Positions 1 to 64,000 of a stretch of 64,000 nucleotides of DNA are shown in pieces. The stretch covers positions 1,302,001 to 1,366,000 of the forward strand of contig NZ_CP096270.1 of NCBI RefSeq assembly GCF_023204835.1, given 5' to 3'. This DNA comes from Salinarchaeum laminariae. Lineage in GTDB: Archaea; Halobacteriota; Halobacteria; Halobacteriales; Salinarchaeaceae. Made by a program: the position numbers and the translations under genes. Every line of letters starts with the position of its first letter. Within the stretch, counting starts at the first letter, position 1. The notes beneath the pieces were generated by a model. It searched no databases. It worked only from the letters and a program-made list of their open reading frames with translations, and was not told where the DNA came from.

Positions 1-618
1 CTGGACTACGAGTTCCCCGACCATCTCCGCGAACTGGCCGAAGTCACCCGTGATCACGACCTCTGGATCAAGGAGGACGACAGGAGCGACGACATTTCTG
101 ACTACTCCTACTGGGTCGACGAGGCCGAGACCTACGTCGAGGTCGTCCGCGAGCACGGCCCCGATCTCCCCGAAGAGACGATGACGATGCTCGAGGAGCG
201 CCGCGTCGAGAAGCAGGATCTGATCGAGCGCGCGCTCCGCCGCGCCGAGTTCAAGGACATCGGCCCCTGGACCGTCGGCGTCACCTACGGCCGCTGCTCA
301 CAGAACGAGGTCGCGGAGGGCATGCGTGAGGAGGGCGCCGACGCGTCCGTCATCGTCAAACCCTCCGGCCCGGCGTCGATTCGCGGCACCGAGGAGTTCC
401 AGCGCGCCCACGAGGTCGCGGGCAAGGTCAACGGCGGCGGCCACCCGAAAGCTGCGGGCTGCAAACCCGACGTCTACGACGACATGATGGACTACGCCCA
501 CCACTGGACGACCCAGGGTGCCGTGACGAAGCAGGCGATCGTCGATGCGTTCCGGGAGGTGGCTGACGAGGCCGAGGCCGAAGACGACGAAGCAGCAGCG
601 GATTCGGACGACTCCTAG
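1..618 (+). CDS. DHH/DHHA1 family phosphoesterase, C-terminal part
   Basis: The reading frame is open from base 1, so the N-terminus with the DHH catalytic motifs lies outside the window. The 205 visible residues end in a DHHA1 domain: a conserved glycine-rich GGGHPKAAG motif lies near visible residue 150, after a segment with VGVTYGRCSQNEVAEGM. This motif is the substrate-binding signature of RecJ/NrnA/GdpP-type phosphoesterases, which cut single-stranded nucleic acid, nano-RNA or cyclic dinucleotides using Mn2+. The last 20 residues are very acidic, usual for haloarchaea. Whether it is RecJ-like or NrnA-like cannot be decided without the N-terminus. An internal ATG at 181 is not the start, because homology continues upstream of it. 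Confidence 0.85.
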   Translation: MDYEFPDHLRELAEVTRDHDLWIKEDDRSDDISDYSYWVDEAETYVEVVREHGPDLPEETMTMLEERRVEKQDLIERALRRAEFKDIGPWTVGVTYGRCSQNEVAEGMREEGADASVIVKPSGPASIRGTEEFQRAHEVAGKVNGGGHPKAAGCKPDVYDDMMDYAHHWTTQGAVTKQAIVDAFREVADEAEAEDDEAAADSDDS

Positions 619-719
619 ACCGCCGATTCTTCTGACGACCGTTTCTGGCCGCCGCGCCGCCGGCTACCGCGAGCCTTGACAGACCACAGGGGTTTCGCGC
701 GATTCGACAGATAACTTTC

Positions 720-838
720 GGGTGGGAATGGAAGGGGCCGACCGCTCGTGGCTTCCGACGACGTAAGCACCGCAGGCGAGCGCCAGCGAGCCGAGGAGCG
801 CAACGAGTCAGAAGCCGCGAGCGGGAGGGGGCTTCCAA
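720..838 (+). repeat. Dispersed intergenic repeat, family A, copy 1
   Basis: A GC-rich block opens with GGTGGGAATGGAAGGGGCCG and closes with GCGAGCGGGAGGGGGCTTCC. The same two ends, with a similar middle (GACGTAAGCAC, CAGCGAG), recur at 13531-13650 (inverted) and 13744-13854 (direct). It lies in the gap before the lipoprotein gene at 922. An open frame running through it makes that gene look longer than it is. No protein is suggested; it may be a non-autonomous mobile repeat or structured RNA. Confidence 0.75.
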
Positions 839-921
839 ACGAACACTGCCATACTGGAAGGACCCTGTTCACAGCGCGATTCGGTAGAAAACTTATGCCA
901 GCCACGTCAGTTGGCTGTCGT

Positions 922-1596
922 ATGCACAGGTCCCCCTCCCGACGAGCGTTCGCCGCGCTCGCCGCTACCGCCGTCGCCGGTTGTCTGAGCGTTCCGAACC
1001 GCCACGCCTCGAACGACGAGCCAGCGAACGAGAGCGACCCTGACGACAACTCTGGTCTTCGCGATCGCGTTCAGACGAACTGCACCACGTCGATGGCGTC
1101 GCCGGATCCCTATCCTGACCTCCAGATCGAGTACGACGACGTTCCCGAGGACGCTGGCGTGGCGATGTGCGTCCAGGCTGTCCAGCCGTTCACAGATGAT
1201 TCACCGGCCAAGATCGCCGTGGAGTTGACGAACGTCAGCGATTCGTCGGCGACGTACGGTTTCGGAATCAGTCCGCCATGGGGCGGCGTGTTCGCGGAGC
1301 ACGTCCAACAGGAGGCGACGCTCATTTTCGTACCAGACTACCGCGAACATGTCGGAAGCGAGGGGTTGATTCCGCAACGGGCGACGGACGGCTGCTGGCG
1401 GGCTCAATCGCTCTATAGCGGCGAGGACATCGGTCTGACTGCCACCGTTGATCCCGCCGAGACGATTCGAGAGGAGTACACGATCCTGGCGGCCGAAGGG
1501 AGCGCGTGCCTCACGCAGGGCACATACCGATCCGAGGAAGCGCACTACGACCCGGTCCCGGACGCCTGGGGTTTCGATATCACGCTGTCGGCGTGA
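922..1596 (+). CDS. Putative secreted lipoprotein, unknown function
   Basis: A 224-residue protein. The chosen ATG gives a short N-terminus with RR followed by a hydrophobic run and the lipobox AVAGC (cysteine near residue 20), typical of Tat-exported haloarchaeal lipoproteins. The mature part begins with a D/E/N-rich linker and then a globular beta-rich domain containing VELTNVSDSSATYGFG, which resembles immunoglobulin-like surface domains by eye only. The frame stays open upstream to 748 but that part is repeat DNA, so 922 is preferred. It ends 15 bases before the convergent PIN gene. I do not recognise a named family; the role is probably cell-surface or periplasm-equivalent. Confidence 0.75.
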   Translation: MHRSPSRRAFAALAATAVAGCLSVPNRHASNDEPANESDPDDNSGLRDRVQTNCTTSMASPDPYPDLQIEYDDVPEDAGVAMCVQAVQPFTDDSPAKIAVELTNVSDSSATYGFGISPPWGGVFAEHVQQEATLIFVPDYREHVGSEGLIPQRATDGCWRAQSLYSGEDIGLTATVDPAETIREEYTILAAEGSACLTQGTYRSEEAHYDPVPDAWGFDITLSA

Positions 1597-1610
1597 CCGC
1601 ATGCACCGGT

Positions 1611-1976
1611 TCACTGTTCTTCGAGCGGCACGCGCTCACAAACGTCGTCGTACGATCGATCGCTCGATACGATCGGATCACCGTCAGCGGCGACCGCGTG
1701 CAGTGCATCGAATGGGGTCAGTCCTCGATCGCTCACATAGCTCGCGGCTGCGAGCACACGCTCCTCGTCGCCACGGACGTCCAGAAGTGCACTCGCCTCC
1801 GTCACTGTTCGCTCAACGTTTCGTTCCTCCCGGTATGCAACGAGCATCAGTTCGATCAGCGTGAGGTATGAGGTCCAGAGGTCGTCCTCGTGCTTCCTGA
1901 ACACCCGTTCCGCCGGTTCGGAGAGCCAGTCGTCGTCTTTGATGAGCGCAAGCAGAAAGTCAGCTTCCGCGTACAT
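1611..1976 (-). CDS. PIN-domain ribonuclease, VapC-like toxin
   Basis: A 121-residue single-domain PIN protein. The acidic residues that bind metal in PIN nucleases are visible: D6 (in EADFLLAL), E42, D90 (in LTPFDALHA) and D106/D110. VapC toxins cut RNA, often tRNA or rRNA loops. The ATG overlaps the TGA of the upstream AbrB-like gene in an ATGA junction, so the two should be translationally coupled, as in type II toxin-antitoxin operons. A GTG one codon upstream is an alternative start. Function as an active toxin is inferred from fold and context. Confidence 0.87.
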   Translation of the reverse strand: MYAEADFLLALIKDDDWLSEPAERVFRKHEDDLWTSYLTLIELMLVAYREERNVERTVTEASALLDVRGDEERVLAAASYVSDRGLTPFDALHAVAADGDPIVSSDRSYDDVCERVPLEEQ

Positions 1977-2200
1977 CACTCGCCTGCGTCGTCGATTGCG
2001 CTCGATCTGGCGTCCTGTCGGAGTTCCTCGACGGATTTGTCCACGTCGGCGAACTCCTCTCGGAGTGCTGCGAGTGGATCCTCCGAAACTGGAAGCAGAA
2101 CCAGCTGCTCCCCCCGTTCGACGAGCCGGAACTGATCGCCGTACTTCTCGCGAAGCTCCTTCGGGAGGTAGATCCGCCCGTCAGTTGCGTCCACTTCCAT
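1976..2200 (-). CDS. SpoVT/AbrB-family DNA-binding protein, VapB-like antitoxin
   Basis: A 74-residue protein with an N-terminal swapped-hairpin AbrB domain (residues 1-45, with GRIYLPKELREKYG and LLPVSEDPL) and an acidic, probably flexible C-terminal tail (EEFADVDKSVEEL). This is the usual antitoxin layout: DNA binding in front, toxin-neutralising tail behind. It lies immediately upstream of the PIN gene with a 4-base overlap. A TATA-like box and a palindrome sit just upstream, which suits autorepression. Assignment as the antitoxin rests on gene order and domain pairing. Confidence 0.85.
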   Translation of the reverse strand: MEVDATDGRIYLPKELREKYGDQFRLVERGEQLVLLPVSEDPLAALREEFADVDKSVEELRQDARSSAIDDAGE

Positions 2201-2223
2201 AGGCGTCAGTAGCTCGCCATCAC

Positions 2224-2249
2224 TGATAAGGATTCACCAAAATATGGTG
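2224..2249 (-). promoter_or_regulatory. Promoter and palindromic operator of the AbrB/PIN operon
   Basis: Read on the minus strand, a TATA-like CTTATCAG lies at 2224-2231, about 26 bases before the ATG at 2200. This is the spacing of a leaderless archaeal promoter. Directly upstream, 2235-2249 is the palindrome CACCAAAATATGGTG, which overlaps the position of the BRE. Binding by the AbrB-like protein would block promoter recognition. Two TTTTGGAGA copies 20 bases apart follow at 2252 and 2272. Confidence 0.55.
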
Positions 2250-2366
2250 ATTTTTGGAGAAAAACACTCTATTTTGGAGACGGTGAGCCCCCACCCCTCG
2301 CACCCACTCTCCTGTCAACCACCTCGCAAAACCATTATGCTCTATGCCGTGCCAGCCCTCAACACG

Positions 2367-2471
2367 ATGACCCGAAACCCCTCCCACGTCTCGGAGTGGG
2401 CGTCGTTCGTCGGCGAGCGGGTTCCATCGGAGTACGAAGAGGGTGACGCGTCGGGCCGCCGCGCAGAGTAG
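2367..2471 (+). CDS. Possible small protein, 34 residues
   Basis: The frame starting MTRNPSHVSEWASFVG encodes 34 residues rich in charged and aromatic residues. A TATA-like ATTATGCTC lies about 30 bases upstream (2334-2342), which fits leaderless expression. A longer version starting at 2244 would run through AT-rich regulatory DNA and is unlikely. No family is recognised. The gap 2201-2531 otherwise holds the toxin-antitoxin promoter. Low confidence, because nothing but the promoter-like element and plausible composition supports it. Confidence 0.35.
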   Translation: MTRNPSHVSEWASFVGERVPSEYEEGDASGRRAE

Positions 2472-2531
2472 GATCCTCGCAGTCGTCGACGACCGAACGC
2501 CGTCCCCCGAGCTCGATCGTTCCAGTACCGC

Positions 2532-3446
2532 TCAGGCGATCTCGTCGTACTGCTCGGAGAGCTTCTCGGCAGCGTCGTCCATCAGCTCCTGCTCGTAGCC
2601 GTCCAGTTCCCACTCGACGATCTCTTCGACGCCATTGGCACCCAGCTTGACGGGGACGCCGAAGGCGGTGTCGTCGTAGCCGAACTCGCCGTCGAGGACG
2701 ACCGAGCACGGCAGGACCTCGCCGGTGTCGTTGAGGATGGCCTCGACGGTGTGGGCGACGCCCGTTGCCGGACCCCACTGCGTTGCGCCCTTGCGCTCGA
2801 TGACGTCCATGGCGGACTCCTGTAGCTCGCCGAGGATGGCCTCCTTCTGATCCGCGTCGAACTCGGGATCCCGACCGTCGACGCGGAGCTTCGAGAACAT
2901 CGGGACCTGCGCGTCGCCGTGTTCGCCGAGGATCGTCGCCTCGACGTTCTGGACCGGCGAGTCGAAGCGCTCGGAGAGGACGTACCGGAACCGTGCGGAG
3001 TCGAGCCGGCCGCCGAACCCGATCACCTGCTCGCGCGAGCGGTCGCCGGTCTCGTAGAGGTGGCGGTTGAGCAGATCGACGGGGTTGGAGGTCGTCACCG
3101 TGACGAAGTCGTCGCTGTGATCGGCGAGCGAGGACTCGATGTCGTCCATGATCGGGGCGTTGTCGCCCGCGAGATCGATGCGTGTCTGGCCTGGCTGGCG
3201 CGGGATGCCGGCCGTGATAACGACCACGTCAGAGCCCGCCGTCGCGGCGTAGTCGCCCTGCCGGACGCGCGTATTGGAGTCGTAGGCGATGCCGTGGTTC
3301 GCGTCGGCAGCCTGGCCGATCGCCTCGTCCTCCTTGTCCGGAATGTCTACGAAGACGAGCTCGTCCACCACGTCTCGGAGCGCGAGGGAGTAGCCGGCTG
3401 CAGCGCCGACCGTTCCCGCCGCGCCAACGACGCTCACTTTTGTCAT
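2532..3446 (-). CDS. mdh: Malate dehydrogenase (LDH-like type)
   Basis: A 304-residue NAD(P)-dependent dehydrogenase that interconverts malate and oxaloacetate in the TCA cycle. The Rossmann fold opens with [13 protein letters not shown] (residues 5-17). The substrate loop has [13 protein letters not shown] with the two arginines that bind dicarboxylate, which favours malate over lactate. NPVDLL and the catalytic histidine motif GEHGDAQVP follow. Length and start (MTKVSVVG) match characterised haloarchaeal MDH. A further-upstream ATG-like codon at 3467 adds seven non-conserved residues and is not preferred. It stands alone, divergent from the zinc-ribbon protein at 3623. Confidence 0.95.
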
Positions 3447-3622
3447 ACCCACGTACAGCTTCTCCACGTCCCGTGTTAACGGTGTCGCCGATTCTCGTCA
3501 TCACGTCGCCTCTCGCCATTCCGCTTCCTTCCCTCTCTTCCCTTCCCGATCGCGCTCGGGCCCGCCAGCGCTCTGGAGCCACGGTCGGCGCGCTTTTCAT
3601 GCTCGAACTCCTGTTCGGGCAC

Positions 3623-4363
3623 ATGAGCGACGCCGACGACGCCGGGGCCGACGACTCCGGCTTCGACAAGGAAGCCGAACGCGAGCGCCTCCGCGAAAAG
3701 TACGAGGAAGAGCAGGCTGACCGCGAGGCCGCCCAGCAGATGAGCGACCTGCTGCTGAAAGGAGCGACGATGACGAACTCCCACTGCGGCCGCTGTGGTT
3801 CGCCGATCTTCCGCCAGGACGACCAGGAGTTCTGTCCGAACTGCAACGTCGCGGCAGGGGACAAAGCGGACGCCGCGGCTACCGCGAACGAAGCCGCCAC
3901 CGCGGACTCCGCTGACGCGGCCAGCCGGGACCAGCCCCAGGATGCCCAGCAGACCACCGACGCGAGGACCGATCCCGAGGCGGAGCTGGCCGACGTCATC
4001 GCCGGCGAGGAAACGCCGGACCCCGACTCCCAGCCCGTCGAGACCGGTGGCACCTCGATCGCCGAACGCGCGGCGGAGTCGGTCCAGTCCTCCGAGCAGC
4101 CGTCTGCACCGACACAGTCGACGGCGGGCTCCCCGAACGCACAGAGTAAGACAGCTGCTCCCGCCTCCGAACAGCCCGCCACGCAGCCGACGCCCTCGAC
4201 GGGCGAGAACGCGAGCCTCGCCGACGCCCAGCAATCGCTCCTGAACGCGATCACGCAGCACGCCCGCGCGGCAACCGACGCCGACCCACGGACCGCGACG
4301 GAGCACCTCGAAGCCGCCGGCGAGGCCGCCGAGGCGCTTGCGACGATAAGCTCCGAGAACTGA
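3623..4363 (+). CDS. Sjogren/scleroderma autoantigen 1 (p27) family zinc-ribbon protein
   Basis: A 246-residue protein. Residues 12-45 form a highly charged helix (EAERERLREKYEEEQADREA), followed by MSDLLLKGATM and a zinc ribbon CGRCGSPIF...FCPNC (about residues 53-75). This is the signature of the archaeal and eukaryotic autoantigen p27 family, whose biochemical role is unclear. The remaining 150 residues are Ala/Thr/Asp/Pro-rich and likely disordered until a short conserved C-terminal helix (AEHLEAAGEAAEALATI-like). The ATG at 3623 is chosen because homology starts there; the upstream open frame to 3440 is intergenic. Confidence 0.85.
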   Translation: MSDADDAGADDSGFDKEAERERLREKYEEEQADREAAQQMSDLLLKGATMTNSHCGRCGSPIFRQDDQEFCPNCNVAAGDKADAAATANEAATADSADAASRDQPQDAQQTTDARTDPEAELADVIAGEETPDPDSQPVETGGTSIAERAAESVQSSEQPSAPTQSTAGSPNAQSKTAAPASEQPATQPTPSTGENASLADAQQSLLNAITQHARAATDADPRTATEHLEAAGEAAEALATISSEN

Positions 4364-4405
4364 TCGCCGCGGCTCGCTGTCTCCGTTCTCTGGCCGTTCG
4401 TTCTC

Positions 4406-4981
4406 TCAGGGACACGTAGCGTCCACAAATTCGTCGGGCTCGCTACCCTGCCGTCTGGGTTCCGTTGCGCCGCTGGCGACCGACACGAGCATCGCCTGCC
4501 CGCCATATCCGTGGGTCTGGTCGTGGCCACGAACCACGACGCAGCCGGCGGCTTCCGGGATTCCGACCGTCGCCGAGCGGGTGAACTCCTCCGTTCCGTG
4601 TGCGTGGAGTAGCTCCCGACGACCCAGCTGCTCGCCGTCGAGCGTCTCGACCTGCCACCAGTTCGCGTAGCCGTCCTCGCCATCGTCGTCGTGATAGAGG
4701 GTGACGTCGAAGCGGTAGGATCCCTCGCCCTCGGTCTCCACCGCGACTGCCGTGACGTTGGCCTCCTGGAGATCGAGGTCGGCGTCTTCGGTTCCATCTG
4801 AATCGCTGCCGCCGGTGGGGTTGTTCTCGTTTCCATCGCTGGTACCGCTGCCGTCGGATCCATTCTCTGTCGCCTCGTCGTCACTGCCACCGTCGCTCGA
4901 TCCGTCGCAGAGACAGCCGGCAAGCCCGGCAGTCACCGCCGCTCCACTTGCGAGGACGGCTCGTCGCGTCGCACGCTCCAT
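4406..4981 (-). CDS. Secreted lipoprotein, unknown function
   Basis: A 191-residue protein. The N-terminus has a twin arginine (ATRRAVLASGAAV) and a lipobox LAGC near residue 22, indicating Tat export and lipid anchoring. A 45-residue linker of G/S/D/N/E repeats follows, then a compact domain of about 110 residues with FDVTLYHDDDGEDGYANWW and GYGGQAMLV. The composition suggests a beta-sandwich on the cell surface. No named family is recognised. A start further upstream at 5023 lacks signal-peptide character. It lies 111 bases downstream of hef on the same strand, so it may or may not be cotranscribed. Confidence 0.8.
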   Translation of the reverse strand: MERATRRAVLASGAAVTAGLAGCLCDGSSDGGSDDEATENGSDGSGTSDGNENNPTGGSDSDGTEDADLDLQEANVTAVAVETEGEGSYRFDVTLYHDDDGEDGYANWWQVETLDGEQLGRRELLHAHGTEEFTRSATVGIPEAAGCVVVRGHDQTHGYGGQAMLVSVASGATEPRRQGSEPDEFVDATCP

Positions 4982-5092
4982 GGGTCTCCTTCGCGCGCCG
5001 CCACTATGAGAAGTCGGGGCCAATCGAAATCCTGGCGGTACCTACCGGCCGGTTTTTGCACACCTCGCTCGCAGAAACTGCTCGCAACGGTC

Positions 5093-7789
5093 CTACCCAG
5101 TGTACTCGCTCTCGACGACCTCGAGAATCCGCTCGACGGTCACCTGGCCGACGCCGTCGACCTCCAGCAGCTCATCCTCGTCAGCGGTCATCACAGCTCG
5201 GACGCTCCCGAAGTGAGCGAGCAGCGATCGCGCCGTCACGGGACCGATCTCGGCGATCGAGGCCACGACGTACTCCTGTTGCTCGCCGAGCGTCTTCGAC
5301 TGCTTCTCGCCGTGGACCGACACCTGCCGATCGCGATCGCCCTGCTCGCGGCCGGCGATCGTCGCGAGCAGTTCGACGGTCTCGTCGGGATCGTCGCTGT
5401 GCATGACCGAGAGGCCGTAGTCCACCGCCAGCGAGGTGAGCGCGCCACGGATCGCGTTGGGATGGACGTCGCGGCGCTCGTAGACGCCCTCCCCTTCCAG
5501 TATCACGACCGAGCGCTCGTAGTGGCGGGTGAGATCGCCGGCCTGCTCGAACAGCGAGCGGTCGCTCCCGAGCAGCGTGTCGAGGAAGTCCCCGACGGTC
5601 TTGCGCTCGACGGCGACCCGGTCCGAGCAGACGTAGTCTCCGACGGCGAGCGTTTCGAGACGCGTCTCGATCTCGTCCTTGCGCGAGAGGTCCCGCGCGA
5701 TCGTGGATTCGAGCTCGCGCTGGTCGATGACGACCTCGATGGAGTCGGCTTCCGGATCCGGCGCCGCGACGGTGCCCTCCGATTCGGCGTCGTCCGACGA
5801 CCCCTCGCCACCTGCCTGCTCGCCGCTGGCTCCTCCCCCGTCGGAATCGGCGGTATCGGCGCCGCTACCCCCGTCTTCGTCCAACCCCTCTGTTTCACCT
5901 GTGGTTTGTGATTTGTCACCATTTGGCACACCTCCACGGTCCGAGCTGTCTGCCGCATCGAACGAACCGAGAGCGGCCTGTCCGTTGCCTGTCTCCCCGT
6001 CGCCATCGTGCGGTTCTCCGCCGCTACTGCCGCCGTCAGACGCGCGTCTGACGCTCTCTGTCGCCGATTCGTCGGCATCGTCGGCCGTCTGCCCTGCGTC
6101 AGACGCCGGTCCACCCGAAACAGGGGTTGTCTCGGGGGGTTCGCCCGCATCATTCGTCCCGGCAGTAGCACCCGTTTCAGGCGTCGTACCGGGCGCGTCG
6201 CCGGTCGCGAATGCGTCGAGCCCGGACTGCTCGAGGCGGGCGTCGAGCTCGTCGGTCATCTCCTTGAGATCGGTGAGCTCCGCTTCCATCTCCTCCTCGC
6301 GACGTTTGGCGATCCAGAAGAAGGCCTCGTCGCGGGTGTCTTCCGCCAGCAACACGATGACCTTCCCCTTCGCCTGCCGCCCGGTCCGTCCCTTGCGCTG
6401 GATCGAACGGATCGCCGTCGGCACGGGCTCGTAGAACAGAACGAGGTCGACTTCCGGCACGTCGAGCCCCTCCTCGGCGACGGACGTGGAGACGAGCACC
6501 TCGAACTCGCCGTCTCGAAAGGCGTCGAGCGTCTCCTGTTGCTCGTTCTGGGTCATCCCGTCGGAGCCCTCCTTGTCGCCCTGGCCGACGAACCGGCGCG
6601 TGTCGAAATGGTCGCCCAGGAACTCCGTCAGCACCTCCGCGGTGTCCCGGGACTCCGTGAAGACGATCGCGCGCTCGCCGTCCTCGATGCCGAGCGTCTC
6701 CGCGATGCGCAGTCGGGCTTCGGAAAACTTCGGGTGCCGCCCGTCGAACTTGTCGACGCGTCTCATCGCTTCTTTGACGGTCGGATCGGAGACGAACCGC
6801 TGGCTGGCCTTCGAGGCGCCCGAGGATCTGGCCTGCTGGCGCTGGCGTTCGAAGTAACGCTCGACGGCCTCGATAGACTGGGTCTCGACGACCTCGTGGG
6901 CGCGCCGAAGCTTCATGATCTCCGCGTGGATCGACATGCCCTGGTACCCCTCCGACTTGTCCTGATCCATCAGGTCCGTGAGCTTCCCGCGAAGTTTGTT
7001 GAGGTCGCGCTGTGAGAGGTCGGCGCTCCGCAGTTTCGTCACGCCGAGTTCTCGGAGCTGCTCCAGCCGTTCTTCGATCACGTCCGCGAGCGCGTCCCGA
7101 ATCTCGATGAGCTCCTCTGGCAGCTCGACGGAGTCCCACTCGACGTCGGTGTCGTGCGTGAACGCGTCGACGTCGGCGTCGTCTTCGGTCATCACCTCGA
7201 CCTGCCGGAGCCCGAGATTCGCACAGACCGTCAGTATCTCCTCCTCGTCGCCGCCCGGCGAGGCGCTCATCCCCGTGACGAGGGGCTGTTCGGCGTCCTC
7301 GTGGTAGCGCTCGGCGATGTACACGTAGGCGTACTCGCCGGTGCCGCGGTGGCACTCGTCGAAGGTAAGGTGGGTGACGTCCGCGAGATCGATCCGGTTG
7401 CCGATAAGGTCGTTCTCGACGACCTGGGGCGTCGCGATCACGACGGTGGCGTCCTCCCAGAGTGCGGCGCGGTCGTCCGGCCGGACTTCGCCAGTGAAGA
7501 CGACGATCTCCTCGTCGGGAATTTCCAGCGCTTCGCGGTAGAACTCCGCGTGCTGCTCCACGAGGGGTTTCGTCGGTGCTAGCAGGAGGGCCTTCCCGCC
7601 GACCTCGTGAAGTCGGCGTGCCGTTACGACCAGCGAGACGGCGGTCTTGCCCAGGCCCGTCGGTAGGCAGACCAGCGTGTGTCCGTCCATCGCGCGGCCC
7701 GCGAGCTGGAGCTGGTAGCGTCGCCGCTCGAGCACGTCGTCGACGAGCATCGGGTGCTCGATCGACGCCACCGTCTCGCCGTCTGTCAT
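5093..7789 (-). CDS. hef: Hef: XPF/FANCM-type helicase-nuclease
   Basis: An 898-residue protein with the full Hef layout. The SF2 helicase (residues about 1-525) shows LPTGLGKTA (Walker A), FDECHRG (DEAH-type box), GMSASPGG and the C-terminal motif QRKGRTGR. An acidic, disordered linker (about 530-676) follows, rich in G/D/S/T/E. The XPF-type nuclease (about 677-790) has VVIDQRELES and the catalytic AVERKTVGDF. Tandem helix-hairpin-helix DNA-binding motifs end the protein. Hef unwinds and cuts stalled or branched replication forks at the replisome; in Haloferax it interacts with PCNA and is needed when Hjc is absent. The start at 7789 fits the family; an upstream open frame to 8005 is not conserved. 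Confidence 0.95.
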   Translation of the reverse strand: MTDGETVASIEHPMLVDDVLERRRYQLQLAGRAMDGHTLVCLPTGLGKTAVSLVVTARRLHEVGGKALLLAPTKPLVEQHAEFYREALEIPDEEIVVFTGEVRPDDRAALWEDATVVIATPQVVENDLIGNRIDLADVTHLTFDECHRGTGEYAYVYIAERYHEDAEQPLVTGMSASPGGDEEEILTVCANLGLRQVEVMTEDDADVDAFTHDTDVEWDSVELPEELIEIRDALADVIEERLEQLRELGVTKLRSADLSQRDLNKLRGKLTDLMDQDKSEGYQGMSIHAEIMKLRRAHEVVETQSIEAVERYFERQRQQARSSGASKASQRFVSDPTVKEAMRRVDKFDGRHPKFSEARLRIAETLGIEDGERAIVFTESRDTAEVLTEFLGDHFDTRRFVGQGDKEGSDGMTQNEQQETLDAFRDGEFEVLVSTSVAEEGLDVPEVDLVLFYEPVPTAIRSIQRKGRTGRQAKGKVIVLLAEDTRDEAFFWIAKRREEEMEAELTDLKEMTDELDARLEQSGLDAFATGDAPGTTPETGATAGTNDAGEPPETTPVSGGPASDAGQTADDADESATESVRRASDGGSSGGEPHDGDGETGNGQAALGSFDAADSSDRGGVPNGDKSQTTGETEGLDEDGGSGADTADSDGGGASGEQAGGEGSSDDAESEGTVAAPDPEADSIEVVIDQRELESTIARDLSRKDEIETRLETLAVGDYVCSDRVAVERKTVGDFLDTLLGSDRSLFEQAGDLTRHYERSVVILEGEGVYERRDVHPNAIRGALTSLAVDYGLSVMHSDDPDETVELLATIAGREQGDRDRQVSVHGEKQSKTLGEQQEYVVASIAEIGPVTARSLLAHFGSVRAVMTADEDELLEVDGVGQVTVERILEVVESEYTG

Positions 7790-7911
7790 CGTGTTCGATT
7801 CGCCGTCGGCGCGCAAAAGGGTTCCCGTACCTCGGTGGAAGTGGTCTCGAGGCAACAGCCTTCGGACACGTTCCACGAACCGCTCCAGCGTCCGCGCCGG
7901 AGCGATCGCTT

Positions 7912-8100
7912 CTACACGAGACGGTACATCAGCGCGCAAGTGCAAATCCCCGGAACGGCGGCGAACAGGTATGCGAGCGCACTGTTCGCACCGAACAGAT
8001 CCCACCCCGCCAGCAGGAACAGCATGAACACGAGAGCTGCCGGTACAATGACGATGCGAAACTTCAGATCAGCATCGGCAAGATCCTCGAACGTTCCCAT
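7912..8100 (-). CDS. Small membrane protein, two predicted TM helices
   Basis: A 62-residue protein. A short amphipathic start (MGTFEDLADADLKFRI) leads into two hydrophobic helices, VIVPAALVFMLFLLAG and ALAYLFAAVPGICTCAL, with a short loop carrying WDLFGAN. The high hydrophobicity in a GC-rich genome is not expected from a random shadow frame. It sits divergently next to the universal stress protein gene. No family is recognised. Confidence 0.7.
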   Translation of the reverse strand: MGTFEDLADADLKFRIVIVPAALVFMLFLLAGWDLFGANSALAYLFAAVPGICTCALMYRLV

Positions 8101-8276
8101 CGATACCCCGAGTTGTGGGCCGCAACCGTTACTATCTGCCGAATTCCGATGGAATTATTCAAGGGGCCGTCTCCCACCTGTGCCCGACGGAAGCGACGGC
8201 CCCCAGCACGGACCAGCACAGGGTCCTCGCATTCGGTCAGGATCAGCTACAAGACGGTCCACGCCGAAGCCAACAC

Positions 8277-8699
8277 GTGCCACCTTCGCACGTCCTCGTC
8301 GTCCTCGACGGCTCGCCGAAGGCCGAGGCCGCCCTGGAGCACGCTCTCGCCGAGTACGACTGCAAGATTACGGTGCTCAACGTCATCACGCCCGTCGACG
8401 CGGGAATGAGCGAGGGGTCGATCCTCGATCCGGACGACGACCGCGAGCAGGCTGCCCGGGAGCGCGCCGAACGGCTCGCCGCCGAAGCCGACGCGACGGC
8501 GCCGACCGTCGAGCCGGCGGTCGTCTCCGATACCCCGGTCGACGCCGTCGTCGACTATCTCGCCGATCACGACGTCGATCAGGTCGTCCTCGGCGGCCAC
8601 GGCGGCCCACGATTCGAGATCGCGGAGCGGCTCCTCGGGACGGTCGCGACCGACATCGAGGCGGCCGCCGACGTTCCGGTGACGGTCGTTCGCGAGTAG
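8277..8699 (+). CDS. Universal stress protein (UspA family)
   Basis: A 140-residue single-domain Usp. The first strand and helix are HVLVVLDGSPKAEAALEHAL, and the C-terminal ATP-binding signature G-x2-G-x9-G-T is present (GGHGG...LLGTVA). Usp proteins bind ATP and help survival under stress; no partner is evident here. The start is the GTG at 8277, because the conserved first beta strand begins four codons later. The open frame from 8115 would add 54 unrelated residues. Confidence 0.9.
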   Translation: MPPSHVLVVLDGSPKAEAALEHALAEYDCKITVLNVITPVDAGMSEGSILDPDDDREQAARERAERLAAEADATAPTVEPAVVSDTPVDAVVDYLADHDVDQVVLGGHGGPRFEIAERLLGTVATDIEAAADVPVTVVRE

Positions 8700-8725
8700 C
8701 CACTACCGCCTCGTCTGTCAGGAAA

Positions 8726-9931
8726 TCACTCCACGCCGAGTGCCAGCGTCAACGCTCTGTAGAGGCCGAACCCCATCGCGAGCGAGCCGGCGAGCGTGAT
8801 GAGCCAGAAGGCGATCGTCACGCCGATCTTCCGGCGGGAGACGCCCGCGCTGCCCGCCGCGAGACCGCCGCCGATCACGCCGGAAATGATGATGTTGTTG
8901 AACGAGATCGGGATCCCGAACGTGATGGCGAGCTGGGCGATGATGAAGCCGGGAACGAGCGCCGCGATCGACCGCCGGGCGCCGAGCTGCGCGTACTCGC
9001 GGGAGGTCGCCTGGAGCAGCCGTGGAGCACCCATCCACGCCCCCGCGAGGATACCGAGCGCGCCGAGTCCCAGCAGAGCGATGCCGGGTAGCCCCAGCTC
9101 CGTCGAGTAGAGGTACTCGAGTGGCCCGGTCGCCAGCCCGACCTGGCTGCCCCCACTGGAGAAGGCGACGAGGCTGCCGAGCAACAGGAGGAATGTTCGG
9201 ATTCCCTGCTCGGCGGAGTCGAGCGTCCGCCTGCGCACGAACTGGAAGGCAAGCAGCGCAAGCAGGATCGTGGCGAGGACGCCGACGGGATCGACGCCGC
9301 CAACCGAAGGGCCGCCGACCGCACGCGCGGCGAACCCCGCAAGCGATCCCTGGCTCTCGCCCGCGCCGGCCGGAATGATCCCGAGACGAATCCTGCTGAC
9401 GATCCCTCCGACGACCGCCGCGAGCAGCGGCACGCCGACGGTCTCTGGCACGTCGTCCCGCCGGAGCATCGTCGCGGTACCGTACGCGAGACCGCCGGAC
9501 ATCGGCGGCACGAGCAGCCAGAACGTGACGATCTCGCGGTAGGTGTCCGTCGCCGGATCGCCGCCCAGCGAGAGGCCGACGCCGACCATCGCGCCGGTGG
9601 TCGCGAACGCGGCGGGGACCGGGTAGCCCGAGTAGACGCCGAAAGCCATGAACGCCGCGGCGGTCAGCAGGCCGGCCGTCGCGGCGAGCGGTGTGATGTC
9701 CACGCCGAGAATCAGCCCGGAGCCGACTGTCTTCGAGATGCTCCCGCCCTGGGTCAGGGCCCCGAGTGCGGCGAGGATGCCGATGAGAAAGGCTGCGCGC
9801 ATCGTCGACACCGCGTTCGCGCCGATCGCTGGCGCGAAGGGTGGCGAGTTGCTGTTGGCCCCGAGCGCCCAGGCCATCGACAGGCCCGCGACCGTCGCGA
9901 GCCCGACCAGGGCCCAGAAGGTGACTGCCAT
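8726..9931 (-). CDS. PiT-family inorganic phosphate permease
   Basis: A 401-residue polytopic membrane protein with about 10 helices. The duplicated PiT signatures are visible: GANSNSPPFAPAIGAN in the N-terminal half (residues about 24-39) and FGIPISFNNIIISG in the C-terminal half, each preceding a hydrophobic hairpin. PiT carriers move metal-phosphate with protons or sodium. The haloarchaeal subfamily has a glycine-rich central loop, seen here as AGAGESQGSLAGF. The ATG at 9931 is chosen just before the first helix; an in-frame start at 9997 would add a basic extension. It is not linked to any pstSCAB or PhoU gene. Confidence 0.87.
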   Translation of the reverse strand: MAVTFWALVGLATVAGLSMAWALGANSNSPPFAPAIGANAVSTMRAAFLIGILAALGALTQGGSISKTVGSGLILGVDITPLAATAGLLTAAAFMAFGVYSGYPVPAAFATTGAMVGVGLSLGGDPATDTYREIVTFWLLVPPMSGGLAYGTATMLRRDDVPETVGVPLLAAVVGGIVSRIRLGIIPAGAGESQGSLAGFAARAVGGPSVGGVDPVGVLATILLALLAFQFVRRRTLDSAEQGIRTFLLLLGSLVAFSSGGSQVGLATGPLEYLYSTELGLPGIALLGLGALGILAGAWMGAPRLLQATSREYAQLGARRSIAALVPGFIIAQLAITFGIPISFNNIIISGVIGGGLAAGSAGVSRRKIGVTIAFWLITLAGSLAMGFGLYRALTLALGVE

Positions 9932-10045
9932 GCGATGCGTGCGGGCGATCCAACCGCGGATCGCCGTCGTGGTTGCCCTGTTGAACGGACGCACCAATCA
10001 AGTTACCGCAGCCCGCGACCGGTCGGCACGCCCAGCCGACCGCGC

Positions 10046-10681
10046 TCACACCGGCCCGTAGGCCAGCATGAGGGCGATTGCGCCAGCAGCACCGAGCGGG
10101 ATCGTGAGGTTGTCGTCGACGACAAAGCCGCGAATCTCCATGAACACGCCGTCGGCGAGGCTCGCAGCGAGCGCGCCGGCGGCAGCCGCGAGCGGAGCCA
10201 CGAACGGAACTCCGACGGCGAGACTCACGAGAAACGCGCCGACGAAGGCTCGTGGGCGTTTCACCGGCGTCGGATCAGCACCGCCGAGCACGCCACCGAC
10301 CGGATCGGCGACGGCCAGCATGAACATTGCCGGGATCGCGATCCGCGGATCGAATGCGAGCGCGACGATCGCCATCCCGAGCACGTAGAGCGCGTAGCCG
10401 GCGACGGTGTCGGACTCGTACTCCCGGGTCAGATGCTCGTAGGCCCACCAGGAGAAGGTCGTGCGCAAGCGGAGTAGCTCGAGGACTCCAACCGCAACGA
10501 CCCCGGCGAGCAGCACGATTTGGAGCCAGAGGTAGGGCAGGCCCAGCACGTAGGACAGTGGAACGAGGGCGCCGCTGACGTGGACGAGCCGTCTGCCGAC
10601 CTCGCCCTCGATCCGGCGACGGGCCGTGGCGGTGACGCCGTCGAGGCCGGTCTCGGCACGGTCCTCGCTGTGGTCTCGCAT
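10046..10681 (-). CDS. Dolichol kinase/CTP-transferase-like membrane protein
   Basis: A 211-residue integral membrane protein with six to seven helices. The N-terminal GRRLVHVSGALVPL motif and the later AVADPVGGVLGG plus KRPRAFVGAF resemble the SEC59/dolichol kinase and CTP-dependent DAG-kinase group, which phosphorylate polyprenols or lipids using CTP. In haloarchaea this could feed dolichol phosphate into N-glycosylation or lipid recycling; the substrate is inferred. It overlaps the end of glyS by three bases or more (a GTG at 10687 is an alternative start), so the two are probably cotranscribed and coupled. Confidence 0.75.
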   Translation of the reverse strand: MRDHSEDRAETGLDGVTATARRRIEGEVGRRLVHVSGALVPLSYVLGLPYLWLQIVLLAGVVAVGVLELLRLRTTFSWWAYEHLTREYESDTVAGYALYVLGMAIVALAFDPRIAIPAMFMLAVADPVGGVLGGADPTPVKRPRAFVGAFLVSLAVGVPFVAPLAAAAGALAASLADGVFMEIRGFVVDDNLTIPLGAAGAIALMLAYGPV

Positions 10682-10683
10682 CG

Positions 10684-12480
10684 TCACTCCGCCGCCGGAG
10701 CGTCCTCCGCGAGCGCGTCGAAGGATCGGACGCCATCGCGGAGGTCTCGACAGAGCCGCGGGAGGGCCTCGATGTCCACGCGGATCTGCTCCGTGGAGTC
10801 GCGCTCGCGGATCGTCACGGTGTCGTCCTCCAGCGAGTCGTGGTCCACGGTGACACAGAAGGGCGTCCCGACCTCGTCCTGGCGGCGGTACCGCCGGCCT
10901 ATGGCGCCCGAGTCGTCGTACGTCACAGAGAGGCCGGCCTCCCGAAGTTCGGACGCTATCTCACCTGCGCGCTCACCCATGCCGTCCTTGTCCATCAGCG
11001 GGAAGACGCCGACGGTGGTCGGCGCGACCTCGGAATCGAGCGCGAGGTACGCGCGCTCCTCGCCGTCGATCTCGTCCTCGCGGTAGGCGTGCTCGACCAG
11101 CACGTAGAGGAGCCGATCGACGCCGAAGGAGGGTTCGACGACGTGCGGGCGGAGGTGCTCGCCGGCCTCGGTGACTTCCTCGACGGCGTAGCCGGTGTGT
11201 TCGAAGGGGACTTCGTAGGTCTCACCGTCGACGTCCACGTCGACCGTGCCGGCGGGTTCCGCTGCCGCTGCGTCGAACCGATTGGGTGCCTCGCCAGCGA
11301 GCTCCTCCAGCGCGTCGGCGACGTCGCCAGCCGCACCGCCGAAGGCCGGGCCGAGCTCGCTCATGTCGGGATCGACCGTGGCTTGCTTCGTCGTCTGTGG
11401 CTCGTCGTACTGTTTGAAGACGGTGAACTCCTCCTCGCTGTGCTCGGCGTGTTTCGAGAGGTCGTAGTCCGAGCGGTAGGAGAAGCCGGCCATCTCGATC
11501 CAGTCGCCGGCGGCGAACCCCTCGGCGTCCCAGCAGTCACTCGAGTAGTGGGCGAGCTCGCCCGGGAGGTGCTGGCGGAACCGGAACCGGTCCATGTCGA
11601 CGCCGACGCGGTCGTACCAGCGCTTCGTGAGGCCGAGGTAGTAGGCGATCCAGTCGCTCTCCACGATGCCGTCCTCGACGGCTTCGGCGACGGTCGCGCG
11701 GATCGGCTCGCCGTCGTCGGCCTGCTGTTCGGAGACGGGGTAGAATGTGCACTCGACGTCGGCCACGGCGTCGAGATCCGGCTCGTCGACCTCGGGATCG
11801 ATGAAATGCTCCAGCTCCGCCTGCGTGAACTCCCGCGTCCGGATGATCGACTTCCGTGGGCTAATCTCGTTGCGGTAGGCGCGACCGATCTGCGTGACGC
11901 CGAAGGGGAGCTGGCCCCGGGCGTACTGTTTGAGCCGCGGGAACTCGACGAAGATGCCCTGGGCGGTCTCGGGCCGCAGGTAGCCCGGCTGGGAGTCGCC
12001 GGGGCCGATGTTCGTGCCGAACATGAGGTTGAAATCCTCGACGGGCTCGCCGGCGAGGTCGGCACCGCAGGTCGGGCAGCCGATCTCGAACTCTCTGAGT
12101 AGCTCCTCGACCTCGGGGATCGGCAGGGCTTCGGCGTCCTCGACGTCCGAGCCCGGCGCGTCCTCGATCAGGTGGTCCGCACGGTGGCTCTCACCACACT
12201 CTGCGCACTCGACGAGCATGTCGTCGAACGTGTCCAGGTGGCCGGAGGCCTCGAAGACGGCCTCGGGCATGATCGTCGGCGCGTCGACCAGTTGGTGACC
12301 CTCCGCGATGGCGAAACGATCGCGCCAGGCGTCCTCGACGTTCTGCTTGAGGCCGGCGCCCTGCGGGCCGTAGGTGTAGAATCCGGCGACGCCGCCGTAG
12401 GCCTGTGCCGTCTGGAAGAAGTAGCCGCGGCGCTTTGCGAGTTCGACGACGTCCTCTGAGATGTCTTCGTGTGGTGGCAT
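10684..12480 (-). CDS. glyS: Glycyl-tRNA synthetase (archaeal/eukaryotic alpha2 type)
   Basis: A 598-residue class II synthetase that charges tRNA-Gly. Motif 1 and the catalytic core follow FYTYGPQGAGLKQNVEDAW; motif 2 is near AYRNEISPRK...IRTREFTQAE. Motif 3 lies near PSFGVDRLLYVLVEHAY, followed by the anticodon-binding domain from about residue 480 (VGVFPLMDKDGMGE). Two zinc-binding pairs, CAECGESH and CPTCGAD, flank an acidic loop. The start MPPHEDISEDV is chosen over a codon three residues upstream. It lies 15 bases downstream of the CBS protein gene on the same strand and overlaps the lipid kinase-like gene, suggesting one operon. Confidence 0.95.
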   Translation of the reverse strand: MPPHEDISEDVVELAKRRGYFFQTAQAYGGVAGFYTYGPQGAGLKQNVEDAWRDRFAIAEGHQLVDAPTIMPEAVFEASGHLDTFDDMLVECAECGESHRADHLIEDAPGSDVEDAEALPIPEVEELLREFEIGCPTCGADLAGEPVEDFNLMFGTNIGPGDSQPGYLRPETAQGIFVEFPRLKQYARGQLPFGVTQIGRAYRNEISPRKSIIRTREFTQAELEHFIDPEVDEPDLDAVADVECTFYPVSEQQADDGEPIRATVAEAVEDGIVESDWIAYYLGLTKRWYDRVGVDMDRFRFRQHLPGELAHYSSDCWDAEGFAAGDWIEMAGFSYRSDYDLSKHAEHSEEEFTVFKQYDEPQTTKQATVDPDMSELGPAFGGAAGDVADALEELAGEAPNRFDAAAAEPAGTVDVDVDGETYEVPFEHTGYAVEEVTEAGEHLRPHVVEPSFGVDRLLYVLVEHAYREDEIDGEERAYLALDSEVAPTTVGVFPLMDKDGMGERAGEIASELREAGLSVTYDDSGAIGRRYRRQDEVGTPFCVTVDHDSLEDDTVTIRERDSTEQIRVDIEALPRLCRDLRDGVRSFDALAEDAPAAE

Positions 12481-12495
12481 AGACAACACTCCGCG

Positions 12496-13377
12496 TTAGG
12501 CGTCTGCGATCGCGGCCAGCAGATCGACGTCGCGAACGATGCCGGCGAGACCGTCGCCGCTGACCAGCGGAATCTGTTCGACGTCGTGGGTGATCATCGC
12601 CTGGGCGGCGTCCTTCGCGGTCTTGGATTGGGAGATCGTGACCACGTCGGCGGTCATGAACTCCGAAACGGGGCCCTCGGGCAGTTCGACGTCACGCGTG
12701 GTCACGGAGCGGCTGCCGACGCCCTTGATTCCCTCCCACATCCAGTCGTCGTCCTGGTCGGCGAAGGAGTTGCCAGTCTTCGTCTCGCCCTCGACGACCT
12801 CGGCGACCTCGATGACGTCCTGCTCGGTGAACACGCCGGCCATCCCGGCCTCGTCGTCGAGCACGACGGCGTAGGGCATGTCGGCGTGGAACAGCTGCCG
12901 TTCCGCGACCGCGAGCGGCGTCGCCTCGTAGGCCGTGATGACCGAGCGCGTGGCGATGTCGCCAGCCAGCGCGTCACCGGGAACGTCGCCCTCAGCGATC
13001 GCCTTCACGACGTCCGTGATCGTGACGATGCCCTCGAGTTCGCCGTCGACGACGGGAATCCGTCGGGCGCTCTCCGCGACCATCAGCGCAGCAGCTTCGC
13101 GCAGATCCGCGTCAGCGGTCGTGGTCGGCACCTCTTCCATCAGCAGCGCGAGCTGGTCCTCGTCGGGCTGCTCGATCAGCGTCTCCCGGGAGACCAGCCC
13201 GCGGTAGCGTTCGGTCCCGTTCTCGATTTTCACGACGGGGACCGACGAGAAGGCGCCTTCGCGGAGGTGTTCCAGGGCGTCATCGCGACTGCCCGGTAGC
13301 TCGACCGTGACGAGCTCCGAGCGCGACGTCATTGCGTCCGAGACGTTCATGCCCCGCCGTAGGTCCAATTCCGGCAT
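12496..13377 (-). CDS. Four-CBS-domain protein
   Basis: A 293-residue soluble protein made of two Bateman modules, that is four CBS repeats and nothing else. Repeat hallmarks include FSSVPVVKIENG, ARRIPVVDGELEGIVTITD, MPYAVVLDDEAGMAGVFTEQD and VEQIPLVSGDGLAGIVRDVD. CBS pairs bind adenosine nucleotides or SAM and act as energy sensors. No catalytic domain is present, so it probably regulates another protein. The start at 13377 (MPELDLRRGMNV) is typical of haloarchaeal homologues; an ATG at 13350 is an alternative. Long upstream frames to 13965 run into repeat DNA. Position directly before glyS suggests cotranscription. Confidence 0.9.
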   Translation of the reverse strand: MPELDLRRGMNVSDAMTSRSELVTVELPGSRDDALEHLREGAFSSVPVVKIENGTERYRGLVSRETLIEQPDEDQLALLMEEVPTTTADADLREAAALMVAESARRIPVVDGELEGIVTITDVVKAIAEGDVPGDALAGDIATRSVITAYEATPLAVAERQLFHADMPYAVVLDDEAGMAGVFTEQDVIEVAEVVEGETKTGNSFADQDDDWMWEGIKGVGSRSVTTRDVELPEGPVSEFMTADVVTISQSKTAKDAAQAMITHDVEQIPLVSGDGLAGIVRDVDLLAAIADA

Positions 13378-13530
13378 AAACCCCGTGCTTTGTGCGACCT
13401 GTGGTGGCGGGGTGGTCTGGCGCGCTCTGGGTACTGTAATTAATCGTCGTCGTTGCGTGCAGGTCGCTCGATACTCGACTGTTGGGTATTGCAACCCGCA
13501 AACCGCGGAGTGGACTGAACAGCGAACCGC

Positions 13531-13650
13531 TTGGAAGCCCCCTCCCGCTCGACCGTCCGCGGCTCGGTGCGGTCCTCGGTCGCTGACGCTCCCTGCGGTC
13601 CTTCCGTCGCCGGGGCCGCATCGAGCGGTCGGCCCCTTCCAGTCCCACCC
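13531..13650 (-). repeat. Dispersed intergenic repeat, family A, copy 2 (inverted)
   Basis: Read on the minus strand this begins with GGTGGGACTGGAAGGGGCCG and ends with GAGCGGGAGGGGGCTTCC, nearly identical ends to copy 1 at 720-838. The middle diverges more. It lies in the 620-base gene-free stretch between the CBS gene and hisH, about 95 bases from copy 3, which points the other way. The rest of that stretch shows no gene. Confidence 0.7.
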
Positions 13651-13743
13651 CGCGGATCCTCTAACGGGCTGTAGCTGGCGGTCGATCCCCAGTGCAAAGC
13701 ATGCCCGAACAAGCGCCGCGCTTCGCTCCTTGGGACGAGTCCT

Positions 13744-13854
13744 GGGGGACTTCGGAAGGGGCCGACGGCTCGCGTTCGCTACTGACGTAAGCACTGGACC
13801 GAGCGGAGCGAGGGAAGCGCGCAGCGAGGTAGCGGGCGCGAGCGGGAGGGGGCT
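13744..13854 (+). repeat. Dispersed intergenic repeat, family A, copy 3
   Basis: It carries CGGAAGGGGCCGACGGCTCG, then GACGTAAGCACT as in copy 1, and ends with GCGAGCGGGAGGGGGCT. With copy 2 it forms an inverted pair in one intergenic region. It is followed by a small inverted repeat around CGTCGGGAGACCTCCGGTCTC (about 13873-13895). No coding potential is credible. Confidence 0.65.
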
Positions 13855-13999
13855 GTCGCGGGCGTGTCCCGCGACGTCGGGAGACCTCCGGTCTCCCGGA
13901 ATCCGTGGCTGTCTGCTGTGCCGTTCGACACACCAGAACTGATTTCTCGTCCTCGATTCCCACACGAAACACAGCCACAGAAAACCAATCGAACAGCCG

Positions 14000-14722
14000 C
14001 TACTGATCGGCGCAGATGTCGACGAAGTTGCGCAGGATCGTTAGCCCAGTCTCGCCGCTCTTCTCGGGGTGGAACTGGGTGCCGAAGACGGTGCCGTCCT
14101 CGTTGGCGACGACGCTCGCGAAGTCCCGGCCGTAGTCCGTGGTCGCGACGACAGCCTGCTCGTCGTCGGGGACGGCGTAGTAGGAGTGGACGAAGTAGGC
14201 GTACTCGCCGTCGACGGAACCGCCGTTTCCGTCTGCTCGTCGGTTCTCCGATCCGACGGTGTCGACGCCATTCAGAAGCGGGTGCTCACGCTCGACGTCG
14301 AGCTCGTTCCAGCCCATGTGGGGCACCTTCTGCCCTTCGTCGAAGCGGCGGTTCGTTCCGGGGATCAGATCGAGCCCGCGGGCGTCACCCTGCCCCTCGC
14401 GTTCGGCCTCCTCGCTGTCGGTGAGCAGCATCTGCATTCCGAGACAGATGCCGAAGACGGGCTGGCCGTCCTCGGCAGCCTCGAGGAGCGCGTCGCGAAA
14501 CGGGCCGGCGTTCTCGACGCCCTCGCGGAACGCGCCGACGCCGGGGAGCACGATGCCGTCGGCCGACCGGATCGCGTCGCGATCGTCGGTGATCTCGACG
14601 GCCGCGCCGGCGCGTTCGAGGCCGCGCGTGACGCTACGGAGGTTCCCCAGGCCGTAGTCGACGACCGCGATCTCGGCGAGCGCGTCCTCGCTGGCGTCGG
14701 CCGCGACCTGCTCCTGGCTCAT
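14000..14722 (-). CDS. hisH: Imidazole glycerol phosphate synthase, glutaminase subunit
   Basis: A 240-residue class I glutamine amidotransferase that releases ammonia for HisF in histidine biosynthesis. The core starts at IAVVDYGLGNLRSV (residue 18). The nucleophile elbow is GICLGMQMLL (C93), the partner motif is LPGVGAFREG, and the catalytic His/Glu are in FGTQFHPEKSG (H218, E220). PHMGWNELD is the HisH-specific segment. Two haloarchaeal features are an acidic 17-residue N-terminal tail and a hydrophilic insert near residues 158-173. Neighbouring his genes are absent, consistent with the scattered his genes of haloarchaea. Confidence 0.95.
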   Translation of the reverse strand: MSQEQVAADASEDALAEIAVVDYGLGNLRSVTRGLERAGAAVEITDDRDAIRSADGIVLPGVGAFREGVENAGPFRDALLEAAEDGQPVFGICLGMQMLLTDSEEAEREGQGDARGLDLIPGTNRRFDEGQKVPHMGWNELDVEREHPLLNGVDTVGSENRRADGNGGSVDGEYAYFVHSYYAVPDDEQAVVATTDYGRDFASVVANEDGTVFGTQFHPEKSGETGLTILRNFVDICADQ

Positions 14723-14881
14723 GGTTGTGGGTTCGCGACGCGACGGCAAACCGCTTTCCATCGGTGCAACGATGGCCGGCCGCGGCACAGACGAATCGCT
14801 CCGTCGCGCAGGCTGACCGCCACCGGTATCGACCCCTCGCTCCGACACGAGGCTTATTGAGCCGAAGCGCCAGGCGTTCGT

Positions 14882-15616
14882 ATGGTGCCGACCCTGGTCG
14901 CCGCTGCGATCGCCGCCCTCCTCGCCGCGGCGTTGCTCGGCCCAGCGTTCGACCGCCGGTCGCTCGGGATCGTCGTCTTCGCGGCCCTCGTACCGGATCT
15001 CGACGCGGCCGTGAGTCTGGTGGTCTACGGCGCGACCAACGCCGCCTTCCACAGCTTCCTGCTCCCGGTTGCCGCTGCCGGGCTCCTCTACTGGGACACG
15101 GCCCGCCGGGAGCGCTCCTGGCTCGCCGAGCGCTACGGCTGGCGAGGGATCCGGATCGCCTGGGTCGCCCTCGCGGCGTTCGTGGCCGCCGTCGCCCTCG
15201 ACCTGTTCAGTCCGGAGGGCGTGGCGCTGTTCTACCCGCTCCACGACCGCTTCTACGCGGTGACCGGCCGGCTCGTCTACTCGACGCAGAACGGGCTCGT
15301 CCAGACCTACGTGACCCTCGGCGGCGAGAATGTTCTCGCGGTCGGCTCCCCCGGAACGACGGCGACCCACCACGTAGAATCGTGGATCAACCCGACGCCG
15401 GGAACCGGGTTCGAGACGGGCGTCGAACGCCGCTTCCCGCTCGTCGAGCGCGGCTGGCAGGCGATCGTCGTGATCGCCGCGGTCGCTGTGCTCGCGATCC
15501 GGTGGCGATCCAGCGATTCCGTCGTGGAAGGCGGCGACGTCGTGGACGCTGGCGGTGTCCCAGACGATGGCGATGTCGCCGAGGACGGTAGTTCCGTCGC
15601 GGAGGTGAGCCGCTGA
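14882..15616 (+). CDS. DUF457/YdjM-like membrane protein (metal-dependent hydrolase type), first of two
   Basis: A 244-residue membrane protein with four to five helices. The conserved acidic pair LVPDLDAAV, histidine AAFHSFLLPV and WDTARRERSW resemble the YdjM/DUF457 family, often labelled metal-dependent hydrolases although no substrate is proven. A final helix (AIVVIAAVAVLAI) precedes an acidic tail. It overlaps the next gene by one base (TGATG), and the two proteins share the same arrangement, including a VYSTxxGxxQT motif, so they arose by duplication. Confidence 0.8.
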   Translation: MVPTLVAAAIAALLAAALLGPAFDRRSLGIVVFAALVPDLDAAVSLVVYGATNAAFHSFLLPVAAAGLLYWDTARRERSWLAERYGWRGIRIAWVALAAFVAAVALDLFSPEGVALFYPLHDRFYAVTGRLVYSTQNGLVQTYVTLGGENVLAVGSPGTTATHHVESWINPTPGTGFETGVERRFPLVERGWQAIVVIAAVAVLAIRWRSSDSVVEGGDVVDAGGVPDDGDVAEDGSSVAEVSR

Positions 15617-16287
15617 TGCCCGCCACGACCGTCCATCTCGGGTTTGCCCTGCTCGTCGCTGCAGCCGTACTCCCGATGGAGCGATTCGACCGCCGGCTGC
15701 TCGCAGTCTTCGCTGCCGTGGTCGTCTTCCCGGATCTCGATTCGATCCCGGGCTGGTGGCTGCCCGGCGCTCACCGGGCGATGTTTCACACGCTCGTTCT
15801 CGCGGGAGTGGTCGCGGCGCTGCTCTACTACGACACCCGCCTACGCGATCGGTCCTGGCTCCGCGAGCGCTGGGGGTCGCGGGCGGTGACGGTCGCGTGG
15901 GGGCTCCTCGCGACGCATCTGCTCGCCCATCTCTTTCTGGACTGGTCGCATCTCTCGGGAATCAACCTGCTCTACCCGCTCGCCGACCAGTTCTACACCC
16001 TCGAGGGGGAGCTGGTCTACTCGACGGCCGACGGCTGGATTCAGACGTTCGTGGAGTTCGGCACCGGCGCCGACGGCGGCATCGACGTCGGCCAGCAGGG
16101 CAGCACCGACGACGTGCACGTTCCAACCCCGACCGATCCGAACCCAGGGGGCGGCGTGGATCGGAACGTCGAGCGGATCGTCCCTATCGCCGTCCACGGT
16201 TGGCAGCTGTACCTGCTGCTCCTCGGGCTGTTCACCGTCGGTGCACGGCGCCTCCAGACGGAACCGCCGGTGGAGCGATCCGAGTAA
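15616..16287 (+). CDS. DUF457/YdjM-like membrane protein, second of two
   Basis: A 223-residue paralogue of the preceding protein. It keeps the family histidines better: TTVHLGFALLVAAAV at the start, FPDLDSIPGWW, RAMFHTLVLAG and THLLAHLFLDWSH. LVYSTADGWIQTFVEFG matches the corresponding part of its neighbour, and a C-terminal helix (LYLLLLGLFTVGA) anchors the end. The one-base stop/start overlap implies a bicistronic message with translational coupling. The two may form a heteromer; this is inference. Confidence 0.82.
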   Translation: MPATTVHLGFALLVAAAVLPMERFDRRLLAVFAAVVVFPDLDSIPGWWLPGAHRAMFHTLVLAGVVAALLYYDTRLRDRSWLRERWGSRAVTVAWGLLATHLLAHLFLDWSHLSGINLLYPLADQFYTLEGELVYSTADGWIQTFVEFGTGADGGIDVGQQGSTDDVHVPTPTDPNPGGGVDRNVERIVPIAVHGWQLYLLLLGLFTVGARRLQTEPPVERSE

Positions 16288-16356
16288 CTGGCGGTGACGG
16301 AGTTTCTGCCAGGATCGTACGCGGCGGTTGGTCCGGTGGTCTCTGGTCCGGTTCGT

Positions 16357-16611
16357 TCAGGCGCTCGCCTGTGGCACGATCGTTCGTTCCACGTACTCGA
16401 GAATGTTGTCGGACTCGGACATCGTCACGCCACGATCTTCGTCGACGAGCACCGGCACGCCACGCTGGCCGGAGACGCGCCTGACTTCGTTGCGCTGAGA
16501 ATGGGGCGCGTCGACCCAGACGGTCTCGTAGTCGACGCCCGCCTCGTCGAGTGCGTCTGCGACTTTTTCACAGAACGGACAGCCCTCGAGCTGGTACAGG
16601 GTGAGTGACAT
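16357..16611 (-). CDS. Glutaredoxin-like / GST N-terminal domain protein
   Basis: An 84-residue thioredoxin-fold protein. The active site is EGCPFCEKV (CPFC), the cis-proline motif is RGVPVLVDED, and the end has SESDNILEYVE, matching the glutaredoxin/GST N-terminal group. Such proteins carry out thiol-disulfide exchange; haloarchaea use gamma-glutamylcysteine rather than glutathione, so the partner is uncertain. The start MSLTLYQLEGC is chosen at the first beta strand. It is convergent with the DUF457 pair. Confidence 0.9.
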   Translation of the reverse strand: MSLTLYQLEGCPFCEKVADALDEAGVDYETVWVDAPHSQRNEVRRVSGQRGVPVLVDEDRGVTMSESDNILEYVERTIVPQASA

Positions 16612-16694
16612 GGTGGATGCAAGAACGTCCCGCACAGTAGCAGTTTCGGTCGGGTCAGTCCCAGTGCGGACCTGTCGTCGGAGCTATCGGTGAC

Positions 16695-16928
16695 TTACGC
16701 CGATGTTGCGCCCCAGGAGATCCGGGCCCAGAGCCGTTCGTACCCGAAGTACGTTCCCGTCTTGACCACGTTCGCGACGAGCCCGATGTTGAGTGCTGCC
16801 GTCGCGTCGTCAGTGAACGCGAACGCGACGGTGATCGTAATCGCGACCATCAACAGGCGATAGCACAGCGTCTTCACCAGCGACCGGGAGAGTCGTTGAT
16901 TCGCTTCTCCGGACGACGATCCGAACAT
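16695..16928 (-). CDS. DUF2061 family small membrane protein
   Basis: A 77-residue protein. After a polar N-terminus come KTLCYRLLMVAITITVAFAFT and the second hydrophobic segment AALNIGLVANVVKTGTYFGYERLW, ending with the ERLWxRISWG motif of the DUF2061 family. The family is widespread and of unknown function, sometimes fused to sulfate-metabolism enzymes. The ATG at 16928 is preferred; a start at 16967 would add 13 polar residues. Confidence 0.85.
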   Translation of the reverse strand: MFGSSSGEANQRLSRSLVKTLCYRLLMVAITITVAFAFTDDATAALNIGLVANVVKTGTYFGYERLWARISWGATSA

Positions 16929-17442
16929 GGAATGGCTCTCGGCGCGGTGGTAATCAATCCTCTGCATAACGAGAAGCTCCGCTAGTGAATGTGGTTACGA
17001 TCGTCGACTCTACGCCTCTCATCGTCCGGACCCACGACCGTTCACGTCCGGGGCTGGCCACTTGTTCTGTTGCCCACTTTCTGCGCGGCCTACTTCCCCC
17101 GACATATTCAGTATTGTCGACACTTTCCGTACTCGTCGCACGCGATGGGGTCGTGGAGAGACCGGGTGGTCCGCCCCATCGACGGTTCGAACGGCCCGGA
17201 CCCGACGCGAGTGAACCTGGCACTCAGTTTTATTTTTCGGTGTGATGGAAGAACTAAATGGCCGGACGTAACGATTGTTCATGTCCGATCAACGCCTGGA
17301 AAATGACCGATACGGGCTAGAATCTATTGACAAGTGACGACACGTTCGGGTAAATAGGTGAATATAGGTTGGGCGTACACCCGCGATCGGCCGCCCGGTC
17401 CGATCCGGAGCGTTTATCAACTACCGTTCGATAACTCCTACC
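16929..17442 (+). other. Gene-poor interval
   Basis: About 510 bases with no credible gene on either strand. Several short open frames exist but lack start context, conservation or composition expected of haloarchaeal proteins. Two related pieces, ACCGTTCACGTCCGG near 17038 and CGATTGTTCATGTCCGA near 17272, are noted but weak. At the right end the TATA-like CGTTTATCAA at 17411-17420 is the promoter of the small gene at 17443. Confidence 0.6.
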
Positions 17443-17610
17443 ATGGCAGTCGCACCAGGCCATGCAGACGACGGCCCCGATCGCGAGGTTATCGGGTCGC
17501 TGGACGACGCCGAGGACCAGGAAGCCTACGTCATCGCGGACATCGCGACAGAGGAGGCCTGGGTATCCATCGACGCCGACGCTGCCCCGGCGCTCGAGGA
17601 AATGCGATAA
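17443..17610 (+). CDS. Small acidic protein, 55 residues (haloarchaeal conserved type)
   Basis: The frame MAVAPGHADDGPDREVIGSL... is open for 55 residues and ends ALEEMR. It is strongly acidic, with no cysteines or membrane segment, and contains AYVIADIATEEAWVSI, which looks like paired beta strands. A TATA-like box CGTTTATCAA lies about 27 bases upstream, giving a leaderless transcript. It resembles a small haloarchaeal family I have seen under a DUF name, but I cannot verify this. It is independent of the L39e operon downstream, being separated by a pyrimidine-rich spacer. Confidence 0.72.
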   Translation: MAVAPGHADDGPDREVIGSLDDAEDQEAYVIADIATEEAWVSIDADAAPALEEMR

Positions 17611-17639
17611 CGCGAACCTACTCTCTCAGTATTTCGAGG

Positions 17640-17830
17640 ACCGCTCGTTCGCCAGCGATGCGGTGGTGTTCCTCTCTCCTATCAGTGTCTCCAATTCTCT
17701 CTCATACGTTCACCCACTCCCACACTCCCCACACAACCCACCAACTCCCACACTCCCCACACAACCCACCCACTCTCTCTCTCACTTTCTCACTCTCCGT
17801 CTCACCCCTTCTCTCGCTTCCAGCGACTTC
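17640..17830 (+). repeat. Polypyrimidine tract with 28-base tandem repeat
   Basis: About 190 bases are almost purely C and T on the plus strand with scattered A. Within it 17716-17743 and 17744-17771 are near-perfect 28-base tandem units starting ACTCCCACACTCCCC. CTCTCTCTC runs follow. It fills the gap between the small gene at 17443 and the L39e operon. No protein is suggested. Mirror-symmetric pyrimidine tracts of this kind can form triplex (H-DNA) structures. Confidence 0.75.
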
Positions 17831-17930
17831 TGCCACCTCGGCCCACCCCCACCGCAGTCTGTGGCCACCGGAACCGCACGGACGCGGAAGAACAACGTTT
17901 TAAGAATCGGGGCGAAACCAACACGTCACC

Positions 17931-18083
17931 ATGAGCAAGAAGTCCAAGGCCCAGAAGAAGCGCCTCGGGAAACTGGAGCGTCAGAACTCCCGCATCCCGG
18001 CGTGGGTCATGCTGAAGACGGACCGAGACGTCACCCGCAACCACAAGCGCCGGAACTGGCGGCGCTCCTCCACGGACGAATGA
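17931..18083 (+). CDS. rpl39e: 50S ribosomal protein L39e
   Basis: A 50-residue, very basic protein, [18 protein letters not shown]..., with [16 protein letters not shown] and [10 protein letters not shown]. This is a complete L39e, which threads through the peptide exit tunnel of the large subunit. A TATA-like TTTTAAGAA (17898-17906) lies about 28 bases before the ATG, so the transcript is probably leaderless. Its ATGA stop/start overlap with rpl31e couples translation. It is the first gene of an archaeal L39e-L31e-aIF6 operon. Confidence 0.95.
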
Positions 18084-18358
18084 GCGCAAGCGACTTCGAG
18101 GAGCGCGTCGTGACGGTGCCGCTGCGGGACGCTGCCGCAGCGCCCAGCCACCAGCGCTCGGACAAGGCGATGAAGCTCATCCGCTCGCATCTCGCCAAGC
18201 ACTTCTCCGTCGAGAAGGACGTCGTTCGGCTGGACAGCTCCATCAACGAGGCTGTCTGGGAGAACGGCAACGCCAGCCCGCCACGCAAACTCCGCGTTCG
18301 CGCCGCCCGATTCCAGGAAGAGGGCGAGGGCGTCGTGGAAGCAGAGCACGCGGAGTAG
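18080..18358 (+). CDS. rpl31e: 50S ribosomal protein L31e
   Basis: A 92-residue ribosomal protein located at the rim of the exit tunnel. The family core is visible: [29 protein letters not shown] and [18 protein letters not shown]. Compared with other L31e, the end is an acidic haloarchaeal tail. The ATG overlaps the stop of rpl39e by four bases, which fixes the start. tif6 follows after ten bases. Confidence 0.95.
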
Positions 18359-18368
18359 GATTCTACAC

Positions 18369-19034
18369 TTGCTCCGGGCCTCCTTCTCCGGATCGTCGTA
18401 CGTCGGCGTCTTCGCTCGCGCGGCCGCCGGCCACCTTCTGGTCCGGCCAGACGCAGACACCGAACTCCAGAACGAGATCGCCGACGAACTCGGCCTCGAA
18501 CCACTGCCGACCACCATCGGCGGCTCCGGCACCGTCGGCTCGCTGGCCGTCGGGAACGAGAACGGCCTCCTCCTGAGCAGCCGCGCCCTCGACCGCGAAC
18601 TCGATCGGATTCGCGACGCCGTCTCCGTCCCCGTCGCGGAGCTCCCCGGCCGGATCAACGCCGCGGGCAACGTCGTGCTCGCCAACGACACTGGCGCGTA
18701 CGTCCACCGCGACCTCAACGACGATGCCGTCGCCGTGATCGAGGACACCCTCGACGTCCCTGTCGAACGCGGGGACGTTGCGGGCGTCCGCACCGTCGGC
18801 ACCGCCGCCGTCGCGAACGACCGCGGCGTCCTCTGCCACCCGAAGGCGACCGACGGGCAGCTCGATCACCTCGCCGAGCATCTCGACGTCCACGCCGACA
18901 TCGGGACGATCAACTACGGCGCCCCGCTGGTCGGCTCCGGACTCATCGTCAGCGACGACGGCTACGTCGTCGGCGAGGATACGACCGGGCCCGAGCTGGG
19001 TCGGATCGAAGACGCGCTCGGCTACATCGACTGA
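18369..19034 (+). CDS. tif6: Translation initiation factor aIF-6
   Basis: A 221-residue member of the eIF6 family, a pseudo-five-fold propeller that binds the 50S subunit and prevents premature 30S joining. Repeated units are visible, each with a [12 protein letters not shown] / [11 protein letters not shown] / [11 protein letters not shown] / YGAPLVGSG signature. The start is a TTG at 18369 (then [12 protein letters not shown]); the conserved N-terminal strand begins immediately after it and no ATG fits. It is the third gene of the ribosomal operon. The prefoldin alpha and L20e/LX genes that often follow in archaea are missing here. Confidence 0.93.
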
Positions 19035-19124
19035 GGCGCTGGCGACGGCCAGCGTCCGCTGGAAATTGCGATCGCGTGTCGCTTCCATCTGTTCTCCGGA
19101 CCCCTCGGTCTCCAGCCGTACTCG

Positions 19125-19634
19125 CTATCCCAGCCAGCTACGCAACACCGCCCCGAATCCGGCTGCACCGACCACGAGCGACACCAGTCCGCCGATCCCC
19201 GTCAGGACCAGGAGTCCGTTGACCGCACTTCCGACGAGCAGCGGCGTCAGCCAGCCGCCGTCGTGGCCGACGAGCCGGTCGCCGATTCCGAGATAGGCTA
19301 TCGCGGCGCCGACGGCCCACAGGAGATACGTGAGCAACAGTAGCGGGATCACGACGAGGATACCGACGATCGTCAGGACGAGCAACACCGTCGCGACGAT
19401 CAAGACGACGAGTGCGATCAGTCCATACACCGCCGAGCCCACCGGATCCTCGACCAGATCGCGAATTCGCCCCTCGGTGTAGTCGGGAAAGACGAGAATC
19501 ATGATGCCGCCGACGATCAGTGTGCCGAGGAACGCGCCGACCGCGCTGCCGAACAGCCCCGTTCCGATCTCGGTCTGATTTTGTGCGATGGTACTGAGGG
19601 TGGCGAGCGTCCTGGCGGAGAGGATGAGACCCAT
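19125..19634 (-). CDS. Polytopic membrane protein, unknown function
   Basis: A 169-residue protein with four predicted helices: GAFLGTLIVGGIMILVF, the long VYGLIALVVLIVATVLL with VGILVVIPLLLLTYLLW, and a C-terminal VNGLLVLTGIGGLVSLVVG. The first loop (PDYTEGRIRDLVEDP) is acidic. This arrangement resembles haloarchaeal membrane domains of the bactofilin/DUF8173-like type, but I am not certain. It stands alone between convergent tif6 and the divergent regulator at 19767. Confidence 0.75.
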   Translation of the reverse strand: MGLILSARTLATLSTIAQNQTEIGTGLFGSAVGAFLGTLIVGGIMILVFPDYTEGRIRDLVEDPVGSAVYGLIALVVLIVATVLLVLTIVGILVVIPLLLLTYLLWAVGAAIAYLGIGDRLVGHDGGWLTPLLVGSAVNGLLVLTGIGGLVSLVVGAAGFGAVLRSWLG

Positions 19635-19766
19635 GCGCGCCGGGTTCGTCTCCCAAATGCAATAGCAGTCCCTCCGTATTCGGCCAGAACCCGCGGTACG
19701 CCGTCGCTACGTCACGTGTTCACGGGCCAGCACAGCCGTTTTCACGCGGGGACGTTATCTCCCGGT

Positions 19767-20657
19767 ATGACCGAGAACGGGGGCCTCGACGATCGGTACG
19801 TCGCGGCGTTCGACGTCGTACGCAGCCCTGCGCGGGTGGACATCCTGCTCGCGCTCGCCGAACAGGCCAGCGCGAATCCGGACGCCCCGGCGCTCTCCTT
19901 TTCCGCGTTGCACGACCGGGTCGACATCGACGACTCCGGACAGTTCAACTACCACCTCGACAAGCTCCGCGACCACCTCGTTCACTCGACCGACGACGGC
20001 TACCGCCTCTCGCCACGCGGCCACGAGGTCGCCGGTGCGATCCTCTCTGGAGCGTTCACCGCGGGCGAGGATCGTCCGCCCGAACCACTCGACCAGAGCT
20101 GCCCGTACTGCGACGCAGAGGTCGAAGCTGCCTACGAGCAGGGCCAGATCGTCGTCGAGTGTGCGAACGACCACACGCTGTTCACCAGCAGCATTCCGCA
20201 CGATCTCGCGACGGAGGCGTCGCTCGCCGACGTGCTGGCAGCGGTCCGCGCGCGCGCACGATTCAACCTCCAGATCGTGCTCGAGGGGACCTGTACCTAC
20301 TGCTACGGTGCCGTCGACTGGTCGGTCACACACCGGGAGGAACAGCCCGAGCCGGTTCTCTACGAGGGTCGCTGCACGCGGTGTGGCGTGGGCTACAGCG
20401 CGCCGCCGAACTACGCCGTGCTCTTCCACCCGGCGGTGATCGCGTTCTTCTGGGACCAGGGTGTCGACGTGCGGGAGATCGTCGCCTGGGAGATCGGGGA
20501 CTGGACCGTCGAACAGACGGTCGTATCGGAGGATCCGTTTCGGCTCCGGCTCGTCTTCGCCGCCGACGACGGTCGGCTCACGGTCACCGTCGACGACACC
20601 GCGTCGGTCGTCGAGACGGTTGAAACACCACAGGAGGACTCGGAACCGTCTGCGTAA
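19767..20657 (+). CDS. Winged-helix transcriptional regulator with zinc-ribbon domain
   Basis: A 296-residue protein. Residues about 8-90 form an ArsR-like winged helix (FDVVRSPARVDILLALAEQ; GQFNYHLDKLRDHLV; YRLSPRGHEVAGAIL). The middle holds a zinc-binding region CPYCDAEV and a second CTYCYGAVD...CTRCGVGY. The C-terminal third has PVLYEGRC and ends acidic. This is a common haloarchaeal regulator architecture of unknown ligand. A TATA-like GACGTTATCT lies about 12 bases before the ATG, and the longer frame to 19581 crosses the divergent promoter. Confidence 0.83.
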   Translation: MTENGGLDDRYVAAFDVVRSPARVDILLALAEQASANPDAPALSFSALHDRVDIDDSGQFNYHLDKLRDHLVHSTDDGYRLSPRGHEVAGAILSGAFTAGEDRPPEPLDQSCPYCDAEVEAAYEQGQIVVECANDHTLFTSSIPHDLATEASLADVLAAVRARARFNLQIVLEGTCTYCYGAVDWSVTHREEQPEPVLYEGRCTRCGVGYSAPPNYAVLFHPAVIAFFWDQGVDVREIVAWEIGDWTVEQTVVSEDPFRLRLVFAADDGRLTVTVDDTASVVETVETPQEDSEPSA

Positions 20658-20728
20658 ACGGGTGTGTCGTCGTCGCGGTCGTAGGCTTCCGCCGTTCGTC
20701 GACTCTCTCCCCGAAAGGGCCGACCTGG

Positions 20729-20917
20729 TTACTCGTCGCGAGCGTGGTGGGCGAGGTGGGCGCCGACGGCACCCACGGCAGCCGCGGCGGCGACCGTAGG
20801 GTGGGAGACTGCGAGGAGGATTGCGGCGACCAGTACGACGAAGGTGAGCATACCGCCGAGTGTTCGTCGATCGGTCACGGACGATTCGTAGCCGGTGGGA
20901 GAGACGGTGAGTTGCAT
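20729..20917 (-). CDS. Small membrane protein
   Basis: A 62-residue protein. A polar N-terminus (MQLTVSPTGYESSVTDRR) precedes a strongly hydrophobic region, GGMLTFVVLVAAILLAV and TVAAAAAVGAVGAHL, forming one or two helices, and ends HHARDE. Upstream on the minus strand an AT-rich TTATGCTTATGG (about 20944-20955) could be its promoter. No family is recognised; the hydrophobic profile supports it being real. Confidence 0.65.
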   Translation of the reverse strand: MQLTVSPTGYESSVTDRRTLGGMLTFVVLVAAILLAVSHPTVAAAAAVGAVGAHLAHHARDE

Positions 20918-21079
20918 CGTAGATACACCTCGGGGCGACAGCCCCATAAGCATAATCTGAAGGACATTTCTGTAGCGGGAGTTACTGAAATTCGCTTCTG
21001 TAACTGATCCGGCCGGGTGGGCGGTGCCGATCCGCGGAGGAACGAAGCCCGTTTACGCCCGCCGGCTGTATCCCGGTCG

Positions 21080-21901
21080 ATGACTGGGAAGGACGAGTAC
21101 TATAACAGAGCGAAAGTCGAGGGCTACCGTGCCCGCTCGGCCTTCAAACTCAAACAGCTCGACGAGGCGGCGGGCCTCTTCGGCCCGGGCAACGTCGTCG
21201 TCGACCTCGGTGCGGCACCCGGGGGCTGGCTCCAGGTCGCCGCCGAGCGCGTCGGCCCGGACGGCACCGTGATCGGCGTCGACCGTCAGCGGATCGACGA
21301 TCTCGAGGATCCCGAGCCACGCGTCGAACTCCTCCGTGGCGACATCACGGAGGACGATACGCGCGAGCATATCCGCGAGATCGCAGCGACGGTCACGGGG
21401 AGCGACGCTGCAGCGGCCGAGACGGAGAACACCACCGGCGCGGTCGACGTCGTGCTATCCGACATGGCACCGAACGTCTCCGGGCAGTACGAGCTCGATC
21501 ACGCGCGATCGGTCCATCTCGCTCGCCAGGCGTTCGAGACCGCGAAGACGGTGCTCGGCCCCGGCGGCGACTTCGCCGCAAAGGTGTTCCAGGGCCAGGA
21601 TCTCGAGGCGTTCAAGGCCGACGTCGACGACGCCTTCGAGTACGCTCGAACGGTCGTGCCGGACGCGACCCGAGACAGCTCGTCCGAGGTTTACATCGTG
21701 GGCAAACACCGGCTCACGGCACCGGTGGAGGCCGGCGAGGAACTGACCGTCGACGTCGTCGACGAGGGGTCGGAGGGCGACGGCGTCGCTCACGTCGAGG
21801 GGTTCACGGTCTTCGTTTCCGACGCCAGCGTCGGCGAGACGGTCCCAATTCGGATCGACGAAGTCAAGCCACGGTTCGCGTTCGCCGAGCGCACGGACTG
21901 A
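21080..21901 (+). CDS. rlmE: 23S rRNA (uridine-2'-O-) methyltransferase with TRAM domain
   Basis: A 273-residue FtsJ/RrmJ enzyme that 2'-O-methylates a uridine of the 23S A-loop using SAM. The SAM site is VVDLGAAPGGWLQVAAE. The K-D-K-E tetrad is present in RSAFKLKQLDE, LSDMAPNVSG, FAAKVFQG and SSEVYIVG. After the catalytic domain (about residues 1-205), residues 215-273 form a TRAM RNA-binding domain (VDEGSEGDGVAHVEGFTVFV), a fusion typical of haloarchaea. The start MTGKDEYYNRAK matches the family; upstream codons to 21017 do not. Confidence 0.94.
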   Translation: MTGKDEYYNRAKVEGYRARSAFKLKQLDEAAGLFGPGNVVVDLGAAPGGWLQVAAERVGPDGTVIGVDRQRIDDLEDPEPRVELLRGDITEDDTREHIREIAATVTGSDAAAAETENTTGAVDVVLSDMAPNVSGQYELDHARSVHLARQAFETAKTVLGPGGDFAAKVFQGQDLEAFKADVDDAFEYARTVVPDATRDSSSEVYIVGKHRLTAPVEAGEELTVDVVDEGSEGDGVAHVEGFTVFVSDASVGETVPIRIDEVKPRFAFAERTD

Positions 21902-21963
21902 CGTTCGCTGTTTTCTGATCGGAGCCGATCGAACTGCACGCTTCCTCAGCGATTGGTCCGGCC

Positions 21964-24684
21964 TTACGACGCCCCGGAGGCGCGGCCTCTCCCGAGCAGC
22001 CGCCACGGCGCCGTGAGGAGCCACAGTAGGATCAGGCCGGCCACGTAGGCGACCGAGACCGGGATCGCGAAGACGAGCATCGTCAGCACGCCGCCAGGCG
22101 TGACGACCATCGCGAGGATGAACGTCACGAGAACGACGTGACGCCAGTACGCCCGCATGCTCTGGAAGTAGACGAGGTCCGAGAGATGTAACAGCAACAT
22201 GGCGATCGGGATGTTGAGGAAGAACCCGAACCCGATGGTCATGAAGAAGACGACCCACAGCAGGCTCTTGATCCGGTAGGAGACGACCATCCCGGAGGAG
22301 ACCGCGTCGGTAACGAGGTAGGAGATGACCTCAGGGGCGATCACGAAGAACCCGACGATCGCGCCGGTGAGCGTCCCGACGAGGAAGATATACCCCCACA
22401 TCAGGAACGCCCAGCGCTGGCCGGATCCGGGCGCGATGCCGCGCTGTTGGAGCGCTGGCCACGCGTAGTAGAGGAACACCGGTAGCGTAACGAGGATCGC
22501 CACCACCCCGCTGAACTTCACGATGAAGATCAGTACCTCGACGGGGTGGAGCGCGATGACGACGTCGGTGGCGTCGGTCGCGCGCTGTCCGGGCGCCAGC
22601 GCCTCGTTTGGCACCTCCGAGATGAACACCTCCATGATCTGCTTGATGCCGACCGTGTAGAGGTAGGCGAAGCAGGCGGTGAAGACGCCGATGAACGTCG
22701 CGACGATGACGAACATTCGCGAGCGCATCGAGTCCAAGATGAACCCGATGTCGTACATGTAGCCGCCGATCTCGTCCTCGTCGCGCTCCTCGCTGGCGAA
22801 GGAGCTGAGCATGCCGCCGGCGGTGTCGCTGAGGAGTCCACCGAAGGCGCCACCCTCTCCGTCGTCGCCTCCGTCGCCCGCGCCGCCCACGAGGAGCCCG
22901 TCCGACTCAGTGTCGTCCTCCTCGTCACTCGTACCGCCGGCAGCCCCTGCATCGTTGATTTCGTCCCATCGCTGGAGGACGAGCTGGCCCTTCTCCTCCT
23001 CGCCGGCCTCCATCGCCTCGCCAGCGATGTCGATGGCCTCGTCCTCGTCGATCGCCTCGAACGCTTCCGGTGGTGCGGCGTCGACGCCAGCAGCGTCGAG
23101 CTCGCGGAGGTCGAGGTTCGCGGGGTCACCGGTGACCGGTTTCTGCTCGACGTCACCGGCCTCCTCCCAGCGCTGGAGGACGAGACGTCCCTTCGCTTCC
23201 TGGTCGTTCTCCATCGCCGCGCCCGCGATCTCGACGGCTTCGTCCTCGGAGAGCGCAGCGAAGGCTTCCTCCGGCGCCGCCGCGACGCCGTCGGCGTCGA
23301 GGGCGTGAAGGTCGGCAGCGTCAGGGGAAGCTTCGCTCCGACCGCCTGCCTCGATCCCTTGCTCCTGTGCGTCCTCCCAGCGCTCGAGGAGGAGTCGACC
23401 CTTCTCCTCATCGCCGGCCTCCATCGCCTCGCCAGCGAGATCGACCGCCTCGGACTCCGAGAGGTGGGCGAACGATGCCAGCGGGGCCCGGCGGACGCCC
23501 TCGGCGTCGAGTGCCGCGAGATCGACGTCACTCGGATCGGCGTCGCCAGTATCGTCGGTCTCGACGCCGGCGTACGCCCGGGAGATCACCGGCATCCGTA
23601 GCACGGAAACGAGCCCGTAGGCGAGCGCCAGCGCCCCGCTAACGGCTCCCATCGCGAGGCCGGATCTGATCCACACGGCGAGGCCGCCTCGCTCGACGTC
23701 GGTCGGGAACTGGAACTCTCCGAGGAAGGGGACCGAAAGCCGTTCGGGGAGCGGGCCGAGCACTGCCTCGCCGACGATCTCGGCGTGGCCGGACCAGAGC
23801 GCCACGGCCGTGCCGACGCCACCGATCACGGTCGCAGCGACGACCAGATACCCTTTCCGCCGGAAGGTGCCCGGCTCGATGGGGCTCCCGTGGACGCCAC
23901 CACGATGGATGTTCGTCACCACTTTCGCAAGTCCCAGGCTGAAGACGTAGAGGGTGACCAGCGGGATTGCCCACATGATCTGGGTGAACGGATCCGGCGG
24001 TGAGAACACTGCACCGAAGACGAAAATGCCGAGAACCGCGTAGCGCCACTTGTCACGGAACGTCTCGTAGGGGACGATCTCCGCGTAGGAGAGCACGCTC
24101 ATCAGGAGGGGAAGCTGGGCGGCGAGCGCGAAAGAGACCGTCAACAATAGCAGGAACTCGGTGAACCGAACGATCCCGTAGCTGGGTTTCGCACCCGCAG
24201 CGTACGCCTGTTCGGCCAGGATCTTGAACATCAGCGGGAAGAAGACGGCGTAGGCGTACACCATCCCGACGATCGCCAGCGCGATGGAGAGTGCGATGAA
24301 TCCGTAGAGCTTGCCCCACGTCACCTCGACGCCGGTGTCCTCGATCCGCGTGAGGATGGCTTTCCGTGCGAGATAGATGCCGAAGACGGACGCGATGACG
24401 ATGCCGACGATCGCACCGATCTTGACCTGCATCAAGATGACGTCGAACGGCGTCCGTGCGATGATGTCGACCTCCTGGGCGACCGCGTCGTTCATCTGGG
24501 CTTTCGTCACCGACTCGAGGTAGTCCCAGATCCACCACCGGAGGGAGAGTATCGTTCCGACGAATGCGACGACGAAGACGAGAAAGACCTTCTTCAGCTC
24601 GCGCTGGAGCTCCGAGAGCATTCCACCGATCGTCTCTCGGCCTGCGTTGACCGCGCGAGCGGTGTCCTCGTCGACGACGCTCAT
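21964..24684 (-). CDS. tatCt: Double TatC translocase subunit (TatCt type)
   Basis: A 906-residue Tat receptor made of two TatC domains in one chain. The first (residues about 20-350) has ELKKVFLVFVVAFVG and the loop FSPPDPFTQIMWAIP. The second (about 640-900) has TRSRMFVIVATFIGVF and VVTPGGVLTMLVFAIP. Between them is an acidic linker with three tandem repeats of about 53 residues (386-438, 456-508, 523-575), each ending GRLLLERWEDA or similar. Haloarchaea export most secreted proteins through Tat, and the fused TatCt is specific to them. It is transcribed divergently from tatCo. The start at 24684 (MSVVDEDTARAV) has a TATA box 26 bases upstream. Confidence 0.94.
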   Translation of the reverse strand: MSVVDEDTARAVNAGRETIGGMLSELQRELKKVFLVFVVAFVGTILSLRWWIWDYLESVTKAQMNDAVAQEVDIIARTPFDVILMQVKIGAIVGIVIASVFGIYLARKAILTRIEDTGVEVTWGKLYGFIALSIALAIVGMVYAYAVFFPLMFKILAEQAYAAGAKPSYGIVRFTEFLLLLTVSFALAAQLPLLMSVLSYAEIVPYETFRDKWRYAVLGIFVFGAVFSPPDPFTQIMWAIPLVTLYVFSLGLAKVVTNIHRGGVHGSPIEPGTFRRKGYLVVAATVIGGVGTAVALWSGHAEIVGEAVLGPLPERLSVPFLGEFQFPTDVERGGLAVWIRSGLAMGAVSGALALAYGLVSVLRMPVISRAYAGVETDDTGDADPSDVDLAALDAEGVRRAPLASFAHLSESEAVDLAGEAMEAGDEEKGRLLLERWEDAQEQGIEAGGRSEASPDAADLHALDADGVAAAPEEAFAALSEDEAVEIAGAAMENDQEAKGRLVLQRWEEAGDVEQKPVTGDPANLDLRELDAAGVDAAPPEAFEAIDEDEAIDIAGEAMEAGEEEKGQLVLQRWDEINDAGAAGGTSDEEDDTESDGLLVGGAGDGGDDGEGGAFGGLLSDTAGGMLSSFASEERDEDEIGGYMYDIGFILDSMRSRMFVIVATFIGVFTACFAYLYTVGIKQIMEVFISEVPNEALAPGQRATDATDVVIALHPVEVLIFIVKFSGVVAILVTLPVFLYYAWPALQQRGIAPGSGQRWAFLMWGYIFLVGTLTGAIVGFFVIAPEVISYLVTDAVSSGMVVSYRIKSLLWVVFFMTIGFGFFLNIPIAMLLLHLSDLVYFQSMRAYWRHVVLVTFILAMVVTPGGVLTMLVFAIPVSVAYVAGLILLWLLTAPWRLLGRGRASGAS

Positions 24685-24702
24685 ACTGGCCGAAGCTTGC
24701 AA

Positions 24703-24772
24703 ACTCCCAGTTATCAATCTTCTTCCTCGACCACGCGCGGGCACGGCGGCGAGTCAAAAAGGCCTATAATAA
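24703..24772. promoter_or_regulatory. Divergent promoters of the two tatC genes
   Basis: On the minus strand a TATA-like TTGATAACT (about 24705-24718) lies some 26 bases before the tatCt start. On the plus strand CCTATAATAA (24763-24772) lies about 25 bases before the tatCo ATG. Both distances fit leaderless archaeal transcripts. About 50 bases of GC-rich spacer separate them, so the two genes could share control. Confidence 0.6.
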
Positions 24773-24795
24773 CCCGTCTGCGAACTACTGCACGA

Positions 24796-25860
24796 ATGTC
24801 CGACGAGCCGACCGACGACGGCGATTCCGGTAGCGATGCCCCGGGAGCGCCGTCCGACGGCGGCTCCGAACCGACCGATTCGACGGACGACGCCGACGAG
24901 GCCGGTAGCCCGACAGCGCGGCCTGGCTACACTGACGATCACGTGACCGCATCGAACGACGACGCCGACGATCCCTCGAGTGCGCACGCGCCGATCGGCG
25001 CCGAGGCACCCTCGCCGACCGAGGGTCCGGATGCGGTATCCAGCACGACGACGGTCGACGACGGCGATAACGGGGGCAGCATCCTCTCCGGTGGCATCGG
25101 CGGTTCAGCGCCACCTGACGACGAGGAGATGCCCCTCACCGAGCACATCGAGGAGATGCTCACTCGACTCGCGATCGTTGTCGTCATCGCGTCGCTGGCG
25201 ACGCTGGCCGCCTTTCCCTTCGCCAACGACATCATCATCCAGATGTGGTACGACGTCCACGCCGGATCGGTCGAGGCCTGTCGGCCCAATCCCCAGAGCG
25301 CAGACTGTGTGGCGCCCCACGTGTACGGACCGCTCGAACTGGTTCTGACCCGGATTCGCGTCGCCGGGCTCGCGGGGCTGCTCGCCGCGCTCCCGCTCGG
25401 CGTCTACCAGATCTATCGGTTCATGCGGCCGGGGCTCTACCCCCACGAGCGCCGATACTACCTCGCGGCGGTCCCCTTCAGCCTCCTCCTGGGTATCGTC
25501 GGCATGGTGTTCGCGTACTTCGTCATGCTCCCGCTGCTGTTCGAGTATTTCATCAGCTACACGCAGGGGTCCGCGGATCTGGCCTTCCAGCTCGCGGACA
25601 CGATGAACCTCATCCTGATGATGATGGGGATGCTGGCGGTCATCTTCCAGATCCCGCTTTTGATCATGCTCGCGATCCTGATGGGAATCACCACTCGTGA
25701 GTGGCTCGAGAGCCGCCGTCTGTACTTCTGGGGCCTGTTCTTCGGCGTAGCCTTCTTCGTCGGCCTCGACCCGACGGGGATGGCGCCTGTCCTGCTGACG
25801 GCGACCATGGTCGCCCTCTTCGAAGGGACGCTGCTGTTGTTGCGCTGGACCGGCCGGTGA
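24796..25860 (+). CDS. tatCo: Sec-independent translocase TatC (TatCo type)
   Basis: A 354-residue protein. The first 115 residues are an acidic, disordered extension (D/G/S/T/P-rich), after which a complete six-helix TatC follows. Its hallmarks are PLTEHIEEMLTRL (the TatC amphipathic start), GVYQIYRFMRPGLYPHERRY, and FFWGLFFGVAFFVGLDPTG-like final helices. TatC recognises twin-arginine signal peptides and forms the export pore with TatA. Many lipoproteins in this window have such signals. No tatA is adjacent. The long acidic N-terminus is a haloarchaeal feature. Confidence 0.93.
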   Translation: MSDEPTDDGDSGSDAPGAPSDGGSEPTDSTDDADEAGSPTARPGYTDDHVTASNDDADDPSSAHAPIGAEAPSPTEGPDAVSSTTTVDDGDNGGSILSGGIGGSAPPDDEEMPLTEHIEEMLTRLAIVVVIASLATLAAFPFANDIIIQMWYDVHAGSVEACRPNPQSADCVAPHVYGPLELVLTRIRVAGLAGLLAALPLGVYQIYRFMRPGLYPHERRYYLAAVPFSLLLGIVGMVFAYFVMLPLLFEYFISYTQGSADLAFQLADTMNLILMMMGMLAVIFQIPLLIMLAILMGITTREWLESRRLYFWGLFFGVAFFVGLDPTGMAPVLLTATMVALFEGTLLLLRWTGR

Positions 25861-25921
25861 GCACACGATCCACCCTCGGTACCCCTCCTTCCTGCGAAAA
25901 GAACGTTCGATCGGCTGGCGT

Positions 25922-26977
25922 TCAGCAGTCCACGCCGACTGCGTCCTCGACGGTCGCGAAGCCGTCGCGGTCGAGGAGCTCGAGGAGCCCGCGATTGATC
26001 TCTCTCGCGAGCGATGGCCCCTGATAGACGAGCGCAGTGTAGAGCTGGACGACGCTCGCGCCGGCCCGGATCTTCCGGTAGGCGCCCTCCGCTGAGGCGA
26101 CGCCACCGACGCCGATCACCGGGACGTCGACGCGTTCGGCGACGAAACGGATTCGCTCGGTCGCCCGGTGCTCCAGCGGTGCGCCGGAGAGCCCGCCTTC
26201 TTCGGCGCTATTGGCGTTGCGGAGCCCCTCCGACCGCTCGGTCGTGGTGTTGACGGCGATCACGCCGTCGAGATCGAGTTCGCGGACCACCTCGAGCGCG
26301 TCGGCCGTCGCGGCCTCGGAGAGGTCCGGCGAGAGTTTGACGAGCAGTGGGGACGCGCCCTCGTCTTTGAGTCGCGAGAGGATGTCAACGAGCGGCCCGC
26401 GGTCCTGGAGCTCGCGGAGTCCCGGCGTGTTTGGACTCGAGACGTTCACGACGAAGTAGTCGCCGGCGTCGGCGACGGCCTCGTAGGTGTAGGCGTAGTC
26501 GTCAGGGGCCTCCGAGACCGGCGTGGATTTGGACTTCCCGACGTTGACGCCTACGGGGACGTCCGGAAGCGTCGTCTCGTCGAGACGTCGCCCGATCGCG
26601 TCCGCGCCCTCGTTGTTGAACCCCATCCGGTTGATAAGGGCGCGGTCTTCGGGCAGTCTGAACAGGCGTGGCCGGGGGTTGCCCTCTTGGGCTTCCGCCG
26701 TGACTCCGCCGACCTCGACGTGGCCGAACCCGAGTGCGGCCAGGGCTCGTGGGATCTTCGCGTTCTTGTCGAAGCCCGCAGCGACGCCGACGGGCGTGGG
26801 AAAGGAGCACCCGAAGGCGTCCACGCCGAGCCGGTCGTCCTCGACCTGGTATCGTCGACCGAGCAGTCCCTCGATCGGCGTCCCCTGCACGGCACCCAGC
26901 CCACTGTAGACGACGTGGTGGGCCGTCTCTGCTGGGAGCCGAAAGAGGAGTGGTTTCGCCAGCGAGTAACAGTCCAT
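25922..26977 (-). CDS. pyrD: Dihydroorotate dehydrogenase (quinone, class 2)
   Basis: A 351-residue flavoprotein that oxidises dihydroorotate to orotate in pyrimidine synthesis at the membrane, with quinone as acceptor. The N-terminal helical region YSLAKPLLFRLPAETAHHVV is typical of class 2. FMN and substrate motifs include PVGVAAGFDKNA, INRMGFNNEGAD, VVNVSSPNTPGLRELQ (catalytic serine) and VIGVGGVASAEGAYRKIRAGA. The start MDCYSLAK is at 26977; upstream residues to 27046 are basic and not conserved. Monocistronic by appearance. Confidence 0.95.
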   Translation of the reverse strand: MDCYSLAKPLLFRLPAETAHHVVYSGLGAVQGTPIEGLLGRRYQVEDDRLGVDAFGCSFPTPVGVAAGFDKNAKIPRALAALGFGHVEVGGVTAEAQEGNPRPRLFRLPEDRALINRMGFNNEGADAIGRRLDETTLPDVPVGVNVGKSKSTPVSEAPDDYAYTYEAVADAGDYFVVNVSSPNTPGLRELQDRGPLVDILSRLKDEGASPLLVKLSPDLSEAATADALEVVRELDLDGVIAVNTTTERSEGLRNANSAEEGGLSGAPLEHRATERIRFVAERVDVPVIGVGGVASAEGAYRKIRAGASVVQLYTALVYQGPSLAREINRGLLELLDRDGFATVEDAVGVDC

Positions 26978-27058
26978 CGGGCGAACAGGTGACCGCGACC
27001 GCAATAAACGCCCGGACTCGACGATCCAGCACCGGCACCGAGACAAGCGACAGCGGAA

Positions 27059-27256
27059 TCAGAACTCGTGTTCGACGTCGTCCTGGTCCGCTTTCTGGAT
27101 GATGATCTTGTCCTCGCGTACGCGCACGAAGACTTCGTCACCGATCGCCATCCCCGCGACGGAGAGTTCGTCCTCGTGGAGATTGATGTGTACGTTGTGG
27201 TACTCGCCGTCCTCGTCTTTCGCACCACTCGGGCTGAGCTTCTTTTTACGGACCAT
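27059..27256 (-). CDS. Small AbrB/SpoVT-like protein
   Basis: A 65-residue protein beginning MVRKKKLSPSGAKDEDGEYH. The second half (NVHINLHEDELSVAGMAIGDEVFVRVREDKIIIQ) has the beta-hairpin pattern of an AbrB-type swapped-hairpin domain. It is a conserved haloarchaeal small protein and probably binds DNA. Minus-strand TATA-like boxes lie at about 27270 (AAATAAG) and 27293-27300 (CTTAAGTA). No toxin gene is adjacent, so it is not evidently part of a toxin-antitoxin pair. Confidence 0.8.
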   Translation of the reverse strand: MVRKKKLSPSGAKDEDGEYHNVHINLHEDELSVAGMAIGDEVFVRVREDKIIIQKADQDDVEHEF

Positions 27257-27441
27257 CGCGGTCTCTTATTTCGAGAGTTCGCTGCAGGACGTACTTAAGT
27301 GTTGTTGGACACTGGGCCTGCCGTCTGTCCGACTGCGCGTGGTTCACGGACCGCGCGCCGGCGATCGAGGGGTCGATTTGCGACCCAAAACCGGCCGTCG
27401 TCCCCCGAATTGGCCGGGAGTGGCGGCGACCACCGGGAAAA

Positions 27442-27520
27442 AGGTTATATATGGGGCGCTCCCGTCTGGCGATCTCGGGGATATCTTTATGGTGGGGAGT
27501 GTGTTCCCTTCACACGGAGG
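27442..27520 (+). promoter_or_regulatory. Tandem promoters and ribosome binding site of the MC1 gene
   Basis: A strong archaeal promoter shape AAAAAGGTTATATATGGGG lies at about 27437-27455, with a purine-rich BRE just before the TATA. A second TATA-like GATATCTTTATGG follows at 27479-27491. Unlike most genes here, a Shine-Dalgarno-like GGAGG (27516-27520) lies 10 bases before the ATG, and the first promoter would give a leader of about 50 bases. Confidence 0.55.
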
Positions 27521-27530
27521 TTTGGAACCC

Positions 27531-27836
27531 ATGGTACGTGAAGACGGTAAACGAAACTTTGCACTGCGAGACGGGGCCGACGAATCGAGCGTCTTCTCCG
27601 GAAATACGCCGCGGCAGGCCGCCCTCAAAGCGGCGCGGCGTCTCGAGCCGGCTCCTTCTGAGTCGGCGGCCAACGAGACGGAGCTACGGCTCCGCGAGAA
27701 AGGAACCGACAAAGTACACATCTACGACGGCTGGGCCTGGGAGGAGGAAGCACCCGACGACAGCCCGAACTGGATGCCCGGCGACATCACCGAGGCCAAC
27801 GTCTCGAAGAAGGGGATCGAACATCTCGACGAGTGA
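27531..27836 (+). CDS. Non-histone chromosomal protein MC1
   Basis: A 101-residue MC1-family protein. The family pattern is clear: RNFALRDGADESSVFSGNTPRQAALKAARRL, then LRLREKGTDKVHIYDGWAWEE. MC1 bends DNA and helps compact the archaeal chromosome. An acidic stretch inserted after RRLEP and an acidic C-terminus are haloarchaeal features. The position just before the rRNA operon promoters may be fortuitous. The ATG is set by the family and by the GGAGG upstream. Confidence 0.93.
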   Translation: MVREDGKRNFALRDGADESSVFSGNTPRQAALKAARRLEPAPSESAANETELRLREKGTDKVHIYDGWAWEEEAPDDSPNWMPGDITEANVSKKGIEHLDE

Positions 27837-28449
27837 CGCCAGGCGGTAACTGATCTTTTCCGTGCCTGGGCGGTGACGAGCCACTGCACTAGGCGTCTAC
27901 CGACGGCCTGTGCCGGTCGAACAGTCCACGCCACTCTCACGCTACACCGTCTGTCTGTAGCGGCTGTCCAATCACCTCCGACGACAGATACTGCCCGGAC
28001 GTTCATCGCGCTATCCGCAGAGAGGCTTCTCCTCACTGTTGCTCCTCGTGAGACTGCCGGACAGGCATGCAGCTCCGCTGTCGCATCACGATTGCATGCT
28101 CCCCTGAGACATCATCTTCCTACGTGCACGCACGCCCACGCGTGTAGGGTCGCGACGAACGAGATGGAGCAGCTTCTCGCTGGCGGGCACGCCACTACCT
28201 TTCAGCGACGGGCTTTTGCACCGTCTCCGTTCACTCTCGGACGCGCGGATCCCACCCGGCCAGACGCCGCACGACGCGTGGAATGACCGGCCGGCCTCCG
28301 TCCGCGCTACATTCCTTCCGGAGGCAGGTCGAATGAGGTCCATATCTGGGGTCGTATCGCGTCGAGGAGCACCTGCATCGCCAACGGATCGGCACACCGG
28401 ACATTCGTGCGGTATCGGCCCATGGTACCGCGAATCGAAGAGACGTTCG
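27837..28449 (+). other. Gene-free region before the rRNA promoters
   Basis: About 610 bases separate the MC1 gene from the first clear rRNA promoter. Open frames on both strands are short, overlap each other and have unusual composition, so no gene is called. GACGGGCTTTTGCACC at about 28208 could be an additional weak promoter. Otherwise I see nothing in it. Confidence 0.6.
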
Positions 28450-28470
28450 TTCGACGGCCTTAAGTATTAA
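28448..28470 (+). promoter_or_regulatory. rRNA operon promoter P1
   Basis: TTCGACGGCCTTAAGTATTA contains the TTCGA upstream element and the CTTAAGTA TATA box characteristic of haloarchaeal rRNA promoters. It lies about 570 bases before mature 16S. Transcription would start about 25 bases downstream. Confidence 0.75.
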
Positions 28471-28580
28471 CCCCGATTCGAATGGAATGCACACGACGTG
28501 GCGCAGCGCGCCACGGCCTTCGGCTGTATTCCGGCACGAAGGGAGCACGCCCGGACCGGCGGCCAGGTCACTCCGACCAG

Positions 28581-28617
28581 TGTCGCGTCTGGACACGCGG
28601 TGTGTCCATGCGCGACA
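28581..28617 (+). other. Strong hairpin between rRNA promoters P1 and P2
   Basis: TGTCGCG-TC-TGGACAC-GCGGT-GTGTCCA-TG-CGCGACA is a nearly perfect inverted repeat: two 7-base-pair helices separated by a 2x2 internal loop and closed by a 5-base loop. It lies downstream of P1 and upstream of P2. A transcript from P1 would fold here; possible roles are attenuation, a processing site or an antitermination-like element. Confidence 0.6.
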
Positions 28618-28629
28618 CGCGCCGTCCCG

Positions 28630-28650
28630 GTCCACAGCCCTTAAGTACTA
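28630..28650 (+). promoter_or_regulatory. rRNA operon promoter P2
   Basis: GTCCACAGCCCTTAAGTACTA carries the same CTTAAGTA TATA box as P1, about 180 bases downstream of it. The TTCGA element is replaced by GTCCA. Confidence 0.7.
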
Positions 28651-28710
28651 CAGGGCACTCGGATCAAACACGGAAACCGGCCGACGTCGGCCGGAATCTC
28701 GCGGACACGA

Positions 28711-28732
28711 TTCGAATGCCTTATATGCTAAC
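28711..28732 (+). promoter_or_regulatory. rRNA operon promoter P3
   Basis: TTCGAATGCCTTATATGCTA repeats the TTCGA element and a CTTATATG TATA box, about 80 bases after P2 and 320 bases before mature 16S. It is probably the main proximal promoter. Confidence 0.72.
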
Positions 28733-28905
28733 GGGCATTTGGGTGTGAATGCGAACGACGTGACATCGGCGGGGCGTTCAACTCGCTCCGTCGCCGGGCC
28801 CGCAAGGGGCTTCGAAGGGTTTATCCCTGGACGAAGCCCTACGTTGAGGTCCGAAGGAAATGAGGATCCTGCCCCTGCGGTCCGCCGTAACAGACGGGAT
28901 CTGAT

Positions 28906-28963
28906 GTTAGCCTTGGTAGTTCGGCGACATCCGGCCTGTTGGCCGATCGTCGCCGATCTTGGA
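28906..28963 (+). other. 16S processing stem, 5' arm
   Basis: GTTAGCCTTGGTAGTTCG at 28906-28923 pairs perfectly (18 bases) with 30584-30601. Further in, GGCCTG and GATCTTGGA (28955-28963) pair with CAGGCC and TCCAAGATC beyond the 16S 3' end. The interrupted helix is the bulge-helix-bulge substrate of the archaeal splicing endonuclease, which excises pre-16S. Confidence 0.85.
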
Positions 28964-29038
28964 CCATTTGCAATGTTCACGCGACGTCATTGTGACGTCA
29001 CGTGTTCCCGCCTAACCCGCCTCCATTATGGGGGCGAC

Positions 29039-30508
<1,470 letters not shown>

Positions 30509-30544
30509 ACAGACCGGGACCTGGCGATCAGCCAGGCCCACCTA

Positions 30545-30601
30545 TCCAAGATCGTCGACGCCGCCCATCAGGCCGGACGCTAACGAACTACCAAGGCTAA
30601 C
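30545..30601 (+). other. 16S processing stem, 3' arm
   Basis: It pairs with 28906-28963 across the 16S gene; CGAACTACCAAGGCTAAC at 30584-30601 is the perfect 18-base complement. It lies between the 16S 3' end and the tRNA-Ala gene. Confidence 0.85.
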
Positions 30602-30617
30602 GTTCCCCGAGAGGGGT

Positions 30618-30689
30618 GGGCCCATAGCTCAGTGGTAGAGTGCCTCCTTTGCAAGGAGGATGCCCTGGGTTCGAATCCCAGTGGGTCCA
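30618..30689 (+). tRNA. tRNA-Ala (anticodon TGC)
   Basis: A 72-base cloverleaf in the 16S-23S spacer. The acceptor stem GGGCCCA pairs with TGGGTCC, followed by discriminator A. The anticodon arm CCTCCTTTGCAAGGAGG gives TGC at 30650-30652. The T arm is CTGGGTTCGAATCCCAG. CCA is not encoded. A single tRNA-Ala in this spacer is the usual haloarchaeal and euryarchaeal arrangement. Confidence 0.98.
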
Positions 30690-30838
30690 TGCCTCGTGGT
30701 CGATCGGAAACCGTCTCCTTAAGTGTGGGACGGCGATACGATGGATCACGACTGACCGATGCACCGCCCCGCGCAAGCGTGGGTGGGAAGGGTCGATGCA
30801 CGCACCGCTCACACTAGGGCGTGCAAATGACACCGTGT

Positions 30839-30894
30839 GTACGTGCGATCCAGACGTCCACTGGGTCCGTGCAGCGATCGGACCCGACGCAGCA
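30839..30894 (+). other. 23S processing stem, 5' arm
   Basis: GTACGTGCGATCCAG (30839-30853) is the perfect complement of 33869-33883. Inside it CTGGGTCCGT, CAGCGAT and GACGCAGCA pair with 33852-33861, 33844-33850 and 33829-33837. The bulged helix is the bulge-helix-bulge site for pre-23S excision. Confidence 0.85.
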
Positions 30895-30900
30895 GACTGC

Positions 30901-33815
<2,915 letters not shown>

Positions 33816-33828
33816 ATTCATACCGCAT

Positions 33829-33883
33829 TGCTGCGTCTGTTCAATCGCTGGACGGACCCAGGCGTTAACTGGATCGCACGTAC
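33829..33883 (+). other. 23S processing stem, 3' arm
   Basis: It complements 30839-30894 in four blocks separated by bulges; the outer 15 base pairs are perfect. Confidence 0.85.
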
Positions 33884-33893
33884 ATTACGGAAA

Positions 33894-33940
33894 CCGACGC
33901 AGGAGCCTTACCGCGTCGCGGTTCGATTCCGCGAGTCGGC
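33894..33940 (+). other. tRNA-like minihelix in front of 5S rRNA
   Basis: CCGAC (33894-33898) pairs with GTCGG (33935-33939), and CGCGG-TTCGATT-CCGCG (33917-33933) is a canonical T arm with a seven-base T loop. The D and anticodon arms are replaced by about 18 bases. The 3' end abuts 5S by one or two bases. A tRNA-like element upstream of 5S is reported in Haloferax volcanii, where tRNase Z matures the 5S 5' end; this is the equivalent structure. Confidence 0.7.
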
Positions 33941-33941
33941 G

Positions 33942-34063
33942 TTAAGGCGGCCATAGCGGCGGGGTCACTCCCGTACCCATCCCGAACACGGAAGATAAGC
34001 CCGCCTGCGTTCCGGCGAGTACTGGAGTGCGCGAGCCTCTGGGAAATCCGGTTCGCCGCCTAC
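33942..34063 (+). rRNA. rrf: 5S ribosomal RNA
   Basis: About 122 bases starting TTAAGGCGGCCATAGCGGCG and ending GGTTCGCCGCCTACC. The conserved archaeal segments CCCGTACCCATCCCGAACAC and GGAAGATAAGCC are present, and the ends pair. It is the last gene of the operon; the tRNA-Cys gene often found after 5S in haloarchaea is not present before the next protein gene. Confidence 0.96.
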
Positions 34064-34074
34064 CACTCATTTCA

Positions 34075-34111
34075 CCCTCGCACAGTGCCAACGCTGTGCG
34101 AGGGTTTTTTT
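34075..34111 (+). terminator. rRNA operon terminator
   Basis: CCCTCGCACAG and CTGTGCGAGGG form a perfect 11-base-pair stem with an 8-base loop, directly followed by seven Ts (34105-34111). It has the shape of a bacterial intrinsic terminator. In archaea the T tract alone can stop transcription, and the hairpin may stabilise the 3' end. Confidence 0.8.
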
Positions 34112-34177
34112 CATACGGTCCGATGTGCTATGTATTGGCGTACCAATGGTTTTAGCCGTCGCCGCCGTACAGTTGCT

Positions 34178-34435
34178 ATGGTCCGACAGGTTCCCCTGAA
34201 CGAGTTCGATGCCCTCCTCGAGGAGCTTTCCTGCCCCGTCGAGCGTGCTACCGTCCGCGAGACGTACGACGACGTGGTGCTCCAGTACGCCGACGGCGAG
34301 GAGCGTCTCGTCGACGTCATCGATCGCACGGCCAGCGAACGCTTCGAGTCACCGGACGATCTCTCGATGGAGGTGTTCAGCGAGCTGCCCGTCCAAGCGG
34401 TAGGCGAGCCCGGTCAGTCCGAGGGTGAGGGGTAG
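34178..34435 (+). CDS. DUF5789-like small haloarchaeal protein
   Basis: An 85-residue acidic protein beginning MVRQVPLNEFDALLEELSCP, with VQYADGEERL-type beta hairpin and acidic tail. It resembles the DUF5789 family, common in haloarchaea and of unknown function. A TATA-like GGTTTTAGCC lies about 27 bases upstream, giving a leaderless transcript. It follows the rRNA terminator and should be independently transcribed. Confidence 0.78.
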   Translation: MVRQVPLNEFDALLEELSCPVERATVRETYDDVVLQYADGEERLVDVIDRTASERFESPDDLSMEVFSELPVQAVGEPGQSEGEG

Positions 34436-34489
34436 GCAATCGCGTTCGTAGCGATCCGTCGGAGAACGCAGCGGAACAGCTGCTGCCAA

Positions 34490-34625
34490 GAAAGCCCTCG
34501 GCGCGCTCGCGCGCGTAGCTCGCGTGTCGACACTCCGTTCCTCCCGCTCGCAGTTGTCGAGGGCTCCTACCGGAGGACTCGCTGCGCCCGGTTCGGATAG
34601 GGCCGGTCGAGACGCACGCGGGCAT
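34490..34625 (+). repeat. Dispersed intergenic repeat, family B, copy 1
   Basis: It opens with GAAAGCCCTCGGCGCGCTCG and closes with TCGGATAGGGCCGGTCGAGA followed by CGCACGCG. Both ends recur at 38933-39048. The middle is rich in CTCGCG alternations. It lies in the 450-base gap between the DUF5789-like gene and the leftward exporter operon; the rest of that gap (34626-34887) shows no gene. Confidence 0.7.
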
Positions 34626-34887
34626 TGCAGTCGGCGTCACCGACCGCCTGTACCGTGGCGGCATATGCCGGCAGGAATGCCTTGCCAATTGATTGCGTCA
34701 GGGGATGGAGATCTGGTCGCACGCGCGACGCGCCCGGGGCTCCTCTGCTCAATGCTGTCCCTCGGTCTAGGAGCGTAGCTGCTCGTTCGGGTTTGTTTGC
34801 TGAGGTCGGGTTGGCATTCTGCTGGTGGGACAGTCGACAGTCCGTCGCACTGGAGAAACCCGCCGTCGCTGCGTCCTACCCGCCGCC

Positions 34888-35955
34888 TCACCGATCGCCG
34901 CCGAGATGCTCCACGGAGAGCCGCCCGACGAGGAGACGGACGACCACGAGTGCAAGCGCGCCTGCGACGAGGTAGCCAGCGAGGAGCGTCCACGTCTGCC
35001 CCGTTGGATTCCCGACGGAGAGCTTCGCGACCGTGTTTGCGGGATGCTCGGGGAGACGGGAGGCGACGACGAACGCCGACAGTACGCCGACGGAGTAGAC
35101 GAGCTGCGCCTGCCGGCGGTCCGGCGCGAGCAGTGCGATCGTGATGCCGAGGCCGACGATCGCGGCGGTGATCGCCGCGACGAGGCCGAGCACTGCGGGC
35201 ACGTTGTCGATCGGAATCCCGTTAACATGCAACAGCCCCAGCCAGAGGGCGACCTGCGCGGGCGCGAGCGACGCGGCCGCGAGCAGTTTGCCGTCGAGTA
35301 TGTCGACGATCGAGACCGGGGCCGCCCGGAGCAACTCGAAGGTCCCTCGCTCGAGCTCCTCGCTGATGGAGTCCACCGCGATCGATCCGCTGATGAACAC
35401 CGGCAGGAAGCACAATAGCGGGACGAGCACGGTGTAGGTGAACCCGACGTAGGGGCTTCCCGAGGACTCCTCGGGAAGCGTGATCGGTTCGAACTCGAGC
35501 CGGTCGTCGAACGCGGCACGGCGATCCCGCTCGAGGGCCTCGAGTCCGTCTCGGATCCGCACGACGACGAGCGTGCTCTGCACGCCGGAGTCGGCGACGG
35601 CCGCACGTATGCGCAACCGACCGTCCTCGCTCTCGGTGACGGTGAGGAGGGCGTCGTACTGTCCGTCCCGGAAGCGGGACTCTGCCCCGTCGGCGTCGGC
35701 GAAGCTGACTGGCTGGATGCCGTCGACGGAGTCGAGCGCGCGCGTGACGTCCTCGCCCCCTTCGCCGGTGATCGCGACGTCGACCGAGCCGCCCTCGACG
35801 GAGGAGGGGTCGTACATCGAGACGAGCCCGACGACCAGGAACGAGGAGAAGCCGGCGACGAACAGTTGGATGAGCAAGGCGAGGACGATCGTCTTCTCGC
35901 TTTTCAGCGCGGCGAGCTCCCGCCGGGCGATCGTGAGCCGGGGATCACGTGGCAA
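34888..35955 (-). CDS. ABC-2 type transporter permease
   Basis: A 355-residue permease of the NatB/YhaP-like class. The first helix follows ARRELAALKSEKTIVLALLIQLFVAG. A large extracytoplasmic loop (about residues 50-165, DVAITGEGGEDVTRALDSV) comes next, then five helices in the C-terminal half with the characteristic ISEELERGTFELLRAAPVS. It overlaps the PrsW-permease gene by 11 bases and belongs to the leftward operon with the ATPase at 37923. The system probably exports a small molecule, peptide or sodium; the substrate is unknown. Confidence 0.85.
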   Translation of the reverse strand: MPRDPRLTIARRELAALKSEKTIVLALLIQLFVAGFSSFLVVGLVSMYDPSSVEGGSVDVAITGEGGEDVTRALDSVDGIQPVSFADADGAESRFRDGQYDALLTVTESEDGRLRIRAAVADSGVQSTLVVVRIRDGLEALERDRRAAFDDRLEFEPITLPEESSGSPYVGFTYTVLVPLLCFLPVFISGSIAVDSISEELERGTFELLRAAPVSIVDILDGKLLAAASLAPAQVALWLGLLHVNGIPIDNVPAVLGLVAAITAAIVGLGITIALLAPDRRQAQLVYSVGVLSAFVVASRLPEHPANTVAKLSVGNPTGQTWTLLAGYLVAGALALVVVRLLVGRLSVEHLGGDR

Positions 35956-37792
35956 GCGCGATCACCCCGAGGTTGTACGCGGCGTGGACGAGGACGGCGA
36001 CGGCGAGTGCAACGCCGTACTCTCGCCCGTTCCGGCTCGCTCCGACCGCGCTGATCGCGGCGGTGACGCAGTGGAGCACGAGCGGTGCGAGAAACAGTGC
36101 GATCGCGATCGTCGGTGCGACGTCCGTTCCGGGCGTGAAGGCGGCCTGTGCGATCTCGAGTTGATCGAGTCCGACGAGCTGGACGGCGTGGGTGACCTTC
36201 TCCGCGAGGAAAAAGCCCGTCCCGCTCGCGAGCCCCAGCCCGATCGCGATGGGCATCCCGCGATCGAACCGGTCGTGCTCGAACGCCGCGTAGACGTGGA
36301 TACTCTTGGCGACCTCCTCGATCACGGCGACGAGAAGCATGATTGCCGGCAACGAGACCGCGAGCGGGAGCGCGAACAGGATCGCGACGGAGAGCAACTC
36401 GAGGACGAACACGAACGGGATGAACACGGCGGTCATCACCGCAATGTGTCGCCGCCGGTGGATCCACGCCGCCAGCGCGTCGAGGGCCTTCCGGTGGACT
36501 GGCAGCTGGGTGAACATGTCCTCCTCGCGGTAGATCCCGGTGCCGAGCCCGAACAGGACGCCGCTCGCGAGGAGCGACGGGCCGATCGCGAACGCGATCT
36601 CGCCGAGCCCGACGCTCCCGCCGTCCAGGTCCATGACCACCAGAGTCAGCGGCGAGATCAGCGCGATCGGCGTGACGTCGGTGAAGATCGCGGGGACGAA
36701 GACGAACGTCGTCACGAGCACGCTGATCGAGACCGTCAGGAATGTCAGCTCCTTGTAGGAGCGGGCGAACATCGCGCCGAGGAACGTGAGCCCGAGGAAG
36801 AGGAGCCCGATCGGCAACACCGCCAGCACGGAGAGCGGGCCGCCGCCGATCAGCGCCGCGATCCCGACGGTGATCGCTGTGATTGCGCCGAGATAGGGCA
36901 GGGTCTTCCCGCCGACGACGTCCGTTCGCGTGACGGGCGCGACGAGCAACAGCTCTCCCCGACGGTTGCGCCGCTCGTCCATGATCGTCGAGCCATACGC
37001 CTGGATCACGAAGTTCATCGGCAGCACGAACACGAAAGCGAGCAAGAGCGAACTGAATGGGAATGGCGCGGAGATCGCACCGGGCGTCCCGCTCTGGGCA
37101 CCCCCGCCGCCAAAGCCGATATCGGGAACGGGGAGCTCAGTGTCGCCACCGGATCCACCGTCGTCCCCCGTGCCCGCGTCAGTACCACCGTCGCCGGTAC
37201 CCCCGTCACTCGTCGTCCCGTCGCCGGCCGTCCCGTCGCCACTGCCGTCACCGGCGGTACCGTCAGTTCCAGCAGAGCCGCCTCCGTCTCCGCTTCCGCC
37301 GTCGCTCGCCCCGTCGCCTCCGACCCCATCACCTCCTCCGCCGTCACCGCCTACCGCGGCGCCGCCTGATTGCTCGACGAACACGAGATCGACGAGGACC
37401 GGGAACGCCGCCGCCTGATCGTCCTCGGCGCGAAGGTGACGGTTGTTGAAGGAGCGAATCGCGTCGCGGAGTTCTGTTTGCGCTGCGTCGCCGGTCGTCG
37501 TGTCGGCGACCCTGACGACGTCGTCGGTTACGACCAGATCGGCGTCGTCGGCGTCCCCCACGATACGGAGCGAGGAGCGCTCCTCGATCGCATCGTGGTA
37601 GGGGTGATCGTCGTCGACGGCGACGGTGTAGAGCCCCGCGTCGAGCTGCCCGGCGCCGCTCGTGATCGCGGGCGCCCCGGCACCGGCGGCGAGGAGCGCG
37701 ACGATCAGAACGGCGACCGTCCGTCTGTCGACCGTCCCCGTCGCGGTGGCGACCTCCCAGCGTGCGATCCGGAGGAGCTTCCGCAGCCCCAC
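35945..37792 (-). CDS. ABC-2 permease fused to PrsW-like intramembrane protease
   Basis: A 615-residue membrane protein with two modules. Residues about 1-420 form an ABC-2 permease: a first helix after [13 protein letters not shown], an extracytoplasmic domain, a Gly/Asp/Ser low-complexity segment (about 142-217), then helices with [16 protein letters not shown]. Residues about 440-615 form a PrsW-like domain with IEEVAKS (E491/E492), FFLAEKVTH (E531, H535), LHCVTAAI (H574) and VHAAYNLG (H603), the usual glutamate/histidine set. PrsW proteins cleave anti-sigma factors in bacteria; the role here is unknown. It overlaps the neighbouring permease gene and follows the ATPase gene. Confidence 0.85.
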
Positions 37793-37922
37793 GGTTATCC
37801 CAGCCTCCGTGCGCAGTCGGTGTGTGCGTACTCGGTGTGGTGGGCGTTCGTCTGGTTGGCGCGGTCATCGTTCGCGTATTTGGCGTCCTGTGTCGTAGGG
37901 CGCGGTCTCCGCGGGCGCCAGC

Positions 37923-38804
37923 TCACGCTTGGGCCTCCCGGTCGTCGCCGGCGAGGTCGAGAAAGATCTCTTCGAGAGTCGACCCTTCCGTGCGGACGTC
38001 GAGCACCTGGCCGCCAGCCTCGGCCGCGTCGGCGCGGACGGCCTCGACCTCCTCGAACCGCCCGACGACCAGTTTGTGTCGGCCGTTCTCCCGGACGCTG
38101 CCCTCGATCGGAACGTCGGTGTAGACGTGGTAGGCGCTCTCGCCGTGCTCGTCACGGATCGCGTCCAGCGTTCCCCTCGCCACGATCTCGCCCTCGTTCA
38201 TGATAGCGACGCGGTCGCAGACGTCTTCGACGTGGTAGAGATTGTGCGCGCTGAACACGACCGTCTTCCCGCGCTCGGCGAGCTCGCCGACGAACTCGTT
38301 GACGTAGTTCGTCGTCCGCGGGTCGAGCCCACTCGCTGGCTCGTCGAAGATCAACACGTCCGGATCGTTGACGAGCGCGCGGGCTATCGCGACCTTCCGG
38401 GTCATCCCTTTGGACATGTCGCCGATCTTGCGGTCGCGGTGTTCGAGTTCGAGGCGGTCGAGATCCCGCTCGATCCGCTCGGCCGCGACGTCGCGGGGAA
38501 CGTCGTAGAGATCGGCGAAGAAGGTGAGATAGGAACGCGCCGTCATCTCCTCGTAGAGTGGCGACTCCTCAGGCAGGAAGCCGAGGTTCCGGCGCATCTC
38601 CGGATCGCCGGCGTCATGTCCAGCGACTGTCGCTGTCCCCTCCGTCGGTTCGAGCAGGCCGGCGAGCATCTTCAACGTCGTCGTCTTCCCGGCGCCGTTC
38701 GGGCCGACGACGCCGAAAACCGCCCCGCTCTCGACGGCGAACGTACTGTCTGCGACGGCGACGAATCCGCCGTACTCCTTTCGCAGGGACGCGACGTCGA
38801 TCAT
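37923..38804 (-). CDS. ABC transporter ATP-binding protein (ABC-2 exporter)
   Basis: A 293-residue ATPase that powers the two permeases downstream. Walker A is VVGPNGAGKTTTLKML, the signature is MSKGMTRKVAIARAL (in place of LSGGQ), Walker B is LIFDEPASGLDP and the H loop is VVFSAHNLYHVEDVC. GFLPEESPLYEEM is the Q-loop region. After residue 210 an acidic regulatory tail follows. It is the promoter-proximal gene of the operon, with the PrsW-permease gene starting 130 bases downstream. The start MIDVASLRKEYGG is standard; the frame stays open to 39629 through repeat DNA, which is rejected. Confidence 0.92.
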   Translation of the reverse strand: MIDVASLRKEYGGFVAVADSTFAVESGAVFGVVGPNGAGKTTTLKMLAGLLEPTEGTATVAGHDAGDPEMRRNLGFLPEESPLYEEMTARSYLTFFADLYDVPRDVAAERIERDLDRLELEHRDRKIGDMSKGMTRKVAIARALVNDPDVLIFDEPASGLDPRTTNYVNEFVGELAERGKTVVFSAHNLYHVEDVCDRVAIMNEGEIVARGTLDAIRDEHGESAYHVYTDVPIEGSVRENGRHKLVVGRFEEVEAVRADAAEAGGQVLDVRTEGSTLEEIFLDLAGDDREAQA

Positions 38805-38932
38805 TGCGAAGGTGTTGGCAGGTCCGGTAGTAAAAACGCCCGGCCCCGAATCGGGAGTGGTGGACCGGTGGATCGCTTCCGCTGCGGCCTCGAATCCAGA
38901 ACGATCGGGGCCGCTCGCAGTTACGATGCTGC

Positions 38933-39048
38933 CTCGAAAGCCCTCGGCTGGCTCGCGCACGCTCAGCCGGATATCCTCGCTCGTTTCACTCGCTCGGATA
39001 GGGCCGGCTGAGGCGCACGCGACCCCGCCTCGCCCTTTCAGTCCTCCA
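38933..39048 (+). repeat. Dispersed intergenic repeat, family B, copy 2
   Basis: It begins TCGAAAGCCCTCGGCTGGCT, contains CTCGCTCGGATAGGGCCGGC and TGAGGCGCACGCGACCC, and ends near CGCCCTTTCAGTCCTCC. Its ends match copy 1 at 34490-34625; together the copies flank the exporter operon. Confidence 0.7.
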
Positions 39049-39869
39049 GGGGCGGTGGAACGTTTTGGGCCGATTCGCGGGGGTCGGTCGGTGAAGCGGA
39101 CCGTGGATTGGTTGGGGAGCTGCGTCTGTGTGGGTTCGACTGTCGCTGACGCGGTGAGACGGACGGTGTGCTCGAGGCTCATGCCACACGTCGTCTCCGG
39201 GGCCAGATCTCCTCGGTGCTCGATGACTGGGTACTCGTCGTCGACCCCGTCTCGATCGACATGGCCGATCGTGAGGGAATCCCGTCTCACCAGCCAACTG
39301 AACCGTTCGTCGATGGCAGCCGCTGCGATCGACGTTCGTGACGAGAGCGGCTGCCTACCGAGGAACGCGGCACGACCATATCTGAAATATATAAAATTAT
39401 TATTCATATGGGGAATTTGATCGTATGGTGTTCGGTGGCCTCTACTTGGCCAGAGTACGCTGGCCCGGTCATGTGCTGGAACTCTATTGTATATGCGTTC
39501 CACACCAGAGGGGGATCGTTGAACCGTTGGTGTGTCGCCGATCGAGTAGTGGCCCACCTGACAACTGTGTGGTGAATGCCGGATGGAGTTCTCTACTGAT
39601 GGATCGGATATTCGAACAAAAATTGGCAATAGGGTTGTTTATCCTATCTTATTCATGCCTCTCTCCTCACTGATGTCGCTCCATGTCCCGTTTGATCCGC
39701 ATGGGGAAGCGGAGAGAGACACACTCGTCAGAGAACCGATTCGATCCACACTGCGAACCTGAGGGAATAGAGGAGTCATTCGTGCGCTTCATCGTTGTCC
39801 CGGGTCGCCACTACCTGCTCACCCCTGTGTCGTCTACGTCGATAGAGCGCACCGATAACAAATAGTATG
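39049..39869. other. Gene-poor, AT-rich interval
   Basis: About 820 bases without a convincing gene. From about 39370 the base composition drops sharply (for example AAATATATAAAATTATTATT at about 39385), and it stays uneven to the end of the window. Open frames on both strands, including a 60-residue plus-strand frame at 39683-39865, show no family resemblance. This is a possible left edge of an acquired region. Confidence 0.55.
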
Positions 39870-42008
39870 CTATTCTGATAAAAATCCAATATCCTCTGCT
39901 TTTCTATGATAATATTCGGTGGGTCCTCTCGCCACCGTCTGCTCGCTGGATTCGACCACGGCCGCGTCTTCTGGGAGCAGTGCAGTGATCAGGAATCCCG
40001 TCCGCTGACCAAAGTATCCAAGCAGTTCGGCGATCCGTTCGGCATCGATAGCTTCGACCGAGTCGAGGACGACGAACGGCACGTCGTCGTACACTCTGTG
40101 GACGATGTACCCCGACAGCGCCAGTACGAGTCCGAGGACCTTTCGCTCCGATTCGCTCAGCGTCCGGACCGAATCCTCGTAGACGGCACCGTCGTCACCT
40201 TCACGCACGACGGTGAGTTCGAAGGTCCCCGGCTCGGCCACGGCGTCGCCGGGCTTGTGGTCGATCCAGATACGCGCGATGTTCTCGTAGTCGAGGACCT
40301 CGACGACGCGCTCCATGTGTTCGTTGAACGCCGACGCGAGTGCCCGCTCGGCGGCTTCGACGCGCCCGCGGAGCGTATGGAGCCCCTCGACCACTGCATC
40401 GCGTGCTTCCTCGACGTCCTCGCGATCGTCGACGAGCTGCTGGATTCGCTCGATCTCTGTCTCGACGCCCTCGAGCTCGCTCTCTGCCTGTCCGCGCTCG
40501 TACTCCAGTTCTGAGAGGCGCTGATACGCCTCGACCAGATCGCTCTCTCGAAGCGCTTCCGTCTCGTCGACGCGGCGTTCGAGCTCCTCGATCTCCGCCG
40601 CGAGCTCTTGGGCCGATTCGGTGCGTCGCTCGGCCTCCGATCGGTGGTGGTCGATCTGGTCTTCGATCCGTTCGGAGCGTGACTCGAGCCGTCGGTACTC
40701 TTCGCGTTCGTCGTCGAGTTCCTGTAGCCGATCCTGCAGTTCGTCGATCTCGTCTTCGATCTCACCAACATCGGCGTGCAGATCGGCCCGGAGGTCGCGA
40801 AGGGTGTCGAGTTGGTCCCGAACTGCATCCACCGCCACGTCGCTTCCACACGTCCAGCACTCGACCGTTTCGTCGGCGGGATTCAGTTGATCGGTGACAC
40901 TGTCCGACCCCGGGGGAGCCTCGCTCTCGTTCGCTCTGTTCCCACCGATCGCGTTGATGTCGATGTCGTCGTCCTCCAGCACCGTCTCGTTGAATCCGAT
41001 GATGGCGTCGACGTCGGTGTAGGTCGCTTGGCGGTCGCGTTTTCGGCGTCGTTGGCGTGCGAGTTTCTCGTCGATGCGTTCGATCTCTTCCTCTGGAACC
41101 GCGGTCGCTTCGAGCGTTGCTTCGACTTCTGTAGCCTCTTCTTCGTACTCTGCGGCCTTCTTGCGGTGGTACTTGGCCTCGTCCTTCGTTTCTGCGAGTT
41201 CGGAACGGAGGTCCTGGAGCTGTTCGAGTAGCTCTTCGGCCTGCTCGGCTTCGGCCTCGCTTGCATCGTAGGCGTCGACCTCCGCCTCGACGTCTCCGAT
41301 CTCTGTTTCGATTTCCTCCAGTAACTTCTGCTTCTGTTCGCGCTGGTCGCGAAGAGTTGGAAGCCGCTCCTCCTCGCCATCAATCGTCGCGAGGTACTCG
41401 TCTATCTGCTGGAGTTGGGACTCGAGGTCATCGATTCGTCGGTCGACGGCTTCCGTGTCGACCGGTCGCATCAAGAGGTCCCGAAGCTCAGTCGGGTCGC
41501 CGCCTCGCTCGACTGCCCGTCGAACGGGATTGTCCTCGAGGAGCGTGACGAAGGCGTCGACGACGTCGCCGTCGTCCGCGAGCGGGTCGCCACCTGCAAC
41601 GACGCTGCCTCGATCGGTTCGGGTGAATGTACGCGTGTACGTCTCTTCACCGAAGTCGAGCTCGACGCGCCCCACGTCGGCGTCCGAGGATAGTGTCGTC
41701 GCTGGCGCCGCAGTCGCTTCGGTCCCGAGTGCTGCACAGAGCCCGCGGAGTGTCGACGTCCGATTGGTCGCGTTGTGGCCGGCGATTGTCGTGATGCCAG
41801 CGTCGATCGTGACCTCGCCTTCGTCGATGCCGCCGATTTGTTCGAGCGAGAGCGTGGCGGTCGGCGGTGCATCGATAGATGGCGTCTCGACGTCGGTGTC
41901 GAAGGATGCCTCGACGTCGGTGTCTACGGTATCGACATCGAACTCGTCGACTGGCGCGTCGCCGCCGCGATCGTCCCTGGGTCGGGATGGTGGATCGAAC
42001 TGTGACAT
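39870..42008 (-). CDS. Archaea-specific SMC-related protein
   Basis: A 712-residue SMC/Rad50-like coiled-coil protein. After an acidic start, the ATPase head begins near residue 60. The P-loop reads TTIAGHNATNRTSTL, where the Walker lysine is arginine. Two long coiled coils (about 185-340 and 395-560) are joined at a hinge with a single CWTCG zinc-hook-like motif near residue 384. The C-terminal head has LSESERKVLGLV (signature) and PFVVLDSVEAID (Walker B, with serine where SMC proteins have the catalytic glutamate). Homologues lie next to RdfA in haloarchaea, as here. The role is unknown; the intact fold but altered catalytic residues suggest structural or weak ATP use. Confidence 0.88.
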   Translation of the reverse strand: MSQFDPPSRPRDDRGGDAPVDEFDVDTVDTDVEASFDTDVETPSIDAPPTATLSLEQIGGIDEGEVTIDAGITTIAGHNATNRTSTLRGLCAALGTEATAAPATTLSSDADVGRVELDFGEETYTRTFTRTDRGSVVAGGDPLADDGDVVDAFVTLLEDNPVRRAVERGGDPTELRDLLMRPVDTEAVDRRIDDLESQLQQIDEYLATIDGEEERLPTLRDQREQKQKLLEEIETEIGDVEAEVDAYDASEAEAEQAEELLEQLQDLRSELAETKDEAKYHRKKAAEYEEEATEVEATLEATAVPEEEIERIDEKLARQRRRKRDRQATYTDVDAIIGFNETVLEDDDIDINAIGGNRANESEAPPGSDSVTDQLNPADETVECWTCGSDVAVDAVRDQLDTLRDLRADLHADVGEIEDEIDELQDRLQELDDEREEYRRLESRSERIEDQIDHHRSEAERRTESAQELAAEIEELERRVDETEALRESDLVEAYQRLSELEYERGQAESELEGVETEIERIQQLVDDREDVEEARDAVVEGLHTLRGRVEAAERALASAFNEHMERVVEVLDYENIARIWIDHKPGDAVAEPGTFELTVVREGDDGAVYEDSVRTLSESERKVLGLVLALSGYIVHRVYDDVPFVVLDSVEAIDAERIAELLGYFGQRTGFLITALLPEDAAVVESSEQTVARGPTEYYHRKAEDIGFLSE

Positions 42009-42173
42009 TCTTAGATCGTCAACGGAGTTGCGACGCGATCGGTTCCGGATCTACTGGTCAAAGACACGACCACTCCTCCCGTTCGTCGTGACTTATAGAT
42101 TGTGGACGTCGTCGACCTCTAGTAACTGGTCCGTGGGGCGTGGGATCGCCGGATCCAGGAACGGTTGTTCACT

Positions 42174-42806
42174 CTACTGCGACGCACACGCACAACTCGC
42201 TTCGTCGAGGAGTTCGTCCACGGCGTAGGTCTCTTCACAGTCCGGACAGGTCACCCGTACCGTGAGTGACGCTTCGAGAGGCCCACTGTCGAGCCTATCT
42301 GCCCGACGGAGGGACCCTAGTGACTGTTCCACGACCGACCTGTCGCGCTCGATGATCGAGGCGATCATCTCACGAGTTTCTTCGACCGACGGATCGGCTC
42401 GCGACCGTGCCGTATCGACGCCCAGGTGGTCGTTCAGGTGCCGGCGCACCGTCTCGTGGGAGACGAACTCGCGCTCGAGCGAACCGACGTCGACGTCACT
42501 CCGGTCGAGCGCAGTTGCGATGCGTTCGCGGACGGCAACGTCGACCGACATCTCTTCTGCAGGGGTGCCGATGACTACCGATCGAACGGTTCCGGGATCG
42601 GCCGCGATCTCCACGCCAGCTTCGCGAAGCGCACTCTCCAGGAGCTGTTCGTCGACGTACTTGGCGAGTTCACGTAGACTTGCGTCCTGATCCTTCCGCA
42701 GTTGTCGGAGTTCCTCGTCGAGCGTCGCGAGTCCACGTCGGTCGGCGGCTGCGGCCACTTTGCAGCATGGATCGTCCGCGTCGAGGTCGTGGTCGGAGGT
42801 TGCCAT
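42174..42806 (-). CDS. rdfA: Rod-determining factor RdfA homologue
   Basis: A 210-residue protein. The N-terminus has CCKVAAAADRRGLATLDEEL, then SLRELAKYVDEQLLESALREAGV, and the family hallmark LEREFVSHETVRRHLNDHLG (about residues 108-127). The C-terminus is a zinc-ribbon-like CPDCEETYAVDELLDEASCAC. This matches the haloarchaeal RdfA family, in which a member was linked to rod shape in Haloferax volcanii. It lies 166 bases upstream of the SMC-related gene on the same strand, an arrangement repeated in many haloarchaea. Its basic and Cys motifs suggest DNA or RNA binding. The ATG at 42806 is chosen; 42830 is possible. Confidence 0.83.
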   Translation of the reverse strand: MATSDHDLDADDPCCKVAAAADRRGLATLDEELRQLRKDQDASLRELAKYVDEQLLESALREAGVEIAADPGTVRSVVIGTPAEEMSVDVAVRERIATALDRSDVDVGSLEREFVSHETVRRHLNDHLGVDTARSRADPSVEETREMIASIIERDRSVVEQSLGSLRRADRLDSGPLEASLTVRVTCPDCEETYAVDELLDEASCACASQ

Positions 42807-43369
42807 GGCGGCTCTGCCAATCGATAGCACGAACGCTCGTATAGGTCTTCATATTGTACGTTCGAGCCGTTCCATTGGCCCAGCCATCTGGATTCAGAGT
42901 AGATTGGGTCGCTCGAGTACCCCACTAGCTGGACCCCGTGATGGACGTCTCGCTGCAGTTGATCCCTTCTCACGCTCCGGGGAATTGTTTGACAGTGTTG
43001 TATTGTCAAACGCTCTGCCCGGAGTCCGTTCTGGGAACTCTGACGCCAGTAAGATTCTGTAAATATGAAAACAATTTGTTGCACCATCCAGGATTGTTGG
43101 ATATCTTGGTGATTGTTCCACGTATGTGTTTGCCAACGGTTCTACCTACTCTCCTCACGTTTCCGGGCAGGATCAGTGCGCACCTGTCGCATGCGGGAGT
43201 TTCACAAACAATCTCGGGCGGATCGAGATCGACCGCGTCCTTTCGTATATGGTGGATAGAATATATTGAGTTCCAATATAAGAGGTATGCTATCGGTAGA
43301 AATATTCCAATGGTGGAAAATCCCCGATCCACGGCCACGTTTATCACGCAGTCGCGCGTGTGGTATCGT
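42807..43369. other. AT-rich intergenic region upstream of the IclR gene
   Basis: About 560 bases with no gene. It contains a perfect inverted repeat GTTTGACA / TGTCAAAC (42988-42995 and 43004-43011, 8-base spacer), a very AT-rich stretch at 43250-43320, and the IclR promoter. On the minus strand ACCTATACGAG near 42840 may be the RdfA promoter. Confidence 0.6.
43305..43318 (+). promoter_or_regulatory. Palindrome before the IclR promoter, candidate operator
   Basis: TTCCAATGGTGGAA is a 5-4-5 palindrome lying about 20 bases upstream of the TATA-like CGTTTATCAC (43339-43348). The ATG at 43370 is about 27 bases after that TATA box. A half-like TTCCAATA occurs at 43271. IclR proteins often bind such palindromes at their own promoters. 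Confidence 0.45.
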
Positions 43370-44134
43370 ATGGGACAATCGTCGACGGGGAACTCGATCG
43401 GCTCGCTGGAGCGTGCGTTCGACATTATCGCGCTCCTACGCGAGCGGGGATCCCTCACCCTCACCGAAATCGCAGAGGAACTCGGCGTACCGACGAGCAC
43501 GGTACACGTCTATCTCAAGACGCTCGAGAAGGGGGGCTTCGTGACGGTCGAAGACAGACAGTACCGCAATAGTCTGAAATTCCTCGAAATCGGGGGTCAG
43601 GTCCGTCAGCAACTCGATATCTACAGAGCTGCGGCTCCAGTTCTAACCGACATCGCAGGGATCACCGGCGAACGTGCGGGATTGGGTGTCGAGGAGAGCG
43701 GCAAGCGAGTTCTCATCGGCGCAGAAGATGGCCGAGGGGCGGTGAGTGACAACATCCCAATCGGCGAGTTCACGGAACTGCACTGGACTGGGCTCGGAAA
43801 GTGTCTGCTGGCGCATCTCCCCCACGAGCGCCGGGAGTCGATTATAACGGACAATGATCTCCCTCGCGCGACCGAGAACACCATCACCGACCCCGGGCGG
43901 TTACGCGAGGAACTGTCGACGATCAGAGAGCGGGGCTTCGCGGTCGAAGACGAGGAGCGCCGCGACGGCATCCGAAGTGTGGATGTGCCGATCCTCACGC
44001 CAGAGGGTGAGATCATCGCCGCTATCGGCGTGACTGGCCCCGTTAACCGATTCGGTGCCGAACAGCTCTCACAGTACATCTCCCTGCTCCAGGACAAGGC
44101 GAACGAGATCAAACTCAAGACGGTCTACTACTAG
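43370..44134 (+). CDS. IclR family transcriptional regulator
   Basis: A 254-residue regulator. Residues about 10-70 form the winged helix (SLERAFDIIALLRERGSLTLTEIAEELGVPTSTVHVYLKTLE). Residues 75-254 form the effector-binding domain, with LHWTGLGKCLLAHLP, RERGFAVEDEERRDGIRSVDVPI and IGVTGPVNRF. IclR proteins usually sense sugar acids or aromatic intermediates and control adjacent catabolic genes. The enolase-superfamily dehydratase starts 88 bases downstream, so this is its likely regulator. The start is fixed by the TATA spacing and the family N-terminus. Confidence 0.93.
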   Translation: MGQSSTGNSIGSLERAFDIIALLRERGSLTLTEIAEELGVPTSTVHVYLKTLEKGGFVTVEDRQYRNSLKFLEIGGQVRQQLDIYRAAAPVLTDIAGITGERAGLGVEESGKRVLIGAEDGRGAVSDNIPIGEFTELHWTGLGKCLLAHLPHERRESIITDNDLPRATENTITDPGRLREELSTIRERGFAVEDEERRDGIRSVDVPILTPEGEIIAAIGVTGPVNRFGAEQLSQYISLLQDKANEIKLKTVYY

Positions 44135-44222
44135 TCTGTGCCCGGTCCTGGCGGAACGGAGCGCCCCACGTGATACAATATCTATGGAAAAATTTAAGAG
44201 AGTAGTTACTCAACCGCGCCCT

Positions 44223-45395
44223 GTGCAAATCACAGACGTAGCGGCGACGCCTGTTTCTGTGCCGCTTTCGCCGATCGAAGACGGTGGTATCGCGCCGTAC
44301 AGGACGAATCACGGGGAACTCTACGAGATGGACCGTATCCTCGTCAGGGTCGATACCGACGAAGGGTACACCGGCTGGGGCGAGGTGCGATCGTTCCTCT
44401 CGCCGGAGGCAACCGTCTCCGTTATCGAGGATGGCGTCGCACCGATGGTCGTCGGTCAGTCGCCGTTCGAACTCGAACGGTTCCGCCGGCAGGTGTTCAT
44501 CGAATATACGAACGCCAACATGTTCTTCGCGCCGGTCGAAACTGCCTGCTGGGACATCGTTGGCAAAGCGCTGGACCGCCCCGTCTACGAACTCCTCGGC
44601 GGCTGGACCGCGAACCACCAGACCAACATGCGTCACCGCGAGCATGTCGCTCAGGACGACGACGCTGGATCCGTCGAGTTCGCGTACGCGCTCGGCATCT
44701 TCCCACCGGAGGAGTCCCGCCAGTACGCACGGCGTGCCCTCGAGGAAGGCTACTCGGTGCTGAAGACGAAGGCGGGACGAGACTGGCAGACGGACGTCGA
44801 GCGGATCGTCGAGATGCACGACGAAGTCGACGGACGACTCGAGTTCCGAATCGACCCGAACCAGGGCTGGACGACCGAAGACGCCGTGCGCTTGGCTGCA
44901 AAACTTCAGGACGCAGGTGTTTACCTGCAATACATCGAGCAGCCGATCCGGGTCGATACTCACGGCTCGCTCGAGTCGCTTCGCAACCGCACGGCGCAGC
45001 CAATCGCTGCCAACGAGGACACCTACATCCCGCGGAACCTCCGGCAGATGATCGATCGGAGCGCCATCGACGCGGCCGTCGTGGACATCACGCCAGCCGG
45101 CGGGATCGCGGGCGTCCGACACCTGGCCGGAATCGCCGAGGACGGCGGCATCTCCGTTGCACACCACTGTGCGTTCGACCTCGGCATTCGGACCGCGGCG
45201 ATCCTCCATACCGTCCACAGCACACCGGCCATTAACCTCCCAAGCGACACGGCGTACTTCGGCTGGGAGGCGGACGTCATCGAGGACCCCTTCGAGATAG
45301 AGAATGGGAGCATTCGCGTCCCGGACGAGCCCGGCCTCGGGATCACCATCGACCAGGATACAATCGATCGATATCGGATCGACGACGCAGCCTAA
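44223..45395 (+). CDS. Mandelate racemase/muconate lactonizing enzyme family dehydratase
   Basis: A 390-residue enolase-superfamily enzyme. The N-terminal capping domain starts VQITDVAATPVSVPL. The barrel carries the catalytic K-x-K in VLKTKAGRDW, metal ligands in FRIDPNQGW, YIEQPI and IAANEDTY, and a histidine in ISVAHHCAFDLGI, the MR-subgroup pattern used by sugar-acid dehydratases. Likely it turns an aldonate into a 2-keto-3-deoxy acid; the substrate is unknown. I prefer the GTG at 44223, since the AAAAATTTAAG just upstream looks like its TATA box. An ATG at 44184 would add 13 residues translated from that AT-rich box. Confidence 0.85.
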   Translation: MQITDVAATPVSVPLSPIEDGGIAPYRTNHGELYEMDRILVRVDTDEGYTGWGEVRSFLSPEATVSVIEDGVAPMVVGQSPFELERFRRQVFIEYTNANMFFAPVETACWDIVGKALDRPVYELLGGWTANHQTNMRHREHVAQDDDAGSVEFAYALGIFPPEESRQYARRALEEGYSVLKTKAGRDWQTDVERIVEMHDEVDGRLEFRIDPNQGWTTEDAVRLAAKLQDAGVYLQYIEQPIRVDTHGSLESLRNRTAQPIAANEDTYIPRNLRQMIDRSAIDAAVVDITPAGGIAGVRHLAGIAEDGGISVAHHCAFDLGIRTAAILHTVHSTPAINLPSDTAYFGWEADVIEDPFEIENGSIRVPDEPGLGITIDQDTIDRYRIDDAA

Positions 45396-45455
45396 CAGCG
45401 TCGCATTCCTCTCGATAACGTCGGAGAACTGAATCGGTGTGGCGGTGCCGTCCTT

Positions 45456-46241
45456 CTACACTCTGTGCGCCGCCCAGCCACCGTCGACGTAGATGTCCGC
45501 GCCGTGGATGTATCTCGCTTCCTCGCTCGCGAGGAACGTGACGACGTCGGCGATGTCCTCAGGTTCACCGAACTCCGGTAGCAGCGTCTGTTCGCGGCTG
45601 ATCGCGATCGACGATTCGTCCTGATAATCCTGGATCGGGGTCTTGACGTATCCCGGCGAGACGCAGTTCACGTTGACGTTCTCCGGCCCGAGCTCGACGG
45701 CAAGATCTCGCGTCATGTTGACCTGTCCGGCCTTTGCCGCGGAGTACGCCGGTCCCGACCCGCCCTCTGTGGCGTTGACCGAAGCGATGTTGACGATGTC
45801 GCCCTCAGTTTCCTTGATGTGCGGAATCGCGTGTTTACAACAGAAGAATGTACCATCGAGATCGACCCCGATCATCCTGTTCCAGTCCTCGATAGAGGTC
45901 TCTTGGGAGTCACCGACGACCGAGATACCGGCGTTGTTGACGAGCACGTCGATTTGGCCATAGACGTCGAGCGTCTCCTCGACCATCGCCTCGACTCGTT
46001 GGTGGTCGGAGACGTCCGTCGAGACGAAGATAGCGTCACCTGGCGTTTCCTGGCGCACGTACTCCTCCGTCGGGACGGTCAGATCATTGTCGTAGTGTTT
46101 CCCCTGGTTGGGTTCGTTGCTTCGAGATGCACAGACGACGTTGGCACCCTCCTCACCGAACGCCTGGGCGATCCTCCGGCCGATACCACTCGAGGCTCCG
46201 GTAACGATGACTGTTCGATCCTCGTGACGGGCAGAGTTCAT
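45456..46241 (-). CDS. Short-chain dehydrogenase/reductase
   Basis: A 261-residue classical SDR. The cofactor motif is VTGASSGIGRRIAQAFGEEG, then VLVNNAGISVVG, and the catalytic triad region NIASVNATEGGSGPAYSAAKAGQ (S, Y and K). CVSPGYVKTPIQD and GADIYVDGGW close the fold. Lack of an acidic residue at the end of beta 2 (CASRSNEPN) suggests NADP is possible. In this sugar locus it may oxidise an aldose to a lactone. It is transcribed convergently to the dehydratase and divergently from the importer genes. Confidence 0.92.
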   Translation of the reverse strand: MNSARHEDRTVIVTGASSGIGRRIAQAFGEEGANVVCASRSNEPNQGKHYDNDLTVPTEEYVRQETPGDAIFVSTDVSDHQRVEAMVEETLDVYGQIDVLVNNAGISVVGDSQETSIEDWNRMIGVDLDGTFFCCKHAIPHIKETEGDIVNIASVNATEGGSGPAYSAAKAGQVNMTRDLAVELGPENVNVNCVSPGYVKTPIQDYQDESSIAISREQTLLPEFGEPEDIADVVTFLASEEARYIHGADIYVDGGWAAHRV

Positions 46242-46493
46242 TGACGGTGGGTACACCGAATTACCAGATCCTCATTAACGTTTGCGTCGGCTATGCACTC
46301 CGGTCGCCGACCCTCCGCAGCGTCCCTCGGTCGGCACTATACCGGTCCTCGGTTGTTCTTCGACGTCGAAGCTCGGCCACGATCTGGGCATTCCCGACCG
46401 CGACAGTCGGCTAGAGCTCTGGGTCCAACACCGGCACTCGGTGCTCGCGTCGGCCTGGAGCAACCGCCAAACACATTGGAAAGATGGTAAAAA

Positions 46494-46526
46494 GATATAA
46501 TAAGGGAGAGTTTAAACTGGCTGTCG
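46494..46526 (+). promoter_or_regulatory. Promoter of sugar importer locus 1
   Basis: An AT-rich AGATATAATAAGGGAGAG lies at about 46491-46508, about 28 bases before the ATG at 46527, so the transcript should be leaderless or nearly so. A second AT run GAGTTTAAACTGG follows. The purine-rich TTGGAAAGATGGTAAAAAG upstream resembles part of the palindrome before the IclR gene but is not a match. Confidence 0.5.
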
Positions 46527-47816
46527 ATGCCGACGAGACGACAGTTCGTTACGACCGCAGGTGCGGGTATCGCCGCGGCTGTTGCCGGCTGCTCCGGCAA
46601 CGGCGGCTCCGGAAGCGGCGGGGATATGGAGATCATGATCGCTTGGAGTGGTGGTGACGGTGCCACTGCTTTCGAAGCGATGCACGACGGGTTCAAAGAC
46701 GAGTATCCCGACGTCGCTACCACGATCAACAACAACCCCGGTGGTGCAGGGACCGGTCTGGCGACCGCTCTCGACACCCGGATGTTCAACGAAGATCCCC
46801 CCTCGACCTGGGGCTTCTTCACCGGGCCGCAGCTTCAGCCGTTCGTCGACGGTGGACTGATGGGGAGCATCACGGAGGACGTCTGGGAGGAAGCGGGACT
46901 CACCGAGGTCGTTCCGGAGTATCTCCAGCAGATGTGCGAGTTCGGGAGCACAGGATACGTCGCCGTCCCGCTCGAGTTCAACCGCCTCAACAACCTCTTC
47001 TACAACGTCGACGTCGTGGAGGAGGCCGGTGTCGACCCAACCTCGATTTCGTCACCGACGGAGCTCATCGACGCGATGGACACCATCGAGAGTGAGACCG
47101 GTGCGAACGGGCTGGCGACGTCGACTCAGGGCACCTGGGTCGTCCTTCAGCTGTGGGAGTCCATCTACGTGGGCGAGAACGGCTACGACTCCTACCAGTC
47201 GTTCCTCGAGGGGAATGTCGCGGAAAACGAGGCGGACGTCAAGGCCGCGCTGGAAGTGCTCGCCGAGTACCGGAGTTATTGGAACGACGATGCTGCGTCC
47301 GTGAACTTCTCGGAAGCGATTAGCGACTTCATGGGCGGCGAAGCTGCGTTCCTCAATCAGGGCGCCTGGGCCGTCGGGAACTTTAGCCAGTCCGACGAGT
47401 TCAACTACGACACCCACTGGCAGTCGACCCCGATTCCGGGGACCGACGACGTGTTCATGGGCCAGAACTCCGGGTTCATGTACCCAGAGCCCCAGCCGAC
47501 GCCGGAAGCGACCAAGAAGTGGCTCCGGTACGTCGGGAGCAAGGAAGCCCAGGTCCGATTCAACGCGATCAAGGGTGGCGTTCCGTGCCGGAACGACATC
47601 GAGATGGACGGCAGCGGCGAGTACACGTTCAACGGGTATCAACAGACCCAGTACGACGAGTTCCTCGCTGCCGAGAACCTCACTGGTACGATCGCTCACA
47701 ACAACGAGGTGCTCCCACAGATCGCCTCGAACGTGTCGGGCGTCTTCTCGACCTTCAAGAGCAACTGGAACGTCGATCAAGCGTACAACGGCCTCGTCGA
47801 CGCCTTCGACGTCTAA
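46527..47816 (+). CDS. ABC transporter sugar-binding lipoprotein
   Basis: A 429-residue family 1 extracellular solute-binding protein. TRRQFVTTAGAGIAAAVAGC shows a twin-arginine Tat signal ending in a lipobox (cysteine near residue 22), with a G/S/N linker after it. The lobes carry TGYVAVPLEFNRLNNLFYN, FLNQGAWAVGNF and GVPCRNDIEM, typical of MalE/UgpB-like proteins. It captures a sugar or oligosaccharide outside the membrane and delivers it to the permeases encoded 24 bases downstream. Substrate unknown. Confidence 0.93.
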   Translation: MPTRRQFVTTAGAGIAAAVAGCSGNGGSGSGGDMEIMIAWSGGDGATAFEAMHDGFKDEYPDVATTINNNPGGAGTGLATALDTRMFNEDPPSTWGFFTGPQLQPFVDGGLMGSITEDVWEEAGLTEVVPEYLQQMCEFGSTGYVAVPLEFNRLNNLFYNVDVVEEAGVDPTSISSPTELIDAMDTIESETGANGLATSTQGTWVVLQLWESIYVGENGYDSYQSFLEGNVAENEADVKAALEVLAEYRSYWNDDAASVNFSEAISDFMGGEAAFLNQGAWAVGNFSQSDEFNYDTHWQSTPIPGTDDVFMGQNSGFMYPEPQPTPEATKKWLRYVGSKEAQVRFNAIKGGVPCRNDIEMDGSGEYTFNGYQQTQYDEFLAAENLTGTIAHNNEVLPQIASNVSGVFSTFKSNWNVDQAYNGLVDAFDV

Positions 47817-47839
47817 TGGCACGATTTCGAGCGTAACGC

Positions 47840-48793
47840 ATGGACGAGACTAACGAGGTATCCACGAACGACCGAACGACGCTCACGGGCCTTCTAGGTC
47901 CAATAACCCGGCGTTTCCGCCGAAACGAGTTCCTACAGTCGCTCCCGTTTTTACTCGTGCCGACGCTGCTGCTCGGCGTGTTCGTATACGGGTCGATCCT
48001 CTGGAACGTCGTCCTCTCGCTCACTGACTTCCGGGGTTTCGGCAATCCGGACTACTCGTCACTCGACGTCGAACTGTACCAGCAGATGCTGAACGATCCC
48101 ACGTTCATCACGGCCGCGAAGAACACCGTGCTGCTGATGGGAGGGTTCACCGCCGTCTGTTTGATCGTCGGACTCGGTCTCGCGATCCTCATCGACCGCG
48201 AAATCAGGTTCGAGGGCTCGCTACGGACGGTCTATCTTCTCCCCATGAGCCTCTCCTTCGTGGTGACCTCGATCTTCTGGGCGTGGATGTTCAACCCCTC
48301 GAACGGCGTCGTCAACTATCTCCTCCGGACCGCTGGCTTGGATTTTCTCGCCAACGACTGGTTCGGCGATCCGGCAACGCAGCTCTGGGCGATCATGATC
48401 GCGCTCGTCTGGCAGTTCAGCGGGCTTGCGATGATCATCTACCTCGCCGGACTCCGTAAGATCCCGACCGAGCAGTACGAGGCCGCACAGCTCGATGGGG
48501 CTCCCGTCTGGATTCGCTATCTCAAGGTAATCGTGCCGCAGCTCAAGACGTCGACGTTCTCGGCGATCGTCATTCTCCTCCTGTTCTCGCTGAAGGCGTT
48601 CGACTTCATCTACGTACTGTACGGCGTCAACCCGGGGCCCGGGGCCGACATCCTCCCCGTAATGATGTACCGAGAGGCGTTCGACGCGAACAACTGGGCG
48701 TACGGGTCCAGCATCGCGGTCGTCCTCCTCCTCGCGACCTTCGCCGCGATCGTCCCGTACCTCTACTATCAACACAAGAAGGACCTCCTCTGA
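47840..48793 (+). CDS. ABC sugar transporter permease (MalF/UgpA type)
   Basis: A 317-residue permease with six helices. The N-terminus is polar, then LPFLLVPTLLLGVFVYGSILWN is the first helix. The cytoplasmic EAA loop reads YEAAQLDGAPVWIRYLKVIVP. It forms a heterodimeric channel with the next gene product. The genes are separated by three bases, so they are cotranscribed with the binding protein. No ATPase follows in the operon; the nearest is the convergent gene at 51895. Confidence 0.93.
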   Translation: MDETNEVSTNDRTTLTGLLGPITRRFRRNEFLQSLPFLLVPTLLLGVFVYGSILWNVVLSLTDFRGFGNPDYSSLDVELYQQMLNDPTFITAAKNTVLLMGGFTAVCLIVGLGLAILIDREIRFEGSLRTVYLLPMSLSFVVTSIFWAWMFNPSNGVVNYLLRTAGLDFLANDWFGDPATQLWAIMIALVWQFSGLAMIIYLAGLRKIPTEQYEAAQLDGAPVWIRYLKVIVPQLKTSTFSAIVILLLFSLKAFDFIYVLYGVNPGPGADILPVMMYREAFDANNWAYGSSIAVVLLLATFAAIVPYLYYQHKKDLL

Positions 48794-48796
48794 CTC

Positions 48797-49735
48797 ATGA
48801 CTGATCCATCCCACTCGGACGGCGCCGAATCACGGATTGCAAACGCACTCGACGGGACGTCCTGGGTCCGTGCGGGTCTCTACGCGAGCCTGTTCGTGAT
48901 CGCAGTGCTGTATCTGTTACCGCTGTGGTCCGCAATCGCGACTTCACTGAAGACCGTCACCGGCTTTGCCAACACGGCTCCGTTCGTCCCGCCCGGCTTC
49001 GATCAGTTCACGCTCGACGCCTGGTCGTCGGCCTGGGAGACGCTGAACCCTTCGATCATCAACAGTGCGATGTTCGTCATCCCGGCGACGATCATCGTCC
49101 CGATCCTGGGCAGCCTGGCAGCGTTCGGACTAACGATCACTAACTGGCGGGGTCAGCTTGCGCTGTACACGCTGTTCATCGCTGGCATCTTCGTCCCGCT
49201 GCAATCGGTGCTCGTTCCGCTGTCGATCATCTGGAGCAACGCGAGCGTCGAGGCTACGTTGGCGAGTCTGGGGCCACTGAACGTCTGGGAGCTTCCGTAC
49301 ACCCAGCGGTATCAGGCACAGTTCATCGAACTGGCCGTGACCCATATCGCCTTCGGGATTCCGCTCGCAACGTTGCTCTTTCGGTCACACTACAAGGACA
49401 TGTCCGAAGAGATGATCGAGGCGGCTCGCCTCGAAGGCGTGAGCATCTACCGCATCTACCTCAACATCGTGTTGCCTCTCTCACGACCGGTGTTCGTGGT
49501 CGTGATGATCCTGGCATTCACCACGATCTGGAACGACCTGCTGTTCGCGCTCGTGCTGGTCAGTAACCCGGCGGCGGAGCCGGTCACCGTGACCTTCTCT
49601 GGCATAGCTGGCGCGAAAGTCCAGCAGTTCAACACGATCATGGCGGGTGGCTTTCTGACCGCGCTGCCCACGCTGATCGTGTACGTCCTGTTCACCCGGC
49701 AGTTCGCAGAGGGATTCAGCCAGACCGGCGCCTGA
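48797..49735 (+). CDS. ABC sugar transporter permease (MalG/UgpE type)
   Basis: A 312-residue permease, second half of the importer channel. Helices include VRAGLYASLFVIAVLYLLPLW at the N-terminus and a C-terminal LPTLIVYVLFTRQFAEGF. The EAA loop is IEAARLEGVSIYRIYLNIVLP. It is coupled to the preceding permease (three-base gap). A creatininase-family gene follows 111 bases downstream. Confidence 0.93.
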   Translation: MTDPSHSDGAESRIANALDGTSWVRAGLYASLFVIAVLYLLPLWSAIATSLKTVTGFANTAPFVPPGFDQFTLDAWSSAWETLNPSIINSAMFVIPATIIVPILGSLAAFGLTITNWRGQLALYTLFIAGIFVPLQSVLVPLSIIWSNASVEATLASLGPLNVWELPYTQRYQAQFIELAVTHIAFGIPLATLLFRSHYKDMSEEMIEAARLEGVSIYRIYLNIVLPLSRPVFVVVMILAFTTIWNDLLFALVLVSNPAAEPVTVTFSGIAGAKVQQFNTIMAGGFLTALPTLIVYVLFTRQFAEGFSQTGA

Positions 49736-49846
49736 ATCTCCCTTCGATTTCCCACGGAACCACTATGACGTGTTCACACCAGCCGACGACCGTATCGACG
49801 GAGAGACGCCTCGAGCATCGACGTCCGGAATCGGAGGTGACCGCAC

Positions 49847-50641
49847 GTGTATCGTGAACTGGGAGCATTGTCCGATTCCTGGGCTGGGAAGTCGTACCCA
49901 GAGATCGTCGAACTCGCCGAGCAGCCGGGATCGGTCCTCGTGATTCCCGTCGGCAGCGTCGAACAACACGGTCACCATCTTCCCGTCGCGACCGACACGA
50001 TCCTCGTCGACGCCGTCGCTCACGAAGGTGCTAGGCGGGTTCGTGAGGACGTACCGATTCTGCTGACGCCCCCTGTGTGGTCGGGTTTCTCGCCACACCA
50101 CATGCCCTTCGGCGGGACAATATCGCTCAGCCACCGGACGCTCCTAACGGTTCTCGAGGAAGTGGCCGACACGGCCCTCGAGAATGGTTTCGATGCGGTG
50201 GTGTTTCTGAATGGGCACGGCGGCAACACCGCTGTGATTGGATCGGTCGTCAACACACTCGGCAACCAGCGACCAGGCAACGAAGTGCTCGGGTTGACGT
50301 ACTTCGAACTGGCCGAGCCGTTCATCGACGAGGTTCGTGACAGTGCCACGGGGGGTATGGCCCACGGCGGCGAGTTCGAGACGTCGCTCATGGAGCATCT
50401 CCGACCCGACCTCGTTGGCGACGGCGAGGCGACGTACTGGGAGGAACCATACGACCTGGCTGGCGACGATCTCCTGGACGGCGGTCCACTCTCGGTACAT
50501 CGGCCGTTCACGGCCTACTCCGATACCGGTGCGATTGGTGATCCCGATCTCGCATCGGAGGAGAAAGGGGAGGAACTCTACGATCTCCTCGGTGCGGAAC
50601 TCGCCTCGCTGTTCCGTACGATCAGCGAGCAGAATCGATAG
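49847..50641 (+). CDS. Creatininase-family metal-dependent hydrolase
   Basis: A 264-residue creatininase-fold protein. The metal-binding signature GSVEQHGHHLPVATDT carries the Glu, His and Asp ligands. NGHGGNT and MAHGGEFETSLM supply the rest of the site. The family includes creatinine amidohydrolase, MftE peptidase and hydrolases of cyclic amides, so a lactone- or lactam-opening step is plausible but unproven. The start is a GTG at 49847 with a near-perfect Shine-Dalgarno GGAGGTGA at 49833-49840, unusual in this window of mostly leaderless genes. Being inside the sugar operon suggests a catabolic role. Confidence 0.87.
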   Translation: MYRELGALSDSWAGKSYPEIVELAEQPGSVLVIPVGSVEQHGHHLPVATDTILVDAVAHEGARRVREDVPILLTPPVWSGFSPHHMPFGGTISLSHRTLLTVLEEVADTALENGFDAVVFLNGHGGNTAVIGSVVNTLGNQRPGNEVLGLTYFELAEPFIDEVRDSATGGMAHGGEFETSLMEHLRPDLVGDGEATYWEEPYDLAGDDLLDGGPLSVHRPFTAYSDTGAIGDPDLASEEKGEELYDLLGAELASLFRTISEQNR

Positions 50642-50728
50642 CCGATCCCTATCGTCGAGGCACCGACGATCGAGTGTTTTCCGAGCCCGACAGGTAGATT
50701 GAGGGATCTGGACGTCGAGAGTCGCGTT

Positions 50729-51790
50729 GTGCACTACAACGCAGTTATCGGAACCTACAGCGAGCACGGTAGCGAGGGCATCTACAGTTGTGACGTCGAG
50801 TTCGAGGCGGATGCGGAACTCGGTGCGAGCGTTTCACTCGAACGGCGCTCGGTCACCGATCACCGCGAGCATCCGACGTTTCTGGCAGCCCATCCCGACG
50901 AACCGCTGGTGTACGCCGTCCACGAAATCGAGTCTGGTCAGGTGTCGGCCTATCGCTTCGAAGACGAGGGCGGGCTGGCGAAGCTCGATCAGCAGCGAAC
51001 CGGTGCCGCTGGGCCGTGTCACTGCAGCGTCCATCGGTCCGGTCGGTATCTCTTCGTGGCGCAGTACGCGGGTGGTGCCGTATCGATGCTTCCCATCGAG
51101 AGCGACGGTACCATCGGCGAACCCGTCGAAGTAATCGAGCACGAGGGCTCCGGGCCGAACGCCGACCGTCAGGAGGGTTCCCATCCACACTCTGCCAATT
51201 GCGGTCCCAGTGGCAATTTCCTCTACGTTCCGGATCTTGGAACGGACGAGGTGGTGGTCTACGAGATAGACGCCGAGGCCGGCTCGCTCGTGCGCAGTGA
51301 CGCAGTACGGACCGATCCCGGTACCGGCCCACGGCACTTCGCGTTCCATCCTACGCGATCGCTGGCCTACCTCGTCACCGAACTCGGTTCCACCATCGTT
51401 GCCTACGAGTTCGATGCTTCGACGGGAGCGTTAGATCAAATTGGGACGACATCTACCCTTCCCACGGGCTATGTGGATGCCAATCAAACCTCAGAGATCG
51501 CCGTCCATCCGTCGGGTGAGTGGGTCTACGTCGCGAACCGCGGCCACGACAGCATCGCGACATCGGCCGTGCGGGACGACGGCAGTCTGGAGTTCGTCGA
51601 GACAGTTCCAACTGGCGGCGCGTGGCCACGATACTTCGTCATCGACCCGACCGGGCAACTACTGTTCGTCCAGAACAGGGAGTCTGACGATATCGTCCCG
51701 TTCCGGATCGACCCCGACGACGGCACGTTGACCGAACTCGATGGGCGGTTGTCAGTACCCGCTCCTTCGTGTATGGTTTTCCAGGAGTGA
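50729..51790 (+). CDS. Seven-bladed beta-propeller lactonase (6-phosphogluconolactonase type)
   Basis: A 353-residue protein of the YbhE/Pgl beta-propeller family. Blade repeats include AVIGTYSEHGSEGIYSCDV, PLVYAVHE, GPCHCSVHRSGRYLFVAQY, GSHPHSANCGPSGNFLYVPDLG, GPRHFAFHPTRSLAYLV and GAWPRYFVIDPTGQLL. Members hydrolyse sugar lactones. This fits the dehydrogenase-lactonase-dehydratase logic of the locus. The start is uncertain: GTG at 50729 places the first blade directly at the N-terminus, while a TTG at 50699 would add ten residues. It ends 105 bases before the convergent ATPase gene. Confidence 0.87.
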   Translation: MHYNAVIGTYSEHGSEGIYSCDVEFEADAELGASVSLERRSVTDHREHPTFLAAHPDEPLVYAVHEIESGQVSAYRFEDEGGLAKLDQQRTGAAGPCHCSVHRSGRYLFVAQYAGGAVSMLPIESDGTIGEPVEVIEHEGSGPNADRQEGSHPHSANCGPSGNFLYVPDLGTDEVVVYEIDAEAGSLVRSDAVRTDPGTGPRHFAFHPTRSLAYLVTELGSTIVAYEFDASTGALDQIGTTSTLPTGYVDANQTSEIAVHPSGEWVYVANRGHDSIATSAVRDDGSLEFVETVPTGGAWPRYFVIDPTGQLLFVQNRESDDIVPFRIDPDDGTLTELDGRLSVPAPSCMVFQE

Positions 51791-51894
51791 GTCCTGTCGT
51801 AGCGGTAGTATCCGTATACTGCTCGCTACTGGCTTCGAGTGTTGTCGGATTTCGAACGCAGGAGGAGCAGTTTACCGCCGGTTCGAGGGATTCC

Positions 51895-53052
51895 TTACGG
51901 AGCCGAGTCCGCAGCCTGGGCGCCGGCGAGGCCGTCCACATCACCGCTCGCTTCGGCACTCCGGATAACTTCGCCAGTCTTCGCGTCGAAGACGTGGATG
52001 GCGTCGTTTGGCACTTCTACGGTGACTTCGTCTTCGTCGTCGACCGTCGGCTCCCCGTCGACGACGACGGTTAACTCGGTCGCACCACCTTCAGTCTCGA
52101 CGTACACGTTGCTCTCCTTGCCGAGGTGCTCGGTGACCGTGACGGTACCATCGAAGGAACTCACGTCGGCTCGGGGCTCGTCTGTGATCGAGAGCTCTTC
52201 GGGTCGGACGCCGACGATCACGTCAGAGTTCGTCGTCCCATCGCCGATCGGTTCGGAAAACTCGTGTTCGAACCCGCTCGTCGAGATGGTAGCGTCCTGT
52301 AACGTCATGTCGATGAGGTTGATCGAGGGCTCTCCCAGGAACTCCGCTACGAACGTGTTCTGGGGTTGGTGATAGCACTCTGCCGGCGTTCCATACTGTT
52401 GTAGTTCACCGTCGTCGAGGATCGCGATCTTGTCGCCCATCGTCATCGCCTCGGTCTGGTCGTGGGTTACGTAGACGGTCGTCACGCCGAGGTCCTCCTG
52501 AAGCTGCTGGAGGTAGGTCCGCATCTCTGCCCGCAGCTTGGCGTCGAGATTGCTGAGGGGCTCGTCCATCAGAAACGCCTCGGGGTTCCGAACGATCGCC
52601 CGACCGAGCGCAACTCGCTGCTGTTGCCCGCCCGAGAGATCCGCCGGATGTCGATCGAGAAGGTCGTCGATTCCCATCATACCGACGGCGTCCTGAATCT
52701 TCTCCTCGATCTCCTCTTTCGAGTGATCGGTCGCGTACTTGAGCCCGAAACTCATGTTCTCCCGGACCGTCATATGCGGATACAGCGCATAGGACTGGAA
52801 CACCATTGAGACGTTCCGATTCTCGGGGAGCTTGTCGGTCATCCCTTCCCCGTCGAGTCGGATTTCACCGTCAGTTACGGACTCGAGGCCGGCGATACAG
52901 CGAAGCGTCGTCGTTTTGCCACAGCCACTGGGCCCGACGAGCACGACGAAATCTCCATCCTCGATCTCGAGATCCAGGTCGTCGACTGCGGTGACGGTCT
53001 CATTTTTGTCAGAAAACTGTTTGGTTACACTATCGAACGTTATGGCTGCCAT
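51895..53052 (-). CDS. ABC sugar transporter ATP-binding protein (MalK/UgpC type)
   Basis: A 385-residue ATPase. Walker A is VGPSGCGKTTTLRCIAG, the signature LSGGQQQRVALGRAIV, Walker B LMDEPLSNLDAKLR and the H loop VYVTHDQTEAMTMG. Residues about 240-385 form the MalK-type OB-fold regulatory domain (VGVRPEELSITDEPRADV). It probably energises the importer encoded at 46527-49735, despite lying convergently after the lactonase gene. A TATA-like AATACTTAC is about 33 bases upstream of the ATG. The C-terminal tail is Ala/Asp-rich. Confidence 0.93.
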   Translation of the reverse strand: MAAITFDSVTKQFSDKNETVTAVDDLDLEIEDGDFVVLVGPSGCGKTTTLRCIAGLESVTDGEIRLDGEGMTDKLPENRNVSMVFQSYALYPHMTVRENMSFGLKYATDHSKEEIEEKIQDAVGMMGIDDLLDRHPADLSGGQQQRVALGRAIVRNPEAFLMDEPLSNLDAKLRAEMRTYLQQLQEDLGVTTVYVTHDQTEAMTMGDKIAILDDGELQQYGTPAECYHQPQNTFVAEFLGEPSINLIDMTLQDATISTSGFEHEFSEPIGDGTTNSDVIVGVRPEELSITDEPRADVSSFDGTVTVTEHLGKESNVYVETEGGATELTVVVDGEPTVDDEDEVTVEVPNDAIHVFDAKTGEVIRSAEASGDVDGLAGAQAADSAP

Positions 53053-53630
53053 GGGGGTCGTTTTTCGCTCTTCACAAGTAAGTATTGTGGTCACCGGTGG
53101 CACATCGTCACGCCGTCGTCGGCAAACCCTGAATGGTTCGACCGTCGGTGGAACGTCTCTTTGATAACAATACTGGTGTGTATTATAAAATTATATTGTA
53201 CTGTAATTTTGAATGACTATTCTGTCTATGGTCTATGAACGTTGGTATGTGACCCCGTTTCGAATTTTCTCTTAGCACCGTGATCTCCCTCGAACAGTTG
53301 CCTTGCTTCGTACACCGATGACCGAGTAGGTTTGTAACAAGATGGAGTGAAGACGCATCAGGATGCGATACGAAAGTCGCCTGTCTGTTCGGTCTTCATT
53401 CGGTTCGGTGGGCCTCTTCGAGTGGCAGATCTTGCCAGGTGCGTAGCTGACTACCCGGCGTTCGAGATAGTAATATAATCTATAGGTGGGTGGGAATATA
53501 ACTCCACTTATGTATAAATTATACGTTCGGACTCAATAGCAGCGGTCACCGACCTCCACCCGCCCGTACCGAGAATAACCGGTGTCGTGTTGTCGGAACG
53601 TTGGTCGTCGCAGTTCTCGTACTGGTACAC
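53053..53630. other. Gene-free AT-rich interval
   Basis: About 580 bases without a credible gene. The part nearest the ATPase gene is very AT-rich (TGTATTATAAAATTATATTG at 53177-53196), and another AT-rich stretch TGTATAAATTATACG lies at about 53512. The middle is GC-balanced with no family resemblance in any frame. No terminal inverted repeats or transposase remnants were recognised. Confidence 0.5.
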
Positions 53631-53930
53631 GTGAACACGCCTAACCCACTCACTGCTCAGCGGGTAGCCGATCTCGTGCTGGCGAACCGTGTGATCAGGG
53701 CTTCGTACTACGAGACTGATAACCACGAAGGCGTCGAGTTCACGGAGCTAGAGAAGGAACTCCAGTGGGGTGCCGACGCCGTTCCAGCGATGCTGGAGTT
53801 GTTCCGCGTCGAGCCGGCTCCAGGGGATGGTGGCTTCGTGGGCTTTGTCCGTCACTGGCGCGGTGGGACTATAGGACTGGCCGTCGAGTGCATCGACACC
53901 CCCGACGAGTCGACCCGACCCTCATCGTGA
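53631..53930 (+). CDS. Hypothetical protein, about 99 residues
   Basis: Starting from the GTG at 53631, it begins MNTPNPLTAQRVADLVLANRV and contains YYETDNHEGVEFTELEKELQWGADAVPAMLELFRV. It looks like an alpha-beta protein with no clear family; the composition is that of a normal haloarchaeal protein. The TGA is overlapped by the GTG of the following gene (GTGA), implying translational coupling. A hydrophobic extension to 53601 is possible but would be odd. Confidence 0.6.
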   Translation: MNTPNPLTAQRVADLVLANRVIRASYYETDNHEGVEFTELEKELQWGADAVPAMLELFRVEPAPGDGGFVGFVRHWRGGTIGLAVECIDTPDESTRPSS

Positions 53931-54418
53931 TTGCGATTGTGGGCCGGGCGGGTGGGGCCTCGATAGTCGACGAGGAGTTCGGGACGATCGAGCTACCAGC
54001 GGATTTCCCGACGCAGGCGGCGTGGGAAGCGCAGAGCAAACGGTACCAGACGGCGCAGCGGAACGACGACACCGACGGTGCTGCGTCGGTGCATGCGTAC
54101 GTCGCAGCTCTGCCGGGATGGAAGCGAGCGGTCGCGACGCGATTCGACGAACTGATCGAGCCGGAGGTGTCCGGTGTCCGCCGTGCCGTGAACTGGTATC
54201 AGCCGTTCTACGCCGTCGAGGACCGGGGCTGGTTCGCATCGATCAGCGCGTTCAAGAACCACGTCAAACTCTTCTTCGTGGCTGGAACGTATCTCGACCC
54301 CGAACCGCCCACCGCGTCGGATCCGGATAGACAGCCGCTGGACGTCACGGATGGGACGTCGCTGGACGATGCAGAGTCGCGTCCTGGGTTCGCCAGGCTG
54401 CCGACGATCCAGGGATGA
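53927..54418 (+). CDS. DUF1801-domain protein
   Basis: A 163-residue protein. After an acidic N-terminus (IVDEEFGTIELPADFP), residues about 60-125 carry the DUF1801 core: VHAYVAALPGWKRAVATRFDELI and VNWYQPFYAVEDRGWFASISAFKNHVKLFFV. The YdhG/YjbR-like fold is a helix-grip protein of unknown function. The GTG at 53927 overlaps the upstream stop by four bases, which supports this start over the much longer open frame. Confidence 0.8.
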   Translation: MIAIVGRAGGASIVDEEFGTIELPADFPTQAAWEAQSKRYQTAQRNDDTDGAASVHAYVAALPGWKRAVATRFDELIEPEVSGVRRAVNWYQPFYAVEDRGWFASISAFKNHVKLFFVAGTYLDPEPPTASDPDRQPLDVTDGTSLDDAESRPGFARLPTIQG

Positions 54419-54454
54419 ACTGGTGAGGATGGAGCCGAGCCGACCGATCGCAGC

Positions 54455-54660
54455 TCAGACGACCCCGCCCAGGCCGGTGACGAGCCACACGACGCTCATC
54501 CCGACTGCCATCGCCAGGACGATGCTCTCCGTGCGAATCGCGACCAGCAGGACGGCGATCGCCGCCACCCACTCCGGAACCCCGCCGAAGACGACCTCGG
54601 GAGCGACGAGAGATCAGGATGGCACCCGGCAGGACTGCCAGCCCGGTTTCCGCCCGATCG
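54455..54660 (-). pseudogene. Remnant of an AzlD-like branched-chain amino acid transporter subunit
   Basis: On the minus strand 54613 down to 54455 reads SLVAPEVVFGGVPEWVAAI, then VLLVAIRTESIVLAMAVGMS and WLVTGLGGVV before a TGA. This is the last two helices of AzlD. Just upstream the frame is closed by a TGA at 54614-54616, but a neighbouring frame reads LAVLPGAILIS, the expected preceding segment. A frameshift therefore broke the gene, and its 5' part is gone, cut off against the end of the ABC permease gene at 54679. No azlC is nearby. Confidence 0.6.
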
Positions 54661-54678
54661 GAGACCTCGACCCTCCGA

Positions 54679-55464
54679 TCAGGGCGCGTCAACGCGCTGG
54701 AAGCGGACGACGGCAACCGCAAGTGCGACTGCGGCGATCAGACAGAGAGCACCGACGCCGACGAGATCGCACTCGCCGTCGACCATGATCTCCGTCGGAT
54801 CGTAGTAGCGCATCGGACTCACGGCACCGATCCAGTCGCGATCCGCGACGACCGATAGCGAGTCCAGCAGGTAGAGCGCGAACACGGCGGCGATCGCACC
54901 GCGCCGCGCGAGATCGCCATCGAGCACGAGAACCGACACGGCGACGCCGATCGCTCCGCAGGCGATGAGGAAGGGGATCGACAGTGCGTGGACCGCGAGC
55001 AGCGCGATCGGATCGATCGACTCGCCGAGTGCGAGTACGCCCGCGTAGACGACCGGCGGAACGACGAGGTTCGGCACCAGCACGACCGGCGCAAGCGAGG
55101 CCGCCTTCTCCGCGAGGAGCCGACTGCGCGAAATCGGCAGGGTGAGCAGTACGTCCAGTCGGTCTGCGTCGGCATCGCCAGCCACGACGCCCGCACCGAG
55201 ATACGCGACGTACAGCGGCAGGAGCAACACCCAGACGAACTGGTAGATCTCGACGGCGAGAAAGCCCTCGATGGTTCCCATCGCCGAGATGTTGAACAGC
55301 TCCTGAAAGAGTGCCGGCATCGACTCGGTGTACTCATCCACGTCGATCTGCTCGACGGAGGGGAAAAAGGAGGTGAACAGTAGTGCGAACGCAGCGATCC
55401 CGATCGCGAGATAGAGTGAGCCTTTCAGCCTCCGACGCCCCTCGAAGCGGGCGATCTCGGGCAT
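54679..55464 (-). CDS. ABC-2 type transporter permease
   Basis: A 261-residue permease with six helices, the first at GSLYLAIGIAAFALLFTSFF, a later YQFVWVLLLPLYVAYLGAGVVAGD, and SRSRLLAEKAASLAPVVLV as the cytoplasmic loop typical of ABC-2 permeases. It works with the ATPase encoded directly upstream; its start ATG overlaps the ATPase stop (four-base overlap). A TTG one codon upstream is an alternative. Exported substrate unknown. An azlD remnant follows the gene. Confidence 0.87.
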   Translation of the reverse strand: MPEIARFEGRRRLKGSLYLAIGIAAFALLFTSFFPSVEQIDVDEYTESMPALFQELFNISAMGTIEGFLAVEIYQFVWVLLLPLYVAYLGAGVVAGDADADRLDVLLTLPISRSRLLAEKAASLAPVVLVPNLVVPPVVYAGVLALGESIDPIALLAVHALSIPFLIACGAIGVAVSVLVLDGDLARRGAIAAVFALYLLDSLSVVADRDWIGAVSPMRYYDPTEIMVDGECDLVGVGALCLIAAVALAVAVVRFQRVDAP

Positions 55465-56447
55465 CAAGCGTCGGCCTCCGTATCGGGTAGCGTGGTCGCG
55501 TGTTCCGTCTCGGTCTCCTCGCCGTAGAAGTGCAGGAAGACGTCTTCGAGTGGCGGCTCCGCAATCTCGAGATCTTCGATCGCGTCGATCCCGGCGAGGT
55601 GGTCGAGCAGTCGCTGGTACTCGCCGCCGTAGGTGAACTGCACCTCGCGGTCGTGGACGGTGCGTTCGACGACGCCTTCGAGCCCGACGCCGACGGCTCC
55701 GGGATCGCCGCGGGTCCGGACGCGAACCCGTTTCCCGCCGCGATCCAGCAGTTCGTCGACGGGTTCGACGGTCGCCAGCCTGCCACCCCGGAGGATTCCG
55801 ACGCGGTCACAGACCTGCCGGACCTCCCCGAGTACGTGCGAGGAGAAGAACACTGTCGTGCCGCTCGCGGCCTCCTCGCGAACGAACGCGTTGAAGTGGG
55901 ACTGTTTGAGCGGGTCGAGACCGGCGGTCGGTTCGTCGAGGATCACCAGATCCGGATCGTGCATGAACGCGCGGACGATCCCGAGCATTCGCCGGTTCCC
56001 CGTCGAGTACTCCCCGATCTCGCGATCGAGCGGCGGATCGAACAGTTCGAGTAGCTCCTCACGGCGCTCGTCGCCGAGGATCCGCGCCTGGTGATCGAGA
56101 TACCGCCGCCCGGTCACGTCTTCGGGAAACCCCATCACGGAGGGGAGGAATCCGATCCTCGCCTTCGCTCCCCGGAGGGCAGCGGGATCGGTGACGTCCG
56201 CGCCGAGTACCTCGGCGTCGCCTGCTGACGGGGAGATCACGCCCAACAGCGTGCGAATCGTGGTCGTCTTCCCAGCGCCGTTCGGGCCGAGATAGCCGAA
56301 GATCTCTCCCTTCTCGACGGTGAGCGAGACGTCCTCTATGCCGACGACTGGCCCGTCCTCGCCTTTGGGCTGCTCGCGCCACGGAAGCGGGAACCGTCTG
56401 CAGGAGCCGTAGCGCTTCGTCAGCCCCTCGGTCCTGATCGCGGCCAT
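55464..56447 (-). CDS. ABC transporter ATP-binding protein
   Basis: A 327-residue ATPase. Walker A YLGPNGAGKTTTIRTLLG, signature YSTGNRRMLGIVRAF (an unusual STGNR), Walker B LVILDEPTAGLDP and H loop VFFSSHVLGEVRQVC. Relative to the family, a 20-residue insert (SCRRFPLPWREQPKGEDGP) follows TKRYG near the N-terminus. The last 90 residues are a regulatory extension. Coupled to the permease downstream; the pair forms a complete two-gene ABC-2 exporter of unknown substrate. Confidence 0.9.
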   Translation of the reverse strand: MAAIRTEGLTKRYGSCRRFPLPWREQPKGEDGPVVGIEDVSLTVEKGEIFGYLGPNGAGKTTTIRTLLGVISPSAGDAEVLGADVTDPAALRGAKARIGFLPSVMGFPEDVTGRRYLDHQARILGDERREELLELFDPPLDREIGEYSTGNRRMLGIVRAFMHDPDLVILDEPTAGLDPLKQSHFNAFVREEAASGTTVFFSSHVLGEVRQVCDRVGILRGGRLATVEPVDELLDRGGKRVRVRTRGDPGAVGVGLEGVVERTVHDREVQFTYGGEYQRLLDHLAGIDAIEDLEIAEPPLEDVFLHFYGEETETEHATTLPDTEADA

Positions 56448-56560
56448 TGGTGGTCAGTCGTCCGGTCGCAAGAAAAGTGTTCGTGGCGTGTGAGTGTACG
56501 CATTGGCCGGCAGTCCCTCTTCGACGAAAACACCGTCTGCCACGCGCTCCTCCGACGGAC

Positions 56561-57646
56561 CTACTGATCGATTCGTGATATTTCGAGTCCCTCGGCTGCG
56601 ATATCCTCGACCGCTGCTTTCCAGCCGCCGACGGAGTACTCCTCGCCGTCGACGTCGATGAGCAGTGTCGCTTTCACCGGGATCGATACCTTGTAATCTG
56701 CGTCGATGGGCCCTTCAAGTTCGTAATCGACGATCCGTCCGTTCCAGGTGCCACCAACCCGCGACCCGGTCTCGTGGCCAACGACGCGTGCTTCCAGCGG
56801 CTCGTCGTTGTCGAAGGCCGCCTGGAGATCGACGATGGCTCGCCACGGATCTAGATACCGGCGAGGGAGTCTCTGTGGTTCCTGTACTGTGCGGGACGAG
56901 GTCCAGATCTGTTCGTAGTACTGCTGGAACTGCAACACCAGGTTCTGGTTCGTGACGACGTGATACGACCGTTCGTCGCTGGTCGGAATCTCGCCGCTGT
57001 ACACGCCATAGGACCGATCGCTGGCGACGAGTAGGTCCGACAACTGCCGAGATCGAACGAGGAGGTCGTCCGGGTACTCGCCAGCCGAAACGCTGGCACC
57101 CAGATCTGATGTGGTCGCGACGAGTCGAACTGTGACGCCGCGATCGAGGGCGTCCAGAATCTCGTCCTCGAGCTCCGCGTACCGTTCGGGCGTCAGCGAG
57201 AGCGCGATCCACCATTCTGCCTGCTCGATCGCCTGGCGCATATGCCGGTTGGCCGACTCGCTGTGGCTCAGGACAGTAACGGAGCCTGCAGTTGCTTGTT
57301 CCTGCTCGTGCGTCTTCTCGAGCTCACTCGAAACGTAGTCCACCGTCTCGGCGAACTCTCCGACGTGGCGTTCTTTGTACGCATCCAGGGCCACTTCCGG
57401 TGCCGGTGCTCCCACGGTCTTCCCGCCACTCTTCTCGTGGACCTCGACCAGTCCCATCTCGCTGAGATCGTCGATGACGTCGTAAATCCGGGCCTGCGGG
57501 ACGCCCGACTCTTCGACGATTTTCGAGGGGCGAGCTTCGCCGAGCTCGACTGCTGCGACGTAGGCTCGGGACTGATACTCGGTGAGGCCGAGATCCTGAA
57601 GCTGCTCCGTGAGGCGTTCTACGTCGAGGCTGGGTCCCTCACTCAT
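56561..57646 (-). CDS. TrmB-family sugar-responsive transcriptional regulator
   Basis: A 361-residue protein. The N-terminal winged helix (about residues 8-90) has LTEQLQDLGLTEYQSRAYVAA and PQARIYDVIDDLSEMGLVEV. A helical linker (ELEKTHEQEQATAGSV) leads to the TrmB sugar-binding domain, with ALSLTPERYAELEDEILDAL and VVTNQNLVLQFQQYYEQIW. TrmB controls sugar uptake and central metabolism by releasing DNA when it binds sugars. Here it is the last gene of the importer operon, its start overlapping the ATPase stop (ATGA), so it probably autoregulates the locus. Confidence 0.93.
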   Translation of the reverse strand: MSEGPSLDVERLTEQLQDLGLTEYQSRAYVAAVELGEARPSKIVEESGVPQARIYDVIDDLSEMGLVEVHEKSGGKTVGAPAPEVALDAYKERHVGEFAETVDYVSSELEKTHEQEQATAGSVTVLSHSESANRHMRQAIEQAEWWIALSLTPERYAELEDEILDALDRGVTVRLVATTSDLGASVSAGEYPDDLLVRSRQLSDLLVASDRSYGVYSGEIPTSDERSYHVVTNQNLVLQFQQYYEQIWTSSRTVQEPQRLPRRYLDPWRAIVDLQAAFDNDEPLEARVVGHETGSRVGGTWNGRIVDYELEGPIDADYKVSIPVKATLLIDVDGEEYSVGGWKAAVEDIAAEGLEISRIDQ

Positions 57647-58809
57647 CTATTGGCACCTCGTGAGTCGGTTTCGTTACCCTCGGTCGTGGACGGCCCCGTC
57701 TCTATCCGGGTATCGCTCGCGTCGACCGACGGCGATCGAATCGCATCACCAGCGTCCATGTCGAACAGGTGGATCTGATCGGGCGGGAAGTTAAGCCCTA
57801 CACTATCCCCTTGTCGGGGGCGTACGCTGGCGGGAACGACGCACGTGACGATTCGGCCGTTCACCTCGAGTCGAACGAAGCTGTCGTTCCCCTGGTACTC
57901 TACGTGGCGAACGGTTCCAGTAGTGGCGCCGTCGTCCGGGTCGTCGAGCAACGTCAGGTCCTCCGGTCGAATGCCGAGTTGAATCGGACGATCGATCGCC
58001 TGGGTGTCATCCGATACCCGCACGAGTTCGTGGCTGTCGAGGAGATACCTCGTGTGCCCGTTCCGACGTTCGACGTCGATGTCCAGGAAATTCATCGCTG
58101 GGCTGCCGAGGAACGAAGCGACGAACCGGTTCTCTGGCCGAACGTACGTCGCCTCGGGCGATCCAATCTGCTGGAGTTCGCCGTCGTTCATCACTGCCAG
58201 CCGATCACTCATGGTCATCGCCTCCTTCTGATCGTGGGTGACGTAGATCGTCGTCACGCCGAGCTCTTGCTGGATGCGCTGTAGCTCCGTCCGCATCTGT
58301 GAACGGAGCTTCGCATCCAGACTCGAGAGCGGTTCGTCGAGGAGAAACACGTCCGGATCGCGGACGAGCGCTCGACCGAGGGCCACGCGTTGCTTTTGGC
58401 CACCGGAGAGCGCCGACACTTCTCGATCGAGAAGTTCACTGATACCGAACATCTCGGCGATCTCCTCCACTTTCTCGATGCGTTCGGACTTCGATAGAGC
58501 ACTCGAGTGTTTGAGGCCGTATCCGATGTTCTTCCGAACGTTCATGGTCCGATAGAGCGCGTAGTTCTGGAACACCATCGCGATCGACCGGCCACTCGGC
58601 GATCGACGAGTGACGTCCTCTCCGTCGATAAAGATCTTGCCGTCAGTCGGCTGTTCGAGTCCCGCGATCATGCGGAGCGTCGTCGATTTCCCGCAACCGG
58701 ACGGTCCGACGAGGACCAATAGATCACCGTCCGCCGTGAGGGAGAGCTCAGACACCGCGGTCTCCGACCCAAACTCCTTCCTAACGTTCTCGAGACGGAG
58801 TTCGGACAC
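57643..58809 (-). CDS. ABC sugar transporter ATPase (MalK/UgpC type), second in operon
   Basis: A 388-residue ATPase. VGPSGCGKSTTLRMIAG, LSGGQKQRVALGRALV, LLDEPLSSLDAKLR and YVTHDQKEAMTMSDR are the nucleotide-binding motifs; residues about 235-388 form the C-terminal MalK regulatory domain (LGIRPEDLTLLDDPDD). It lies between another ATPase gene and trmB. The two ATPases share the same organisation and only moderate similarity, so they may form a heterodimer or serve different permeases. It overlaps trmB by four bases. Confidence 0.93.
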   Translation of the reverse strand: MSELRLENVRKEFGSETAVSELSLTADGDLLVLVGPSGCGKSTTLRMIAGLEQPTDGKIFIDGEDVTRRSPSGRSIAMVFQNYALYRTMNVRKNIGYGLKHSSALSKSERIEKVEEIAEMFGISELLDREVSALSGGQKQRVALGRALVRDPDVFLLDEPLSSLDAKLRSQMRTELQRIQQELGVTTIYVTHDQKEAMTMSDRLAVMNDGELQQIGSPEATYVRPENRFVASFLGSPAMNFLDIDVERRNGHTRYLLDSHELVRVSDDTQAIDRPIQLGIRPEDLTLLDDPDDGATTGTVRHVEYQGNDSFVRLEVNGRIVTCVVPASVRPRQGDSVGLNFPPDQIHLFDMDAGDAIRSPSVDASDTRIETGPSTTEGNETDSRGANR

Positions 58810-58811
58810 GG

Positions 58812-59942
58812 TTACACCACCTCCCCGGCGTCGTTGAACGTCGTCAATCGATCCAGATCGAAAACGAACTCGGAGCTGTCTCCCTCTGTTACGTCGTCCG
58901 GTCGTGTTCTGAGCCGAGCCACGAGATCGAGTCCGTGGCCGGTGAGCTGAATCTCGTACGCTCGTCCGACAGGCTCTATCAGCTCCACCGTCAACACAAC
59001 AGGATCCGATGGACGGTCCACCTCGACCCGATCGCCAGCGGCCGGCTCTCCTCTGCTATCCGTCGGGTAGATGTACTCGGGCCGTATCCCGATAGTGTCC
59101 GGTGACCCTGCCGCGGATTGGGGAGTCTCGATGCCCGCTGCCTGCACGTCGTCGGGATCACAGAAGTTCATGGGCGGATCGCCGACGAACGACGCAACGA
59201 ACTCGTTTGCGGGTCGTTCGTAGACGTCTTCGGGTGTGCCGACCTGCTCGATGCGTCCGTCGTTCATCACCGCAATCCTATCTGCGATACTCATGGCCTC
59301 TTCCTGGTCGTGCGTGACGTAGATCGTCGTAATGCCGAGGCGCTGCTGAAGCTGCCGGAGTTCTGATCGCGTTTCGACCCGTAGTTTGGCGTCGAGATTG
59401 CTCAACGGTTCGTCCATACACAGCAGGTGTGGCTGTCGAACGAGAGCTCGGCCGACGGCGACGCGCTGTCGCTGTCCGCCGCTGAGTTGGGCGGGTCGGG
59501 TGTCCAGGTGGGTCTCCATCTCGAGCAGTTCGGCGATCTCCTCGACGCGCTCCGTCGCTTCCGTGCCGCTGATGTCGGTTTTCCGCAATGGAAACTGTAG
59601 ATTCCCTCGGACCGTCTTGTGGGGGTAGAGCGCATAGCTCTGAAACACCATCGCGACGTCGCGACGCTGTGGAGCCTGCCGGGTCACGTCTTCGTCGTCG
59701 AAGTGAATCGTCCCATCGGTCACGTGTTCGAGTCCCGCGATCGATCGAAGCGTCGTTGTCTTCCCACAGCCGGATGGGCCCAGCAAGACGAGTAGTTCGC
59801 CTGGCTCGACGTGGAGGTCGAGGTCGGAAACGGCGACGACGTCGTCGTACTGCTTCGTGAGCCCATCGACGTGGACGGCGCCCGACGCCGACGACTCGGA
59901 GAGTGACGAGGATTCTGACGGTTTCCGACGTTGTTCCGCCAT
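58812..59942 (-). CDS. ABC sugar transporter ATPase (MalK/UgpC type), first in operon
   Basis: A 376-residue ATPase with an acidic serine-rich N-terminus (PSESSSLSESSASGAV) before the ATPase core at about residue 20. Motifs are LGPSGCGKTTTLRSIAG, LSGGQRQRVAVGRALV, CMDEPLSNLDAKLR and YVTHDQEEAMSIAD. The regulatory domain (GIRPEYIYPTDSRGEP) ends the protein. It follows the MalG-like permease gene by one base, so it is the ATPase most tightly linked to this importer. Confidence 0.93.
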   Translation of the reverse strand: MAEQRRKPSESSSLSESSASGAVHVDGLTKQYDDVVAVSDLDLHVEPGELLVLLGPSGCGKTTTLRSIAGLEHVTDGTIHFDDEDVTRQAPQRRDVAMVFQSYALYPHKTVRGNLQFPLRKTDISGTEATERVEEIAELLEMETHLDTRPAQLSGGQRQRVAVGRALVRQPHLLCMDEPLSNLDAKLRVETRSELRQLQQRLGITTIYVTHDQEEAMSIADRIAVMNDGRIEQVGTPEDVYERPANEFVASFVGDPPMNFCDPDDVQAAGIETPQSAAGSPDTIGIRPEYIYPTDSRGEPAAGDRVEVDRPSDPVVLTVELIEPVGRAYEIQLTGHGLDLVARLRTRPDDVTEGDSSEFVFDLDRLTTFNDAGEVV

Positions 59943-59943
59943 C

Positions 59944-60834
59944 TTACCCCTCCACCGCTCCTGCGGTCAGTCCTTCGACCATGTATTTCTCTAGATAGAG
60001 GAACATCACGATGATCGGCAGCGTGGTGATGATCGATGCCGCCATGATCTCGCCCCAGACGTTCTGGAAGGCACTGTCGAGCGTCTCGATCCCGATCGGA
60101 AGCGTGTACAGTGCTTCGGACTGGAGAAAGACACTCGCGAACAGGTACTCGTTCCACGCAATCTTGAAAGAAAAGAGGAAGGCTGCGACGAGCACCGGCA
60201 GACTCACGGGCACGATCACGCGTGCGATCGTCTCGAGTCTGGAGTACCCGTCGATGAAAGCCGCCTCTTCGATCTCGACCGGAATGGACCGAAAGTAGTT
60301 CCAGAGGATGTACAGCGTCAGCGGGAGCGTCTTGACGGTGTACGTGATGTAGAGACTCGTTTTGGTGTCGACCAGGTCGAACCGGACCAGCAACTGGAAC
60401 AACGGGATCACCAGGGTGATCGCCGCGAGCATGTACACCACGATGATTCCCCGCCGGATCAGCGTGCCACCCGGGTAGTCGAGTCGAGTGAAACTGTAGG
60501 CGCCGAGGATGCTGACGACCAGTGCGATCACTGACGTGACCAAGGCGACCGAGAGGCTGTTCCAGAAGTACGTCTGAACGGGGAATGACCCGCTCCCGAA
60601 GATCACCTCGTAATGTTCGAGGGTGAACGATTTCGGAATCACGCCTCTGTCCCGCGAGTACAGTGACTCGTTGGTCGAGATGCTCGTGATGAACATCACG
60701 TAGAAGGGGTAGAGTGAGAACAGGAGGGTCAGTGCGGTTGCAACGTAGAATCCGATGCGACTGAGGAGCGACGACCGACGGTGGCCATCGAGCACGATCC
60801 GAAAGCCGTTCGCAACGTTCTCTCGAACCGTCAT
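59944..60834 (-). CDS. ABC sugar transporter permease (MalG type)
   Basis: A 296-residue permease with six helices, starting with RIGFYVATALTLLFSLYPFY. The EAA loop is IEEAAFIDGYSRLETIARVIVP, and the last helix (IVMFLYLEKYMVEGLTAG) shows the conserved MalG C-terminus. It overlaps the preceding permease gene by four bases. Confidence 0.93.
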   Translation of the reverse strand: MTVRENVANGFRIVLDGHRRSSLLSRIGFYVATALTLLFSLYPFYVMFITSISTNESLYSRDRGVIPKSFTLEHYEVIFGSGSFPVQTYFWNSLSVALVTSVIALVVSILGAYSFTRLDYPGGTLIRRGIIVVYMLAAITLVIPLFQLLVRFDLVDTKTSLYITYTVKTLPLTLYILWNYFRSIPVEIEEAAFIDGYSRLETIARVIVPVSLPVLVAAFLFSFKIAWNEYLFASVFLQSEALYTLPIGIETLDSAFQNVWGEIMAASIITTLPIIVMFLYLEKYMVEGLTAGAVEG

Positions 60835-61736
60835 AGTTCGTCCTCCCCCACGAACCGCATGTAGACGGCGACCATGACGAGCTGGAACAGGAACAGCATA
60901 ACTGCAATCGCTGCACCGAGTCCCTGATTGTACGTCGAGAACGCCGACTTGTAGGCGTAGATCGGAAGCGTTTCGAGATTCCTTGTTAGCAGCCAGACCG
61001 GTTCGAACGCGTTGAACTCCCAGACGAACCGGAGCAAGATTGCGATCAGGATCGTCCCCTTCAGCTCGGGCAGGATGATGTCCTTGAACTGTGCGAATCG
61101 GCCGGCTCCGTCTATCGTCGCTGCTTCGTACATACTCTGTGGAATCGCCTGTAACCGTGCGATGAACAGCAAGAAGGCGAACGGGAAGTTCCGCCAGACG
61201 TCGAAGAGGATCGCCATTTGCAACGCGTGGTCTCGTGACTGGAGGAGTCCGACGTCACTCTCGTAGATGCCGAGCCACGCGAGGAAGTCCGGGAGGTTAC
61301 CCCACAACGGATCGAGCATGAACTGCCAGGCGAACGCCACCGCGATGATCGGCGTCACGTGGGGAAGGAGAACCAGGCCGCGTGCTAGCCGTCGGCCGCG
61401 AAACGCCCGGTCGAATAGGAGCGCAACGGCGAGGCCGAGTGCCGTCGCGAGTAATGCACTGGCCACAGTAAATACGACGGTGTTGTAGGTTGCCTCCCAG
61501 AAGCGGTCGCTGTTGACGAGGGTCTCGTAGTTTTCGAGGCCGATCCACACTGGTGACTGGTCGGGGTTGAGCGGCACCTCGGTGAAGCCGAGGTATACGT
61601 TGTATATGAGTGGGTACAAAATGACCCCGCCGATGAGCAGCAACGACGGCAACACCAGCAGGTAGCCCAGCAACACCTCGCGCCGGCGCGGATCGATGCG
61701 CTCGATCCGTTCTCTCATGAACGTGGTCGACGCCAT
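60831..61736 (-). CDS. ABC sugar transporter permease (MalF type)
   Basis: A 301-residue permease. The first helix VLLGYLLVLPSLLLIGGVILYP follows a basic start (RIERIDPRRRE). The EAA loop reads MYEAATIDGAGRFAQFKDIILP. It is separated from the binding-protein gene by three bases and overlaps the MalG-type gene, so it is part of the same message. Confidence 0.93.
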   Translation of the reverse strand: MASTTFMRERIERIDPRRREVLLGYLLVLPSLLLIGGVILYPLIYNVYLGFTEVPLNPDQSPVWIGLENYETLVNSDRFWEATYNTVVFTVASALLATALGLAVALLFDRAFRGRRLARGLVLLPHVTPIIAVAFAWQFMLDPLWGNLPDFLAWLGIYESDVGLLQSRDHALQMAILFDVWRNFPFAFLLFIARLQAIPQSMYEAATIDGAGRFAQFKDIILPELKGTILIAILLRFVWEFNAFEPVWLLTRNLETLPIYAYKSAFSTYNQGLGAAIAVMLFLFQLVMVAVYMRFVGEDEL

Positions 61737-61739
61737 TCC

Positions 61740-63053
61740 CTAGATCACGTTCCGCATCTCGTCGGCCTGCTCCTGTGCCACGGTCTCCGGGTCGTCTCCC
61801 TGGACCGCGACGCGGTTCACGGCTCCCTCGACGAGCGCAGCGCTCGCGATGCTGCCGAATTCGGGAACTTGCGTCCCGCCGACGAGATCGAAGCGTTCCA
61901 TATTGTCCATCGCGGACGTGAACTGTGAGATCGTGTCTCCCCAGGCGGAGAGGATTTCGTTGTCCTGGTACTCGTCGGTCTCCGTGATGGACTGTCGGGC
62001 CGGAACCATTCCGCCGGGTGCGGCGTGCGCCCAAGCGATATAGGCGTCTCCGGAGGTCACGTGTGAAACGAGGTCCTGTGCGGACTCTCGCTTCGCGTCG
62101 GAGCTGTTGAAGATCGGATGCCCGAGCACCTGTCCGTAGGTCGACTGCCGGGTGTTCTCCATGTAGGATGCGAAGCCGGTGTCCTGGGCCATCTCCTCGC
62201 CGACGTTGTTCAGGATATGTCTGAGGATGTTCGTCGACCACAGGGTCATGTGGATCTCCTCGTTCTCGTAGAGCTGCCGGGTGTCGCTGAACGTGATCGC
62301 GCCGGGCGTGTACTCGGAGAGGTCCTGCACGTACTGGAGCGTCTCGACGATCTCGGGTTGGTCGAAGACGACCTCACCGTCGGCGTTGACGACCAGCCCA
62401 CCGTTGGCGCGGGCCATCTGCGTGAAGCACTGTCGTGCGTACGCGTCTTGCTGTGTGCCGAACCCGATCCCGTAGGTTCCGTTGTCTGGATCGTGGAACG
62501 TTTCGGCGGCTTCGAGAATTGCGTCCCACGTGAGTGGGTCGTCGAGCCCGGCTTCGTCGAATGCGCTCTTTCGGTACCAGACGCCTTGTACCCAGGACGT
62601 CGACGGAACGGCGTAGTAGCCGCCGTCGGGATCGCTCACGAAGTTGAGCGTCGCTTCCCGAAAGTCGTCCTCGCCGAGCTCTTCGACGACAGCCGTTGCA
62701 CTTTCCGTCGAAACTGCGCCGTCGTTACCCAGGCGCTGGATGTCCTGCACTGCGAGCAGCGCCGTGTCGGGTAGTGAATCGGATGCGATCGCGCTTTGGA
62801 TTTGTGTACCGATGTCGTTGTTGTCGACGAAATTCGTCTGTACGCTGACGTCGGATTCGTCTTCGAACGACGCTATCGTCGGTTCGATCGCGGAGCGGCG
62901 GTCTTCGGAGTTGTGAATGCTCCAGTATTCGATGGAGTCGCCCCCACCGTCACCGCCACCACCGCCGATACACCCTGCAAGGCCGCCAGCGAGTGCGGCG
63001 GCACTTCCAAGTACTGTTCGTCGGGGAAGCTGTCTATTGTGGGACGTTCCCAT
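61740..63053 (-). CDS. ABC transporter sugar-binding lipoprotein
   Basis: A 437-residue solute-binding protein. The signal LPRRTVLGSAAALAGGLAGC is a twin-arginine Tat signal with lipobox (cysteine near residue 28), followed by a G/D linker and SIEYWSIHNSEDRRSAIEPT. The substrate lobes contain YYAVPSTSWVQGVWYRKSAF and MTLWSTNILRHILNNVGEEM. It is the first gene of the importer operon. The start MGTSHNRQLPRR is preferred over a start 15 codons upstream that crosses the promoter. Sulfatase linkage suggests a sulfated sugar or glycan fragment. Confidence 0.92.
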   Translation of the reverse strand: MGTSHNRQLPRRTVLGSAAALAGGLAGCIGGGGGDGGGDSIEYWSIHNSEDRRSAIEPTIASFEDESDVSVQTNFVDNNDIGTQIQSAIASDSLPDTALLAVQDIQRLGNDGAVSTESATAVVEELGEDDFREATLNFVSDPDGGYYAVPSTSWVQGVWYRKSAFDEAGLDDPLTWDAILEAAETFHDPDNGTYGIGFGTQQDAYARQCFTQMARANGGLVVNADGEVVFDQPEIVETLQYVQDLSEYTPGAITFSDTRQLYENEEIHMTLWSTNILRHILNNVGEEMAQDTGFASYMENTRQSTYGQVLGHPIFNSSDAKRESAQDLVSHVTSGDAYIAWAHAAPGGMVPARQSITETDEYQDNEILSAWGDTISQFTSAMDNMERFDLVGGTQVPEFGSIASAALVEGAVNRVAVQGDDPETVAQEQADEMRNVI

Positions 63054-63080
63054 AGATAACCAATGTCTAACGGGGAACCT

Positions 63081-63115
63081 TAAAGATTTGGGAGACAACT
63101 ATTCTGCGTAGTTGT
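63081..63115 (-). promoter_or_regulatory. Promoter and palindromic candidate TrmB operator of locus 2
   Basis: On the minus strand ATCTTTAAGG (about 63081-63090) is a TATA-like box about 33 bases before the start at 63053. Immediately upstream of it 63095-63115 is a perfect inverted repeat, ACAACTA-N7-TAGTTGT. This is similar in layout to the TACT-N7/8-GAGTA element known for Halobacterium TrmB. Binding next to the TATA box or BRE would control the operon that ends with trmB. Confidence 0.55.
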
Positions 63116-63134
63116 TCGTATGTTGCTCGAGTCC

Positions 63135-64000
63135 TCAATCCGGTCCTGGGGGAGTAGAGAGCCCGAAGCGGCCGAATTCTGGGGTTGGTGCGGAGAGGTC
63201 TTGCATGCGTGAAACAAGCAACTCGCGCATTCTCTCTGCGTGTTCGGACCCAGTCGACAGCAGATCCCGTTTCTGTGCAGGATCTGCATCAGTGTCGAAC
63301 AGCATCGTGTCGGGTTGGCGCGAAACGCTCGGGGCTTCGTACCGCCACACCGGTCGGTCTGTGTACGGAAGGGTGTCGGGAACCGGATCCATAGGTGGGT
63401 CTGGCGGCTGAAACACGGCACGCGGATTCATCTGGAACGTGGATCTGACGACCGCCGATTTCCCCTCGTCGCACTGCCGATGGTACGTGAACTGTCCGTC
63501 GGTGACGTTCACGTCTGATCCCCAAATCCCGTACACTGCCGCGTCTCGGATCGAGTTGGATTCTCCGTCCAGCAGCGACAGCAGTGACCGACCGTGTGGC
63601 CCGTCTGTCTTTGCGTCCATCACTGATGCGAGCGTCGGGTGCAGATCCACTGCGCTCGTGAGTGCGCCGACGCGCTCTACGGTATCGCTGTAGGTTGGAT
63701 GCCAGACCAGGAGTGGAGTGTGCGCCAGTGTGTCGTAAAGCGGCCCATCGGCTTTCCCAAGCCACCCGTGGTCGCCCAGCGAGAATCCGTGGTCGGCGGT
63801 GACGACCACCACAGTATCCGACCAGGCATCCAGCGAGTCGAGCGTGTCACAGAGTCGGCCGAACCACTCGTCGACCATCGTGACTTTTCCCGCGAACTGT
63901 GCTTTGACGAACGCCAACTGGCGGTCGTCGATGGCTGCCTGGCCGGCATCGGTTCGTCCCCAGTGGGGCCACACTGGCATCTCGGGATCACGGGGATCAT
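63135..64000 (-). CDS. Sulfatase (arylsulfatase family), truncated at window edge
   Basis: The visible 288 C-terminal residues are in frame to the right edge; the N-terminus with the active-site Cys or Ser is outside the window. VVTADHGFSLGDHGWLGKAD is the conserved metal-binding and sulfate-site region, followed by PLLVWHP, TSAVDLHPTLASVM and DAAVYGIWGSDV. The substrate could be a sulfated polysaccharide or glycolipid. It lies 81 bases upstream of the sugar-binding protein gene in the same direction, but a promoter and palindrome lie between, so it may be a separate transcription unit. Confidence 0.9.
   Translation of the reverse strand, partial: DPRDPEMPVWPHWGRTDAGQAAIDDRQLAFVKAQFAGKVTMVDEWFGRLCDTLDSLDAWSDTVVVVTADHGFSLGDHGWLGKADGPLYDTLAHTPLLVWHPTYSDTVERVGALTSAVDLHPTLASVMDAKTDGPHGRSLLSLLDGESNSIRDAAVYGIWGSDVNVTDGQFTYHRQCDEGKSAVVRSTFQMNPRAVFQPPDPPMDPVPDTLPYTDRPVWRYEAPSVSRQPDTMLFDTDADPAQKRDLLSTGSEHAERMRELLVSRMQDLSAPTPEFGRFGLSTPPGPD

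Follow-up and report, generated by a model that had tools for sequence, protein, structure and literature searches.

A second rdfA-sph pair in Salinarchaeum laminariae carries the Walker substitutions of its haloarchaeal clade and may encode a poorly hydrolysing SMC-related clamp

The genome of Salinarchaeum laminariae contains two RdfA-ASRP (rdfA-sph) gene pairs, and the pair analyzed here, located in a 64,000-nucleotide stretch of that genome (the window), is the second and more diverged one. The haloarchaeal rdfA-sph pair is already known and has been linked to cell shape, and the window holds an extra copy of it. Judging from its motifs, the ASRP of this second copy of a conserved pair is probably a clamp that would bind ATP and hydrolyse it poorly, with RdfA as its partner. 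Both family matches far exceed what chance would give: the ASRP scored 584.2 bits against the NCBIfam ASRP equivalog NF045487 (cut-off 300, E 3.1e-175) and also matched Pfam AAA_23, and the RdfA scored 143 bits against Pfam PF21811 (gathering cut-off 27, E 1.3e-41; profile positions 1-194 of 195). The sequence-only reading, which had placed an SMC-related gene downstream of an RdfA-family gene, was therefore correct in this respect, as both genes lie on the minus strand on either side of a short gap.

Table 1. Features of the RdfA-ASRP locus in the window. ASRP residue numbers are counted from the ATG at 42008.
Feature	Position	Strand	Basis or remark
ASRP/Sph-type SMC-related gene	39870-42008	minus	open frame, 712 aa, ATG at 42008
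Walker B VVLDSVEAID, aa 646-655	40044-40073	minus	alignment
ABC/SMC signature LSESERKVL, aa 617-625	40134-40160	minus	sequence and alignment
Zinc-hook motif CWTCG, aa 384-388	40845-40859	minus	sequence and alignment
Walker A GHNATNRTS, aa 77-85	41754-41780	minus	Arg83 at the Lys position; alignment
ASRP N-terminal extension, aa 1-49	41862-42008	minus	acidic by eye, precedes the first strand
Intergenic gap between ASRP and RdfA genes	42009-42173	minus	165 nt
TATA-like ctataag in the gap	42092-42098	minus	spotted by eye
RdfA-family gene	42174-42806	minus	open frame, 210 aa, ATG at 42806

The ORF list gave an alternative GTG start for the RdfA gene 8 codons upstream of its ATG, and the TATA-like element in the gap is a candidate that might provide the ASRP gene with its own promoter. 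In the AlphaFold2 model of the ASRP, the mean pLDDT was 40-48 over residues 1-40 and the first strand began at residue 50; the actual start codon may thus lie further in than the listed ATG. The nearest scanned neighbours of the pair encode an ABC ATPase and an IclR regulator, and no match to a ddfA-like (HalOD1) domain was found in the ten neighbouring ORFs.

The ASRP model as a whole (mean pLDDT 83.9) showed half of a Rad50-like ATPase head at each end of the protein and a zinc-hook coiled coil between the two, with long helices within residues 186-345 and 393-572. Walker A lies in the N-terminal part and the signature and Walker B in the C-terminal part, with Arg83 and Ser650 in the two Walker motifs, and the hinge carries a zinc-hook CxxC in the form of CWTCG, as reported for the vast majority of ASRP members (PMC9389158). 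Together with the NF045487 match, these results bear out the earlier description of an SMC-related protein with long coiled coils, a zinc-hook-like motif and an SMC signature. When the model was compared with solved structures, as the same reading had proposed for the head, the Rad50 ABC head 5da9_B ranked first (Z 22.2, rmsd 4.6 over 324 residues, 14% identity). This first-ranked structure is a Rad50 head with ATP-gamma-S. A search of solved structures with the ASRP sequence, up to E 0.01, returned a myosin coiled coil alone, and a profile search gave mainly coiled coils, together with short hits around the Walker A of Rad50. The protein scored below the cut-offs of Rad50_Halo (37.8 bits, cut-off 1000), SMC_prok_B (28.3 bits, cut-off 567.35) and Arcadin-4 (NF053563; 20 bits, cut-off 860), and it lacks the Walker A Lys and Walker B Glu of canonical SMC and Rad50 proteins, having Arg83 and Ser650 instead. 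In a quick tree it grouped with haloarchaeal Sph proteins; the smallest supported set comprised 8 rows, all of the same order (SH-aLRT 99), and the base of the order's group, with a support of 82, was drawn open.

It could be argued that the pair is a Lamassu- or Wadjet-type defence system, as the Lamassu chains 9hqx and 9hqu were among the Foldseek matches of the ASRP, PADLOC returned LmuB as its best match (44.9 bits over residues 309-650), and RdfA-ASRP copies occur on many plasmids. However, the PADLOC matches were weak and fell mostly within the coiled coil, RdfA matched nothing in PADLOC, and the relatives show shape, motility and gene-conversion phenotypes (PMC10869688; PMC11276520). 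None of the ten neighbouring ORFs showed an effector-like domain when scanned, and the combination of LmuB with an adjacent LmuA effector gene was absent from the locus. Owing to the weak matches and the lack of an effector-like neighbour, a defence function was rejected as very improbable.

The motifs APNASGKTS and VIVLDELTYLD of ASRPs from outside the order aligned, in one alignment, to GHNATNRTS and FVVLDSVEAID of the window protein. Since canonical ASRPs from outside the order align at both sites, the assignment of Arg83 to the Walker A Lys position and of Ser650 to the Walker B Glu position is more than motif reading, and the substitutions reported by the sequence-only reading are genuine. 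Walker B has retained Asp649, Ser650 replaces Glu, a glutamate (Glu652) is found at +3, and the D-loop Asp is residue 655. It is a reasonable inference from these residues that the head is catalytically weak, and Glu652 could in principle stand in for the lost Walker B Glu.

Arg83 and Ser650 are the norm of the clade and not a peculiarity of the window copy. None of the 77 aligned ASRPs of the order has the Walker B Glu, showing that its loss is clade-wide, and 54 of the 76 with a readable Walker A have Arg, so that the substitutions do not set the window protein apart as first supposed; Halobacterium salinarum Sph2 has both. Ser at the Walker B Glu position accompanies Arg in all 54 Arg rows, and the zinc-hook Cys pair was retained in 77/77. 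Named loci had been collected partly by Walker A pattern and were therefore excluded from the Arg counts; 39 of 66 named-locus rows, window included, displayed the other pattern (38 Arg, 1 Lys).

N-A-T-N-R-T-S and D-S-x-E were invariant in 12 rows with 32-41% identity to the window ASRP, hand-picked from the Arg clade so that the fixed Arg is partly due to choice. Single Arg-clade rows deviate, reading GENATNRSS or GRNATGRTS. Fixed motifs at this level of identity favour selection over decay. The substituted catalytic residues, and the fact that this pair is the more diverged of the two in the genome, might have indicated a decaying, non-functional paralogue, but both frames are full-length and open, and the motifs of the window protein are those of its clade. 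Decay was thus rejected, and we consider it the least probable of all the explanations weighed here.

The +3 Glu bears on whether the head is nevertheless an active ATPase, with the general base shifted from +1 to +3 (Glu652) and Arg83 taking over the phosphate contact. It was present in 54/54 Arg rows of the order versus 2/22 Lys rows, which would fit such a shift, as would the invariance of the Arg, Ser and +3 Glu positions in the 12 Arg-clade rows. On the other hand, the remaining 20 Lys rows of the order, with Gly (18) or Ser (2) at +3, are all without the +1 Glu as well; thus, the +1 Glu could be lost with no Glu at +3. The two exceptional Lys rows (L098 and L099), and likewise L164, have the +3 Glu without Arg, showing that it does not need Arg either, and the tree required few changes, two for Lys/Arg and two for Glu/non-Glu. 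We therefore regard an active ATPase as unlikely.

Outside the order, the 11 ASRP rows had the Walker A Lys in 11/11 and the Walker B Glu in 8/11; six of the rows reach the ASRP cut-off (Glu in five, Asp in one), and one, L077, scored just 146 bits and is Rad50-like in look. Eight of the 11 were without RdfA in the fetched flanks, including the second ASRP of genome G164. In three MCR-bearing genomes, RdfA homologues adjoin three of four ASRPs, and those three have retained both Lys and Glu. Two further MCR-bearing genomes, both assembled in many contigs, have RdfA homologues and no ASRP above the cut-off. The RdfA homologues outside the order were sought with a profile built from rows of the order only. 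RdfA gave no match in the single Sulfolobus control genome, where an ASRP scores above the cut-off. Thus, ClsN seems to work without RdfA. Because RdfA homologues adjoin canonical ASRPs in the MCR-bearing relatives, RdfA would predate the Walker changes. This leads to a variant in which the active site was rebuilt: Arg83, Ser650 and a newly acquired Glu652, where the D-loop begins, occur together in one clade and would give a non-motor SMC clamp, with RdfA older than the change. The rebuilt head would engage its partner through ATP binding, or through a bridge that joins Arg83 and Glu652 across the dimer, and would not go through cycles of hydrolysis. We hold this variant to be possible, though doubtful. 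A literature search of partial coverage found no statement that the clade as a whole has lost the Walker B Glu, nor any mention of RdfA beyond haloarchaea, which is weak evidence of novelty.

The pairing of the two genes was followed across the order. ASRP and RdfA coincide in their distribution over genomes: 121 of 145 have the two families, and at the thresholds used the other 24 have neither. Of the 87 ASRP matches listed for the order, which include one partial gene adjoining an RdfA (G063:C24, 195 bits), 78 had an RdfA within 1 kb: RdfA then ASRP in 43, ASRP then RdfA in 15, convergent in 12 and divergent in 8. Two of the other nine had an RdfA at 1.6-1.7 kb. As at most 8 or at most 4 ASRP candidates per genome were scored, many-copy genomes may be undercounted. 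Among the named loci, 16/80 were without RdfA inside a flank of up to 3 kb. The adjacency is therefore common rather than rare among haloarchaea, and the 'unusual module' originally envisaged is in fact a published and widespread pair, both members of which are also named in annotated plasmid records. The distances between RdfA proteins correlated with those between their ASRP partners (r = 0.86 over 66 pairs, 0/2000 shuffles), also within genomes (r = 0.76 for 26 pairs from 9 multi-pair genomes, a value reached in 0/20000 partner swaps), showing that the partners have parallel histories. Since neighbouring genes can acquire parallel histories by joint inheritance, this does not prove physical contact. 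A pattern search matched 28 stretches of viral contigs, and no relative is encoded in any of them.

The AlphaFold2 model of RdfA (pLDDT 87.2) consists of a helical domain, one long helix and a Cys-rich C-terminal ribbon (CPDC...CAC), of which Cys187, Cys190, Cys205 and Cys207 were at least 90% conserved in 56 aligned rows. A Foldseek search with the model returned nothing at or below E 0.001, a second structural comparison no Z above 4.9, and a sequence search of solved structures, up to E 1, no relative. The weak structural rows include the helix-turn-helix proteins SigN (a sigma factor), TnsB, DeoR and KorB, matched over residues ~20-137; at a level below what can be trusted, this likeness hints that RdfA might bind DNA.

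Returning to the clamp that we favour, the ASRP would dimerise via its zinc hook, and its Rad50-like heads would still bind ATP, as the P-loop Thr84/Ser85, Walker B Asp649, the signature and the D-loop Asp have been kept, with hydrolysis slow or absent. The protein would thereby be a long-lived clamp or scaffold and not a cycling motor. RdfA would serve it as a dedicated partner, perhaps as an accessory subunit that binds DNA or the head. The amount of the pair made would tune the output, and by analogy with the Haloferax paralogues this output could be motility, gene conversion or the shape of the cell. Rods and motility are reported to require both rdfA and sph3 in Haloferax volcanii, deletion of either abolishing them, and the same report gives adjacency for 42/54 RdfA genes and 42/50 SMC-like genes (PMC10869688). 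The levels of RdfA and Sph3 are described as dropping strongly in conditioned medium (PMC12240190).

The shape phenotype of the relatives might also be indirect, the pair being primarily a chromosome organiser similar to coalescin (ClsN). ClsN is an ASRP family member reported to bind inactive loci and build compartments (PMC9389158; PMC11946384), and gene conversion is reportedly impaired when any one of the four sph genes of H. volcanii is deleted (PMC11276520). However, deletion of sph4 in H. volcanii is reported to leave domain boundaries and loops not significantly reduced, with only some short-range contacts affected (PMC9764264), and the Sulfolobus control genome has an ASRP and no RdfA match. 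An organiser of this kind seems to us rather unlikely.

Few parts of archaeal cell-shape control are known, and RdfA and Sph3 are among them. Models that describe haloarchaeal Sph proteins as motors moving DNA would be wrong if these proteins are SMC-type clamps that lack the usual ATPase cycle. The canonical ASRPs beside RdfA in MCR-bearing relatives offer a natural before-and-after comparison, which makes the role of hydrolysis testable.

Among the known systems, RdfA (HVO_2174) and Sph3 (HVO_2175) of H. volcanii belong to the same two families as the window pair and are likewise encoded by adjacent genes. They differ in adjoining ddfA, and the likeness is one of family and adjacency. Downstream of the Haloferax pair that was checked lies an IclR gene, in the place where one would look for ddfA, and this pair is thus probably not that of Sph3. 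H. salinarum Sph2, with rdfA upstream on pNRC200, shares with the window the gene order, the Arg (GRNATGRTS), the Ser (LLDSLEAID) and the zinc hook CWTCG; it differs in being plasmid-borne, in its 60-nt gap to rdfA and in having kept Gly at P-loop position 6. The ASRP family, ClsN included, resembles the window protein in NF045487 score, head, coiled coil and zinc hook, whereas the aligned ASRP rows from outside the order differ in their Walker Lys and, mostly, Glu. Rad50 has the head fold and the zinc hook in common with the window ASRP, which differs from it in scoring far below the Rad50_Halo cut-off, in adjoining RdfA and in having both the Lys and the Glu replaced.

The pair read from sequence alone as an RdfA homologue beside an SMC-like ATPase is real and was correctly read. 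The SMC-like protein is an archaea-specific SMC-related protein (ASRP) of the Sph type (NCBIfam NF045487), and its gene starts 165 nt downstream of the RdfA gene, head to tail. The residues singled out in the sequence-only reading were all confirmed in the ASRP: Arg83 in Walker A, the zinc hook CWTCG, the signature LSESERKVL, and Asp649-Ser650 in Walker B. The top-ranked structural match of its AlphaFold2 model (mean pLDDT 83.9) was the Rad50 ATPase head 5da9_B (Z 22.2, rmsd 4.6 over 324 residues), and Foldseek returned 7zr1_D, also Rad50 (E 2.4e-14). The RdfA model (mean pLDDT 87.2) combines a helical domain with a single extended helix and a small ribbon rich in Cys. It gave no clear match to solved structures; weak similarity to helix-turn-helix folds (Z 4.9 at most) allows only a guess that RdfA might bind DNA. 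The same genome carries two RdfA-ASRP pairs, and by score that of the window is the more diverged one (ASRP, 584.5 vs 667.2 bits; RdfA, 142.6 vs 232.3 bits).

Features of the window and of other loci, with coordinates
Feature	Location	Strand	Remarks
RdfA-family protein	42174-42806	minus	210 residues; Pfam PF21811, 143 bits (cut-off 27)
ASRP	39870-42008	minus	712 residues; NCBIfam ASRP, about 584 bits (cut-off 300)
ABC-2 type membrane protein	34888-35955	minus	downstream of pair
ABC ATPase	37923-39629	minus	downstream of pair
IclR regulator	42938-44134		next to pair
Mandelate racemase/enolase-type enzyme	44055-45395		next to pair
Short-chain dehydrogenase	45456-46256		next to pair
Solute-binding protein and two permeases	46527-49735		next to pair
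IclR-family gene near pair, Haloferax	L142:5033-5851		
IclR-family gene near pair, Haloferax	L143:5043-5861		
IclR-family gene near pair, Haloferax	L156:5033-6154		
RdfA homologue outside the order	L116:1529-2113		
RdfA homologue outside the order	L117:4776-5468		

The sequence-only reading had proposed a search of haloarchaeal genomes for the gene pair, and the search bore the pairing out. Among 145 genomes of the order (haloarchaea), all at least 90% complete, ASRP (E ≤ 1e-60) was present in 121 and RdfA (E ≤ 1e-5) in the same 121; at these thresholds the other 24 had neither. A Fisher test on this co-occurrence takes no account of relatedness among the genomes, and its p is not to be read as a probability. 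In a sample of 295 genomes of the phylum, where at most four ASRP candidates per genome were scored, RdfA lay within 1 kb of 78 of the 87 ASRP matches listed in the order (one of the 78 being a partial ASRP gene). RdfA preceded ASRP in 43 pairs and followed it in 15, while 12 were convergent and 8 divergent; adjacency retained though orientation varies points to selection for the pair. RdfA also fell inside the fetched flank (up to 3 kb) at 64/80 named loci. The partner trees ran parallel (r = 0.86 over 66 pairs; none of 2000 shuffles as high), also within the nine multi-pair genomes (26 pairs, r = 0.76, reached by 0 of 20000 within-genome partner swaps). The parallel trees support stable pairing rather than binding, since joint inheritance of neighbours gives the same pattern without contact. 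Many ASRP copies occur in single organisms: one Natrinema gelatinilyticum plasmid (NZ_CP100757.1) carries seven ASRP and eight RdfA places, and in Natronococcus jeotgali three of the four fetched ASRP copies (L152, L159, L173, L178) have no RdfA in the flanks fetched, two of which are shortened by contig ends.

The catalytic substitutions are no peculiarity of this protein: in the alignments Arg83 and Ser650 are the state of its clade, a family feature. The ASRPs of the order that were aligned, 77 in all, come from the top-scoring loci fetched and from some that scored lowest, and are no random sample. In none of them was the residue after the Walker B Asp a Glu (Ser 57, Gly 12, Arg 3, Asn 2, Ala 2, Gln 1). 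Walker A was readable in 76 of them, with Arg in 54 and Lys in 22, and all 54 Arg rows had Ser after the Walker B Asp. The 11 rows from outside the order all had Lys, with Glu (8), Asn (2) or Asp (1) in Walker B; five of them score below the ASRP cut-off, one of these probably being Rad50-like, and the six above it had Glu (5) or Asp (1). In a tree of 65 rows, computed with the motif columns excluded, Lys/Arg and Glu/non-Glu each changed twice. On the simplest reading, loss of Glu took place on the stem leading to the ASRPs of the order, Lys gave way to Arg later in the largest subclade, and there was a single return to Lys. This sequence of events is only likely, given that the tree was quickly made, has several long branches and leaves the fork at the base of the order's group open (support 82).

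The motifs N-A-T-N-R-T-S and D-S-x-E did not vary in 12 rows hand-picked from the Arg clade, and such fixity at 32-41% identity to the window protein counts against decay. Slight Walker A deviations occur elsewhere in the clade (GENATNRSS, GRNATGRTS). Glu at the third position after the Walker B Asp (Glu652 in the window ASRP) was found in 54/54 Arg rows and 2/22 Lys rows of the order. Our boldest reading of this co-occurrence is that the active site might have been rebuilt rather than lost. Separately, loci L098 and L099 (and L164) have GSNASNKSS or SPNASNKTS in Walker A and Asp-Ala in Walker B, with the later Glu retained; L098 is seemingly a return to Lys inside the Arg clade.

The pairing appears to be older than the haloarchaea. 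Outside the order, an RdfA profile built from rows of the order alone found homologues directly adjoining ASRP in three genomes, all of one family (L078, E 5e-13; L083, 4e-11; L085, 2e-9); the Pfam RdfA model placed one of them above its cut-off and two below. These genomes encode methyl-coenzyme M reductase (MCR) and four ASRPs above cut-off in total. In the three ASRPs that have an RdfA neighbour, Lys and Glu are both retained (APNASGKTS, QPNASGKTS and APNATGKTS; LDELTYL or LDELTFL), and the fourth (L079), with Lys and Asp, has no RdfA in its flanks. By kinship, the three genomes would fit the methanogens placed next to the Sph clade in PMC9389158. Neither gene was found in two other sampled genomes of the family (G146, G155), and RdfA was not found in the fetched flanks of 8 of the 11 outside ASRP rows, some of which end at contig ends. 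Two further MCR-bearing genomes, G310 and G318, have an RdfA homologue and no ASRP above cut-off; both assemblies are split into numerous contigs, and in G318 a contig ends no more than 1.4 kb from the homologue, so a neighbour could be missing there. Even so, the association of the two genes may be less than absolute outside the order. A weak RdfA match in genome G231 was a SurA-like protein and was counted as chance. Among the RdfA homologues from genomes with no ASRP above cut-off are those at L116 and L117, whose two genomes each have two weakly scoring MCR genes; the one at L116 adjoins a gene of the fatty-acid-oxidation type and one for an acyl-CoA ligase.

Beside the window pair, the genes from IclR to the permeases resemble a cluster for uptake and breakdown of a sugar acid, the substrate being a guess. 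The IclR-family gene near the pair here and in three Haloferax loci may be coincidence.

In the mechanism that we propose, ASRP would dimerize through its zinc hook, its heads would bind ATP and hydrolyse it poorly, and RdfA would act as its partner. Output would be set by the dosage of the pair, a step suggested by a report that RdfA and Sph3 are among the proteins dropping most in H. volcanii given conditioned medium (PMC12240190). Two points are of value to specialists: the catalytic Glu was lost across the clade while the RdfA partner was retained, and the relatives with canonical residues beside RdfA could test the meaning of that loss.

The two genes are not an unusual module: the RdfA-SMC-like pairing is already published (PMC10869688) and both gene names are in use in annotated plasmid records; the window pair is a further member. 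That study reports adjacency in 24 genomes for 42/54 RdfA and 42/50 SMC-like genes, and only non-motile disks after deletion of rdfA (HVO_2174) or sph3 (HVO_2175) in H. volcanii. Sph3 is said elsewhere to promote plate shape (PMC13286277), contrary to PMC10869688 and PMC11276520, where rods vanish without sph3. In the same species, loss of any one of the four sph genes lowered survival in a gene-conversion assay, and joint deletion of sph2 and sph4 was not obtainable (PMC11276520). PMC9389158 defined ASRP, noted its zinc hook and saw no apparent consensus among neighbours of ASRP genes across genomes; in the sections of it available to us we found no comment on the missing catalytic residues. 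The same arrangement and residues are found in H. salinarum Sph2, which has GRNATGRTS and LLDSLEAID and whose gene lies directly downstream of rdfA on pNRC200.
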